Position numbers and translations under genes: made by a program. From Heterohyrax brucei (Eukaryota > Chordata > Mammalia > Hyracoidea > Procaviidae): a DNA stretch of 64,000 nt. This document shows, piece by piece, positions 1-64,000 of this stretch. The stretch is taken from contig CM053141.1 of assembly GCA_028571685.1 (NCBI GenBank), positions 138,908,833 to 138,972,832 on the forward strand, given 5' to 3'. Each line of letters opens with the position of its first letter. Position 1 is the stretch's first letter. Under the pieces are notes generated by a model. It was not told the origin of the DNA. It made no database searches and saw only the letters and a program-made list of their open reading frames with translations.

Positions 1-631
1 TAGCTCTATCCTAATTTCTATGTATAATTATGTACTGTATCATTTGGGTATTATAATAATAAAAAATTTTATCTGTCCCTGGAGGCAAAATTGAGTTATG
101 TTTTAAATGGCTATTGTCTTTGTTTTCTGCTTAGGTATGCATGTAATATGGTAGTATAATATGTATTCCACACTTGTTTCATTCCTGCAGAGAGATAATA
201 TTTTTGCAGCTGACAGAGTAAAGACATTCTGTGCTTCCAGACTAAGAGAGAACATATTGGCAGGATAAAATACAGATGTTCCCACTGTTTTTTCTACCTT
301 ATGGTGGTATTCACCAGAGATTAACTCTCATAGGCATATTTCCTTGTCCTAGTTTGGGCAGTTGAACACAGAAGTACACAGTAAATTCAGAATTTTAAAG
401 GGTAGTTTCAAGAAAAGCATTTCACAATGTTTTTTTCTTTTTTTGGTGGGGGGGTTAGAGGGATAATTTCAAAATTTATTGCTCCAAAAAACTTTTCTTA
501 TAAGAATGCTAGAATCAGAATAGCTTTCCTACTTTTCTGTGAGGAGAGAGCTTGGAAGTATATCTATTTTCTAAATAAATTTAATTATTGTTAAATGAGA
601 GCCAAATATAAAATTTCTCTTATTGCATTGT
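1..631. other. AT-rich sequence, nothing recognised
   Basis: Low-GC sequence with short homopolymer runs, such as a T run followed by a G run near 430-450. Reading frames are short and I see no family motif. It may be unique DNA or very old repeat. Confidence 0.5.
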
Positions 632-787
632 AAACCCAATGTGATCGAGTTGATTCCAAGTCATAGCAACCCTACAGGACAATGTAGAACTGCCCCATAG
701 AACTTACAGGGAGCACCTGGAGGATTTGAACTGCTGCCCTTTTGGTTAGCAGATGCAGCACTTAACTACTATGCCACCAGAGTTGCT
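632..787 (-). mobile_element. AfroSINE (tRNA-derived SINE)
   Basis: On the minus strand this reads as a tRNA-like head (A-box-like tract near 760-775 and a B-box-like GTTCGAATCC relative near 725-740), then the body around 'ctatggggcagttctac', and the RTE-shared tail near 640-665. It is moderately diverged and no target duplication is obvious. The family is known from Afrotheria and moves with RTE-LINE machinery through the shared 3' tail. Confidence 0.85.
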
Positions 788-1807
788 ATGATTCAGCTCA
801 ATGGCTCTGGGTTTGTTTTTTATCACAATGTAGGAAAAATAGATGGAAACTTCTTTGACAAAGCTGGCATCTAAACCACGTTTGAAGCCTTCCATTTTCC
901 TATTCCAGAAAGAAAAATTTTAAAACATGCAAGCACATAAGAAGGTAATTTGTGTATCATCCTCAGAAACTTTTCATCCCTGTCCACCAAATAGAAGAAA
1001 GTTAGCAGGAAATGGGAGAAGAGGGAGTGAATGAGGGGGATGCTGATGAGCCATCACTTACCGCACAGGCCAGTTTGGGATATTCATCCTGGAAAGAAAA
1101 AATTCTTCATCTGTTAGGATAGGAGAAAAGTCATCAGACAAATGAAGAAATTTAGCGGTTCAAGTGAGATCATTCAGATTACATAGTCTCCAGTGAACTA
1201 GATTTCCCATAGAAAAAATCAGCAATGGGGGGCTGGGGGAGAGCCTATTTTCTTAGTCAAATTCAAAAGGATCTTATATTGATTTTTTTGTTTAAGTTCA
1301 TACTGCCACAGAAAAGTAAAAAAAAAAAAAATCTAGAAATAAAAAACAGGTCTTCGAAATAAAAAGGAGAGCAAGTCGAGGATATTCTTCAAGAACTGAA
1401 CGTCAACTCCAAGAGCTGCAAAAAGCCAACAGGCAGGAAATATCGAAGCAGGAAAAGCAATATTGTTTTAATCAGAATTCCAGACCAAAAAAAACTGCCC
1501 CCAAACAGTATGGCTGAGTGAGCACAAATAATCAAAGAAAATAAGACAAATTCTCTGGGTTCAATGATTCAGGCTTCACATGGGGAAGGCTTACCAAAGA
1601 GTGAGCAGGTATAGTGGAAGAGGAATTATACCAGATGGTTCACTGTATCTTGGATAGAGAACAAATGCAGCCAACCGGGGGGAAAAAAGTCACCATAGAA
1701 AATGTCTGAATGACACTGGACTTGTTTGAAACACTAATACAAAAAAACCCACAGGGATGAAAGCTCAGACTTCTGATGAAAAAACATTATGCTCCAAGAA
1801 TTGTATA
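788..1807. other. Unassigned, A-rich in parts
   Basis: No coding region seen. It contains an A run near 1316-1331 and A-rich text up to 1800 that resembles old interspersed-repeat remains, but I cannot name a family. Confidence 0.4.
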
Positions 1808-1985
1808 CCAAACCAAAAAACAAAAACCAAACCCACTGCCATCAAGTTGGTTCTGACTCATGGTTACCCTGTAGGTCAACAGTAGAAGTGCCCCATAGAG
1901 TTTCCGAAGAGCACCTGGTGAATTTGAACTGCTGACCTTTTGGTTAGCCAACATAGCACTTAACCATTATGCCACCAAGGTTGCC
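1808..1985 (-). mobile_element. AfroSINE
   Basis: Complete-looking minus-strand copy. The (C)CAAA-rich tail lies at the left end (about 1808-1835), the shared core 'gccatcaagttggttctgac' follows, and the tRNA-like head ends near 1985. The tail is the GGGTTTGG-type variant. Confidence 0.9.
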
Positions 1986-2059
1986 TTACCAAACCAAACT
2001 GAACTATTATCTAAATGTAAATATGAGATCTGACAACTAAGTCTGTGAATTTAATTGTT

Positions 2060-2311
2060 CTAAGTGCTACATACCTCATTGCTGAATATCAATACAGTCA
2101 CCTTTGACCTTGGGGAAGCTATACACTGATGCCAACACCTAGTCCATCCTTCAAAGCAATTTTGAAACTCTTTCTGGAACAGCAATTGCACAAGATGACA
2201 TTGTGTGAAGTTCATGAATTTAATTGTATAATTGTCTGTGAGGGAGTTTTTAGCCAGTAAACAAATATCTGTACTGGAACACCCTTCAAACTCAGCTGAT
2301 CCGGCCCTCAA
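2060..2311 (-). pseudogene. Mariner transposase C-terminal remnant
   Basis: An open stretch of 83 codons on the minus strand. Residues about 46-67 read QKEFQNCFEGWTRCWHQCIA, recognisable as the end of a mariner (D,D34D superfamily) transposase. The N-terminal part matches the inverted middle segment, not transposase, and the catalytic triad is absent. It cannot encode an active enzyme; it is a relic in the left arm of the palindromic element. Confidence 0.7.
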
Positions 2312-2448
2312 TGACTATTTTCTTTACCCAGAGATAAATAATGAAAGGAATACATTTTGATGACATTCAGGACATCAAGGGTAATATGAGAACAGCTCTG
2401 ATGGTCATTCTGGAAAGAGTTCCAAAATTGCTTTGAAGAGAGGACTAG

Positions 2449-2933
2449 TGTTTTAGTCAACTAGTGCTGCTCTAATGGAAATACCACAGAGTGGATGGCT
2501 TTAACAAGGGAAGGTTTATTCTTACACAGTCCAGTAGGCTACAAGTCCAAATTCAGGATGTCCACTCAAGGGGAAGGCTATCCCCCTTGTCAACTCTGGA
2601 GGAAAGTCCAGTATTGTATTGGTTGTTGTCCAGGGAGCATCTTGGCACCACAGGAACCTCAGGTCTGAAGGACGTGCTCTTCTCCCAGTGGTACTTTCTT
2701 GATGGTATGAAGTTCCCAATTCTCTTATCTCTTGTAGGATGAAAGGATTAAGGGTGGGGCAAGCCATACTCCAGGGAAACTCCCTTTAGGGTGGAGCAGG
2801 TATCCTTTATGGACTCACCCTAATCCTTTAAAATACAGCACAGGAAAAGCACAAAACGGAGGACACTCACAAAATATTGGGCCATCCACGTGGCCACATC
2901 TATTTTGGGGGGGACACAATTCAATCCATGACA
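2449..2933 (-). mobile_element. Solo LTR inside mariner element
   Basis: On the minus strand it starts TGTCATGGATTGAA and ends TAAAACA, giving TG...CA ends, and an AATAAA-type signal lies near the 3' end (around 2515). It is flanked by actag and attag, a 5-bp target duplication with one change. It interrupts the right arm of the mariner element, so it is younger. No internal retroviral region remains. The family recurs at 24.9, 42.6, 47.2, 49.3 and 55.6 kb. Confidence 0.85.
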
Positions 2934-3134
2934 ATTAGGTACCGGTGCCAATGCAGAGCTTCTCAAACGGAGTACTTCAAAGGTGACTGTAGTAATAGTC
3001 AGCAATGAGGTGTATAGCACTTTTTCTGAGATGAGTTCAGGAACGTAACTGGCAGTCCCGTATTACCGTTCCTGCTCACAGACTTCCGTCGGGACAGGCC
3101 ACCACATTAGCCTTTTGTGTTCACAATGGTTGAA

Positions 3135-3290
3135 GGCAGGTTGTTAATGAGTCATCCTCCAATCCTGATGCCTCGTTCTTCTTCACATAATCCAGTTTTT
3201 CAGATTATTTTCTCAGCATATAGGTTGAAAAGGTATGGTGAAAGGATAATGCTTTGATGTACACCTTTCCTGACTTTTTACAGATTGAAA
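3135..3290 (-). mobile_element. RTE-clade LINE fragment
   Basis: Minus-strand match to the reverse-transcriptase region also seen at about 5985-6120 ('ttgttaatgagtcatcctcc', 'ggtgaaaggata'). Only about 150 bases; no reading frame. Confidence 0.75.
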
Positions 3291-3732
3291 TAATTTGAAC
3301 TAGATCTGGTGGTGCCCAAGTGGGTTAATTCTCATCAAATTGGTGGGTAAAGCCAAACTGTTATGATAAACCTAATTTACAGTTTTAAGTCAGCATATAT
3401 GGTCTTTTTAAAAAAAAAATCTAACACTCCAGCGAGCATAGAAAACTATGTAACACAGGTCTAATTTTGAAGCTGTAACTTAACATTTGTTGCAAATATT
3501 AAATAAAACCTTCAAATATTATAAGAAAGCTCTGTCCTTAGCAGACAGATAGAAATATGGTTTTTTGTAACAAGATACAGAGTAAGTGTATAGCTTCCAT
3601 TTAAACTTCTTGATAACGATATGTACACATTTACTAAATATTACTCATCTATCTATACAGTTGTAAGCACTAGCACAAAGAATAAACGGGCTCATTCTTT
3701 TAAATTTATTCAGCTGCCTCCATGTGTACATC

Positions 3733-4125
3733 AGTTGGTCGTACTGTAGGGCTTGTGTGTTGTAGTGAAGCTGGAAGCTATACTGCTGGTCTGAAAATGC
3801 AGGAGGGTCACTCCAGGTGGATAGGTTTCCGCTGAGCTTCCAGAAGAAGATGTGCTAGGAAGAAAGACCTGGCTGTCTACTTTTAAAAAGAATTAACCAG
3901 AGAAAACCTTATGAATAACAGTGCAACACTGTCTGGTATAGTGCTAGAAGATGAGCCTCTCCGGTTGAAAGACACTGAAATATGATTGAAGAAGAGCTGC
4001 TTCCTCAAAGCAGAGTCAACCTTAATGATGTGGATGGAGCCAAGCTTTCAGGAGCTTCATTTGCTGACTGTGCAAACTCAAAAGGAGAAGAAACAGCTGC
4101 TTCTACTACTTCAATAGCATCTTAA
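3733..4125 (+). mobile_element. RTE-clade LINE, 5' end fragment
   Basis: Plus-strand 5' part of the RTE element: 'gcttgtgtgttgtagtgaag', then 'cttccagaagaag', 'gtgctagaagatgagcctc' and 'aaaggagaagaaacagctgc' near the end. The same block in reverse forms 7680-8000. It stops where the endonuclease frame would begin, so no protein is encoded. Confidence 0.8.
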
Positions 4126-5175
4126 ATACTAAAATTAAAGAACACCTTTAATATAATGGTGAAATATAAAGATGAAATGATCCTGTGCAAAGTCATAGAC
4201 TTAAATGTTTTTTTCTAACAGAAGGCTGATAACGGGAGTCAGATAAAGACTTATCAATTTGATCATTGAGTTGTCCTTTTCTATGGTGTTCAGTACGCTT
4301 GCTTTGGCAAAGCAAATTCTTTCCCCTCTTGAATTAAAAAAAAAAAAAAAAAAAAAGAAAGTAATTTTTTTTTCTTTATCTCAGAATTCAGGCCAAATGA
4401 CATTTGTTTTAGGATCAGTTTGTCTCTCCTTGGAGTAATCTGTGACTGCATTGAGTAAATGAGATTGGCTTTATGGAGGTGGGAGCCAAACAAGGAAGAA
4501 GAAAGTTGGGAAGTAAGAAAAACATGATGACAGCAGTTGTTTCAAGCACTGTGCCATTTAAATTCTACAAAGTTAATCAGAGAAAAAATAATTGTGTTGA
4601 GTACGTTCGTGTTCCCTGTTAGACCAACTTTAAATATCATTAAGCAACATATTTTTTGTTTGTTCTTTGCTTCAGCTTTGAACTAATGTGATTCTGGAAG
4701 ACATGTAAAGAAAAAGGCATAGGGTTGTAGGATAGAACATGATGCCATTTTTCTGAATTTCTCTTACCTAATTACATGTCCATCTTTTGATCAAGAAGAC
4801 AATAGTGGTGAAGGTCATTAGAAAGTGGTTGAAGGGCCACAGTTCTCCAGTAACTCCTTAGCTGAAGGTTGTACCTGAGAGTCCATTGCGAGATAAATTC
4901 CATTTGGGAGATTGTCTGTATCTAAAAGCCAAACAATTTTAGATAAAGGTAAGCATCAGAAGAGGACACATGCCGATGATTTAACCCGCACCTGCAGGAT
5001 TAGTTAACACAATGTGGTGCACTTAACTGCTGACTCTGAGAATCAAGAAATCTGAGATCCCATCCACTCCTGCCACCCACTGGCCAAAAAACGAGTTCTG
5101 CAAAATGGATTTTCTCAATACACAGCTTCTTTTCTTTTGCTAAGACTCAGCTGTTCCTGTGTCAAACTGCCCTTC
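4126..5175. other. Unassigned sequence with poly(A)
   Basis: No gene or family recognised. A run of about 22 A followed by T-rich sequence (4337-4372) may mark an old retroposon end. Reading frames are short. Confidence 0.4.
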
Positions 5176-5666
5176 CATTTGTTGTTGCTGTGGTAGGTGC
5201 CATTGAGTTGGTTCTGACTCATAGCGACTCAGTGAAAAACAGAACAAAACACTGCCTGGTCCTGCATCATGCCCACAGTCATTTCTATGCTTAAGCCCAT
5301 TGTTGTATGTTGTTGCAGCCACTCTATCAGTCCATGTCCTTTGTGGGTCTTCCTCTTTTTCCTTGGCCATCTACTTTACCTAGCATGATGTCCTTCTCCA
5401 GGGGTTGATTCCTCCTGATGACATGCCTGAAGTAGGTAAGACATAGTCTTGCCATCCTTGCTTTCAAGGAGCAGTCTGACTATACCTCTTCCAGAACAGA
5501 GATGTTCATTCTTTTTGCAGTCCATGGTGTGTTCAGTATTCTTCTCCAACACCACAAAATTCCAAGCTGTCAATTTTTCTTTTGTCTTCCTTATTCATTG
5601 TCCAGCTTTTACATGAATATGGTGCAACTGAAAATACCAAGTCTTGGGTCAGGCTCACCTTAGTTT

Positions 5667-6815
5667 TCAAAGTGATGTCTTTACTATCAACACTTGAAAG
5701 AGGTCTTTTGCAGCAAATTTGCCCAGTGCAATGCATCTTGATTTCTTGACTCCTGTTTCCATGGGTGTTGATTGTGGAAACAAGTAAAATAAAATCTTTG
5801 AAACCTCAACCTTATCTCCATTTATTGTAGTGTTGCTTACTGGTCCACTCATGAGGATTTCTGTTTTCTTGATGTGGAGGTAAAACCCACACTGAAGGCT
5901 GTGGTCTTTGATCTTCCTCGGTAAGTGTTTCAAATCTTCTTCAATTTCCGCAAGTGAGATTGTGTCATCTCTGTAACACAGGTTGGTAGTGATTCTTCCT
6001 CCAATCCTGGTGCCTCATTCTTTTTCACATAATGCAGTTTCTCAGATTATTTGCTAAGTGTACAGACTGAAAAGACATGGTGAAAGGATACAACCCTGAT
6101 GCACACCTTTTCTGATTTTAAATCCTGAAGTGTTCTCTTGTTCTGTTCACATGACTGGCTGTTGATCCATGTACGGTTTCCTTAAGAGCACAATTAAGTG
6201 TTCAGGAATCCCCATTCTCCACAATGTTACCATAATTTGCTATAATCCACACAGCTGAATGCCTTTGCATAGTCAATGAAACATAGGTAAACATCTTTCT
6301 GGTATTCTCTGCTTTCAGCCAAGATCCACCTGACGTTAGCAATGGTATCCCTGGTTCCACATCCTCTTCTGAATCCAGCTTGAATTTCCAGCAGTTACGT
6401 GTCAATTCATTATTGCAGTCACTTTTGAGTGATCTTTAGCAGAATTTTACTTGTGTGTGATATTAATGATATAGTTCAATAATTTCTGCATTTTATTGGG
6501 TCACCTTTCTTGGGAATAGGCACAAATATGGATCTCTTGCAGTCAGTTGGCCAGGTATCTGTCTTCTAAATTTCTTGGCATAGAGGAACGAGCATTTCCA
6601 GTTTACATCTGTTTGTTGAAACATTCAATTGCTATTCCATCAATTCCTGGAGACTTGTTTTTTGCCAATGCCTTCAGCGCAGCTTCAACTTCTTCCTTCA
6701 GTACCACTGATTTCTTATCATATGCTGCCTCTTGAAGTGGTTCAGCATCACTGGTTCTTTCTGGTATAATGGCTGTGTGTATTCCTTTCATCTTCTTTTG
6801 ATGCTTCTTTGTCAT
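5667..6815 (-). pseudogene. RTE reverse transcriptase remnant
   Basis: Several frames together cover the reverse transcriptase: 'AKNKSPGIDGIAIECFNKQM' at about 6603-6660, the FVDY-like block near 6250-6290 and the active-site region near 5960-5985. The active site reads Y-R-D-D, where RTE elements typically have Y-A-D-D. Frameshifts separate the blocks. The cysteine/histidine-poor C-terminal part continues towards 5380. Non-functional. Confidence 0.8.
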
Positions 6816-7223
6816 TTAGTATTTTCCCTGTAGAATCTTTCACTGTTGCAACTCAAGGCTTGAATTTGTTTTCAGGCTTTTCAGCTTGAGAAATGTGGAA
6901 CATTTTCTTCCCTTTTAGTTTTCTATTCCTAGATCTTTGCACATGTCATTGTAATACTTTGTCTTCTTAAGCTGCCTTTCAAAATCTTTTGTTCAATTCT
7001 TTTATTGTAACATTTCTTCCTTTTGCTTTAGCTACTTGATGTTTGAGAGCCAGTGTCAGAGTCTCTTCTGACATCCAGATTGGCCTTTATTTTCTTTTAG
7101 TGACCCCTTACTTTCTTCATGATGATGGTCTGGTCTTTGGTCATCAGTCTTCAATACATCAAGTCTGTTTTTGAGATGGTCTCCAAACTCAGGTGACATA
7201 TATTCAGTGTTGTCCTTTGACTC

Positions 7224-7619
7224 TCATGGATTTATTGTGATTTTCTTCACTTTTGATGAGTGCAGAAGCTGGTAAAAATCTTCCTTTTCTTCATCTTTGG
7301 CCCTAGTGGTTGGTGCATAAATTTGAATAATAGTTGTATTGACGGGCCTTCCTTGTAGGCATATGGATATTATCTTATCACTGACAGCACTGTACTTCAG
7401 TACAGATCTTGAAATGCTCTTTCTGACAATGAATGCAACACCATTCCTCCTCAAGCTGTCATTCTTATCATAGTAGACCTTATGATTGTCCAATTCAAAA
7501 TGGCCAGTATCAGTCCATTTCAGTTCACTAATGCCTAGGATATCAATTTTTATGCATTCTATATTATTTTTGACACGTGCAGTTTTCCTAAATTCATATT
7601 CATACATTCCATGTTCCAA
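7224..7619 (-). pseudogene. RTE endonuclease domain remnant
   Basis: 131 codons open on the minus strand. The apurinic-like endonuclease is recognisable from ILGISELKW, the 'GVAFIVRK' strand and 'IIQIYAPTT'. It lies at the N-terminal side of the RTE polyprotein; in the intact family this domain nicks the target DNA before target-primed reverse transcription. The frame ends in stops near 7220, well short of the full domain, and later catalytic histidine/aspartate motifs are not in this frame. Confidence 0.8.
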
Positions 7620-8000
7620 ATATTAATGGATGTTTGCAACTGTTCTCATTTTGAGTTGTGCCATATAAGCAAATGAAGGTCCTAAAAGCTTGATTCCATC
7701 CATGTCATTAAGGTAGACTCTACTTTCTGGGGAAACTCTGGTGGCAGCTCTTTCCCAGTCATCTTCTGAGTGCCTTCCAACCTAGGGGGCTCATTTTCCA
7801 CTACTGTATCTGACAGTGTTCCGTTGCTATTCATAAGGTTTTCACTGGCTAATGCTTGTCAGAAGTAGGTTTCTTGGCCCTTTTCCTAGTCTGGAAGCTC
7901 AGCTGAAACCTGTCCACTATGAGTAACCCTCCTGGGATTTGAATACCAGTAGTATAGCTTCCAGCATCACAGCAACACACGATCCCCCCATAGTATGACA

Positions 8001-8960
8001 AGTTGACAGACAAGTGGGAGTCTATTCCATTGGTGATGGAAAATTAACACAGCCAATTCATCATCTTTCCAGTTTCAGGGTCAGAGGAAAAGATCTTGAA
8101 TTGCACTGAATTGTTAAGTGAGGATGACAGTGTGGTTCCAGGGTACCATCTGTCATGTGTGGCATTTGCTGTGAGATATGAACTCAACTGATTTCTGTTT
8201 GTCATTACCCTTCTGTAGTGATATACAATGTAATGTCTTGGTTCTCACATAGGTCTGAAAGAATTAGTTGATGACAATTTTTCTCATCTCTGCCAAGTCC
8301 TTCTGCAGAAGGCAGGCCAGAGAGGTGGAGAGAAACTGGATCTTCAGTCATATTACTGAGCTGCTGGACCAGCACATCCTGAAGCCCCTCCTTGCTGCAG
8401 CACTTTTTATGTGAGCCAATGATTTGTCTCACGGCAGGTAGACATGAGTGTGTCATTACTCACAGCTGGAAGCATTTTAAATGAAAACACCATCATTACA
8501 GGGCAGCCTTTTAAGGCAGAAAGAGCTTAAGAGGCCTCCCTAGTGTACTATACCCCAGAGAGGCACAAGATATCATCCTTAAGTTGCCCCTAAAAGCTGA
8601 GAAATTAGTAGACAGGAGGCTGGTGGAGCTGGAGGAGTGTTGTAGTCACGACGAAGGAACACAAAGACCTGAACAACGTGAGATAATTTTTTTGGATAAC
8701 TTTTCTAGCATTTTTATTGTTTTAAGTGGGATGATCGGTCACTATCACACTGCTAGAAAAAGTCTATTCATTAATGGAACTGAGGTGTACAGAACTGGGT
8801 TAATTCTATTTCTTGATTCATGGAAAAGACATTAGTGGTTCATGCATTGTTCTGTTTTGGCTTATGTATGTTTTCATTATTCCCAGGAGCTTATTTTTAA
8901 ATGATTCAAAAACAAAATCTTGCTATCTTTGTATTTCTTACTCATCATAACATGTGTAAC
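8001..8960. other. Unassigned; possibly old LTR remains
   Basis: No gene seen. The part at about 8310-8450 has the style of ancient LTR sequence ('ctgagctgctggaccagcac'), but I cannot define ends or a family. The 83-codon frames here look fortuitous. Confidence 0.35.
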
Positions 8961-8964
8961 AGAG

Positions 8965-9120
8965 TGAAACCCCTCCATAGGATTTCCTTGGCTGTAATCT
9001 TTACGGAATCAAATTGTCAGGACTTTCTCTTATGGCTGCCACTGGGTGGGTTCAAACTGTCAGTCTTTCAGTTGGTAGTAGACAGCAAACCATTTGCATC
9101 ACCCAGGGACCAGGACTTTG
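8965..9120 (-). mobile_element. AfroSINE, long variant
   Basis: Minus-strand copy of the longer subtype with the extra block around 'gtaatctttacggaatcaaa' between body and head. Diverged; the head is at about 9060-9115. Confidence 0.7.
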
Positions 9121-9207
9121 AGACAACTTTTAATGAGTGTACCAGGATAAACTTAAAAGAATGAAAGAAAAGCTTAAACATATGAGAGGTGACTTTTAGA
9201 CTATAGA

Positions 9208-9398
9208 GTCACTGATGAGACAGGTTCGCTAACCCAAAGGTTGGCAGTTTGAACACACCTTGCTGTCCTTGGAAACCCTATGGGGCAGTTCTGGCTATGA
9301 GTTGGAACCAACTTGGTGGCAATTGGTTTGGTTATGGTTTTTACAGGATCACTGTGAATAAGAATCAACTTGATGGCAATAGCTTTCATTTGGTTTTA
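9208..9398 (+). mobile_element. AfroSINE with duplicated tail
   Basis: Plus-strand copy: head with B-box-like 'ggcagtttgaacacacc' (9243-9260), 'ctatggggcagttctg', tail ending near 9342. A second tail unit follows directly ('cactgtgaataagaatcaac', 9343-9398). Tandem tails of this kind recur at 46.8 kb. Confidence 0.8.
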
Positions 9399-9539
9399 TT
9401 AGACAAGAGAAAGTGGCACTTTGGCTGAAAGATTGGGAAAATTGTCTTATGAATGTGAGTCAATGCTGCAGAGGCAGGAATGAGACTTGGGGGATGCAAG
9501 AGGGGGTTCTCCAAAGGGAAACCAAGAATTACAGACACC

Positions 9540-9720
9540 TCATGCTTTTGAGTTGATTCAGACTCATTAGCAACCATAGGACAGAGTAGAACTGTCCCAT
9601 AGACTTTCCAAGTCTACAAGTCCTTATGGAAGTAGACTGCCATATCTTTGTCTCATTGTGTAGCTGGTGGGTTCAAACTGCTGACATTTTGGTTAGCAGC
9701 TATGTTCTAATCGTGGTATA
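9540..9720 (-). mobile_element. AfroSINE, long variant
   Basis: Minus strand; includes the extra block 'tccttatggaagtagactgc' and the head 'ggtgggttcaaactgctgac'. About 180 bases. Confidence 0.8.
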
Positions 9721-10404
9721 ATCAGGGCTCTCTTAATAATTATACATAAGGAGCTAAAATTAATGAGTAAGCAGGACACCCAAGCCTTTGCTATGCACTT
9801 CTAGTTTGTGACTAAGCAGATAGTAGGAGCAACTTGCCAGTGATTTTACAGCTATGTTTTACAATAAACCATACATAGACTGAACAGTTTAAACATCTTG
9901 GAGGCTTTAATTTATTCAGCTTAAGAGCTTAGTTGTTGGAAAAAAAAATAATGGAAAGTAGGCCGTGTGACTGATTTTCCTGAATTCTAAATTTAGCTTA
10001 AACATATTCCTAATCCCCTGTGCCAGGGATATTTTATTGAAAATTTATTTGAATTATATCAATCTGATCACCTTTGTTAATTCAAGGATTTAGGTGGGCA
10101 AAAACATGTGCTTTTTAGTCCGGGCAATCCTGTAAATGATATTCTATCTGATTATCAAGCTTCTTAGCTTAAATCCAGTGTGATTGTAAAAGACTATTAA
10201 ATCTTTGATGCCAGTAAAGGCGATCTCACACATGGTTACATTTGAGAAGGCAGAGGAAATGCACTCCATGACCACAGCCTGCACTTTAAATCTTTAGTAT
10301 ATTGAAGAAACCAGAAAAGATCAACTTGTGTGAAACGCAACGCAAATTCAAAAGCACCTTTTTGGGTCTGCATGACTTAAAGAAAAATATTACTACTAAC
10401 TAAA
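9721..10404. other. Unassigned AT-rich sequence
   Basis: No gene or recognised repeat. No long reading frame. Confidence 0.4.
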
Positions 10405-10725
10405 ATAGTTGCCAAGCCAAGTGCTGTTGAGTCGAATCCGACTTGAGGAGCGTACTATTTTTGTTGTCAGCTATCAGGAAAGCTGGCTCCTAAATCATGA
10501 TAATCCATGTGCAATGAGCCATTGTGCTCCATTGATTTTTAATTGACTTTTTTCAAAAGTAGATCAACAGGCCTCTCTTCCTAGCCTGTCTTAATCTGGA
10601 AGCTCTACTAAAACTTGTTTAGCATCACTACAGACATGTAGTAGCTATGACCGAAGTGCACTGGCCAGGAATCCAACATAGGTCTGCACCATGTAGGTGA
10701 GAATTCTTCCACTCAACCACCACTG
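10405..10725 (-). mobile_element. tRNA-Gly-headed SINE with RTE-derived body
   Basis: On the minus strand the head resembles tRNA-Gly (A box near 10700-10715, B-box-like 'ggattcctggccagtgcac' at about 10655-10675). The body contains a piece of the RTE 5' region ('gagcttccagattaagac') and the 3' end is the RTE tail ending in TTGGCTTGGC. It is thus a composite of tRNA, RTE 5' and RTE 3' sequence, distinct from the shorter AfroSINE. Confidence 0.75.
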
Positions 10726-11534
10726 CTTCGTCTCTCCATTTCTAAAATAGGCCCAGATGACTTCATAAAACATGAGTTTAAATGGAGAGTTTATTAATGA
10801 GTGAGAGAAAAGGCAAATAATGTATGCGATCTCAAACATGTAGCCTCACAGCTCTCAGGGAAAACTAGCACATTCAGAATGTCTCCAGCGTTCAGGACAC
10901 ATCACCTTATTTAGTCCTCAAGACAGGGCTGAGACAATGGCATTATTATCTCCATTTAATACATGTGTAAACTGGATCAGTGATGTATTACAAGGTAGTT
11001 TGATTCTGAAGTTCATGCTCTCCTAGTTATTTCATATTTTGATAATTTTCAGATGGAATAAACAAACACGATTCAAATTGTCTAAAGAAGAAACACAAAA
11101 TTCATCAGCTTATAAAACTGAAAAGTATAGATATGATTGTCCTTAATCTTTCTCTGCCTCAGGTACAGTTGGATCCAGGGGCCAAACAAGTAGAACTGGT
11201 TTTCTCTGTGTGACTGGTTCTGCTCTCTGTGTGGCATTCACAAACCACAGGCTCTTGGTGGCTCCAATTTCAGTCTTCCTAGCCTCAGTCCTTAGAAAAA
11301 GAGATCTTCTTTCTAAGGTGGAATAAAAATGCCAGTACTGAATTTCATTGTCCTAGCTTGGTCTAAAAAATTCTAATCACACACTATGAGCAATTTGATA
11401 TAAAAATGAAAGTGCAAGGTTAACTGTTTCAGAAAGCATGAATTGTAAGTCTTAAGCTTTATACAGATATGTTGAAATATACACTATAAGATACCTTCAC
11501 TACTTTTGACTTTTTTTTTCCTATAGATAATGAA
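10726..11534. other. Unassigned sequence
   Basis: No gene seen. Some parts (10850-11000, 11150-11330) look like old mammalian repeat but I cannot assign a family. Confidence 0.35.
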
Positions 11535-12110
11535 TACAAGGACAGCCAATTAAGTTCACAAACTCATCCTAGAAAAAGTGCTACATACCTCATTACGGAA
11601 TATCACTAGGATCACCTTCAAAGTACTCCCCTTGGGAAGCTATGCACCAATGCCAGTGCCTAGTCCACTCTTCAAAGCAACTTTAGAACTCTTTTTTCTG
11701 GAATGACCATCAGAGCTGTCATGTTATTACCCTTAATGTCCTGAATGTCACCAAAATGTCATCCTTTTGATATTTCCTTTATCTTCAGGTAAAGAAAAAA
11801 GTCATTGGGGGCCAGAACAGGTGAGTAGGGACAGTGTTCCAATGCAGTTATTTGTTTACTAGCTAAAAATTCCCTCACAGACAACTGTACAGTTAAACTT
11901 GCAAACTTGCCACCATGGCACAGTGCCCAATGGCCATTCCAGAAAGAGTTCCAACATTACTCTGAAGGGTAGACTAGGCACTGGTGTCAGTGCATAGCTT
12001 CCCAAGGGGAGTACTTCGAAGGTGATCATAGTGATATTCAGCAATGAGGTGTGTAGCACTTAGAACAATTATGTTCGTGGAGTTAATTGCCAGATCTCGC
12101 ATAACCAGAT
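11535..12110 (-). mobile_element. Palindromic mariner-derived element (most complete copy)
   Basis: A left arm (11543-11709) and right arm (11932-12099) are inverted complements at roughly 85-90% by eye, ending in 'gccaattaagttcac' and 'gagttaattgcc'. Between them lies about 220 bases of transposase-derived sequence on the minus strand plus an internal copy of the terminal motif ('agttaaacttgcaaactt', about 11891-11908). Both arms encode the transposase C-terminus. No intact enzyme, so movement would have needed a helper. Confidence 0.85.
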
Positions 12111-12529
12111 CACGATAGCAATTGATGCTGATCAAGAAGATTTATGAAGTAAACGGATGGCCTATGCTACTGCTTATTCTAAAGGTCAACTAGTTAATGA
12201 AAAGATCTTAATCACAATCTGTGGTCAAATATACAGCTTCATTTGATTTTAGGTGATAATATATTGTACAGTGTGGTTTCTTCAAAACAAATTTGAAAGG
12301 AAAGAGTCAACATTTATGAAATAACTACTATGTAGGTATTTTAGGTACTTTGTATTCAGTTTTCATGATATAAACAAAACAATTTCTTTTATAAAGGAAA
12401 ACGGAAAGTGGTTCCTATGAGGTACGAGTTAAGGACATCCCAAATGTCCAAACTTTTCCAAACTGTTGTGTCACCCATCATCCCTAACATTAGCTGCTCT
12501 GTCTCCCCTTGGCACTCTCTCCTGTCCTT

Positions 12530-13120
12530 GGGTTTCTTAATTCACTGCAGTGTCTCACAGAGCTTAACACAAACTGTATAAAGAAAATGGTCCAAGTGGT
12601 TGTGGAGGCTGGTAAATCCATGGGTCAGGTGTAGGCTTCTCCCAACTCACCTGGCTGAAGGGACTGATGAACCCAAACTGGTGGTTCAGACCACAGGCTT
12701 CTGGTGCATAAGCCTGCAGAAGCTGGTGAATCAGGTCAGACTATAGGCTGCTGGCCCATGGAGCTGTGGAGGCTGGAGAATCTGAAATTTGCAGCTCAGC
12801 CAGCCAGCCCCTGGCTCAAGTTCCAAGAGCTAGAGGCCAACTGATCACAAACTAGAAGTGGGATCCAGAAGCAGAGAGAAAGCCCCACCAGATCATTTAC
12901 ACATCTATCTTAGATACTGGCCCCACCTAAGGGAAGGGCTTAGGGTGAGTAAGGGTGGGACTTGAGTCACACCCTCCTGTAAGGCTGGAACCCAAGACAC
13001 ATGCTACACCAATCCCGCCTCATCAACAAGTAGAGGGTAGGATCCACAATTCCATAAGTTGGACGACAACCATACAATACTGGGAATCATAGCCTAGGAA
13101 AGTTGACACATAACCCCAAT
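12530..13120 (-). mobile_element. LTR-like element, related to the local LTR family
   Basis: The right end, read on the plus strand, contains 'caatactgggaatcatagcc' and 'aaagttgacacataa', which matches the 5' end of the TGTCATGG LTR family in reverse. The rest ('gctggtaaatccatgggtca', 'ctggccccacctaagg') differs, so it is a separate subfamily or a composite. Ends are not sharply defined. Confidence 0.5.
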
Positions 13121-13129
13121 CACTGCAGG

Positions 13130-13721
13130 TTCCACATACCTTATTTAGATAGTCCTTTCAGTCGTTGTGTGTGAGTCACAAAGGCCATGAGTAGAATGAC
13201 CACATTAAGCAATTCCTTATGTCACAAAATGATTGTCTAAACTGTACCCACCAATTTGGTTTATATTAGTCATATGTGGGTATTTAATTTAAAATTAAAT
13301 GAAATAAAAATTCAGTTTCTTAGCTGTACTAGCTACAGATCAAAAGCTGGATGACCCACATGACTAGTGGCTACCATAACAGACAGTGCAGATATGGGTC
13401 ATTCCCAAAAGTTCTGTTGGACAGCTGTGGATATCTGCCTGAATTATTTGCTGTTTACAGAATGCAATTTAGAAATCTTTAATTGTGTTAAATGGCACCA
13501 TGAGATCCAATCTAACAGCCCAGAATGTAGTGTTTTCTGTAAAACAACTGACCTCAGCTCTTGGGGAGTAAAAGGTGTGGGAGAGGGGAGAGACTACTGT
13601 TTTATATTTTAAAAGACTGAAGATAGATAACCAAATAAAATGCTTGCTCCTGGTCTAAACATTTACCTTTTTTTTTTCTCTTTTGGTTCAATGAATAAAA
13701 TTGTAATGGACTACATATTAG
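13130..13721. other. Unassigned sequence
   Basis: AT-rich, with a T run at about 13669-13677. No gene or family recognised. Confidence 0.4.
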
Positions 13722-13731
13722 ATGGTAGTAT

Positions 13732-13754
13732 AGCCAAGTGTCATCGAGTCGGAT
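13732..13754 (-). mobile_element. 23-base RTE/AfroSINE tail micro-insertion
   Basis: The inserted bases equal the last 23 bases of the TTGGC-type RTE/AfroSINE tail in minus orientation ('gccaagtgtcatcgagtcgg' in plus reading). They are flanked on both sides by atggtagtat (13722-13731 and 13755-13764), a perfect 10-bp direct repeat. This looks like an extreme 5' truncation of a target-primed insertion. Confidence 0.75.
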
Positions 13755-14071
13755 ATGGTAGTATGGAGTACTGTTAATTTTGTTAGGTGTGTTAATGGTG
13801 TGGTACTGTAAGAGTATGTTGCAACTTCTTTGAGCCCCATGCTGAAGCATTTAGGAGTAAGGTATCTGGACAATTTTAATCTGCTTTGAAATATAGGAAA
13901 AATATAGAGAGGGATAAAGCAACTCTGATACAGTATAAACAGTGTTTAAATCTAGGTGGTGGGTATTTTTTTCCTTCTAATTTTCACATACTTGAAAGTG
14001 TCTAAAATGAGTGATTCTTTTAATTGACTGTTTTTGGTGGTTTCTACCTTTGGTGTCAGACTGAGAAAACT

Positions 14072-14312
14072 TTTTCCAAATACCAAAAACAAAACCCCAC
14101 TGCCATCGAGTTGATTCTGACTCACAGCTACCCTTCAGACAGAGTAGAACCACTCTCCTGGGATTTCCAAGGAGTGCGTGGTGGATTCAAACTGCCAGCC
14201 TTTTGGTCTGCAGACATACCACTTCACCACTACACCAGGGTTTCCTTTCTCAAATACCTGCTGCCATCAAGTCGGTTTGGACTCATAGAGACCCTAGAGG
14301 TCAGATAGGGAA
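14072..14312 (-). mobile_element. AfroSINE plus adjacent tail fragment
   Basis: Minus-strand AfroSINE at 14072-14252 with a CAAAACC-type tail at its left and the head ending 'ccagggtttcc'. Immediately right, 14253-14312 is another tail-plus-body fragment ('gccatcaagtcggtttggac'). Confidence 0.85.
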
Positions 14313-14350
14313 TTGAAAATAGTCATTTGAGGTTTTCTTCTAGTATTTTT

Positions 14351-17300
14351 TTGTTTGTTTGTTTGTTTTTGTGTTTTTTTCTAATATAACTGAGTGAAAA
14401 TGTACATTCCCATATAAATTTATATCCCCACCTATGTGCAGCTTCCACTGCTCTCCCTGTCCAGTGACATCGCATTATTCCTCTCTGCTCCATACATGTC
14501 TCATCCTCCCAACAGCCTTCTTTCCCCTCCTCTCCACCTACCCTCCTTCCTCCAACCAGAGGTCAGCAGGATGATATCCTATAGATGTATAGAACCATAA
14601 AATGCATCCATTATATGGTCACTCTGCATTGCCAAGTCCAATCCACTCGTGTCCAAAGAGTGGACCTTCATTATGATTTATGGACAAGGGCAGCATCAGG
14701 GCCAGGGGCCATGCTTACAGGGGAACCCTGAAACCGCTGGACCTTCAACTGAGGTCTTTTAGTGGAGATCTCAGGATGCACCTCTTTTTATTCTTGCATT
14801 GTCAGTGAGACTCAACCTAGTGAGCTCCATCGTGGCTATCAGTGGTGGTGGCCAGGCACCATCCGGTTCTTCTGGTCCCAAGTCGATGTAGGTACCCACT
14901 CACGTGGGTCTGTCTATCTTCTAGGTTGTCTTTACCCCATGTCGTTTTGGTCCTTGGTGAACATCTGTTCCTGCTGAGTTGGGACCATTTGCTGTGTCCT
15001 TGGATGGCAGCTTGGCAGATTTTAAGACCCCAGACTCTGCTCACCAATGTGGGGTGCAGAGAGCCCTCCTAGCAAAATGCTAGTTGTGCCAATTGGCCTC
15101 GATTTCACCTAAGAGCATGGTCTCCTGCCCCCTGCCCCAGCTACTCTATCCTTGCAATATGGGGTTAAGATGGAAGGAGTACTCAAGTTATGCTGAAGTC
15201 CACTTAATGTTGTTCTTGTTTCTAATGTGTGCTATCACTGATTTCTCCCAACTAGATTTCTAGCAACTATCTAATCTAAACTCTCCCCTTCCTCCCTCCC
15301 TCCCCTCCCTTGCAGCTGTCGAAGAGACTTTTCTTCTATACACAAGTCTGTTTTTGAGATCTTATCGTAGAGGTCTCATACAATATTTGTCCTTTTGTCA
15401 CTGACTACTTTCACTCAACATAATGTCCTCCAGTTGAAACCAGGTTAGGAGATGTTTCCTGGAATCATCGTTATTCTTTATCATTGCATAGTGCTCCATT
15501 GAGTATATGTACCATAGTTTACCTATCCATTCTTCTGTTGCTGGGCATCTGGGTTGATTCCATCTTTTTGCTATCGTGGACTGTGCTGCAATAAACATTC
15601 TTGTGCATGTGTCCGTTGGTGTGAAAGGCCTTGATTCTGTAGGATATATTCCAAGTAGTGGAATTACTGGGTCAAATGGTATATCAATATCCATTTTTTT
15701 AAGGAAGCGCCAGATTGCTTTCCAAAGAGGTTGGACCATTTTGCAACCCCACCAACAGTGTAGGAGGGTTCCACTTTCTCAACAGCCTTTCCAGCATTTG
15801 TTATTCTGTGTTTTTTCGATCATGGCCAATCTTGTTGGGGTGAGATAGTATCTCATTGTCATCTTGATTTGAATTTCTTTAATAACAAAAGATCGTGAAC
15901 ATGTCCGCATGTGTGTTTTTGGCTGCCTGGATCTCCTCTTTAGTGAAATGTCTGTCCATCTCCTTTGCCCATCACTTAATTGTATGATTTATCTTCTTTT
16001 TATTGATATTTTGTAGTATCTTATAGATTATGGAGATCAGGCGTTGGTGTGACATAGAGTTGCCAAATATTTTTTCCCATTCTGTGGGTGTTCTATTAAT
16101 TCTGTTAATAAAGTCTTTGGATGAGCAAAAGTGTTTGATTCTTAATAGTTACCATTTATCTATTTTCTCTTCTGTTGACTGTGGTTTCTTTGACAGATTT
16201 TGGAGTCTGTCCTTATTGTGTATTAAAACTTCCATTGTTGTTCCTACCTTTTCTTGGATGAGCTTTATCGTCTTAGGTTTGATATTTAGATCTTTTATCC
16301 ATTTGGAGTTGGTTTTTGTATAAGGCATAAGATATGGATCTTGATTCAGTTTCTTGCAGATGGATATCCAATTTTGCCAGCATGATTTGTTGAAGATACT
16401 GTTTTTACCCTCGTTTAATGTCTTAGGGCATTTGTAGAATATCAACTGTTCATAGGCAGATGATGTCATCTCTGGGGTCTCAATTCTGTTCCATTGATCG
16501 ATCTCTCTGTTCTTGTAGCAGTACCAGGCTGTTTTGACCACTGTGGCAGTGTAGTATGTTTTAAGGTTGGGTAATGAGAGCCCTCCCAGTGTGTTCTTCT
16601 TCTTTAGTAGGACCTTGCTTATCGAGGGCTTCTTCTCTTTCCAAACAAAATTGGTGATTTGTTTCTCCATCTCATTAAAAAATGTCGCTGGGACTTGTAT
16701 TGGGATTGCATTATATAAATAGATTGCTTTGGGTAATTTTAAGTCTTCCTATCCATGAGCGGGGTAGGTTTCTCCATTTATCTAAGACTCTCTTAGTTTC
16801 TTGTAGTAAGGGCTTGTAGTTCTCTTTGTAAAGGTCTGTTATTTCTCTGGTTAGATTAATTCCTAGGTACTTTATCCTCTTAGGGGCTATCATAAATGGT
16901 ATTGATTTGATGATTGATGATTTCTTGGTTAACAGTCTCGTTGTTGGTATAAAGGAATCCTACTGATTTACTTATGTTTGTCTTGTATCCTGAGACTTTG
17001 CTGAACTCTTCTATCAGTTTTAGTAGTTTAGTTATAGATTCCTTGGGATTCTCTGCATATACAATCATATCATCTGCAAACAGGGAGATTTTAACTTCCT
17101 CTTTGCTGATGCAGATGCCCTTTATTTCTTCGTCTTGTCTAATTGCTCTGGCTAGAACTTCTAGCACAATGTTGAATAGAAGAGGTGAGAGTGGGCATCC
17201 TTGTCTAGTTCCTGATCTCAAGGGAAAGTCTTTCAGTCTCTCTCCATTCAGGATGATGTGGGCAACTGGCTTTGTATAAATGGCCCTTATTGTGTTGAGG

Positions 17301-17501
17301 AATTTGCCGTCTATGCCCATTTTGCTAAGAGTTTTTAGCATAAATGGGTGTTGGACTTTATCAAATGCCTTTTCTGCATCAATAGACAAAATCAGGTGAT
17401 CCTTGTCTTTTGTGTTATTTACGTGGCTAATCACATTAATTGTTTTTCCGATGCTGAACCAGCCTTGCAGCCCTGGTATGAATCTCACTTGGTCATGATG
17501 A
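14351..17501 (-). mobile_element. 5'-truncated L1 with 16-bp target duplication
   Basis: Minus-strand LINE-1 of about 3.15 kb. The 3' UTR lies at 14351-15390 and the 3' half of ORF2 at about 15398-17500. It is flanked by a perfect 16-bp repeat, ttcttctagtattttt, at 14335-14350 and 17502-17517. The (TTTG)n run next to the left repeat represents the A-rich tail. The 5' end stops within the reverse transcriptase. It looks younger than the other L1s: long frames remain. Confidence 0.95.
15398..17488 (-). pseudogene. L1 ORF2 3' half (RT and C-terminal domain)
   Basis: Three frames cover it: 16880-17488 (202 codons) holds the RT with [12 protein letters not shown], the '[14 protein letters not shown]' block and an intact F-A-D-D active site near 17070; 16149-16670 (173 codons) is the thumb region with TNFVWK and SKWIKDLNIKPKTI; 15398-15739 (113 codons) is the C-terminus with '[13 protein letters not shown]' and 'MEHYAMIKN'. 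At least two frame breaks separate them and the endonuclease is absent, so the enzyme is dead. Confidence 0.9.
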
Positions 17502-17517
17502 TTCTTCTAGTATTTTT

Positions 17518-18349
17518 ATGGGCCATTTCTTTTAATATTTAAATCTTTATCTATCTGCAATTTTTTTTTTGGTGTAATATATGAGATAAAGACTGCTTTT
17601 TTTTTTTTGGCGTCGTTAGATTGCAGTGAATACATGCAGCTTGTTTCTTTAAATCATTCACCAGCATTTTAGTAAGAGCCTCTGACCTTCTGTTAGGAAC
17701 ATACACTTCTCTCATATGATGTTCATGTGTTTTGGGTCGTTCAGAAAGAGAATATTATAAACCTAATATTTATTTATTTTTTTACCTTTAGTTTAAAAAT
17801 AACTAGACCAGAAACCTCAGATCTCTGTTGGTAGTTACACAGAAAATTTGGAAGAAAGGGCATCTGTTTACACTTGAAAAGACATGCCTTTATACTCACC
17901 ATGCTTTCATATTAAACAGATAAGGAAAAATCTCAGAGTGTGCTAACATATCTGTTACTTTAAAATGAAACTTAGATCGATGTGTTTGTTTTACATCATA
18001 CATCAAAATTTGGGTTTCTGTGCTTATTTTCTGCAAAAGGATGTTCAGCTAAAACTCAGACAAGAACACAGAAAGTACACTAGGTGTTTTAAGCAGAAGA
18101 TTCAATACAAGGAATCAGGTACTTACATAACCATTACAAAGGTTGACGTTACACAGGTCGTTACCCACTTATGAGAGAACTGCATTCCAATGACTCCCTC
18201 ATAAGTCAATTCTAAGTAGAATACTTCCTTTTTTTATTATTGCCTTTTGTTATTAGCATCTTTATAAATCATAACATTGAACATTTTTTGAATGAACATC
18301 TGAGAATGATAATATTAGCCAATTATGTGCTGCAACATTGTCTATGAAA
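17518..18349. other. Unassigned AT-rich sequence
   Basis: Low-complexity T runs at 17562-17571 and 17599-17609; otherwise nothing recognised. Confidence 0.4.
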
Positions 18350-18552
18350 GGTGCCCTAGTGGGGCAATGGTCCAGCCCTGGCTGTTAACCAAAAGACTGG
18401 CAGTTTAAATCCACCAGGCATTCTGTGGGAAAAAGATGTGACAGTCTGCTCCCTGTAAAGATGACAGCCTTGCAAACTATGGGACAGTTCTACTCTGTCC
18501 AATAGGGCCACTATGAGTTAGAATTGACTCAACAGCAATGCATTTTTTAACA
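18350..18552 (+). mobile_element. AfroSINE, long variant
   Basis: Plus-strand copy with head 'ggcagtttaaatccaccagg', the extra block 'aaaaagatgtgacagtctgc' and tail 'ttagaattgactcaacagca'. Confidence 0.85.
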
Positions 18553-19214
18553 TTGTGTGTTATACATATTGCTAATAACAAGATGGGGTGGGAACAGTCC
18601 TAAGTGCAGTTTGACATAACTAAATATGTTATAAATTGGGATCTACTAGTACTTTTAGATATACTACCATAGAAAGTTAGAGAGTCTACCTCAGGAAAAT
18701 GCAGCAAAATTCTGTGTCTTGTGGTGCTTTGCAGCTCCCCAGATGGATGAACTATCAGGAGATCAAAGATGATACTCCAGAAACTCACATTTGGGAGGCC
18801 CAGGCAATGCCTTCTACTGCTGCCAGATAGAAAAGAAAAATGCCTTTCAAATATCATGTGAGTGTATTTGTAGGATGGATTGTAAAAATGTACTTGGATC
18901 TTGGTGGTGAGGGTGCATGATTCCAGCCTCTGCAACACAAGGGAGAAACAGGAGTTCACAAAGTAGGCTAAGTATCAATAAAACCAATAGAAGATATGAA
19001 CAGTTTTCATGTAATATTCAAATGTTTATTTCAAAAATGTAAAGCATTGTTGATTTACCTCAAGTGTAGACTGTTTCCTATATAGAAAATAATATTTGTT
19101 AGAATAGCTGTTGAAAAAAAAAAATTGAACTTGCAAATTGTGTTTGTAATAAAAATTGGTTTTATGCACCAATTAGTAAGAAGTAACTTACTATGACACT
19201 AATGTTAATATTCA
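18553..19214. other. Unassigned sequence with a 119-codon open frame
   Basis: The minus-strand frame 18600-18959 is 119 codons long. Its translation shows no domain I recognise, and the surrounding text resembles LTR-like repeat. Two A/T-rich stretches follow. Confidence 0.35.
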
Positions 19215-20515
19215 AAAGCAATGGCAACACTTCATTGATAGGGAACTGCCAGAATTTCAAACCAGATTCAGAAGAAGATGTACAAGAGGCATATCATTTT
19301 TAACATCAGATAGATCTTGGCTAAAAGCAGAGAATGCCAGAGAGATGTTTACCTATGTTTTATTGACTACACACATGCATTCAGCTGTATAGATCATAAC
19401 AAATCCTGGGTAACATTTCCAAGAAAGGGAATTCCAGAACACTTAATTGTGCTCATAAGGAACCTGTACATAAATCAAGAGGCAGTTGTTAGAATAGAAC
19501 AAGGGGATAATATGTGGTTTAAAATCAGGAAAGATGTGTGTCCAGTTTGAATCCTTTCACCATACTTATTTAATCTGCATGTTGAACAAATAAGCTGAGC
19601 AGCTGGACTGTATGAAGAAGAATAGGGCATCATTATTGGATGAAGACTCATTAACAACTTGTGATACATAGATGGCACAACCTTAATTGCTGAAAGTGAA
19701 GAAGACTTGAAGCACTGATGAAGATCAAAGACCACAGTCTTCAGCACAAACTATACCTTAACGTAAAGAACGCCAAAATCCTCACAACTGAGCCAATAAG
19801 CAACACCATGATAAATGGAGAAGAGATTGAAGTTGTGAAGAATTTTGTTATACTTGGATCACAATTAACACCCATGGAAGCAGCAGTTATGAAATCTTTA
19901 AAGTGTTATAAAAAGCTGAGAGTCACTTTGAGGACTAAGGTGTACCTGCCCTAAGCCATGGTGTTTTCAGTTACCTCATACACACATGAAAGAGTCACTA
20001 TGAGTCAGAGTCAATTTGATGGCAATGTTATTTTGTTTCTTTGCTTGTTTGTTTATATGCATGTGAAAGCTGAGCAATGAATAAGGAAGACCAAAGAAGA
20101 ACTAATGCTTTTGAATTATGATGTTGGTGAAGAATACTGACTAAGTCATGGACTGCCAGAAGAAAGAACAAATCTGTCTTGGAAGCAGTACAACCAGAAT
20201 GTTCTTTAGAAGGGAGGATGGCATGATCTCTCTTTTGTATTTTGGAGACACCACTCCCTGAAGAAAGACATTATGCTTGGTAAAGTAGAAGGTCTGTGAA
20301 AAAAGAGGAAGACTCTCAATGAGATGAATGACAGTGGCTAGGGTCGCTATGGGTTGGATCCAACTCCACGGCTCTTGGCTGGCTGGCTGGCAGTAATAAT
20401 GGGCTCAAGCATAACAACAATTGTGGGCTAACACAGGACTGGGCAATATTTCCTTTTGTTGTACATAGGGTCACTTTAAGTTGGACTCGATGGTCCCAAA
20501 CGACAACTTAATATG
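19215..20515 (+). mobile_element. RTE-clade LINE, 3' part
   Basis: Plus-strand RTE from within the RT to the 3' end ('gggctcaagcataacaacaa', tail near 20490). Two short tail-only inserts interrupt it (about 19990-20053 and 20341-20390). Its 5' part is missing. Confidence 0.85.
19317..19954 (+). pseudogene. RTE reverse transcriptase remnant
   Basis: The frame 19317-19550 contains VYLCFIDYTHAFSCIDHNK, the conserved RT A motif with the first catalytic Asp, and 'LIVLIRNLYINQEAVVRIEQG'. After frame changes, 19718-19954 continues with 'DHSLQHKLYLNVKNAKILTT' and 'SNTMINGEEIEVV'. The active-site block near 19665 reads as I-D-G, where YADD is expected. Broken and non-functional. Confidence 0.8.
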
Positions 20516-20609
20516 ACATCATCTGCTCTAAAACAGATTTCCATCATGGGGCTAGGTAATGAGAGATGCCTTGCCAATTCCCTTGTTTTCTTCAATATAC
20601 CATATAAAC

Positions 20610-21005
20610 ATATGTACTACCACCAGTCTGTCAGCTTGCCCTTGTATGAAGGCTTATGTATTGCTATGATGCCCAAAACTATGACATTGGTGTCTCAAAT
20701 ACTGCCAAGTCACTCATGGTGATGGGTTTCAGCAGAATTTTCGGATTAGGAAGGAAAGCCTGGTTATCTACTTAAAAATCAACCAATAAAAATACTGTGT
20801 GTTACCACAGAGTATCATCCAATATAGTCTTGGAAGATGAGCCCCCTAGGTTGGAAAACACTCAACATATATGGTTGCCATAACAGTGGACTCAAAGACA
20901 CCAATGATTGTGAAGATGCTACAGGACTAGGCAACATCTTTTTCTCTTGTATATGTGATTGACATGAGTCTGAGCCAAGTTGGCAGCAACTAACAACAAA
21001 AACAA
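20610..21005 (+). mobile_element. Internally deleted RTE-derived SINE-like element
   Basis: The left part (20610-20880) matches the RTE 5' region (compare 3733-3985) and the right part (20881-21005) matches the RTE 3' end, including the final 'gcaactaacaacaa' tail. The whole coding region is missing. This is the same body plan as the tRNA-Gly-headed SINE at 10.4 kb without its head. Confidence 0.75.
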
Positions 21006-21737
21006 TGCACCCTTAGTGTATCATGACAACAGCTAAGAAGCATTTAAATTTTATTAAAATAATCTCCTTCTGCTATTTTAATGTGAATGATATTCCTGAG
21101 TATGAAGTCTCCAAAGTAAATTAATATGCAAAATATACAAGGAAAAACTTTCCCATGACACTTGCTCCTCATTTGTGTGTATACAATATGACCCTAGAAG
21201 GCTGTAACTCTCAGGACATAATGTTAATATTCCAGAGAGTAGTGTTAGGCAAATAACAAAGGAGGCTGATACAATTCCCTGGGTTTTCAGAAAATTTAAA
21301 GCCTTGATTAATTAATTCTTTATCTGAGGATCCTCCTTCCTTTCTTTGCTTTAGCAGGAGTGAGATAATTATTATAATCATAGAGATAAGACTGCATCTC
21401 TTGAGAGGTGTATTTGTGCAACTCTGTGGTTTTTGTAAATGTGTTAAATGAGTATAAAGAAAAATTCACATTCCAAAGACTGATCTTAAAAGAATTTTCT
21501 ACATAGAAAAGATAATTTGCAAGTGGAAAGTAAAAATCCTCTACTAAATTACAAAACTTAAAAAAATGCTTATTATTTTTGGGAAATTACTGTGCACCAT
21601 GACACTTGTGGTGCTTGAGACATATCATTAAACAAAATAGGCAAAGGTCCTCACCTTTGAGAAGCTTGTATTTTAGTGGGGGAAGACAGATAGTAAAAAA
21701 TAAACATGACAATGAGTAAATTACGTAGGATACAAGG
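21006..21737. other. Unassigned sequence
   Basis: No gene. It includes AT-rich text and a piece like old L1 or LTR remains ('aaggtcctcacctttgagaa'), not assignable. Confidence 0.35.
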
Positions 21738-21770
21738 ACTGCAATTAAGTTTGTGAACTCATCCTTAAAA

Positions 21771-21808
21771 AGCCAGCCAAGTGCCGTCGAGTTGGATCTG
21801 ACTCATGG
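21771..21808 (-). mobile_element. 38-base RTE/AfroSINE tail micro-insertion
   Basis: The sequence 'gccagccaagtgccgtcgag' continued by 'ttggatctgactcatgg' is the tail of the TTGGC-type subfamily in minus orientation. By comparison with the 11.5-kb copy, about 20 bases of the mariner arm are lost at the site. No target duplication is clear. Confidence 0.7.
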
Positions 21809-22289
21809 ATCACTGATGAATATTAAACTGGTCACCTCCTTCAAAGTACCCGCCTTGGGAAGCTATGTACCAACTCCAGTGCCTAATTCACTCTTCAAAG
21901 TAATTTTAGAACTTCTGGAATGGCTGTCAGAGCTATCGTCGTATTACCCTTGATGTCCTGAATGTCATCAAAATGTCTTCCTTTCAATATTTCTTTTATC
22001 TTTGGGTAAAGAAAAAAGTCACTGGGGGCCAGATCAGGTGAGTAGGTAGGGTGTTACAATACCGTCATTTGTTTACTGGCTAAAAACTCCCTCATAGACA
22101 ACCATACAATTAAGTTTGCAAACTGGCTACCTTGCCACCATGTGCAAGGGCCATTCCAGAAAGAGTTCCAAAATTGTTTTGAAGGGTGGACTAGATGCTG
22201 GTGTCAGTGCATAGCTTCCCAAAGGGAGTACTTTGAAGGTGACTGTAGTAATATTCAGCAATGAAGTACGTAGCACTGAGAACAACTAA

Positions 22290-24370
22290 GTTTTTTTAAT
22301 TGTGATTGAGTGATAGTGTACAATCCAATTTCAGTTTGCATGTCCACCTATCTGCAGCTCCTTCTACTCTCCTTGCCCAGTGACAGCACACTACTCCTTT
22401 GCATTCTATACATGTCATATCCTCTTAACAATCTCCTGTCCCCTCCTCTCCACCCTCTCCACTCCCCTATAGTAAGATGCCAGTAGGACAACAACCTGTA
22501 GATACATAGAACCATAAAGTGTACACACGATATGGTCACTATGTGTCCCCAAGTCTAATCCATTCCTATCTGAAGAGTTGACCTCAGTAATGATTTATGA
22601 TCAGAGGCAGCCTCAGGTTTAGGGGGCATGCTCCCAGGGGAACCCCCAAGCCTTCAGACCATCAATTGTTGTCTTTTAGTGGAGTTCTTAGGGTACACCC
22701 CTTCTTTTTCCCATGTTGCCGCTGGGACTGTATCTTGTGAGCTCTATCATGGCTGCCACTGGTAGTGGTCAGGCACCATCTGGTTCTTCTGATCACTTGT
22801 TGATATAGTCACCCATTCACATAGGACTTTCTGTCTTCTGGGTTATTTTTCCCTCATGTCATTGTTGTCCTTGATGATCAACTGTTCCAGCTGAGCTGGG
22901 ACCATTTGGTGTACCTCAGATGGCAGCTTGCTAGCTTTTAAGACCCCAGATGCCACTCACCAATATGGGATGCAGAAGAGTCCCTTAGCAATAGACTAGT
23001 TATGCCAATTGGCCTCTATGTCCCCTGAGAGCATCATCCCCAGAACCCTGCCCCTGATACTCTATCCTTGCAATATTGGTTAAGATTGGAGGAGTTTTCA
23101 GGTTATGTTGAAGTCCAGTTAAATTGATCATCTTTCTAATGTGTGCTGTCACCGATTTCACCCAAACAAATTTCTATCAGCTATCTAATCTATAACCAAC
23201 TCCTTCCCTCACTCCCTCTACTCCCTTGCAGCCATCAAAGAGTTCCTTCTTCCATACATGAGTCTTTTTTTAAGTCCTTATAGTATGGGTCTCATGCAAT
23301 ATTTGTCCTTGTGCTGCTGGCTGATTTCACTCAACATAGTCGGGTCTGACTCAATGGCAGTATCTTACAATTGAAACCAGGTTATGAGATGCTTCCTAAA
23401 ATCATCATTGTTCTTTATAATTGCATAGTGTTCCATTGAGTATATATACCATAGTTTGTTTATCCATTTATCTGTTGTTAGGCATCTGGGTTGATTCCAT
23501 CTTTTGCTATTGTGGACTGTGCTACAATAAACATTTGTGTGCATGTGTCTGTTCGTGTGACTGCCCTTTCTTCTATAAGATATATTCCAAGCAGTGGGAT
23601 TACTGGGTCAAATGGTACATCTATTTCCAGCTTTCCAAAGAGGTTGTACCATTTTGCAACTCCACCAGCATTGTAGGAGGGTTCTGATCTCTCCACAACC
23701 TCTCCAGTATTTGTTGTTTTATTTTTTTGGTTCATGGCCAACTTGGCTGGCGTGAGATGATATCTCCTCATAGTTTTGATTTGGATTTCTTTAATAGCTA
23801 ATGATTGTGAGCATTTCCACATGTGTCTTTTGGCTGCCTGGATCTCCTCTTTAGAGAAGTGTCTGTCTCTCTCCTTTGCCCAATGCTTAATTGGGTTATT
23901 CTCTTCTTGTTAATATTTTGCAGTATCTTGTAGATTATGGAGCTCAGACATTGGTCTGACATATAGTTGCCAAATATTTTTTTTTTCCAATCCTGTAGAT
24001 GGTCTTTTAATTCTTTTGATAAAGTCTTTGGATGAGCAAAAGAATTTGATTCTTAGTAGTTCCCATTTATCTATTTTCTCTTCTGTTGATCACGCTTTGT
24101 CAGATTTTGAAAGCTGTCTACATTATATATTAAAACTTCCATTGTAGATCCTATTTTTTCTTGCATGATCTTTATTGTTTTAGGTTTGGTACTTAGGTCT
24201 TTTATCCAATTTGAGTTGATTTTGTGTAAGGTGTGAGGTACAGGTCTTGTTTCACTGTTTTGCCTATGAATATCCAATTTTGCCTGCACCATTTGTTAAA
24301 GAGACTGTTTTTACCCCAACTTACAATCTTAGGGCCTTTGTCAAATATCAGCTATTCATAGGAGGATGGT
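22290..24370 (-). mobile_element. 5'-truncated L1
   Basis: Minus strand; 3' UTR at about 22290-23330 and ORF2 C-terminal coding at 23370-24370. The target duplication agaacaactaa is seen at 22279-22289 and 24371-24381. A 22-base RTE/AfroSINE tail piece sits inside it at 23339-23360. Confidence 0.9.
23370..24292 (-). pseudogene. L1 ORF2 C-terminal remnant
   Basis: Frames at 23478-23822 (with [14 protein letters not shown]-like start, '[14 protein letters not shown]' and '[12 protein letters not shown]') and 24071-24292 ('[20 protein letters not shown]'). Only the region downstream of the reverse transcriptase remains. Broken by frameshifts and stops. Confidence 0.85.
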
Positions 24371-24913
24371 AGAACAACTAATTTTGTAGAATTAATTGTC
24401 AGATCTTGTATTAGAAGGTGAAAAGTGGTATAAATGAGTGAAAAAGTAGAGGATGTTAAAGGGATCAAGTGGGCTGAGTGGTAAGGTTGGATTGTGGTAT
24501 TGAATAGGAAGTCTCACAGAGAAGGCAAAATTTGGTAAGACACAAGGAGGTGAGGGAGCAAGTGACACATTCCAGGAAGTGAGCATAGCGAGGACCATAA
24601 GGTGAAAGTGCGCTAATGTTTTCAAGTAACAGCAAGGAAGCCAATGTGTCTGGAATGGCAAGAGTCAGAAAAACTCAGCAGGAGACAAAAATAGAGGATA
24701 TTGGGAATGTATACAGCTCCCCTGCAAGACAAAAACACCCAGCCAGCTCCAGAGTTGCCAGCTGCAGATTGCTCATAATTGACTCCTCACCTTGAATTAG
24801 TCTCATCAGGAGAGAATTTCTTCACCCAAGGTTGCACCCACCCCACAACTTCCTGGTTGTAGTCCACATCCAATGATTCATAGAAGAAGAGGTGGTTACA
24901 AAAAGTGGGTAAC

Positions 24914-26013
24914 TGTCTTAGTCCTCTAGTTGTCCTATAACCAAGTACCACAAGTGGATGGCTTTAACAAAGATAAATTTATTCTCTTACAGTCTGGTAG
25001 GACACAAGCCCAAATTCAAGGTGTCAGCTCCAGGGGAAGGCCTTCTCTGTTGGCTCTCAGAGAAGGTATCGTCATCAATCATCTCTTGGTCTAGGAACTT
25101 CTCTGCACAGGAACACTGGGTCCAAAGGATGTGCTCTGCTCCTGACACTGCTTTCATGATGGTGTAAAGTCCTCCTGTTTGTCTGCTTGTCATGTTTAAG
25201 ATTGTATGTTAAGTTGGCTAGGCCATGAGTCTCAGTATTTTAGCAGTTGTATAGTCACCTCCATGATAGTATATATTGTGGTGCCAGCAGGGGTAGGGCC
25301 CCCATCAGCCTTCATCTCTCTGCCTTCTGCTGCCTACTTCCTTTCTCTTCACTTTGCCAAGGTTTTTGGCTTGTTGTGCATCCAGTATCTGGTTCTTAGG
25401 GCTTAAGCTAGCAGCTTACCTGTCCATCTTGGGATTCATGGATCTTCACAGCTGGTGAGTAAGGGTCCTCTTCCCCAATCTGTAGATCTTGGGTTCACCA
25501 GCCCCTAAAGCTATATGAATCAGGAGAAACCTTGCAGTCTTGCCTGCCGGCTTGGGATGTGTTGACCGTCACAGCCTGTGAGTGGAGATGTTCTCTGACC
25601 TGCTTGCCTTCTGTTAATCAGTTTCTGCAGTTGTGTGAGGCTTGTATCCTGATTCAAGAGTTGGCACATTTCAACCTCTACAATTGCATGAGCTATTTCC
25701 TTGATATAACTTTCTACATGCTTTACTGATTTTGCTTCTCTAGAGAACCCAGCCTAAGACACCACTCATTTCTCTGTTGTGTATCTCGAAAGAGATTGGT
25801 TTTATACAGAATCTAATCTTGTAGATTGAATCCTGCCTCACTAACATAACTGCCATTAATTCTACCTAATTAACATCATAGAAGCAGGATTTACAACATA
25901 TAGGAAAATCACATCAGATGTCAAAAATGTAGATAATCACATAATACTAAGAATCATGGCTGGCATAACTGATTTGACAGATATTTTTGGTGGACACAAT
26001 TCAGTCCATGACA
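24914..26013 (-). mobile_element. Solo LTR (TGTCATGG family), second in nest
   Basis: Minus-strand LTR with TG...CA ends: its 3' end is at 24914 ('tgtcttagtcctctag' in plus reading) and its 5' end at 26013 ('cagtccatgaca'). The flanks gtaac and gtagc form a 5-bp target duplication with one change. A different LTR (25193-25761) is inserted in it. Without that insert the length is about 530, like its relatives. Confidence 0.85.
25193..25761 (+). mobile_element. Innermost LTR-like insertion
   Basis: Splits the LTR at 24914-26013. It starts TGTTTAAGATTG, ends CCTAAGACA, and carries 'ttttgcttctctagagaacc' close to the end, a common feature of some ancient LTR ends. Target duplication not clear. 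Confidence 0.6.
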
Positions 26014-26925
26014 GTAGCCTTGACTCAATTTAGGTAAATTCTGAATGGCTGGTTATAACTATGTTGTAGTCTGCTTTTCTTTCCATCCAATTCTGCTGTC
26101 TTCACCCCATTGAAGATGTAGTCTCTGATAGCACTCTTCAATAAACTTCCCCTACACAATGTCTATCCATCTCAGAGTTTGCTTCCTGGAGAACCAGAGC
26201 TGAGACAGAGGCCAATATAAAGACTTTGGCTTTGGCTCTATAATGGAAGGCCATAGAGCTTACAGCAAGGGAGACATGTGATCTAATTCATATTTTAAAA
26301 AGATTACCTTAGCTCTTGTATTTGAGAACAGTTGGTGAAGGAGCATGGATAGAAGTTGGGAGACCAATTAGGAGACAGTTGTAGTAGTTTAGGAAAAAGT
26401 GATGATTTGGAATAGAGTTGTGAATATAGTTTAAAATTCTATAGCGTCTATAGGATTTGCTGACAGTTTGGATGTGAACCATGACAGAAGGAGCAATTCC
26501 AGGATGTTGCCAAAGTTTCTGGTCTGAGCAAATAGAAAATTAAAATTACCATTTACTGAGATGGGGTTTTGAACACATTAATTATGAGATGCCTGTTTTG
26601 GCAACCGTACGTCCAGGAGGAAGCTGGGGAGACTTCAAGCGTGGAGTTTGTTTTTAGGGATAGTCAGCATATGAATTGTACCTACAGTTCTGAGCCTAGA
26701 AGGATATATTCTAGGAAATAACTATAGAAAGAAAAGAGAAGTAAGACTTGGGCACTTCCATGTCTAGAGGTTGGACAGATGAGAACAAACAGGTGACTGA
26801 GAAGGAGAAACCAGAGAGACAAAAAGGAAATGAGGCAGCTACAGTGTCTGAATCAACTCAAGGTTACCTAAAAACAACAATGTGGTATCTTGGGATCCAA
26901 GTAGAAAAAGATATTCAAGGAGTAT

Positions 26926-28459
26926 GGCAAAGATTTCCAATTTACTGTGTTACAGTAGTACATTTTTAATTTGGTGTTACAATGGGAGTAGAGTGGCTGA
27001 GATAGGGTGAAGGGTGAGATCACTGGCAGAGACGAAATCCAGGAACTGAGTCCGAGAGTTATTGGAAAAGCCATCTGTGAGAGAAGAGGCTAATTTCAAT
27101 AACCAAGAACTAAGCAATAGCACTGGAGGGAGTGACCTACCCACCCACACTGCATTTACATTGGGCTGCTTTCAACAGCATACATAAACACAGTATTATC
27201 TTCCACCTTGGAAAGCCCTCCTTGATCCTACATTCCTTTCTAGTTATTGCCTCATTTTTTCTGCTGCAAGTTAGAGCAAAACTTGAAGAAGTTGGCAATA
27301 CTCTGTTAAATATTTTTCTTTCCATACTGTCTTGAACCCTCTTCAAATATGCTTTCAGTCTACCACTCCACTGGAGAAAGAGTAAAAATCAACCAGCCGA
27401 GAAGTATTGACTGTGTAATACATGTATACCAGAGTCGATTCAATGCAGGATAGTGTTATTCCAACAAATCATTTAATTGAATCAAATCTACTTCCCCACT
27501 CCACTTCCCTTCTCTGCCACTAATTAGTCAATATTGAATTATCTGATCCTTTGGTTATCCTTTCTATTTCCGTTGTTTTCTAAATTGAAACAGAAATAAC
27601 TTGCTAGTGTTTATTTTTAATTTGGTAGTACATATTTGGGCAAAAGAGTTTGAGTATCAATTGTTACAAAATATTCTATAATATTATATTTTTATCCCTA
27701 TAATGCCCTCCCTTTTCTTCATCAAACACTTAACTGAACTGTAAAAACTATCCATGAAGGAATAGTAATTTTAACATGAAAATATATGAAATGCCTCGTG
27801 AACTTCCCACTACTCTGTTATGCATGAGAAAATTATTTTGTGAACCAAGAAGGATGTTGTTGTATATCTTAACACAGTGCACTGATTTAAACATTTAGTG
27901 GTTCATAATGATTCAGATACACCATCCTCTGTTGCTACCACCTACTGCCTGCATTCATTGGAGGCCTAATTCCACATGTGATGTGAAGAGAGAATTTGCC
28001 TAGCGAAGGTGGTCCAGTTTCACATTATTTCTTAATCAAGTCCAGCTTTTTCCACCCCCAGCTGTTCTCTTGTCTTGCTGTCATACCAGTATTTCTCCAC
28101 TGATCTTCATCAAGCTGACTGCTTATCATCTGTTAACTGTGTTTCTTCCTAAACTGTTTGTCATTCTTCAGTATTTATCTGTCACTTTGGCTGCATCTCT
28201 TTTCTGTATTTGAGAAATTTCTCCCTAATGAGCAGGGCTACTGCAGACGGTTGTGAAGTCTGTGCATTGCATGAAGGCTTCAAGCTGAGAGGGTGAATGG
28301 GGACAAACTTCAGGCACTTTGGCCCCATGAGTCCTGGCCATGTCCTGTGATCTGGAGAAAGGAAAGCCTCTTTTAATTTTGCCAACTGGAAACATGCATT
28401 TTTCTTATTTTCCCAAGACACTGTAGAGACTAATCACAACCCTGTTTGTGAGACTTGAT
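26926..28459. other. Mostly unassigned, possible unique DNA
   Basis: No gene found. The first 150 bases may still be L2. The rest is AT-rich without recognisable family motifs; reading frames are under 85 codons. Confidence 0.35.
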
Positions 28460-28890
28460 GAAAAGAAGAACCTCCTCTACAGGTTAGAGGCAGCAAAGGA
28501 CAAATACCTGCTTCTTCAGACTGCTTTGCAGCTGAGCCTGGGGCATGTGACTTAGGCACAGCCAATCAAGTACATCTGCCTGGGATTTTGAATTGGAATC
28601 AGGTACAGTGAAGAATTCTTTGTGAAAGCACAGAGTCAGTGGCCAGGGTTGGAGATGCTGATGAAGAGAACGTTGACATCTGGAGTGCAGCGGGAAGGAT
28701 TCTCCCCAGGCCAATTCTGAAGGGTGACTTTTACCTCTGATGGTAGAGCTTAACTCTTTCCCCACCCGTCCTCCTAACTTGCTTCTTCAGCCTTCTTGGC
28801 ATTTTCTTGTGTACCCAATAGCTTCTCAATGAATTCTTTTTCTGATTAAACGAGTCAAAGTCAGTTTCTTGCTGGTGTACCAGTTTACTG
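28460..28890 (+). other. Possible ancient LTR
   Basis: Composition and phrases such as 'gggcatgtgacttaggcaca' and 'aagtcagtttcttgctggtg' resemble old mammalian LTR or DNA-element sequence. Ends are not defined. Confidence 0.3.
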
Positions 28891-29224
28891 GAGAATTTGG
28901 ACTTCATGGTATACTAGCATGAAGTATTTTCTTTCTCAACATTGTTTTAGGTATATGTGATGAAAAGTTATTTTCTATTTCTTAACAATATCTTGTACAG
29001 GTCCTGTTGTATCCCAGACACTTAGGTTTTAAAAAATCAGAGGGTCTAAGCCAGTTTAAGGTTTAAATGTCAGATCCAAATCTACACTCTTCCCTCATCT
29101 TAGCCTGGGTTTGATTAGTGGTATGAATGGGACCATGGGAATCCCAAGGGCTTTCCCCACTTTCTTCTCTTCCATTTTCCTTTGTGTCTATCTGCCTTTT
29201 CTAGAGTGTTAGGGTTCTAGAAGA

Positions 29225-29393
29225 AGCCCTGATGACATTGTGGTTAAATGCTAAGGCTGCTAACTGAAAGGTCAGCAGTTTGGACCCACCAAGTGCTCAG
29301 TGGAAACTATATGAAGCAGTTCAACTCTGTCCTATAGGGTCGCTATGAGTTAGAATTGACTTGATAGCAGTGAGTCTGGTTTTGGTTTAGGGT
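29225..29393 (+). mobile_element. AfroSINE
   Basis: Plus-strand copy, head 'gacattgtggttaaatgcta', B-box-like 'ggtcagcagtttggacccac', body 'cctatagggtcgctatgagt' and a tail ending in TGGTTTTGGTTT. Confidence 0.9.
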
Positions 29394-29512
29394 TCTGGAA
29401 GATGGATAGCGGAAAGAACAGACATCTCCTATTCAGCTGCTGTTGCTGTGGTCCATACTGGACCAGTCCTGCCTGTGTTGCAGATGTCTGGGTGAGTAAT
29501 TGATGGTCTGTT

Positions 29513-29830
29513 CTAGAGTTGGCTTTTAGCCTTGTTCTGACAGATTTCATGGAGCTTTTCCATCATCTCTTTCCATCTCTGCAGTGCCTGGTAATCTCTC
29601 AGAAGACTCTGCAGGGCTACACAGGCATAGGACTGTGACATGAGGGATTCCCCAATTCCTCTGCCCCTGCCTCTTTCACTCTTGTTCCTTGACTGGGTCT
29701 TCCCACTAGCAGATGGCTTCTTAGGGTAACAAGCTTGTTTACACCAAGATACTTCCAACTGTATCCATTTGGTCTCAGGAAACCTAAGGCATTCTTGCTT
29801 CAATGAACAGTAGAAATAGAAGCTGCTCAT
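29513..29830 (-). other. 105-codon open frame of unknown status
   Basis: A minus-strand frame with a Met start at 29830 and stop at 29513-29515. The C-terminal 35 residues look helical and charged (LLRDYQALQRWKEMMEKLHE). The middle is basic (residues about 46-60, SRNKSERGRGRG). I recognise no domain and see no retroelement in the same stretch. It could be a chance frame, an exon or a processed relic. Confidence 0.25.
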
Positions 29831-30004
29831 TGTTGTCTCTTTTTAATTCCTTTCGTACCATTCAAATATACACAGAGAACAGCTCTGCCTGCTCTACATA
29901 AGCAGAAATCTGACTAGGAGAGAAAATGCCAGCCTTCACCTTTTGTCGGCATTCCTAATCTGTGACCATTTTGTCTTGCCTCCCTCTCCATCTTAACTGA
30001 ACTT

Positions 30005-30180
30005 GCTGTTAAACGGAAGCAAATTGCCGTCTAGCTGATTCTGAGTCATGGCAATCTCATGTGTGTGAGAGTGGAACTATTCTCTGTAACGTTTTCAGTA
30101 GCTGTGATCTTTCAGACATGGATTGAGAGGCCTTTCTTCCAAGGTGGCTCTGGGTTAGTTCTTTCAACTTTAACTCAATG
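30005..30180 (-). mobile_element. AfroSINE-related copy, variant body
   Basis: Minus strand; tail 'gccgtctagctgattctgag' at the left, then a variant body ('gtagctgtgatctttcagac', 'aggcctttcttccaaggtgg'). Confidence 0.65.
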
Positions 30181-32000
30181 AGTTAATTGTTTGTAGCACC
30201 ATGGATGTCTAAGTGAGCATAGAGAGGGAGAGAATATACCCCTGCTCACTAATGTCAGAAGTGTAAAGGCCACAACATTCTTCTTGGATGAGGACTTTTA
30301 TATTGCAGTAATATTAACAACAATTTTGGACTCCTTTCTTTCTTTTTCCTGTAAAGGTTAAAGGGTTGGGGCAGTGAGTAATGGCAGTGCTTGATGATGG
30401 TATAAAAGCTGGTTTTCTTTTGCTCATATTAAATCCTTCAAAGATGGTGTTTGGATATACTCTTTAGAGTTTGGGTTGATTAGCATTTATTCTCCTTGGC
30501 TCTGAGGTTATAGCCACAATTCCCAAACAACTGGGAAATCGCATTTATCAGCCTGCCATGCTTGCAGGGTCATAGCTGGTTCACAATACTTTGCTCTGTG
30601 AAATTTACTGGCTGTGTAGCATCCGTTTCTTCTCAGCACACCTTGATTTATTTTGGGAACATTGCTTTTGCCAGTTTTCTATACTCTTGGAAGGATAGTA
30701 TATTAGGCATCCACCCACCTGTGGAAGTTTTAAGAGTTAATTTTTTCTTGTCATTTTAGGACAGCAAAGAGAGAAAGCAGAAGCCAAATTCAGTCAAGTG
30801 ACTGTGACTTTGGTCTTTAGAGCATGATGTGAAGACTACGGAAGGAAATAGTTCAAGTTCATTAATCTCAGTGGGGACAGCTTGACCAGGTAGTTTCTGT
30901 TCTGAATCACAGCTTTGCTTTCTTGCTCCCAGATCTCCGGGGAGGTTCTTGTTCATTTTCAACTTTCGTCCTTCAGCTGCCTACTCTTACGGAGCTCCTC
31001 AGTAACCTCCTCCAGTTTTGTCTTTATTAAGTTAGTTGAATTGACTTCTGCTGCTTGAAAACAAGTACCTTGACACCATCGGCATCTGTATTGCAAACAA
31101 AAGGAGGTCACACTGCTGGAAATGTTGGCTTTTTCTGATAACTCATGTCACTTCCAAAGTCATTTCAATTATCTTCTATAACTTTTTCGCACATGCAGTC
31201 ATAAGAGTTCTCATTATACAGAATACTTAGATTTATTGATTTCAAACTGGAGTAGACTTAAGTCATTTGTGTCTAACGTTGTACTTAAAAGAAAAAGGAA
31301 TATCACGAAAATATTCTTTGCTTTACTTTTATGATTTTCTGGACTTGATATAGAGAAGATAAAGCTTGTTTCCTATGAAACCACCCCCAAGCATGGTACC
31401 ACTCCACAGAAAGTCTACTTATCCAAGAACATTCTAGAAGGATATTCCATCAACTCAAAAGCTGTTCCAAGCACAATTCTGTACCAGGAAACACATCATT
31501 ACTGCTTTTACAGTCTGCCAGCTGAGATATATTATGAAGTCATTAACATGATTTAGTGGGTCACAACAAACATGTCAAAAAAATTGGAATAGAACAGAAT
31601 TTGCTACTTAAAGTACAGTCCAAGAAACAGAAGTATCCACCTACGACTATTCAAATGTAAGTCCCAGCCCAAATACTAAATCTGAATCTTATGTTAACAG
31701 ATCCCAAGCTGATTAATATGTACATTAAATTTTGAGAAGCCCTAGGAAAGGAAACATCAGAAGGCATTACATATATAGAGGTAAATACTGTTTCATGAAA
31801 CTGGTTTCATTTATATTCATATTAAAATATTAATTTGGCCATGATGAAAAATATTCTTCTGACTGTTGATCATAGTAAAAAAATAAAATAAAGAAAAACA
31901 TTCAGCTAGGGGGAATATCTAGCTGAATGTAGGATCCCTTCACTGTCCCTCTCACCCACAGAAATCAGGATTCCCTCACATTTACAAATATATTTTATAC
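30181..32000. other. Mostly unassigned, possible unique DNA
   Basis: No recognised repeat across most of this stretch. It includes a short helical minus-strand frame (30959-31147) and a perfect 11-bp inverted repeat at 31898-31908 and 31920-31930. Confidence 0.4.
30959..31147 (-). other. 61-codon helical open frame, possible exon or relic
   Basis: Minus-strand frame, stop at 30959-30961. The last 28 residues (STNLIKTKLEEVTEELRKSR and following) have the charged heptad look of a coiled coil. Not preceded by a start codon in a good context. Status unknown. Confidence 0.2.
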
Positions 32001-32025
32001 AGCCAAGCCAAGTGCCGTCGAGTCG
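32001..32025 (-). mobile_element. 25-base RTE/AfroSINE tail fragment
   Basis: 'agccaagccaagtgccgtcg' followed by 'agtcg', the TTGGC-type tail in minus orientation, next to the 3' end of an L1. No target duplication visible. Confidence 0.6.
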
Positions 32026-32035
32026 AAGGAAGACA

Positions 32036-34734
32036 AAAAAAATACAAAACTTCTTATTTATTTATTTATATTTTAAAATTATGATTAAGTGAAAGTATAC
32101 AATCCAAGTCAATTTTGCATGCCTGTTCTCGCCATCCTGTGACAGCACACTCCTTCTTTTCACTCTTTACTACTGGCATCCTCCCGATGAACACCTGTCC
32201 CCTTCTCTCCACCCTCTTTTCTCTCCTCTAGAAATAAAGCAGTAGCACAGCCTTCCATAAGTGTAGAAAGCCATAAAGCGCACACAGACATGATCATTCT
32301 GTGTCTCTGAGGCCAGCCTATTCTTAGTCTGAAGTGTTGACATCAGTACTGGTTTCAGGTCTCGGGAAGCAGTAAGTCTAGGGGCCATGTTTCCGGGGGA
32401 CCATACAGGTTGCTGGACCATCAGTTATGATCTTTTAGTAGCATTCTTGATCTGAACACCTGTTTCTATCATCTTAAGTCAGGGACTCTACCTTGTGTCC
32501 CCTATCAAGACTGTCTTTGGTGATGGCTGGGCATCATCTAGTTCTTCTGGTCTCATGCAGATATAGTCTCCCAATCAGATGGGTCCTTCTGTCTCCTAGG
32601 CTCATTTTTCCTTAGGTCTTTGATGTTCTTAGTTGTCATCTGTTCCAGTGGGTTGGGACCAGTTGATGTTTCTCAGATGGCAGCTTGTTGGCTTTTATGA
32701 CCCCAGATGTCACTCACCAATATAGGGTGCGGAACACTCTCTTAGCGAAAGACTAGTTATGCCAATTGACCTAGATGTCCCCTGAAAACATGATCCTTGG
32801 GCTCCTGTCCCTGCTATTCTGTTCTTTGAAATATTGTGTTGAATTTAGATAGGCTTCTTGTTTATGGTGTAGTCCATTTATATTGATCAGCCTTCTACTG
32901 AGTGCTGTCACACACTTCACCTGACCAAATTCCTATCAATCTAGACCAACTCTCTCCCTCCCTCCCCACACTTGTAGCTGTCAAAGAGTCTTTTCTTTTG
33001 TGCATAAGTCCTTTTTAAAGTCCTTGTAATAGTGGTCTTATACAGTACTTGTCCTTTTGCAGCTGAATGATTTCACTCAGCATAATGTCTTCTAGTTGAT
33101 ACCAGTTTATGAGATGCTTCCTAAAATCATCACTGTTCTTTGTTATTGTATAGTGTTCCATTGTGTATATATACCGTAGTTTGTTTATCCATTCATCTGC
33201 TGATGGGCATCTAGGTTGATTCCATCTTTTTGCTATTATGGATTGTGCTGCAATAAACATTCGTGTGCATGTATCTGTTTGTGTGACAGCCCTTATTTAT
33301 GTAGGATACATTCCAAGCAGGATTGCTAGATCATATGGTATTTCTTTTCTAGCTTTTTAGGAAAGCACTAAATTGCTTTCCAAAGAGGTTATACCATCTT
33401 GCATGCCCACCAGCAGTACAGGAGAGTTCCAGTGTCTCCACAGTCTCTCCAGTATTTGTCGTTTTGTGGCCAACATCATTGAGCTGAGATGGTATCTCAT
33501 TGTAGTTTTGATTTGGATTTCTCTAAGAGCTAATAATTGTGAGCATTTTCTGCCTGAATGTCTTCTTTGGTAAAGTGTCTGTCCGTGTCTTATGCCTGTT
33601 GTTTAATTGGGTTATTTGTCTTTTTATTGTTGCTATTTTGCAGTACTTGGTAGATTATGGAAATTAGATATCAACCTGATACATAGTTGCCAAGTGTTTT
33701 TTTCCCACCCATTCTGTAGGCAATCTTAACTCTCTGGATGAAGTCTTTGGATGAGCATAAATGTTTGATTTTTGGTAATTCCCATTTATCTATTTTCTGT
33801 TGTTCATGTATTGTTGGTAAGATTTTGTAGTCTATCTTAGCTGTGTATTAGAGTTTTCATTGTTGACCCTGTTTTTTCTTCCATAATCTTTATTGCTCTA
33901 AGTTTGCTGTTAAGGTCTTTGATCCATTTTAATGGAATTTTTGTGTAAGGTGTCAGATATGGGTCTTGTTACAGTTTTTTACAGGTGGATATCCACTTTT
34001 GCCAACACCATTTGTAAAGACTGTTTTTATCCCAGTTTTTAACCTTTGGTCCTTTGTTGAATATCTGATGGTGGTATTTTTGGGATCTCTATTCTATTCC
34101 ATTGGCCTATATGTCTCTTTTTGTACCTGTACCAGGCTGTTTCAACTACCATGGCAGTGTACTAGCTTGTAAGGTCAGGTAGTGTGAGGCCTCCTATGTG
34201 TTCCTCTTCTGCAGTAGTGCTTTACTTACCCAGAGTTTCTTCCTTTTCCAAACAAAGTTGGTGATTTGTGTCTCCATCTCATTAAAAAATGACACTGGAA
34301 TTTTTATTGGGATTGCATTGTATATGTAGATTGCTTTGAGTAGAACAGACATTTTCACTATGTTAAGTCTTCCAATCCATGAGCAAGGTTGGTTTCTCCA
34401 CTTATGTCAGCCTCTTTTGGTTTCTTGCAGTAGGGTCTTGTAATTTTCTCTGTATAGATCTCTCACTTCTCTGGTTAGATTTATCCCAGGAATTTATCTT
34501 CTTGGGGGCTATTATAAATGGTATTGATTTGGTGATTTCCTCTTTGATAATCTCTTGTTGGTGTAAAGGAATCCTACTGATTTGTTTATGTTTATCTTAT
34601 ATCCTGATACCTTGCTGAACTCTTCTACTAGTTCCAGTAGCTTATTTACAGATTCTTTAGGGTTTTCTGCATATACAATCATATCATCTGCAAATAGGGA
34701 CACCTTTACTTCTTTATGTGGATACCCTTTCTTT
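32036..34734 (-). mobile_element. Older L1, 3' part (continues at 41980)
   Basis: Minus-strand L1 with its 3' UTR at about 32036-33060 and ORF2 from about 33080 upwards. A younger L1 (34735-41979) interrupts it within the RT; its more 5' part resumes at 41980-42575. More diverged than the L1 inside it. Confidence 0.9.
33015..34734 (-). pseudogene. Older L1 ORF2 remnant
   Basis: The C-terminus is visible at 33015-33260 ([20 protein letters not shown]) and the RT at about 34512-34730, with [16 protein letters not shown] giving an intact F-A-D-D active site followed by [16 protein letters not shown]. Between them frames are broken many times. The reading frame ends artificially in the tail of the younger L1. 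Confidence 0.85.
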
Positions 34735-35770
34735 TTTAATTCTTTTTTTTTTAATAGTGATTGAATGAAAATGTATATTCCCATATAAATTCACATGCTC
34801 ACCTATATGCAGCTTCCACTGCTCTTCCTGCCCGGTGACAGCACACCCTTTATCTCTGCTCCATATATGTCCTACCCTCCCAACAGTCTCCTTTCCCCTC
34901 CTTTCCACCCACTCCTCTTCCTACAGCAAGAGGTCAGCAGGGTGACATCCTATAGATGCATAGAACCATAAAATTCCCACAAGATACTGTCACTCTGCAT
35001 CACCAAGTCCAATCCATTGCTCTCTGAAAAGTTGATCTTCATTATGGTTTATGGACAGGGGCAGCATCAGGGCCAGGGACTATGTTCCCAGGGGAACCCC
35101 GAAGCCACTGGACCATCAATTTTGGTCTTTTATTAGAGACTTCAGGGTGTACCCCTATTTATTCTCTTATTGCCAGTGAGACTCAACTTTGTAAGCTCCA
35201 TTGTGGCTATCACTGGTGGTGGCTGGGCACCATCCGGTTCTTCTGGTCACAAGTTGATGTAGAGACCCACTCATGTGGGTCTCTCTGTCTGCTGGGTTCT
35301 CTTTCCCCCGTGTCATTTTTGTCCTTGGTGATCATCCATTCCTGTTGAGTTGGGATCATTTGCTGTACCCTCAGATGGCAGCTTGGCAGCTTTTAAGACC
35401 CCAGACACCATTCACCGATGTAGGGTGCAGAGAGTCCTCATTAGCAAAATGCTAGCTGTGCTGGTTGGCCTGGATTTTGAGAGTATGGTCCCCAGCCCCC
35501 CACCTCAGCTACTCTGTCCTTGCAATATTGGGTTAGGATGACAGGAGAACTCAAATTGTGTTGAAGTCCAGTTATTACCGATCTTCTTAAAATGTGTGCT
35601 GTCACTAATTTCACCCAACCAAATTTCTATTAACTATCTGATCTAAACCCTCTCCCCTTCCCTGTCTCCTTCCCCACTCTTGCAGCCATCAAAGAGTCTT
35701 TTCTTCTATGTATGAGTCTGTTTTTAAGTTCTTATCGTAGGGGTATCATACAATATTTGTTCTTTTGTCA

Positions 35771-38700
35771 CTAACTACTTTCACACAGCACAATGTCCTC
35801 CAGTTGAAACCAGGTTAAGAGATGTTTCCTGCTGTCATCTTTGTTCTTTATCATTGCGTAGTGCTCCATTGAGTATATGTACCGTAGTTTACCTATGCAT
35901 TCCTCTGTTGTTGGGCATCTGGGTTGATTCCATCTTTTTGCTATTGTGGACTGTGCTGGGATGAAGATTTGTGTGCATGTATCAATTGGTGTGGATGGCC
36001 TTGATACTGTAGGATATATTTCAAGCAGTGGAATTACTTGGTCATATGGTATGTCTATATCCAGATTTCTAGGGAATCGCCAGATTGCTTTCCAAAGAAG
36101 TTGCACCATTTTGCAATCCCACCAACAGTGTAGGAGAGTTCCAATCTCCCCACAGCCTCTCCAGCATTTGTTGTTTTTTGTTTTTCGGATCATGGCCATC
36201 CTTGTTGGGGTGAGATGGTATCTCATTGTCATTTTGATTTGAATTTCTTTAATAGCTAATGATTGTGAGCACTCCCACATGTGATTTTTGGCTGCCTGGA
36301 TCTCCTCTTTAGAGATGTGTCTGTCCATCTCCTTTACCCATTGCTTAATTGGTTGATTTATCTTTTTCTTATTGATATTTGTTGTACCTTATAGATTATG
36401 GAGATCAGGCACTGGTCTGACATTGAGTTGCCAAGTATTTTTTCCCGTTCTGTAGGTGACCTTTTAGTTCTATTAATAAAGTCTTTGGATGAGCAAAAGT
36501 AATCGATTCTTAGTAGTTCCCACTTATCTATTTTCTTTTCTGATGTTTGTGGTTTGTTTGACAGTTTTGAAGTCTGTCTACATTGCGTATTAAACTTTCC
36601 ATTGTTGTTCTTACTTTTTCTTGGATGAGCTTTACTGTTTTAGATTTGATATTTAGGACTTGTATCCAGTTTGAGTTGGTTTTTGTATAAGGTGTAAGAT
36701 ATGGGTCTTGTTTTAATTTAGTGCAGATGGATATCCAATTTTGTCAGCACCATTTGTTGAAGAGATTGTTTTTACCCTAGTTTAATGCCTTAGGGGCTTT
36801 GTTGAATATCAACTATTCATAGGCAGATGATGTCATCTCTGGGGTCTCGATTCTGTTCCACTGATCTCTCTGTCTGTTTTTCTACCAGTACCAGGCTGTT
36901 TCAACTACTGTCACAGTATAATAGGTTCTAAGGTCGTGAAATGAGAGGCCTCCCAGTGTGTTCTTCTTCATTAGTAATGCTTTACTTATCTGGGACTTCT
37001 TCCCTTTCCAGACAAAGTTGGTAATTTGTTCCTCTATCTCATTAAAAAATGTCACTGGAACTTGTATTGAGATTGCATTATATAAGTATATTGCTTTAAG
37101 TAAAGTAGACATTTTCACAATGTTGTCTTCCTATCCATGAGCAGGGTAGGTTTCTCCATTTATGTAAGTTTCTGTTAGTTTCTTGTAGTAAGGGCTTGTA
37201 GTTCTCTTTGTAAAGGTCTGTTATTTCTCTGGTTAGATTAATTCATAGGTATTTTATCTTCTTAGGGGCTATAGTAAATGGTATTGACTTGGTGATTTCT
37301 TTCTTAATAATCTTGTTGTTGGTATAAAGGAATCCGAGTGATTTACTTATGTTTATCTTGTATCCTGAGATTTTGCCGAACTCGTCTATCAGTTTGAGTA
37401 GTTTCCGTATGGATTCTTTGAGATTCTTTGCATACACAATCATATCATCTGCAGACAGGGAGATTTTGACTTCTTCTTTGCCGATGCAGATGCCCTTTAC
37501 CTTGGTCTTGTCTAATTGCTCTGGCTAGAACTTCTAGTACAATGTTGAATAGGAGAGGAGAGTGGACATCCTTGTGTAGTTCCTGTTCTCAAGGGAAACT
37601 GTTTCAGTCTCTATCCATTCAGGATGATGTAGGCAGTTGGCTTTGTATAAATGGCCCTTATTGCATTGAGGAATTGGCTGTCTATTCCTATTGTGCTGAG
37701 AGTTTTTAGCATGAATGAGTGTTGGGCTTTATCAAATGCCTTTTCTGCATTAATAGACAAGATCAGGTGATTCTTGTCTTTTGCATTATTTATGTGGTTG
37801 ATCACATTAATTGTTTTTCTGATGTTGAACCAGCCTTGCATCCCTGGTATGAATCCAACTTGGTCTTGATGGATTATTTTTTGGACATGTTGGTGTACTC
37901 TATTGGCAAGAATTTTGTTGAAGAGTTTTGCATCTAGATTCATGAGTGATATTGGTCTGTAGTTCTCCTTTTCTATTGGGTCTTTCCTTGGCTTTGGCAT
38001 CACGGTTATGCTAGCTTCATAGAATGAATTTGGCAGTATTCCATCCCTTTCTATACTGTGAAATAGTCTTAGCAATATTGGGGATAACTCTTCTTTAAAA
38101 GCATGGTAGAATTTTGTGGTGAAGCCATCTGGGCCTGGGCTTTTTTTAGTTGGCAGTTTTTTGATGACTTTTTCAATCTCCTCTTTTGTGATCAGTTTAT
38201 TAAGTTGTTCTGCTTCACCTTGTGATAATTTTGGTAGGTGATACGAATCAATGAATTTGTCCATTTCCTCTAGGTTTTCAAATTTGTTAGAATACAGTCT
38301 TTCATAGTATTCTGTTATGATAGTTTTTATTTCTGTTGGATCTGTTTTGACAACTCCCCTCTCATTTCTTATTTGGGTTATTTGTTTCCTTTCCTGTTTT
38401 TCTTTAGTAAGTTTAGCCAATGGCTTGTCAATTTTGTTGATCTTTTAAAAAAAACAGGTTTTAGTCTTTTCAATTTATTCAATTGTTCTTCTATTGTCTA
38501 ATTTGTTTAGTTCTGCTCTAATCTTTATGATCTGTTTTCTTCTGGTGCCTGAAGGGTTCTTCTGTTGTTCTGTCTCTACTTGTACAAGCTGTAGGGTCAG
38601 TTCTTTGATTTGGTTTCTATCTTCCTTACAGATGTGTGCATTTTTGGAGATAAGCTGACCTCTGAGCAATGCTTTGGCTGTATCCCATAGGTTCTGGTAG

Positions 38701-39575
38701 GAAGTGATTTTGTTCTCATTGGAATCCATAAATTTCTTTATTTCATCCCTGATTTCTTCTATAACCCATGTTTTTTTTTGAGCAAAGCGTTGTTCAGTGT
38801 CCTTGAGTTCTGCTTTCTGTCTATGTTTTTTCTGCTATTGATTTCTACTTTTATGGCTTTATGATCTGAGAAGTTGTTTTGCATTAATTCAGTGGTATGG
38901 ATTTTGTTGAGAATTACTTTATGTCCTAACACACGGTCTGTTCTGGAGAATGTTCCATGTGCACTGGAGAAGAAGGTGTAGTTGTCTGCTGATGTATAAA
39001 AATTTCTGTATGTGTCGATAAGGTCTAGTTGGTTGATTGTGGTAATAAGTTCTTCTGTGTTTTTACTGAGCTTTTTTCTAGATGATCTGTCTAATATTGA
39101 GAGTGTAGTGTTGATCCGACTTGACGGCACTTGGCAGTGTTGAAGTTTCCTACTATTATTGTGGAGTGATCTATTTCCTTTTTGAGTGTAGTCAGTATTT
39201 TTTTGATGTATTTAGATGCTCTAATATTAGGAGCATAAATATTTAATATTGTTAAGTCCTGCTTGTGTATCGAACCTTTCAGCAATAGTGCCCATCCTTG
39301 TCCACAACAGTGGATTTTACATTAAAATCTATTGTATCTGAGATTAGAATTGCTACACCTGCTCTTCTTTGTTGACTGTTAGCTTGATACATGTTCTTCC
39401 ATCCTTTAATTTTCAGTTTGTTCATATCTTTAAGTCTAAGGTGAGTTTCTTGTAGGCAACATAGAGATGGGTTATGTCTTTTGATCCAAGATGTCACTCG
39501 ATGATTCTTTACTGGAGCATTCAGTCCCTTCACATTCAATGTGATTATTGATAGGTATGTGTTCAGTGCTGCCAT
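35771..39575 (-). pseudogene. L1 ORF2 (endonuclease, RT, C-terminal domain), broken
   Basis: The start at 39575 reads MAALNTYLSIITLNVKGLNA, the usual N-terminus, with 'CCLQETHLRLKD' following. Endonuclease runs to about 38735, then RT (37611-38420: [15 protein letters not shown], the [10 protein letters not shown] block and [12 protein letters not shown]). The active site near 37450 reads S-A-D-D where F-A-D-D is usual. The C-terminal domain at 35771-36328 has a Cys-rich cluster (CWRGCGEIGTLLHC). A 21-base insert with an 8-bp duplication (39107-39143) shifts the endonuclease frame. Enzymatically dead. Confidence 0.9.
39115..39135 (+). mobile_element. 21-base RTE/AfroSINE tail micro-insertion in L1
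   Basis: Exactly the last 21 bases of the TTGGC-type RTE/AfroSINE tail (core 'gacttgacggcacttggc'), plus orientation, flanked on both sides by agtgttga (39107-39114 and 39136-39143), a perfect 8-bp direct repeat. L1 sequence around the site predicts a single copy of agtgttga, so the duplication arose with the insert. Confidence 0.85.
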
Positions 39576-39964
39576 TGTGATATGTTTATTTTTGTGTTGA
39601 TGTTTTCTCTGTTGTTCTTATTAATCTGTTCTGTTACCTTGCTCTTTGTGAGTTGATTTTTCACTTTTTTCAGAATTGGTTTTGTGGTTGTTGAGACTCC
39701 TGTATTACATTTCTTGATATGGTTTGTTGCTTTTTTATTGTGCTTTATGGCTGCCCCTATGATCCCACTTAATAAGCTATATATAAACCCAATTTTGATT
39801 GCTACCAGTCTTGGCAACGTCTTCCCTCTTTTTAATATGATGGTATCATAGTTTACATGATATGGTCACTAGATCGTTTCTTTCACTATTACACCTTTGA
39901 TCGTGTTTGGAGCCTTCCTTAACTGAGTAGGATTCTGGATAATGTGTCCTTCTAAAATACAAAG

Positions 39965-40922
39965 TTAGTGGTATTGTTCTTCCAAGCCAAGAGATTCTTT
40001 CAGTATTTCTTGTAGTTTTGGTTTGTTTTTGACAAAGTCTCTGAGTTTCTGTTTATTTGCGAATATCTTCATTTCATTTTCATATTTGAAAGATAGTTTT
40101 GCGGGATATATAGTTCTTGGTTGGAAGTTCTCCTTCAAGGCTTTGAATGTGTCATGCCACTGTCTCTGTTCTATCATCGTTTCTGCAGAGAAATCTGACA
40201 AAAGCCTACAGGTTTTCCCTCTGAATGTTAGTTTTGCTTTGAGTCTTGCTGCCTTTAAGAGTTTCTGCTTATGTTTCATTTTGTTAAGCTTGATTATAAT
40301 ATGTCTTGGAGTCTTTCTATTGAGATCTATATTGAGTGGTATTCGATACGTATCTTGGATATCTATATTCTCTTCTTTCATAGTTTCTGGGAAGTTTTCT
40401 ATCAGCAGCTCAGCGACAATAGTCTCTGTATTCTTAATGTGTCTCGCCCTGTTCAGGAACTCCAGTTAATCGTAGATTGTTCTCCTTCATAGAGTCCCAC
40501 ATGCTTCTTAATGCTCCTTCATTTCTCTTGTTTCTTTTTTCTGATTTCTCCTCATAGATGCTGGAGTCAGTAGCTCTGTCTTCCAAATCAGAAATTTTCT
40601 TTTCCATTCATTCTGTTCTGGTTTCTTGGCTTTGAGTTGAGGTTTCTATGTTTTTGATTTTGTTCTTGATCTGTTGGATTTCAGAGTACTGGTGTTCCAT
40701 AAAATTGAACAGCTTGCTTAGTTTTTAATTTTGCTCTGCTGCATTTTGTATAAGGTCTAGGAGGGCTCTCTATATAATCCTTTTGTATTCACCTCCTGAT
40801 AGTTTCAGAAAATCTTCTTCATCTGGGAAGTTCTGAGGTGGTTTCTTTTGGGGGCCTTCTGATGCCATGGGTGATTTCCGGGTTACCATCTTCTCCAAAG
40901 TTTGTTGCTTTTTAGGTTTCAT
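39965..40922 (-). pseudogene. L1 ORF1 (RNA-binding protein), broken
   Basis: The likely start is the ATG at 40920-40922 followed by a Lys-rich stretch. A coiled-coil-type region is interrupted by stops near 40730 and 40610. The C-terminal frame at 39965-40381 (138 codons) is well preserved: TYRIPLNIDLNRKTPRHIII, 'ILKAARLKAKLTFRG'-like segment and a basic C-terminal domain to 'ESLGLEEQYH'. In intact L1 this protein forms trimers that coat the RNA. This copy is a relic. Confidence 0.85.
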
Positions 40923-41979
40923 GTGAGTCAATAGGGCCTGGGAGAGATGCTGTCAAGATGGACCACAGTTGTTTCTCTAGGCTGTCTTAAAATGAGAAGT
41001 AAAAAATATTTGACAGTTTCCAAAGTCAGTCAGGTTTTCAGGAATATATGTCCCTCTTCCCAGCTGACAAAGTAAGCAACTCTATATCAAACCCCAAATG
41101 TTATAAACTAGCTCAAAATACAGAAAGGTTACTGTGCTTCTGGCCTCTGCTGTTAGGCCCCATCTATAGATGATACTGTGTAAAATTCTGCTTTTCTGCT
41201 GGAAAAGTGGTCTCTTCTGGGTAGGCACTGCCTCCCAGTCTAGGAATTAGGTCCAGCTGAGGCTTCTATATGGATGACTCTGCCTCCCAGTGAAACAAGA
41301 TGGTGTCCCGCACAAGCTTGCCAGTCGGCTGGGACCAGGCTCTTGGTGGAAAGAGAGGGCAAGAGTGCTGAAATGCCCAGAGTCCAGAGTCTCTGCCACT
41401 GGGCCTCAGCTCCAGATGACACTGTGCAAATCGCTGCCTCCCTGCTGGCAATGCACTCCCCCTCCTGGCAGGCACCACCTCCCAGCCTAAGAACCAAGTC
41501 AAGCTGGGGCCTCTGCCTGGGCTTCTCCATTTTCCAGTGGATCAAGATGGCGTCCTGCACAAGCACATCTGTACAGCTACCACATGGCGGAGGCAGAAAG
41601 ATAGGCCAGAGGAGCCAAAATGCATAGAGTCCAAAACCAGGCTCTCACAACATGGCAATTACGCTTGCCGGTCTAACCTGCAGTGTGTCTGAGACCAGCA
41701 ACTAATCAAGTCCCAGCTCTGCCCGCTGGCCAAGACAGAGGAAAAGAAATCAAAATGGTGAGTTACCTTCAGTCTTTGCAAGCCTGTGCTCACCGAGAGT
41801 GGAGTCAGTGAAAGAGAGGAGGTTTGCCATTCAGTGGCATGAAGTCCAAATTAACAGCCCTATGCTGCATCCAAGGGCTGACTAGGTGTTCAGAGGCTCT
41901 GTTTAGTTATCATTTCAGGTCTTGGTTTCCAGAGGGATTTAGGGAGATGTGCGTTTATTCTGCCATCTTGACTCTGCCT
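40923..41979 (-). promoter_or_regulatory. L1 5' UTR / internal promoter region
   Basis: GC-richer than its surroundings, with 'aagatggc'-type motifs on both strands (e.g. 'caagatggcgtcctg' near 41545 on plus, GTCAAGATGGC on minus near 41965). In intact L1 this region drives transcription of the element. The 117-codon plus-strand frame at 41274-41627 lies within it and is antisense; I treat it as a chance frame. Confidence 0.7.
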
Positions 41980-42575
41980 CCCTTTTCTTTGTTTTGTCTG
42001 ATTGCTCTGGCCAGATCCTCTAGCAAAATGTTGAATAGAAGTGGTGACAGTGGACGTCTTTGTCTAGTTTCTGTTCTCAGGTGGATTCTTTCAGTCTCTC
42101 TACTTTCAGAATGATGTTGGCAGTTGATTTTGCATAGATGCCCCTTATTGGGTTGGGAAATTTCTCATCTATTCCTATTTTGCTGAGAGTTTTCAATGTG
42201 AATGGGTGATGGACTTTGTCAAATACCTTTTCTAAATCATTTGATAGAATTAAGTGATTCTTATACTTCATGTTGTTTATGTGATTGATCACATTGCTTT
42301 TCTGATGTTGAACCAACCCTGCATCTCTGGTATGAATCCTAATTGGTCATGCTGCATAATTTTTTTGATATGTTATTGAATTCTACTGTCTAGGATTTTA
42401 TAGAAGATTTTGCATCTAGGTTCAAGAGTGATATTAGTCTGTAACTTTCTTTTTTCTGTGTGGTTTTTACTCAGCTTTGGTATCAGAGTCATGCTGGCTT
42501 CATAGAATGAATCTGGGGATGTTCCATCCTTTTCTATGTTGTAGAATAGCTTCAGTAGTGCTGGAACTAACCTCT
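41980..42575 (-). mobile_element. Older L1, 5' part of the interrupted copy
   Basis: Continues the L1 at 32036-34734: RT sequence upstream of F-A-D-D ('[18 protein letters not shown]' at about 42230-42300). It is cut off at its 5' side where an LTR starts at 42576. Confidence 0.85.
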
Positions 42576-43073
42576 TGTCATGGATTGAACTGTGTCCTCA
42601 CAAAAATGTGTGTGGCTGGGCCATGATCCCCAGTAGTCTGTGATTGTCCTCCATTTTGTGATTTTCTTATGCTGTCTGTTAAAGAGGATTAGGGTAGACT
42701 GTAAATCCCTTTCTGAGGTCCCCTCCCTGTTCCAATGTAATGAGAGTTTCTCTTGCACTACCCTTTAACCTTTTATCTTACAAGAGGCAAAAGGAAAGGG
42801 AAACAAGCAGAAAATGGGGAACCTCGTACTATCAAGAAAGCAGCACCAGTACATTCTTTGAATCTGAGGTTCCTGTCCCAAGAAGCTCCCCGATCAAAGA
42901 TTGATGCAACACAGGACTTTCCTGCAGAGCTGACAGAGGGAAAGCCTTCCCCTGTAGCAGATGCCATGAATTAAGACTTGTAGCCTACTGGACTGTGTAA
43001 GAATAAACTTTCCTTTGTTAAAGAAAGCTACTATGTGGTATTGCTGTTAGAGCAGCACTAGATGACTAAAACA
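42576..43073 (+). mobile_element. Solo LTR (TGTCATGG family)
   Basis: 498 bases, TG...CA ends, AATAAA near 43002. Closely related to the LTR at 47234. Its flanks (cctct and ttcag) do not match, and L1 of opposite orientation lies on each side, so the locus was rearranged or the duplication has decayed. Confidence 0.85.
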
Positions 43074-43580
43074 TTCAGGATTAATAATAGCAAGTATAAA
43101 GGGCTCAATTTATTAAGAAGACATAAAATCAAAATACATGAAGCAAAAATTCAGAGCCTAAAGGAGAAATTGGCAAATTAAACTTTTATTGGTGATTTTA
43201 TCACTTTTTCTTAGAAATTGATCAAACATGTGAGTGGAAAATCAGTAAGGATAAGGAAGACTTGAACAACACTCTCCACTAATGGGATTCAGTTGAAGAT
43301 TTTAGAATACTCTAGCCAACAACAGAACCGTATCAATTCTTTTCAAGTGCACATGAACTGTTAAGCAAGAAAGGCCATATTTTTTATAATAAAACAGATC
43401 TCAATAACTTTTCAAGTATTGAAATGTAGGGTATGCACTGTAACCATAATAGAAGTAAATTATAAAGGAATAACAAAAAGATATCTGAAAAATCCCCAAG
43501 CATTTGGAAATTAAATAATACACTTCTATGTAATCCATGGGTCAAAGAGGAAATATCTTAAACTACCTAAAAATTATATT
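43074..43580 (+). mobile_element. Ancient L1M fragment, endonuclease region
   Basis: Plus-strand L1 ORF2 5' region: phrases 'ttcttttcaagtgcacatga' and 'aaaatccccaagcatttgga' mark the L1 endonuclease/RT linker. Frames are broken. Confidence 0.75.
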
Positions 43581-43614
43581 CTTTACAATGTTGTCTATAA
43601 TTCATTATGATCTA

Positions 43615-44388
43615 TTCAATCAAATACCTTTGCATAGTCTAAAAACACAAGTAAATATCTTTCAGGTATTCTCTGCTTTCAGCCAAGATCCATCTGACAT
43701 CAGCAGTGATATCTGTGATTCCATGTCATCTTCTGAATTTGGCATGAATTTCTGTAAGTTCCCTGAAAATAAAGTGTTACAGTTGCTTTTGCATGATCTT
43801 TAGCAAAATTTTACTTCTGTGTGATATTGATGATATCATTTGATAATTTCCACATTTGGTTAGATCACGTTTGTTGGGATTAGGCATAAGTGTGGATCTA
43901 TTCCAGTTAGTTAGCCAGGTAGCTATGTTCTAAATTGCTTGGTATAGATGAGTGAGTGCCTTCAGTACTTCATCTGTTTGCTGAAACATCTCGGTTGATG
44001 TTCCATCAATTCCTTTAGCCTTGTTTTTGGACAGTGCCTTCAATGCTGCTTTGACTTCTTCCTTCACTATCAGTGGTTCCTGATCATATGCTACCTCTTG
44101 AAATGGCTGAATTTCAAGAGGTATAATTCTTTCAATACAATGATTCTGTATATTCCTTCCTTCTTCTTTTGAGGCTTCCTGTGTCTTTTAATATTTTAAT
44201 ATTTCACTATGGCAACTCGAGGCTTGAATTTTTTCTTGAGTTCTTTCAGCTTGAGAAACGCAAAGCATGTTCTTCCCTTTAGGTTTCTACCTCTAATGTC
44301 ATTATACTTTGTCTTCTTGTGTTGCCCTTTGAAGTCTTCTGATCAATTCTTCTGCTTCAACATTTCTTCCTTTTGTTTTAGCTGCTAG
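43615..44388 (-). mobile_element. RTE-clade LINE fragment
   Basis: Minus-strand RT and linker region matching about 6250-7040 ('caggtattctctgctttcag', 'ccttgtttttggacagtgcc'). No intact frame. Confidence 0.85.
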
Positions 44389-44399
44389 CAAAACAGACA

Positions 44400-44668
44400 A
44401 AGACTTACTTAAGGAGATCTGAGAAAAGAGATGATTTACTTAAAGCTGTTGATAAGGCCTTTCCTGATATAGTAGATTGGACAAAAATTCTTGCATACAA
44501 ATAAGGGATGAAAATATTTATGGTTTACAAAATCAGCTATTTCACATTTTTTCTGAACACGCAGGTTTAGACCTGCTGATGCCAAGAGCTCCTGCAGCCT
44601 TTCATGCTCTAGGTTTGGATCTAGGTTTAATACTGAGCTTTCAGCAATGCTTAAAACATATCAGCTAG
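44400..44668 (+). pseudogene. ERV gag (capsid) remnant
   Basis: Frames with 'LFHIFSEHAGLDLL' (44540-44580) preceded, after a stop, by 'FPDIVDWTKIL'. This resembles the end of the capsid region of gamma-like retroviruses. Broken by stops; matrix and nucleocapsid not seen. Confidence 0.55.
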
Positions 44669-45074
44669 TTTGAAAAGTGACTGCTATCACCAAACTGACT
44701 GAGGTAGCACCTGAGCCTATTCAAACAATGAAAAATAGGCATGGAACTAAAACAATTAAGTTAATGGCTTTACAGCTACAGCAATTACAGTATTCTGGAA
44801 GAAAGCAGCCAATTAGATCTGGCAACTGACCCAGGAGCAGTAACTTTCCCTGTTACAGCTTATTATGGTAGGAAACCAGAGCCCTTGATAAAAGAAACTT
44901 AGAAATTAATGAACAAAATGAGGAAGCAACCCTCTACCCCACTGGCCTGCAAATTAGAGTGATGGGACTCTGGGGAACACACAGAGGTGTTTCTTGTGAT
45001 GGCTTTACATTCTTATGGAGAAACTACAAATTAATGGACAAACTTGTAAATTTTAAATTTATGCTGTTATCATT

Positions 45075-46228
45075 GTGTCTGCAATCAACCCCATATGTCT
45101 TCAGAGCTCCCTGCTCCAGAGTACCCAAACTTTGAATGCTGTGGGGGTTAAATATCAGGTAATACTTGAGCCCTTAAATGACCCACACACTTTCTTACAT
45201 ATTGAGATCTCTCCCATAAACTTGTTGGCAAGAGAATTTCTGTCCAAATGGAATTGTCATACTTACTTTAATGAATAAAGAGAACTATTATAATTTCCAA
45301 ATTATTTATCCAACAGAAATTCAGAGAAATTATAAATAATACAGGAAGATACTTTGCTCCTTGCAGATGTTGCATTTCTAGCCATTATCGAGTATTCTTA
45401 GTCTTTCCTTTTCTGAGGAATTACTTTCTTCAGTGACAGAAACTTATGGGCTACCATGTTCACCAGTGTGATCTGGCTTCTATTGACTGAACCTATAAAT
45501 ATCCAAGTAGATACGACTAAACGTTTACAGAGTGTCCCATAATCCTTTGAAATGTGAAACGAATAAAGAACTAGCCCCAGCCATTCAAAATTTCTTATTC
45601 AAAAGTTTAATTGTGCTCTGTACAAGTCTCTTTAATACTCCTGTGTTCTTAGTAAACAAACCAAATAATTGGGAAGGGAGGTTTGTGAAGGATTTGAGAG
45701 CAGTTAATCATGTTGTTGTTCCTCGATTTCTTATTCTGTCTAATCCTCATTTTGTTCTTTTAAATGTATCTCCCAACACCGCTGATTTTATGGTAGTAGA
45801 CCTTTGTAGTACTTTTTTTTTTTAATTTACCATCCTGGTTCATCCTGATAGTCACTGTTTGTTTGCCTTCACTTGGGAAAATCAACAATTTACCTGGGCC
45901 ATGATGCTTCACTAAATCTGCAACATACTTTTCCCAGTTTTTCCATGCTAACTTACAATCCTTACAGTTTACCTTTAAGTCTGTTAACAATATGTAAGTG
46001 ATTTACTTGTGTGTTCTGAGAACTACCCAGAAGTCAGTGTGCTATTTTTACAGCACCTGGCAACTAGGGGGCATAGACCTCAAAGTAAAAGTTAGATTAT
46101 CTCAACTGTCTGTGAAATATCTGTCACTTGGCTTGGCTTGGATCGTCATTTCTTCAGCAGGTGTTTCTATTGACCTTAAAATGAAAGAGGCAGTCTTAGC
46201 CTATCCCATTCCTAACACAAAGAGATAA
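45075..46228 (+). pseudogene. ERV protease/reverse transcriptase remnant
   Basis: The stretch 45532-45825 (97 codons) shows the RT N-terminal part with NTPVFLVNKPN and 'VKDLRAVNHVVVPRF', and 'FMVVDLCSTFFF' near the first catalytic Asp. Past a frameshift, the active-site block near 45983-46000 reads Y-V-S-D, so one of the two catalytic aspartates is replaced. Further stops follow. The preceding frame 45075-45278 is at the protease/RT boundary. Non-functional relic. Confidence 0.75.
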
Positions 46229-46623
46229 TTAAGGGCTTTCCTTGGACTTTGTAGATGTTGTAGAACCTGGATTCTCAGTATTTCTTTACTTGCTAAATCC
46301 CTGTATCAATATTTGAAGACCTCTGAACCTAATCCCTGCAGATTGAAGGAAGAAGGAAAGAAGGCCTTAATGAATTTGGAAGAATTTGTAATTGAAACAC
46401 CAGATTTAGGATTTCTAAATTATGAAATAGGTTTTCCTTTTATGTATATGAAGTTTCAGGTAGTGCTTTGGGGGTACTCATGCAGATATATGGAGCCCAC
46501 CAGAGGCCTGTTGGTTATTATAATGTGCAGCTTGATCCAGTGGCTAGAGGTTACTCGCCCTATCTGAAGACAGTAGCAGCAATTACTACTAGCAGAAACC
46601 ACCACAATGTTGACTGATGTTTA

Positions 46624-46851
46624 TAGGGTTGTTACAGGGTCAGTGGTTCAGTTATTAAGTATTTGGCTGCTAACTAAAAGGTTGGCAGTTCAAATTCATT
46701 GGCCCCTTGTTAGAAATCCTATGGGGCAGTTCTACTCTATCATATAGGGTTGCTAGGAGTTAGAATTGGCTTGTTGACATTGGGTTATGATTTTTTTGTA
46801 GTTGCTATGAGTCGGAATTGAATTAGCAGCAACAAGTTCCGTTTGGGTTTG
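46624..46851 (+). mobile_element. AfroSINE with tandem second tail
   Basis: Plus-strand copy inserted in the ERV pol region. Flanks gactgatgttta (46612-46623) and gattgatgttta (46852-46863) form a 12-bp target duplication with one change. The duplication encloses both the SINE and a second tail copy (46798-46851), so the double tail was inserted as one unit. Confidence 0.9.
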
Positions 46852-47064
46852 GATTGATGTTTACGTGCCTCGTGCAGTGTCTGCTATTTTTAACTCAGCC
46901 CTGACTCAACAGGTCTCTGCTGATAGACTCACTTCTTTTGAAATTTTATTCCTAGCCACTTCAAATGTACAACTACACAGAGTGACTAACACAAAACGTA
47001 CTCCCCAATCCAAAGGAGAGCAATCGCTTACTCTGTGATTGCTTAGAATTTAATTGATTAGCTA

Positions 47065-47233
47065 TTGTGTCCTAAAAGGGACCTAAAGGAGATTCTCCTA
47101 CTAAATCCTGACCTAATTTTGTTTGTTGATAGGTCTTACTTGAAACCAGACACTGCCAGTTCAATATACCAAGCTGGATATGCTATCATTATGTCCACCA
47201 AGACCTTTGAAAGCCAACTCATCCCAACAGGCT
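47065..47233 (+). pseudogene. ERV RNase H remnant
   Basis: Frame with NPDLILFVDRSYLKPD and 'GYAIIMS', typical of the retroviral RNase H start including its first Asp. The frame is cut at 47233 by an inserted LTR; the remaining domain is not recovered after it. Confidence 0.75.
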
Positions 47234-47755
47234 TGTCATGGATTGAATTGTGTCCCCCCCAAAATATGTGTAGCTATGTGGCTGGGCCACGATTCCCAGT
47301 ATCTTGTGACTGTCCTCCATTTTGTGGTTTTCCTATGTTGTATGTTAAAGGGTTAGGGTGGTACTGTAAATCCCTTCATAGGATCACCTCCCTGCTCCAC
47401 TGTAAAGGGTGTTTCCCTGGAGTATGGCTTGCCCCACCCTTAATCCTTTCATCCTACAAGAGACAGAAAGAGAAGCAAGCAGAGAATTGGGAACCTCACA
47501 TCATCAAAAAAGCAGAAGACGGGAGAAGAACCTGTCCTTCAGAGCTGAGGTTCCTACACCAAGACACTCCCTGGACAAAGACTGATACAATATCAGATTT
47601 TCCTCCAGAGCCAACCTTGAAGAAAGTCTTCCCCTGGAGCAGACATCCTGAATTTGGACTTGCAGTCTACCAGACTGTGTAGGAATAAACCTTCCTTTGT
47701 TAAAGCCATCCACTTCATGGTATTTCTGTTCGAGCACTACTAGCTCACTAAAACA
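47234..47755 (+). mobile_element. Solo LTR inside ERV RNase H
   Basis: 522 bases from TGTCATGGATTG to TAAAACA; AATAAA at about 47685. Flanked by aggct (47229-47233) and agact (47756-47760), a 5-bp duplication with one change. It inserted into an already present ERV and is therefore younger. The 205-codon frame beginning in pol runs into this LTR and is artificial beyond 47233. Confidence 0.9.
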
Positions 47756-47784
47756 AGACTGAATCATTTTCTTACTAAATCGAA

Positions 47785-47945
47785 TCAAACCAAACCCATG
47801 GCCATTGATGGAATTCCGACTCATAGCAAACATGTAGGATGGAGTAAAACTGGCACATAGCTCCCAAGGGGCACCTGGTAGATTCAAACGGCTGCTCTTT
47901 TCATTAGCAGCCATACTCTTAACTACTATGCCACCAGAGTTTTCT
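47785..47945 (-). mobile_element. AfroSINE
   Basis: Minus-strand copy just right of the LTR: 'aatcaaaccaaacccatggc' tail at the left, head 'aactactatgccaccagagt' at the right. Confidence 0.9.
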
Positions 47946-48731
47946 TGCTCTTACTAGGGCCTGTCATGTAGCCTGAAGGAAGTCGGTGATTTGAGATGCT
48001 TTGGAAATGATGGGATTCTTGACCTCTTCAGGATCTACCATTAAGAATGTCAGATCAAGAGCAGAAACCATTAAAACTTTAATACCATATTATGAAATTT
48101 CTGTGATTAAAATATGGACCTATCAACCAAAAAGAGGTCCTGTAAACAAGAAAATCAAAGGGAATAACTATGATCAGGCTAAGAAATCTGCCTCTATCAT
48201 TTATTCAAGCTGATGTGATTATTCAAGATAACTGTCACATTTGTGCTTACAATGACCCAGCTTTGTCTGATAGTCTATTAATTTAAGACTGTGTCATTAG
48301 TGGAGTCATCTGGCATAACTTTGTGAGCCATCAAATTGTGGCTCCAAACAAAGAGAAAGAAATTTGGAAAAAAGAAGGTTGTCAGATGAACTGGGACACC
48401 CATACCTGGAAAGAGCCCAACAGGAACCTGTCCTCTGGAAGTTTTCGCACATTCCACTATCTCGAATTTTGCATGTGAATAACCACCTAAGAAAAGACAA
48501 AATAATCAATTAAGTGAAAGAATATTGGTAGGAAAAGTTTTTTGGTACTACGGAATCTATCAGTTCTATCTGTTCCCTTTGTTCTCTATATAAATAAGCC
48601 CAGTAAACATTTGAAACCCCTACCAAGCCAGTATCCACCAATATCCATTACCTTCTGGTCCCATGTTAGAAATGATAATTTTATTCAAATGCCTTTATCG
48701 TATATATATGTAAATATGTTCTAGTCGTGAT

Positions 48732-49022
48732 TTGTTTATTTCCTCATTAGTGGAAACTTTCCCTTGCAGGAAGCCTACTTCTATCTTTGTGGACAAGCAA
48801 CTTTTTGGAAATATTACCACTTGGAGCACACCAAAAATTGACTGCAGTGATCAAGGGACCCATTTCACTGGGCAAGTGATACAGGAAGTTTGTAAGGTTG
48901 CTATTTTACAAAGGCTACACTACCACTATCATCCTTGGTCCTCAGGATTTGTGGAAAGAACTAATAGAACTATTAAAACCCAGCTTGATAAACTTGGTGA
49001 TTCAAATCTTTTGAGCCCTTAG
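48732..49022 (+). pseudogene. ERV integrase remnant
   Basis: 96 codons with DCSDQGTHFTGQVIQEV (one catalytic Asp) and, about 35 residues on, YHPWSSGFVERTNR carrying the catalytic Glu; together the D-35-E spacing of retroviral integrases. The zinc-binding N-terminus is only hinted at near 48230 (NCHICAYNDP) in another frame. Stops at 49020 and beyond. Confidence 0.8.
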
Positions 49023-49332
49023 TCCTTTTAAACTTAAGATCCATGTCAGTGAGAGCTCACAAACTCGGTCTTCATGAAGTAAATGCTTGTAGACTAATTT
49101 ATTTGACTTACTTTGCATATGAAGATTCTAACCTAGTTCAACAGCACCTTGTAAAGTATTATCAATTTTTGATACACTGTTCTAAAACTTATTCCTCACA
49201 GACCAGGGAGGCTTTCCAGGAAGCCATTCCTGAGTCTCTGCCTCACCCAAAATTTTTCTAGGTTATTTCATATATTGGAAGTGACTTCACCTCAACATTC
49301 TTTTGAAACCCAGTAGATAGGACCTTAACAAG

Positions 49333-49724
49333 TGTCATGGATTGAATTGTGTCCCCTCAAAACTGTTTCAGTTTGGCTGGGCCATAATTCCCAATATTGT
49401 GTGATTATCTGTCATTTTGTCATTGGATGACATTTTCCTGTGTGTTGTAAATTATATCGATTTAATAAGGTGGATTAGCAGCAGTTATATTGATGAGAAC
49501 TACAAGATTCGATGAGGTCTTAGGCTAAATTAATGCTCCCAGACCAAGGAAAGACTGATGCAGCACAAGGACTTTTCTCTACTGCTGACAGAGAAAGAAA
49601 GACTTTCCCTGGAGCGAGCACCCTGAATTCATACTTGCAGCCTATTGGACTGTGAGAGAATAAGCTTCCCTTTGTCAAAGCCATCCACTTGTATTTCTGT
49701 CTTATAGCACTAGATGACTGAGGC
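49333..49724 (+). mobile_element. Diverged solo LTR (TGTCATGG family)
   Basis: About 392 bases, shorter than its relatives, with TGTCATGGATTGAATTGTGT at the start and GAGGCA at the end; polyadenylation-like AATAAG near 49661. There is no purine tract before it, and its flanks do not match, so I do not take it as the ERV's own 3' LTR. Confidence 0.75.
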
Positions 49725-49822
49725 ACCAGGTGCTCCTCACCAACCCTAATCCAGGATTCATTAGTGACAACTGAAGAAAGCTAAGGAACTAACTTGGATT
49801 TGTGAGTCTGTTGGGGACCTTA

Positions 49823-49982
49823 AAACCAAAAGCTACTGCCATCAAGTTGATTCCTACTAATAGAGACTCTATAGACAGAGAAGAACTTCTCCACAGAGTT
49901 TCAAAGGAGTGCCTGGTGGATTTGAATTAATGACCTTTCACTTAGCAGACATAGCACTTAACCACTACACTGCCAGGGACCT
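49823..49982 (-). mobile_element. AfroSINE
   Basis: Minus-strand copy: 'gccatcaagttgattcctac' core, head 'cacttaaccactacactgcc'. Confidence 0.85.
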
Positions 49983-50097
49983 CAAGGTAACACTTAAATG
50001 ACCCTGGGGCTGGAAGCAGATGACACTGGCGGTAGACAGCCTATCCAAGATATTGAACAAGACCTCATGCAGGCTGTTGAAGTTATTGAACTCTGAT

Positions 50098-50226
50098 CTT
50101 AAAACCAAAACCAAAACCAAAACCAAAACCCACTGCTGTCAAGTGTATTTTGACGCATAGCTGCCCCATGGAGTTGCCAAGAAGTGCTTGGTGAATTCAA
50201 ACAGCCACTATACCACCAGTGTTTCC
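50098..50226 (-). mobile_element. AfroSINE with expanded (GGTTTT)n tail
   Basis: The left end is a run of AAAACC units (about 50098-50130), the minus-strand tail expanded to a microsatellite; body partly deleted, head to 50226. Confidence 0.85.
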
Positions 50227-50245
50227 TTACATACACACACGCACT

Positions 50246-50402
50246 GCCAAACCTAGTGCCGCTGAGTTGACTCCAACTCATAGCGACCCTATAGGTCAGA
50301 GTAGAGCTGCCCCATAGAGTTTCCAAGGAACACCTGGCAGACTTAAACTGCTGACTGTTTCATTAGCAGACATAGCCCTTATCCACTGTGCTCCAGGTTT
50401 TC
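50246..50402 (-). mobile_element. AfroSINE
   Basis: Minus strand: 'gccgctgagttgactccaac', 'tagcgaccctataggtcaga', head to 'ccactgtgctccagg'. Confidence 0.9.
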
Positions 50403-50572
50403 TGGAGGCTTCCATAGCAGGTGTTAAACATCCACTGCCTTTAAAACTACATTATTTTATAATCTTGGATTCATCAATTGGTAAGAATCACTTACTGGAA
50501 TTACTTACACAGATGTGTTTATCTTTGCCTTTATTATCATAGCCATTCTTATTTTGATAAATACATTACAAT

Positions 50573-50730
50573 TTAACCCCAGTGGCGTCATGGTTCAGTG
50601 CTACAGCTGCTAACCAAAAGGTTGGCAGTTCAAATCTGCCGGGAACTCCTTAGAAGCTCTATGGAGCAGTTCTGCTGTGTCCTATGGGGTCACTGTGAGT
50701 CAGAATTGACTCCATGGCAGTAGATATATT
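50573..50730 (+). mobile_element. AfroSINE
   Basis: Plus-strand copy: 'ctgctaaccaaaaggttggc', 'cctatggggtcactgtgagt', tail 'ttgactccatggcagtag'. Confidence 0.9.
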
Positions 50731-51124
50731 ACAGTTTATATAATTTAGTCTTATGTAACCCTTAAAATCATTGCCATTTACTTGATAATAATTTACATTT
50801 GAAATAGCTGTTTCATCAACTAATCTTTAGTCTCTAACATTTCTTTACAAATAATGAAAAAGATTTGTTTTGTTACAGCAATTATTTATGTTATTCACTT
50901 TGCTTCCTCCACTATGAAGCTCTTTTTAAGTTTTCTGTTGCTACTTCTTCTAACTTCCTTTAACACTTGGAAAGAGAATGCTCTTATAAACTAGCACCAT
51001 CAGTGGTTAGCCCCGGAAGTTTGACAGAATGCTGAATATGTGACTCCTCTCCGTAGTCTATACAAGATCATTCTTTCACTTTTGCTGTTCCAGATTTTCA
51101 TTATAGATATATACCCAATGCTAC
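50731..51124. other. Unassigned AT-rich sequence
   Basis: No gene or family recognised. Confidence 0.4.
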
Positions 51125-51303
51125 TGTAAATTTGGAAGATCTGGTGATGAAATCGCTAAACTGCTAATCAAAAGAGGTTATTGGTTTAAATCATCAGCTG
51201 GAAAACTTATGAGGGTGGTTCTACTCTGTACTATAGGGTTTCCATAAATAAGACTCAGTGCCAGTATTCTTTTTGCTTGAGTCAAAATCGATGGCAATAG
51301 CTT
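51125..51303 (+). mobile_element. AfroSINE, diverged
   Basis: Plus strand: 'aaactgctaatcaaaagagg', 'ttctactctgtactataggg', then 'aaaatcgatggcaatagc'. Strongly diverged compared with the others. Confidence 0.7.
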
Positions 51304-52327
51304 TTTTTAAAAAAAAGATATTAATGAACTATAGGACCCAATATTGTTAAAATATCAGTTCTTCTTAATTGATCAATAGCTTCAAGGTACTCTCACTCAA
51401 AATTCTGAAGTAGTGTTTTAAGAACATTGACAACCTAATTCTAAAATTAGTACAGCAGTGCGAACAAACTAGTAGAGCTAAAGAAATTTTGAAAGCAAAA
51501 GCAAAGTTGAAGTACTTATTACACTAATGTAGAATCTTACAAGCTACAGTAATCAAGACACTGTGGTACTGGCAAAAGGATAGAAAGACATATAGATTTA
51601 ATGAACAAAACAAAAAGTCCAGAAATAGACCACTCACATATGGGAAAAGATTATCTTTTCAACATATAGTGCTGGGAAAACTGGATATCTTTATGGACAG
51701 TAATGAATCTCAGCTCTTATGTCACACCATAGATAAAAAGTGAACTTCTGATAGATCATAGATGTAAAATAACAGTTAAAGCTGTAAAATATCTAGAAGA
51801 AATCAAAAGAAAATCTTTATACTTTGGGGGTAAGTAAAATTCTCACATAAGGCGTAAAAAGCATAACCATAAAAGGAAAAAAAGGATAAATTGGACTTCA
51901 TTAAAATTAAAAACATTTGCTATTTGAAAGACTGAATAAAGAAATTAAAAAGGCAAGATATAGATTGGGAGAGTATATTTGCTATCCACATATCTGACAA
52001 TGACTTAGTACTCAAAATATTAAAAGAACTTCTGCAACCCAATAACAGGAAGATAAGTAACTGGATTAAAGATTGTGAAAAGATTTGGACACTTCATCAA
52101 AGAAGAAACGTCACACAAGTACATGCAAGATGAACAACATCTTTGATGGTCACCAGTATTACACATTAGGGGAATGCAAATTAGAACCACGATGAGATAT
52201 AAACCTAGTAGAATGGCTTTAAAAAAAGTCAACATGAAGTGTTAATGAGAAGAAGCAATTATTCATGTATCGTTGGTTGAAATGTAAAATGATGCAACAC
52301 TTTGAAAAACAGTTCAACAGTGTTTCT
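51304..52327 (+). mobile_element. Ancient L1M, ORF2 3' part (continues at 60518)
   Basis: Plus-strand L1M with 'caagacactgtggtactggc', 'tggacttcattaaaattaaa' and 'gggaatgcaaattagaacca', the late ORF2 region. Interrupted at 52327 by the 8.2-kb L1; it resumes at 60518 and ends near 61110. Target duplication caacagtgtttct / caacagtttct. Confidence 0.85.
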
Positions 52328-55182
52328 TTTCTTGAAAATGTTTTATTGTGCTTTAAGTGAAAGTTTATGATCCAAGTCAATTTGCCATATAAAATCCCCC
52401 GTACACACCTCTATGCAACTCTAGTTGCTCTCTGCACCTTGTGACAGCACCCTCTTCCTTTCTATCTTACACTTGTTGTATTCATTTGGCCAACTTCTGG
52501 CTTCTCTTCTCCACCCTCCCATCTTGCTTCCGGACAGGAGCTGTTCCAACAGCCTCATGTATATATTTAAGCCAAGAAGCACACAATTCACCAGCATCAC
52601 TCTATCTTATAGTCCAGTCCAATCTTTGGAGAGTGAGCTTTGGTGCTGGTTTCAGCTCTGGGCTAGCAATGAGTACAGGACAGTGTCTTTAGGGAATCCT
52701 CCCAAGGTTGTCAGCTCTTCAAGTCTGGTCCTTTAATAGAGTTCCAGATCTGTACCCCCATTTGCCTCTCACCATGTCATGGACTATACATCGTGTTCCT
52801 TGTCAGAGCAGTCATTGGTGATGGCTGGGCACCATCTAGTTCTTCTGGTCTTATGCTGATGTAGTCTCTTGATTGTGTGGCCCCGTCTGTCTGCTTGTTT
52901 CATATTTTCTGGATGTCTTTCATTCTTCTCTGCTCCAGGTGGACTGGGAACAGATGATATTCCTTATAGGGCAGCTTGCTAGCTTCAAGACCTCAGGTGC
53001 CACTCACCAAAATGGGATGCAGAACATTTTCTTAAAAAAAAAAAAAAAAAGTTATGCCAGTTCACCTAGATGCCCCCTGAAACCATGGTCCCCAGGTTCC
53101 TGCACCTGCTACTCCAACTTTTGAAATCTTGGGTTGCATTTAGGAAACCTCTTAGCTTTTGGTGTAGTCCAGCAGTGTTAATCTCCTTTCTACTGCATGC
53201 TGTCACTTCCTTCAGTTAACCCAGTTCCTATATACTATCTAGTCTATGAATATGCCTCTGTTTCCCACCCCTCCTTGGAAACCATCAACGATTATTTGCC
53301 ATGCTTAAACATTTTCTTGAGTCCTTGTAATAGTGATTTTATACAGTATTTGTCCTTTTGCTTCTAATTTCACTCAGCATAGTCTTTCAGTTGACTCCAT
53401 ATTATCAGATGTTTCTTAAAATCATCTTTGTGCTTTATCATTGCATAGTATTCCACTTTGTGAATATACCATAATTTGTTTATCCACTCGTCTGTTGATG
53501 GGCATGTAGGCTGATTTCATCTTTTTGCTACTATGGACAGTATGGCACTAAATATTGATGTGTATGTGTCTGTTTGTATGACAGCCCTTATTTCTCTAGG
53601 ATATTTTCCTGGTAATGGGATTGCTGGGTCATATGGTATTTCTATTTCTAGCTTTTTAAGAAAGTGTCAAATCAATATACAAGCGGTTGTACCACTTTAT
53701 ATTCCTAACAGCAGTGAAGAGTTTCAGTCTCTCCAATATTTATTAATTTGTGATTTTTGGATTAATGCCAGCCTTGCTGGGGTTTAGATGGTGTCTTATT
53801 GTACTTTTGATTTGGATATCTCTAATGGCTAATGGCCATGAACATTTCCTCATGTATCTATTAGCAGCCTGGAAGTCTTCTTTGGTGAAGTGGCTGTTTA
53901 TATCCTTTGCCCATTTTTTAAATGTGTTATTTGTCTTTTTCTCGTCAAGGTTCTGCAGCACCTTGAGATTAGATGCTGATCCAAATAGTGGTTGCCCAAA
54001 TTTTTTTTCCCGGGCTATAGGGAGATTTTACTCTTGGTGAAGTCTTTGGATGAACGTAAGTGTTTGTTTTTTAGGAGTTCCCATTTATGTATTTTTGCTT
54101 CCAATGTTTGCACATTGTTAGTAATATTTTGTATTCTGTAATAGATTTGTCCGTGTTTTTTCTTTCATGATCTTTATTGTTTTAGATTTTATATTTAAGT
54201 CTTTGATCCATTTTGAGTTAGTTTCCGTGCATGTTGTGAGACATAGGTCTTGTTTCATTTTTTTTTTAACAGATGGATATCCAGTTAATACCATTTGTTG
54301 AAGAGACTGTTTTTAACCCAGTTCACATACTTGGGGCTTTTGTCAAATATCAGCTGCTCACAGGCAGATGGGGTTATATCTGGATTCTCTATTCTGTTTC
54401 ATTGGTCTATATGTCTGTATTTGTGCAAGTACCACGGTGTTTTGACTACTGTGACAGTGTAAAAGTTCTGAAATCAGGTAACGTGAGGCCTCCCACTTTG
54501 TTCTTCTTCAGTAATGCTTTACTTGTTTGGGGCTTCTTTCCTTTCCAAACAAAGTTGGTGATTTGTTTCTCCATTTCATTTAAAAATGCCATTGGAGTTT
54601 GCATTGGGATTGCATTGTATCTATACATCACTGTGGGTAGAATATACATTTTTATGATGTTAACTCTTCCAATCCATGAGCAAGGTAGACCTCTCAACTT
54701 GTATAGTTCTTTTTCGGCTTCTTGCAGTTGAATCTTGCAAATTTTCTTTGAATAGGTCTTTTGCATCTCTGGATAGACTTATTCTGAGGTATTTTATCTT
54801 GTTGGGGCCTACTGTAAATGGTATTGGTTTGGCTATTTCCTCTTTGATGGTCTCTTTGTCAGTGTGAAGGAATCAAACTGATTTATGTTTATTGTACATC
54901 CCTATACTTTGCTGAACTCTTCTATTAGTTCCAGTCCTTTTTGTGTGTGTGTACATTCTGTAGGGTTTTCTGTGTATAAGATCAAATCATCTGCAGATAG
55001 AGATACTTTCACTTCTTCCTTACAAATTCAGAAGCCCTTTCTTTATCTTCTCTGATTGCTCTGGCTAGAACTTCCACCAAAATGTTAAATAAAAGTGGTT
55101 ACAGTAGGCTTCTTTGTGTGGTTCCTGTTCTCAAGGATAATACTTTCTGTTTTTCTCCATTTAGGATGATGTTTACTGTTGG

Positions 55183-55277
55183 CTACCGGGCACTCCTTGA
55201 ATACTCTAGGGGTCAGTTCTATTCTGGCCCCTAGGGTCGCCATGAGTTGGATCTGACTCAACGGCACTTGGCTGGCT
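55183..55277 (+). mobile_element. AfroSINE 3' part in L1
   Basis: Plus-strand fragment of about 95 bases: 'cccctagggtcgccatgagt', then 'gactcaacggcacttggctg'. TTGGCTGGC-type tail. Confidence 0.8.
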
Positions 55278-55616
55278 TCACTTGTGTAGAAGCCCCTTAT
55301 TATGTTCAGGGATTTCCCTTCTATTCCTATTCTGTTGAGAGTTTTTAACATGAATGGGTGTTGGACTTTTCTGCATCAATTAATAAAATTAAGTGATTTT
55401 TATCTTTTGTTTTATTTATGTGGTTGACGACATTGTTTTCTAATTGTGAACCATTCCTGCATCATCGGCATGAATCCTGCTTGGTGATGGTGAGTTAATT
55501 TTTGGTATTTTGTGAATTCTGTGGCTAGACTTTTGTTGAGAATTTTTACATCTAAATTCATGAAAGATATTGTAATTTTCCTTTTTTGTGTTGTATTAAC
55601 CCTGTATTGGTATCAG

Positions 55617-56081
55617 TGTGTTAGTCAGGTAGTGGTACTTTAACAGAAATACCACAAGTGGATGGCTTTAAAAAGAGAAACAATTTTGTCACAGTCTAGT
55701 AGGCTCCAGGAGAAGGCTTTTACTGCTGACTGCAGAGGAGGGTCCTTGTTGCCAGTCTTCCCTTGGACTGGAAGCTTCTGAGGCACAGGGACTCCAGTCC
55801 TTTCCAAAGTATGTGCTCAGCTTCCAGTACCACTTGTTGGTGGCATGAGGTCCTCAAATTTCTTCACTAGCTTTCTCGCTTTATATCTCAACACACTGCC
55901 TCAAGGCGTAGAAGTCATAGACATGGAGTCCTGCCCACCAACACAGCTGCTGCCAATCCTCCCTCATTAATATCATGGAAGCAGGATGTACAAAACAGAG
56001 GAACATCATACAATACCAGGAATCATGGCCTAGCCAAACTGCCACACACATTTTGGGGGAACACAATTCAATCCATGACTC
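55617..56081 (-). mobile_element. Solo LTR (TGTCATGG family) in L1
   Basis: Minus-strand LTR of about 465 bases; 5' end near 56080 ('cacaattcaatccatgac'), 3' end near 55619. The L1 text 'tatcag' before it and 'tcagatttatactggctt' after it suggest a short duplication around tcag. Confidence 0.85.
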
Positions 56082-56538
56082 AGATTTATACTGGCTTCAC
56101 AGAATGAATTTGGGAATATTTCATCCTTTCTATGCTGTGAAATACCTTTAGTAATAGTGGCATTAACTCCTCTCTAAACTTTTGGTAAAGAATTCTCCAG
56201 TGAAGCTGTCCGGGCTAGGACTTTTTGTGGTTGGGAGTTCTAAAATTACTTTTTCAACTTTTTCTTTTGTGATGGGTTTATTAACTTGGTCTACTTCTGT
56301 TTTTGTTAGTTTTGGTAGATGGTGTACTTCTAGAAATGTGTTCATTTCCTCTAGGTTTTCAAATTTATTAAAGTTTTTCATTGTATTTTGTAATGATCCT
56401 TTCAATTTCAGTTGGATTTGTGGTGATGTTACCAATCTCATTTCTTATTTGAGTTATTTGCTTCCTCTTTTATTTTTCTTTTGTCACTTTTGCCAGTGGT
56501 TTATCAACTTGTTGATCCTTTCAAAAAACCAGCTTTTG

Positions 56539-57084
56539 AGACCCACATCAGTGGGTGCCTACATTGACTTGGGACCAGAAGAACTGGATGGTGCCCGGCC
56601 ACCACCAGTGATAGCCACGATGGAGTTCATAGAGATGAGTCTCACTGGCAACACAAGAATAAAAAGGGGTGCATCCTGAGATCTCCACTAAAAGACCTCA
56701 GTTGATGGTCCAGCGGTTTCGGGGTTCCCCTGAGAGCACGGCCCCTGACCCTGATGCTGCCCTTACCCATAAATCATAATGAAGGTCCACTCTTTGGACA
56801 GGAATGGATTGGACTTGGCAATGCAGAGTGACCATATATTGGATGCACTTTATCGTTCTGTACATCTATAAGATATCATCCTGCTGACCTCTGGCTGGAG
56901 GAAGGAGAGTGGGTGGAGAGGAGGGGAAAGGAGGCTGTTGGGAGGATGAGACATGTATGGAGCAGAGAGGAATAGTGTGCTGTCACTGGGCAGGGAGAGC
57001 AGTGGAAGCTGCATATAGGTGGGCATGTAAATTTATACGGGAATGTACATTTTCACTTAGTCATGTTAAATAAAAAACAAAACC
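56539..57084 (+). mobile_element. L1 3'-UTR fragment inserted in opposite orientation
   Basis: A plus-strand, 5'-truncated L1 of about 546 bases, only 3' UTR plus tail 'taaataaaaaacaaaacc'. It is flanked by aaaccagcttttg at 56526-56538 and 57085-57097, a perfect 13-bp duplication. Related to the L1 3' UTRs at 14.4 and 34.8 kb, so it is a younger L1 lineage. Confidence 0.95.
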
Positions 57085-58149
57085 AAACCAGCTTTTGGTC
57101 TTAATGCTTTCAATTGTTCTTCTGTTCTCTAATTCATTTCGTTCTGCTCTAATTTTTATTACGTATTTTCTTCTGGTACTTGAGGAAGGGTTCTTCTGTT
57201 TCTTTCTTTCTAGTAATTCTTTGGTTTGGGCTCTTTCTTCTTTTTGGATGTGTACATTTATTCATATACTGAAATTGACCTCTGAGCACTACTTTTGCTA
57301 TTTCCGATAGGTTCTGGTAGAATGTGTTTTCATTCTCATTTGACTTCGTGCATTTCCTTACTTTGGCCTTGATTTCTTCTATAACCCAGAAGTTTCTGAG
57401 CAAGATGTTCAGTTTCCATGGGTCTGATTTTTCACCCTTGTTTTTTCTGCTTTTGATTTCAACTTTTATTACCTCATGGTCTGAAATGATGCTTTGCAAT
57501 ATCTCAATGGTTTGGATTTTGTTAAGACTTGCTTTATGGCCTAGTATGTGGTCTATTCTGGAGAACGTTCCATGTGCATCAGAAACATTCTCCAGAATGC
57601 TCTTGGGTGGAGTGTTCTGTGTATGTCTATGATGTAAAGCTGGTTGATTGTGGCATTTAGATCTTCTATGCCTTTAAGCTTCTTTCTGGGTATTTTGTCC
57701 ACCACTGAAAGTGGTGTGTTAAGGTCTCCTACTGTTATTGTGGAACTATCTATCTCCCTTTTCAATGCTGTTAGAGTTCATTTGACATAAAGCTCTGTCA
57801 TTGGTGTGTAAATATTTAATATGGTTATGTCTGCCTGATGTATTAACCCTTTAAGCAATGTATAGTACCCTTCTTTGTCCACTATGGTGGGTTGTACCTT
57901 AAAGTCTGTTTTATATGAAATTGATATTGCCTCTCCTGCTCTTTTTGTTGTTAGCTTGGTATATATATTTCCATCCTTTTGAGTTTCAGTTTGTTTGTAT
58001 CTGTGTCTCTTGTAACCAGCATATAGATGGATCGTGTTTTATTTATCCATTTTTCTACTCTTTGTCTCTTTATTGGTACACTTATCATATTTACATTCAA
58101 TGTAATTATTGATAGGTATGAATTTAGTGCTTTCATTTTAGTGCGTTTT

Positions 58150-59615
58150 TGTGTGTGTATTATTCATATTTTCTTTGTTCCATTTAGTTTTCTGTGCTGA
58201 GTCTTTTTTTTATGGGTTTTCTTTTCATTTGTCATTTTTATGTCTGCTGAGACATCTTGATTTTGTCTCTTTTCTTGATCTGTAGAATTGTTAATTTCCT
58301 TTGCAGTTACCTTAACATTCACCCCGATGTTCTAAGTTTAAACCAGTTTTTAATTTCTTTGTACTGCTTTGACTCCATCTGAAAGATCTACAAATACATT
58401 AATTTGTCCCTCATTTTGGTATAATGTTGTCGTAATTTACATACACTGAGATTTCTATTTTCCTATTATTGGTGTTTTAGCTTTTATTTATTGTTGTGGA
58501 TCCTCTATCCATGTTGATATCTGGATGTTATGTCCTGCACTGTATCTTGAGTATATAACTGATGTTACTGAGTTTCTGCTCAAAGAACTTCCTTCAGTGT
58601 TTCTTGTAATTTTCAATTGGTTTTGCAAATTCTCTAAACTTCTGTTTATCTAGGAATGTCCTAATTTTACCATCATATGTGAGGGACAGTTTTGCAGGAT
58701 ATGTGATTCTTGGCTGTCAGTTTTTTTCCTTCAAGGCTTTGTGTATGTCATCCCATTGTATTTTTGCCAGCATGGTTTTCACTGAGCAATCACCTCAGTC
58801 TTAATGACTCTCTGTACATTATTTTTTTATTTAAGCCTAGCTGCCTTTAAGCTGTTTCTTATCTTTAGTTTTGTTAAGTTTGGTTATAATATGTCATGGT
58901 GTCTTTCTTTTGGGATCTTCCTTGTGTGGTGTTTGATGAGCACCTTGGATCGACATCATTTTCTGTCAACATATCTTCAACAGTTCTTGGTATTTTCTGT
59001 TATCCTTCCTTGTTCTGATAATCTGATAATTTATAAATTATTCCTCTTGATAGAGCACCACATAACTCATTGCGATTCTTCATTTTTTGAAAATTTTCTG
59101 TCTGATTTTCCTCATATATGCATATATGCTGGTGTCAGTTGCTTTATCTGCATTCCATTGCCTCAGTCCTGCTTCTTTTACTTTCTATTGCCAATCCAGC
59201 CAAGTGTCGTTGAGTCAAATCTGACTCATGGCAACCAGGTTAGAACTGACCTCCAGAGTATTCAAGGAGTGCCTGGTGGATTTGAACTGCCGACCTTGTG
59301 GTTAGCAGTGGTAGCATGTCCACCAGGGTTTCGACTTTCTATTGAGTTGTCTAATTTTTTAAATTTTATTGTTAATGTGCTGAATTTCAGGTCATTGTTA
59401 CTGAAGTATTTTTAGCAGCCTGTTTAGTTTTCTGTTATGCTATGTTGCACTTTGCCTAATCTTCCTGATGTCTTGAAGTGTTGGAAAAAGAATGAGAAAT
59501 CAATGCATAGGAAAAGTTTAAATTACTCTTTTGTATTCTACCTCTGATAATTACAGAAAGTCTTCTTTGTCTAAAAAACTTTTTGATTCTTTGTTTTGGG
59601 AGTTTCTGAAGCCAT
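58150..59615 (-). pseudogene. L1 ORF1, broken
   Basis: The likely start is the ATG at 59613-59615, in the strong context GCCACCATGG. The frame breaks within about 14 codons. Later ORF1 parts can be followed by similarity to the copy at 40 kb ('ttcaaggctttg', about 58730) down to about 58570. An AfroSINE (59194-59333) interrupts it. Confidence 0.7.
59194..59333 (-). mobile_element. AfroSINE in L1 ORF1
   Basis: Minus strand: 'ccagccaagtgtcgttgagt' tail (TTGGCTGG type), 'caaggagtgcctggtggatt', head to 'ccaccagggtttcg'. Confidence 0.9.
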
Positions 59616-59709
59616 GGTGGCCTGCTTTTTTAAATAATTAGAAATTGATTATTGTCTCTGAGCCATCAAAAAGTTGTTTCAGTTTATTTTCTTGTTTGTT
59701 GTGTTCTAA

Positions 59710-59782
59710 CATATATGTGTGTGTGTATATATGTTAGAATGTGTGTGTGTACATACACACACACACACACCCACACACATTT
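59710..59782. repeat. (TG)n/(CA)n microsatellite pair
   Basis: A TG-rich run (about 59710-59750) followed directly by a CA run (about 59752-59779), giving an imperfect inverted repeat within the L1 5' UTR. Confidence 0.85.
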
Positions 59783-60517
59783 AAATTTAGTTTCTTAGTG
59801 TCCAAACAGTCTGGTTGTTTGAACTAGTTTGTTTATTGGAGCCTTAAAAGTTTCAGTGCTCTGTCACTGGATGATGGTTAGAGCTGAGAGCATGCTGAGA
59901 AAGTTAGGAGGAGTTTCTAGCTCAGGGGAGCTGGCAGAATGTTTTTTCTTCCTCTCTCTTTGTTTCCCTTTCCAAGACCAGAATAGCTCAGGACACATGC
60001 ATAAGATGTCCCACTGTGGGCCCATGTAGTGTGTCAGAGTTTAGAATTAGGTGCAGAGTGGAGAACAGTGGAGGAAGTGCTGAGGAAAGGAACAGAAATC
60101 AGTGCATAGGAAAGGTTTAAATGTGCAAGAGTTCACAAGCACTTAGGTTATGAAGCTTAGGTGAAAGTCCTCTGTGGTTCTGTAGATGTGGTCATCTGAA
60201 GTTCAGCTTTTCCTCTGAGAAAGACGTATGCCACTCACTGTGCTTCTGCTCTGTTTGGCTGCTGTTTGCCAGTGCCATAGCTACACATGGTTTATTGAAG
60301 GAGGTTCCTGTGCAGGGTGTGGACTTAATTCTAGCCAAAGTAGTTTCTTCTGGACCTGCTTCTCACTTCTCCGCCACCCAGTCCAATCTCTTAGCCTTCT
60401 GCCTGATATTTAGGGTTCCTAGAATACCCCATATAATCCATTCAGTTATTTTTCTGGTCCTTTATTGTTAGAGTGATTGGGGATTATGTGTAGCTACTCT
60501 GCCATCTTAGTCATGCT

Positions 60518-61110
60518 CAACAGTTTCTATTACATAGTTAAACACTCATTTACTATATGACCACCAAATACTTTTACTTCTATGACTAAGTAATTTCAGT
60601 TCTATGTAACAATAGAAATAACAGCATATTTCTACTAAAGGATTTGTACGAAATGTTCCTAGCAGCTGAGTGGAAACAACCCAGATGCCCAGCAACACAA
60701 GGAATGGGTGAATAATTTGTGTATGTTCACACAATGGCATACTACGGAATAATAAAAAGAGAAGAAACTGCTGATACTGGCAAGGGCATTGATGAATCTG
60801 AGAAACATGCTGAGTGAAGGAGGACAGACACAAAGAAATATATATTATACATATCTATACATAGAAAACTCTAGAAGTGATACATTTAATTTACAGTTAT
60901 AGAAAGCAGAACAATGAGTCAGATACAGGATGGAGTTGGGTACTGAATTTAAAGAGGAGCAAGAGAACTTCCTAGGGTGATAGAAATGTTCATTATCTTG
61001 ATTGTGGTAGTGGTTACATAGGTGTATACATTTTTCAAAATTCATCAAACTGTATGCTTGATACAAGTACAACACATTGAATGTAAATTACGTCTTAATA
61101 AATTAGATTG
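60518..61110 (+). mobile_element. Ancient L1M, 3' end
   Basis: Continues the L1M at 51304-52327: 'aaacaacccagatgcccagc', 'catgctgagtgaaggaggac', 'tcttgattgtggtagtggtt' and the end 'tgtaaattacgtcttaataa'. Typical old L1M 3' terminus. Confidence 0.85.
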
Positions 61111-62439
61111 AAAAAATCAAAAGTAAGTGGAGCAACCAGGTTTCATAAAGTATAAAGCAGGGTAGCTTTGGGGAATAAGTGGCAGAAACAAATGACCAGT
61201 CTCTTTAGAACACTGCCATATAGATCAACCAGCTGTAGATTTATTTGTCCTTGTGCTACTCTGATCAAAATACAAATTCCTGGCAGAGAGGGCCTAAGGA
61301 GTCTAGCTTAGGCCAGGTGCCACTTCTGGATGGGGAAAAGCTAGAGCAACCTAAACTGACCTTGCTACCCAGAGTATACCAAATGGGCCAGGGGAGTTCT
61401 GGAAAGAACAGTGAAGACGCTATTATCAAAGGAAGCAGCCATGATGTCTGGTATCAAACAGTTTTCCCTGTGTATTTCAAGAAAGCAAGGAGGATGATGA
61501 TGGACTTCAACATATAATGTTCATTCATCCATTCATTCAAGTTTAACTTTGAATATGGACTATTTGCCAGGCTCTGTGACAGAATAGGACTCATGTGTAC
61601 TTGAGGTCTTCCCCAAAACAAGAGTTTATATTAACCTGACAAAGAGGTAGGGGATAATTGGCTGGTGCAGGTATGGGGCATAAGGCGTTTTTTTTGTTTT
61701 TGTTTTCTGGGAATAGGATTTATGTCTATATAAGAAAAAATTTTATAGCAGAGCGAAGAGGTCTCCTTGGGTCCGTCAGAAGTGGGAGAGTCCTTCAGCA
61801 GAGAATAGGAGGGTGGACAGTCAAGAGACAGATTCCAGAACGCAAGTCCTAGCCAACCTCTAAAAGAAGAAAGGTCTTGTCATCATTTTAACCTGTTAAA
61901 AGATTAGTGTATTTTTTTTTATTGGCAATGCCATGTTTTTTTCACTAACAGAATGACTGTGGAGTCACTGATGGTAATTAGTTATTATTTGCCAAAGCAG
62001 GGTGTCAACTACAAGTGGGCCAAAGTGGTCCCAGTGTTCCACGAAGTACATCACAAACACAATATATGTCGATAACATATTTTGGGAAGTGCATCATAAA
62101 CTGTTTTCATTAAAAAATAAAAACCCATGTACATGAATATTTCCGAATGCTAGTAACCTTACCTTCCCAACAACACAAACAAAATAGTAATCACATTTGC
62201 AAGTCTTATCTCACTGTACAGAAGCCACAGCACACTGAAGTTTTACACAATCATTCTTCCTGGAAGCATCCCCAGTATGAAAAACTCTCAACACTCAGAT
62301 GCGGCCAGACCAACTTCCTTGTTTTGTAGGCAATTGCACCAATACCATCAGGACGCCAAAACATACTGAAGTGGCTCAGATGCCTGCCTGCCAATAAACC
62401 TCCTGGGATGAAAAATGCAGCTGGAACCTGTATGTGCCG
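61111..62439. other. Mostly unassigned sequence before the CpG island
   Basis: No family recognised. The frames at 61245-61517 (90 codons) and 61658-61852 show no domain. The last 500 bases are AT-rich and repeat-free as far as I can see, and may be unique DNA upstream of the CpG island. Confidence 0.4.
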
Positions 62440-63480
62440 TTGCCTGTTACAGGGTTAACGTACTGTCTTTGGGTCGCTCCGAGTCTCCTCGGTGAGTCGG
62501 CAGAGGGCGCCATTCTTCAACAAATCTCTGAGCCAGGCCCCTCAGACCGCCCGGGGTGCTTCTGTGGAAGGTCTGGGGAGTTCCCTCTCCGCCCCACCTC
62601 TGTAAAGCAGCTTCCCCACTACTCCGCCCCACCATCCCAAGCACTTCGTAGCCTCGCACACTGGAACAACTAGGGCACCCATCTCTCCCCGGCATCACGG
62701 TCCACTCTAGCCGGCGGCTGGGAGTGCCAGCCTCTCCTTCCCAGCCAAAAATTCGCAGCCGCCCTAGAACACTTCGGGGGACTTTGACTAGGGGCTCACT
62801 GAAAGTGAGTTGCACAAGGGTGCTTACAGCTCTGCGCAGACGTATGCCCACTCCGCCTTTCCTTGGCTCACTAACTGTGGTGATCTTAAGGATCCTCAAC
62901 TTAGTGACTTAGGCATTAGACGGGTTACCTCCAGGAGGCGGAAGCCTCGCGGGGCAGGGCGACTCACTATCGGAGTGCAAGATCTGGTCAGGTAGAGTCC
63001 TGCCTCCTGTACCCCGGGGTGTGCGCAGGGTCAAGCGACCCTCCCACACGGTCCCCCCTCACCCCCCCCGCGGCGGCCCCTGTCCTGGTGGCAGCAGCTG
63101 CAGCAGCAGCAGCAACTGCTCGTATCCCGACCCCGTCTCGGGTTACTCTCCTCCTCCTGCAGCATCTCGGGCCACACCAGGAAAACCTCGCTCAAGTTTG
63201 CAGCAAGTACGTTCCTGGTGCGCAAAACTGGGGGCGCAGCAAGCGTATTGCGACCTGCCTGCTTTCCCGCGTCTCCACCGTTGCGCCTAAGCCGACTCTC
63301 AAGTATTGCTCTGCTCGGGACGCTGCTTGTGGACCAAGTGCACTGTTGGAACAGATTTTGTTTCTATGGTGAAATAAACGTTGTGCTACAAAATCTCGGG
63401 AGCTGAAGACTTGGGTAAGAGTTGGGTAAGTTTAGCTCTGGCGGACAGAGGACGGTTTCTTTGAGACGGGGCCACATTTT
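62440..63480. promoter_or_regulatory. CpG island, candidate promoter / first exon
   Basis: A sharp rise in GC and CpG density (for example around 62535-62760 and 62920-63310) in an otherwise AT-rich window. GC-box cores CCGCCCC occur at 62589-62595 and 62624-62630, and a CTCF-like core CAGAGGGCGC at 62501-62510. Candidate plus-strand splice donors GGGTAAGA (GT at 63415) and GGGTAAGT (GT at 63426) lie just past its dense part. No TATA box seen. Such islands usually mark promoters, so a host gene or lncRNA probably begins here; direction not proven and no protein recognised. Confidence 0.65.
63091..63115. repeat. Short CAG/CTG-rich tract
   Basis: An imperfect (GCA)n run, about eight units broken by CTG, inside the CpG island. 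Prone to length change, but short. Confidence 0.8.
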
Positions 63481-64000
63481 CCTTCCCAGGGATATACCAG
63501 TGCAGCGTGAGGTGACACGAGATGGGCTCAGTCTGGCTTGTTTACATGTGCCTTGCAAAGGGTTTGTTGTTGTTTGTATTTGTTTTTGTTACTCTTTCCT
63601 GCTCTGTAGGGAATTTCTAGGACATTTTCCATGGGGAGTGAACCTCCATGGTGCATTGTATTTTGCATACTTTTTGCCCTTGGATTGTCTCGTCTGTGTT
63701 TATGCCGTATTGCGGGGTGACAAAGCTAGACGTCGGGAGGTTTAGGGGAATCAGACTGAGAAAATAAGGCAGTTCCAGGAGCGTGGCTTTTCTTTTTAGG
63801 TCAGCTTTGCTTCTCCTCTAAGATCATGTTTTCTAAACTTTTCTTTTGTCCTTTATTTAGTATTCACATCGTGCAAGTAACCAAGATTCTCCCTCTTCCT
63901 GTGTTCTCAGGGTCATTTAGGGTGTCAGGGTCTCTGGCCTGCTTTGATAATTAGATCAGTGAGGTCTCTTCCTTGTCACTAGGGCTTTTTCTACAGGGAA
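63481..64000. other. Unassigned flank of CpG island
   Basis: CpG falls off. No repeat family recognised; it may be first-intron sequence if transcription runs to the right. The 107-codon plus frame at 63422-63745 shows no domain. Confidence 0.35.

Follow-up and report, generated by a model that had tools for sequence, protein, structure and literature searches.

Short 3' tail insertions of a SINE subfamily in Heterohyrax brucei and their target sites

The 13.7-kb insertion and its relatives in the window

How does a piece of only 23 bases from the tail of a SINE come to lie between two perfect copies of a 10-bp sequence? This arrangement occurs near 13.7 kb of the window, by which we mean the whole stretch of DNA analysed (64,000 nt; C2:138908833-138972832). 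A preliminary description had read it as a micro-insertion in which the tail of an element is flanked by duplicated target sequence, and had pointed to a separate case at 39.1 kb. The arrangement itself was borne out at 13722-13764, with the fragment on the minus strand, where 23 bases separate two perfect copies of ATGGTAGTAT:

13722..13731, no strand: target-site duplication copy 1, ATGGTAGTAT
13732..13754, minus strand: SINE 3' end, 23 nt, corresponding to positions 21-42 (46-nt numbering) plus one T
13755..13764, no strand: target-site duplication copy 2, ATGGTAGTAT

Read on the minus strand, 13732-13754 is ATCCGACTCGATGACACTTGGCT. This includes the 17-base tail ACTCGACGGCACTTGGC with 2/17 mismatches, and the copy measures 22 bases to the end of CTTGGC, or 23 with the last T. 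A 10-bp repeat by itself is little proof of an insertion, because the window holds eight perfect direct repeats of at least 10 bp with a gap of 12-70 after complexity filtering (14 unfiltered), where 4.1 (sd 2.1) are expected from Markov sequences passed through the identical filter. The 13.7-kb repeat lies flush with both ends of the tail fragment, however, and 0/400 random placements reached its score; repeat and flush tail fragment together are rare, unlike the repeat alone. With up to 2 mismatches, ACTCGACGGCACTTGGC was found eight times in the window, but neither in the reversed window nor in 20 first-order Markov sequences. The flush repeat and these tail counts uphold the reading as a micro-insertion with a target-site duplication. 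We regard the 13.7-kb case as a well supported true insertion, and the class of short tail insertions as better supported still. The flanks of the 13.7-kb copy had no match elsewhere in the window, and no paralogous empty site for it was found in the sequence examined.

Measured to the end of CTTGGC, the eight window copies are ~132, 88, 42, 33, 28, 22, 22 and 20 bases long. The seven others, together with the duplication and the paralogue of the 39.1-kb case, are as follows:

59199..59330, minus strand: near full-length copy of the same subfamily, with an 11-bp perfect duplication, CAATAGAAAGT, at 59334-59344 and 59180-59190 (derived from offsets)
55185..55272, plus strand: ~88-nt copy in an apparent L1 (by reading), with a possible 5-bp duplication
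20338..20379, plus strand: ~42-nt copy with a paralogous empty site and a possible 5-bp duplication
21776..21808, minus strand: ~33-nt copy whose paralogues suggest that ~10 target bases were lost
10416..10443, minus strand: ~28-nt copy
32007..32026, minus strand: ~20-nt copy whose 17-base tail equals the consensus exactly
39107..39113, no strand: target-site duplication copy 1 of the 39.1-kb insertion, AGTGTTG (8 bp counting the next A)
39114..39135, plus strand: 39.1-kb fragment, 22 nt, within the ORF2 endonuclease region of an L1 (L1 on the minus strand), whose frame it breaks
39136..39142, no strand: target-site duplication copy 2 of the 39.1-kb insertion
57615..57822, plus strand: L1 paralogue with the empty site of the 39.1-kb insertion

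For the 59.2-kb copy, 0/400 random placements scored as high as the 11-bp duplication, while at 55.2, 20.3, 21.8, 10.4 and 32.0 kb no duplication rose above chance in the random placements. At the 10.4-kb copy (10400-10455, minus strand) the flanking octamers, AAAATAGT and ACTATTTT, are inverted and not direct. We set aside a tail-only 17-nt copy at 46125-46141 (plus strand), a noise-level tail match with no above-chance duplication; it reads CACTTGGCTTGGCTTGG, that is, bare tail units without a SINE body, possibly a tail-only insertion.

The 39.1-kb case is a genuine insertion and proved as real as the preliminary description had held. Its repeat fits the fragment ends with P 0.0025 in random placements, and eight paralogous empty placements with an overlap of 5-7 bp were found, which represent seven places since L006 and L010 overlap in the genome. 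Removal of the insert together with one AGTGTTG restores an open frame with an ungapped 79-residue match to the human L1 ORF2 endonuclease (8sp5_A, E 2.5e-23). Since 7 and 8 bp are both valid readings of the repeat, the start of this fragment is known only to within 1-2 nt.

Number, length and family of the tail copies

We searched the assembly (3.49 Gb, 62 contigs) with a 21-mer of the tail, allowing up to 2 mismatches. This gave 80,511 matches (39,979 + 40,532), against 2 (0 + 2) for the reversed pattern. Viral and prokaryote contigs contained no exact match to a 20-mer of the tail. Copy lengths were determined for the first 100 exact tail matches listed, all of which lie in the first ~36.5 Mb of C1. 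By gap-aware extension 79 of these 100 copies are short (<=42 nt) and 21 longer, with a median of 32 nt above the 22-nt floor that the 21-mer pattern sets; only 2/100 reach at least 120 nt. We preferred gap-aware starts over ungapped ones, by which 82/100 were short, although the former may run slightly into the duplication: L003 at 1500 starts at position 2 with gaps and at 11 without, and a 10-bp repeat is present there. Within this 100-copy sample, ultra-short pieces are thus the commonest form of the subfamily with the CACTTGGC tail. The surprise lies in the class, since what appeared to be a curiosity is, in the sample, the common product of its subfamily.

The short form is commoner in the young than in the older subfamily. 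In the window and in 200 kb around 20 sampled places, excluding the 20 anchor copies, short tails made up 13/19 of the young and 2/32 of the older subfamily (p 4e-6), where a tail counts as short if it extends no more than 32 nt upstream of its core or lacks a collinear SINE match. Six of the 13 short young tails are the window copies, and four have two tail mismatches and may be weak calls. An apparent bimodality of the older subfamily was discarded as an artefact, since the young tail had produced cross-hits.

If the sample holds genome-wide, about 60,000 insertions of ~20-45 nt derive from one SINE subfamily (80,511 x 79/100, extrapolated from the exact copies listed in the first 36.5 Mb of C1). 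Most short insertions would be expected to escape ordinary repeat annotation and to be taken for plain indels. On the same condition, the short copies would constitute a natural record, at nucleotide level, of how far a reverse transcriptase reaches after priming, and they would provide dense insertion markers for the lineage.

The subfamily with the CACTTGGC tail is putatively AfroSINE-like. A block of the GAGTCGGA..CGACTCGACGGCA type is common to the SINEs and to an element at 5179-5228 (minus strand) whose tail is rich in CAA; the tail units are TTGGC/TGGC. Judged by its tail this element is a putative RTE, and a stretch at ~6635-6725 (minus strand) may represent an RTE reverse transcriptase motif, which it resembles. 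The likeness to the pair AfroSINE and RTE1_LA would consist of a putative tRNA-like head and of the 3' block shared with the RTE-like 3' end at 5179-5228. The head and its A and B boxes were read by eye only; ARAGORN (bacterial setting) and Rfam (gathering scores) reported nothing in the window. In contrast to AfroSINE, the present subfamily ends in CACTTGGC plus TTGGC/TGGC and is mostly ultra-short, and the older subfamily is mostly long. AfroSINE (AFRO_LA) and RTE1_LA are given as partners in PMC3747384, and the name AfroSINE occurs both there and in PMC5322556.

Target sites of the insertions

Perfect flanking repeats of at least 7 bp were present at 23/100 sampled copies, against 2.5% in a flank-swap null, and repeats of at least 10 bp at 12/100, against 0.3%. 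Repeats of at least 8 bp flank 12/79 short and 5/21 long copies. No perfect repeat of at least 6 bp was seen at 61/100 copies, and in the ungapped analysis 29/100 exceed the 95% null of the repeat score. Paralogous empty sites were found in the sequence examined for 22 of 85 short copies (79 sampled plus 6 from the window), including the 39.1-kb insertion and leaving out a self-match of the 32.0-kb copy. Together, duplications and paralogous empty sites establish insertion for the class. The best overlap at the 22 empty sites is at least 4 bp in 10, 0-3 bp in 6 and negative, meaning that target bases were lost, in 6, although the paralogues disagree for several copies. Duplications are therefore often short or absent, which places the 10 bp at 13.7 kb towards the long side.

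The family carries a target signature, which we derived from copies with repeats of at least 8 bp (16 of 17, as L103 lies too near its locus end and was left out). T occupies position -1 in 14/16 (p 6.5e-7, uncorrected for the 24 positions tried), C position -2 in 11/16 and A position +1 in 9/16, and a T-run of at least 3 lies at -17 to -8 in 11/16, against a background of 14% (p 1e-6). The 12 short copies alone gave T at -1 in 10/12, C at -2 in 7/12, A at +1 in 7/12 and the T-run in 8/12. At 13.7 kb the copy itself agrees only in its A at +1, since -1 and -2 are both C; at 39.1 kb both -1 (T) and +1 (A) agree, but -2 is G. Neither copy has a T-run of 3. An L1-type target (TT/AAAA) was not found, with A at +1 to +4 in 9, 3, 6 and 2 of 16, and there was no poly(A) tail in the copies inspected.

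RTE-type insertion predicts a T-run ~10-14 nt upstream and T/A at the start of the duplication, and the family shows both (16 copies); its target-site duplications also vary in length, with 10 bp for the 13.7-kb copy and 11 bp for the 59.2-kb copy. This signature resembles the Tn-TA signature of Bov-B: according to PMC13295347, Tn-TA insertions, known from Sauria SINEs and from RTE-clade LINEs (Bov-B), likewise have a T-run ~10 nt upstream and a T/A start. That paper attributes to Gilbert et al. 2008 the finding of a comparable pattern in an RTE LINE of the elephant. Its own survey, as described there, considered duplication copies of 10-49 bp lying at least 99 bases apart, and inserts of 20-45 nt are absent from it because this distance was required.

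How the short pieces may arise

We consider it very probable that the 13.7-kb copy was inserted by RTE-type target-primed reverse transcription. This confidence covers RTE-type insertion as such, and is divided between an early stop of copying and a short template. In the proposed course, a partner RTE-clade LINE would nick the target at T/A downstream of a T-run, the SINE RNA would be reverse transcribed from its 3' tail onwards, and copying would usually end after no more than 20-45 nt, inside or slightly beyond the folded 3' domain. The end of the short cDNA would then be joined to the far side of the break, leaving 0-17 bp duplicated or a small target deletion; at 13.7 kb, 23 nt would have been copied and 10 bp duplicated. 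We infer that an RTE protein is the agent, that an early stop and not a pre-cut RNA sets the length, and that the joining step takes this form. Duplication and SINE overlap by 1-3 nt in 9/16 copies (overlap scored up to 3), with a few intervening bases in 5/16, and these overlaps may hint at microhomology at the 5' joint.

A tentative extension, which we hold to be possible but short of probable, is that abortive target-primed reverse transcription is the main mode of this SINE, the enzyme getting stuck in the folded 3' recognition domain. For example, the near-palindromic nascent cDNA might snap into a hairpin once the 5' arm has been copied, comparable to the effect of an intrinsic terminator on RNA polymerase. 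Should this be so, tens of thousands of insertions of 20-45 nt would have been seeded, each of them a mutation, and perhaps as many or more of less than 20 nt, which would be unrecognisable by sequence. For stringent LINEs, binding of the protein to a tail stem-loop is described in PMC4176376 (zebrafish L2-clade elements).

The last 46 nt of the SINE are predicted to fold into an outer and an inner stem at -17.9 kcal/mol, a folding that is not exceptional because its z is -1.7 and 12/200 shuffles fold equally well. Among the 100 exact matches listed, the 5' starts of the short copies are scattered over positions 1-21, with stops per nt of 0.090 at positions 10-17, 0.062 at 1-9, 0.044 at 18-21 and 0.032 upstream. 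The excess at 10-17 over the rest has p 1.4e-4, for a block chosen after the data had been seen. In the predicted fold this block takes in some of the inner hairpin's 5' arm along with the bases that immediately precede it, and a hairpin formed by the nascent cDNA would be consistent with the stop density there. The inner hairpin is not a sufficient explanation by itself, because the older subfamily is mostly long with a nearly identical one; something else must therefore have changed too. Positions 18-21 were dropped as a candidate stop peak, as no peak appears there in the 100-copy sample.

The preliminary description had also argued from the tail boundary common to the 13.7- and 39.1-kb cases to a real mechanism. 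A mechanism is indeed supported by the genome counts, duplications, target signature and empty sites, but the boundary is no proof of it, because starts cover positions 1-21 and that position accounts for only 7/100. The common start is one frequent stop among many. A special shared boundary was likewise rejected for the window, where 3/8 starts lie within or next to the predicted hairpin loop: for six short window copies, three starts falling within 5 nt are to be expected (P 0.72), and the clustering lies near the floor imposed by the search pattern.

Within RTE-type insertion, a rather doubtful alternative to an early stop is that the template itself was short, the SINE RNA having been cleaved within or close to its 3' hairpin and the tail-bearing 3' pieces of 20-45 nt having been copied. 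The concentration of stops at positions 10-17, close to the base and 5' arm of the predicted inner hairpin, would suit such cutting. PMC5322556 reports truncation within single-stranded regions for other retroposed RNAs, though on the 3' side, and itself favours internal priming over cut RNAs for them. Stops at nearly every position from 1 to 21, however, do not define a single cut site, and outside 10-17 they persist at 3-6% per nt. Far less likely, and in our view improbable, is that a double-strand break was patched with filler DNA, a bit of SINE copied from a near or distant copy. Such patching would accommodate the copies without a duplication or with target bases lost, as well as the 1-3-nt overlaps noted above, but the T-run with T/A and duplications of 8-14 bp are endonuclease traits, and the SINE nearest to the 13.7-kb insert (14086-14133) carries the other tail type. 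The choice of the 3' end does not bear on this explanation, because all copies were found through their 3' tail. Slightly less credible again is that a full-length SINE inserted at 13.7 kb and later lost its 5' part: old repeats do suffer deletions, but this one would need to end exactly at the 10-bp duplication, flush with the shortened 5' end, and 79/100 sampled copies are short. Finally, a chance resemblance of 23 bases next to a chance repeat, of which about four are expected at such spacing in the window, is refuted by the tail controls, the placement test and the genome counts.

Two further known systems offer partial parallels to an RTE-type origin with an early stop. Short 3' pieces of RTE LINEs with duplications of 6-12 bp are already published for Lepidoptera (PMC2887409); these also consist of the 3' end only and have a simple-repeat tail, but they are LINE-derived and keep the end of the coding region, whereas here a SINE contributes 20-45 nt. 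The second parallel, 5'-truncated L1 copies, are usually far longer inserts. They are alike in target-primed reverse transcription and loss of the 5' end (PMC12016303), and differ in their target motif and poly(A) tail (PMC13295347, PMC12016303), while Alu copies are typically complete (PMC12016303). The literature searched, which did not cover Gilbert et al. 2008, yielded no report of a SINE that usually inserts as a piece of 20-45 nt.

Two minor observations concern the ends of the copies. Across L001-L104 the sequence 3' of ACTTGG is variable (CTTGGC, CTGGC, CTTTTGGCTTGG, CCGTGGCTTGGC or repeated CACTTGGC), as if units had been added or had slipped while priming. At ~217 of L043 (plus strand), a short tail copy is preceded by a fold-back made up of ~21 target bases, a piece reading CGACTCATG and the same target bases inverted, as though a cDNA end had primed on the target strand.
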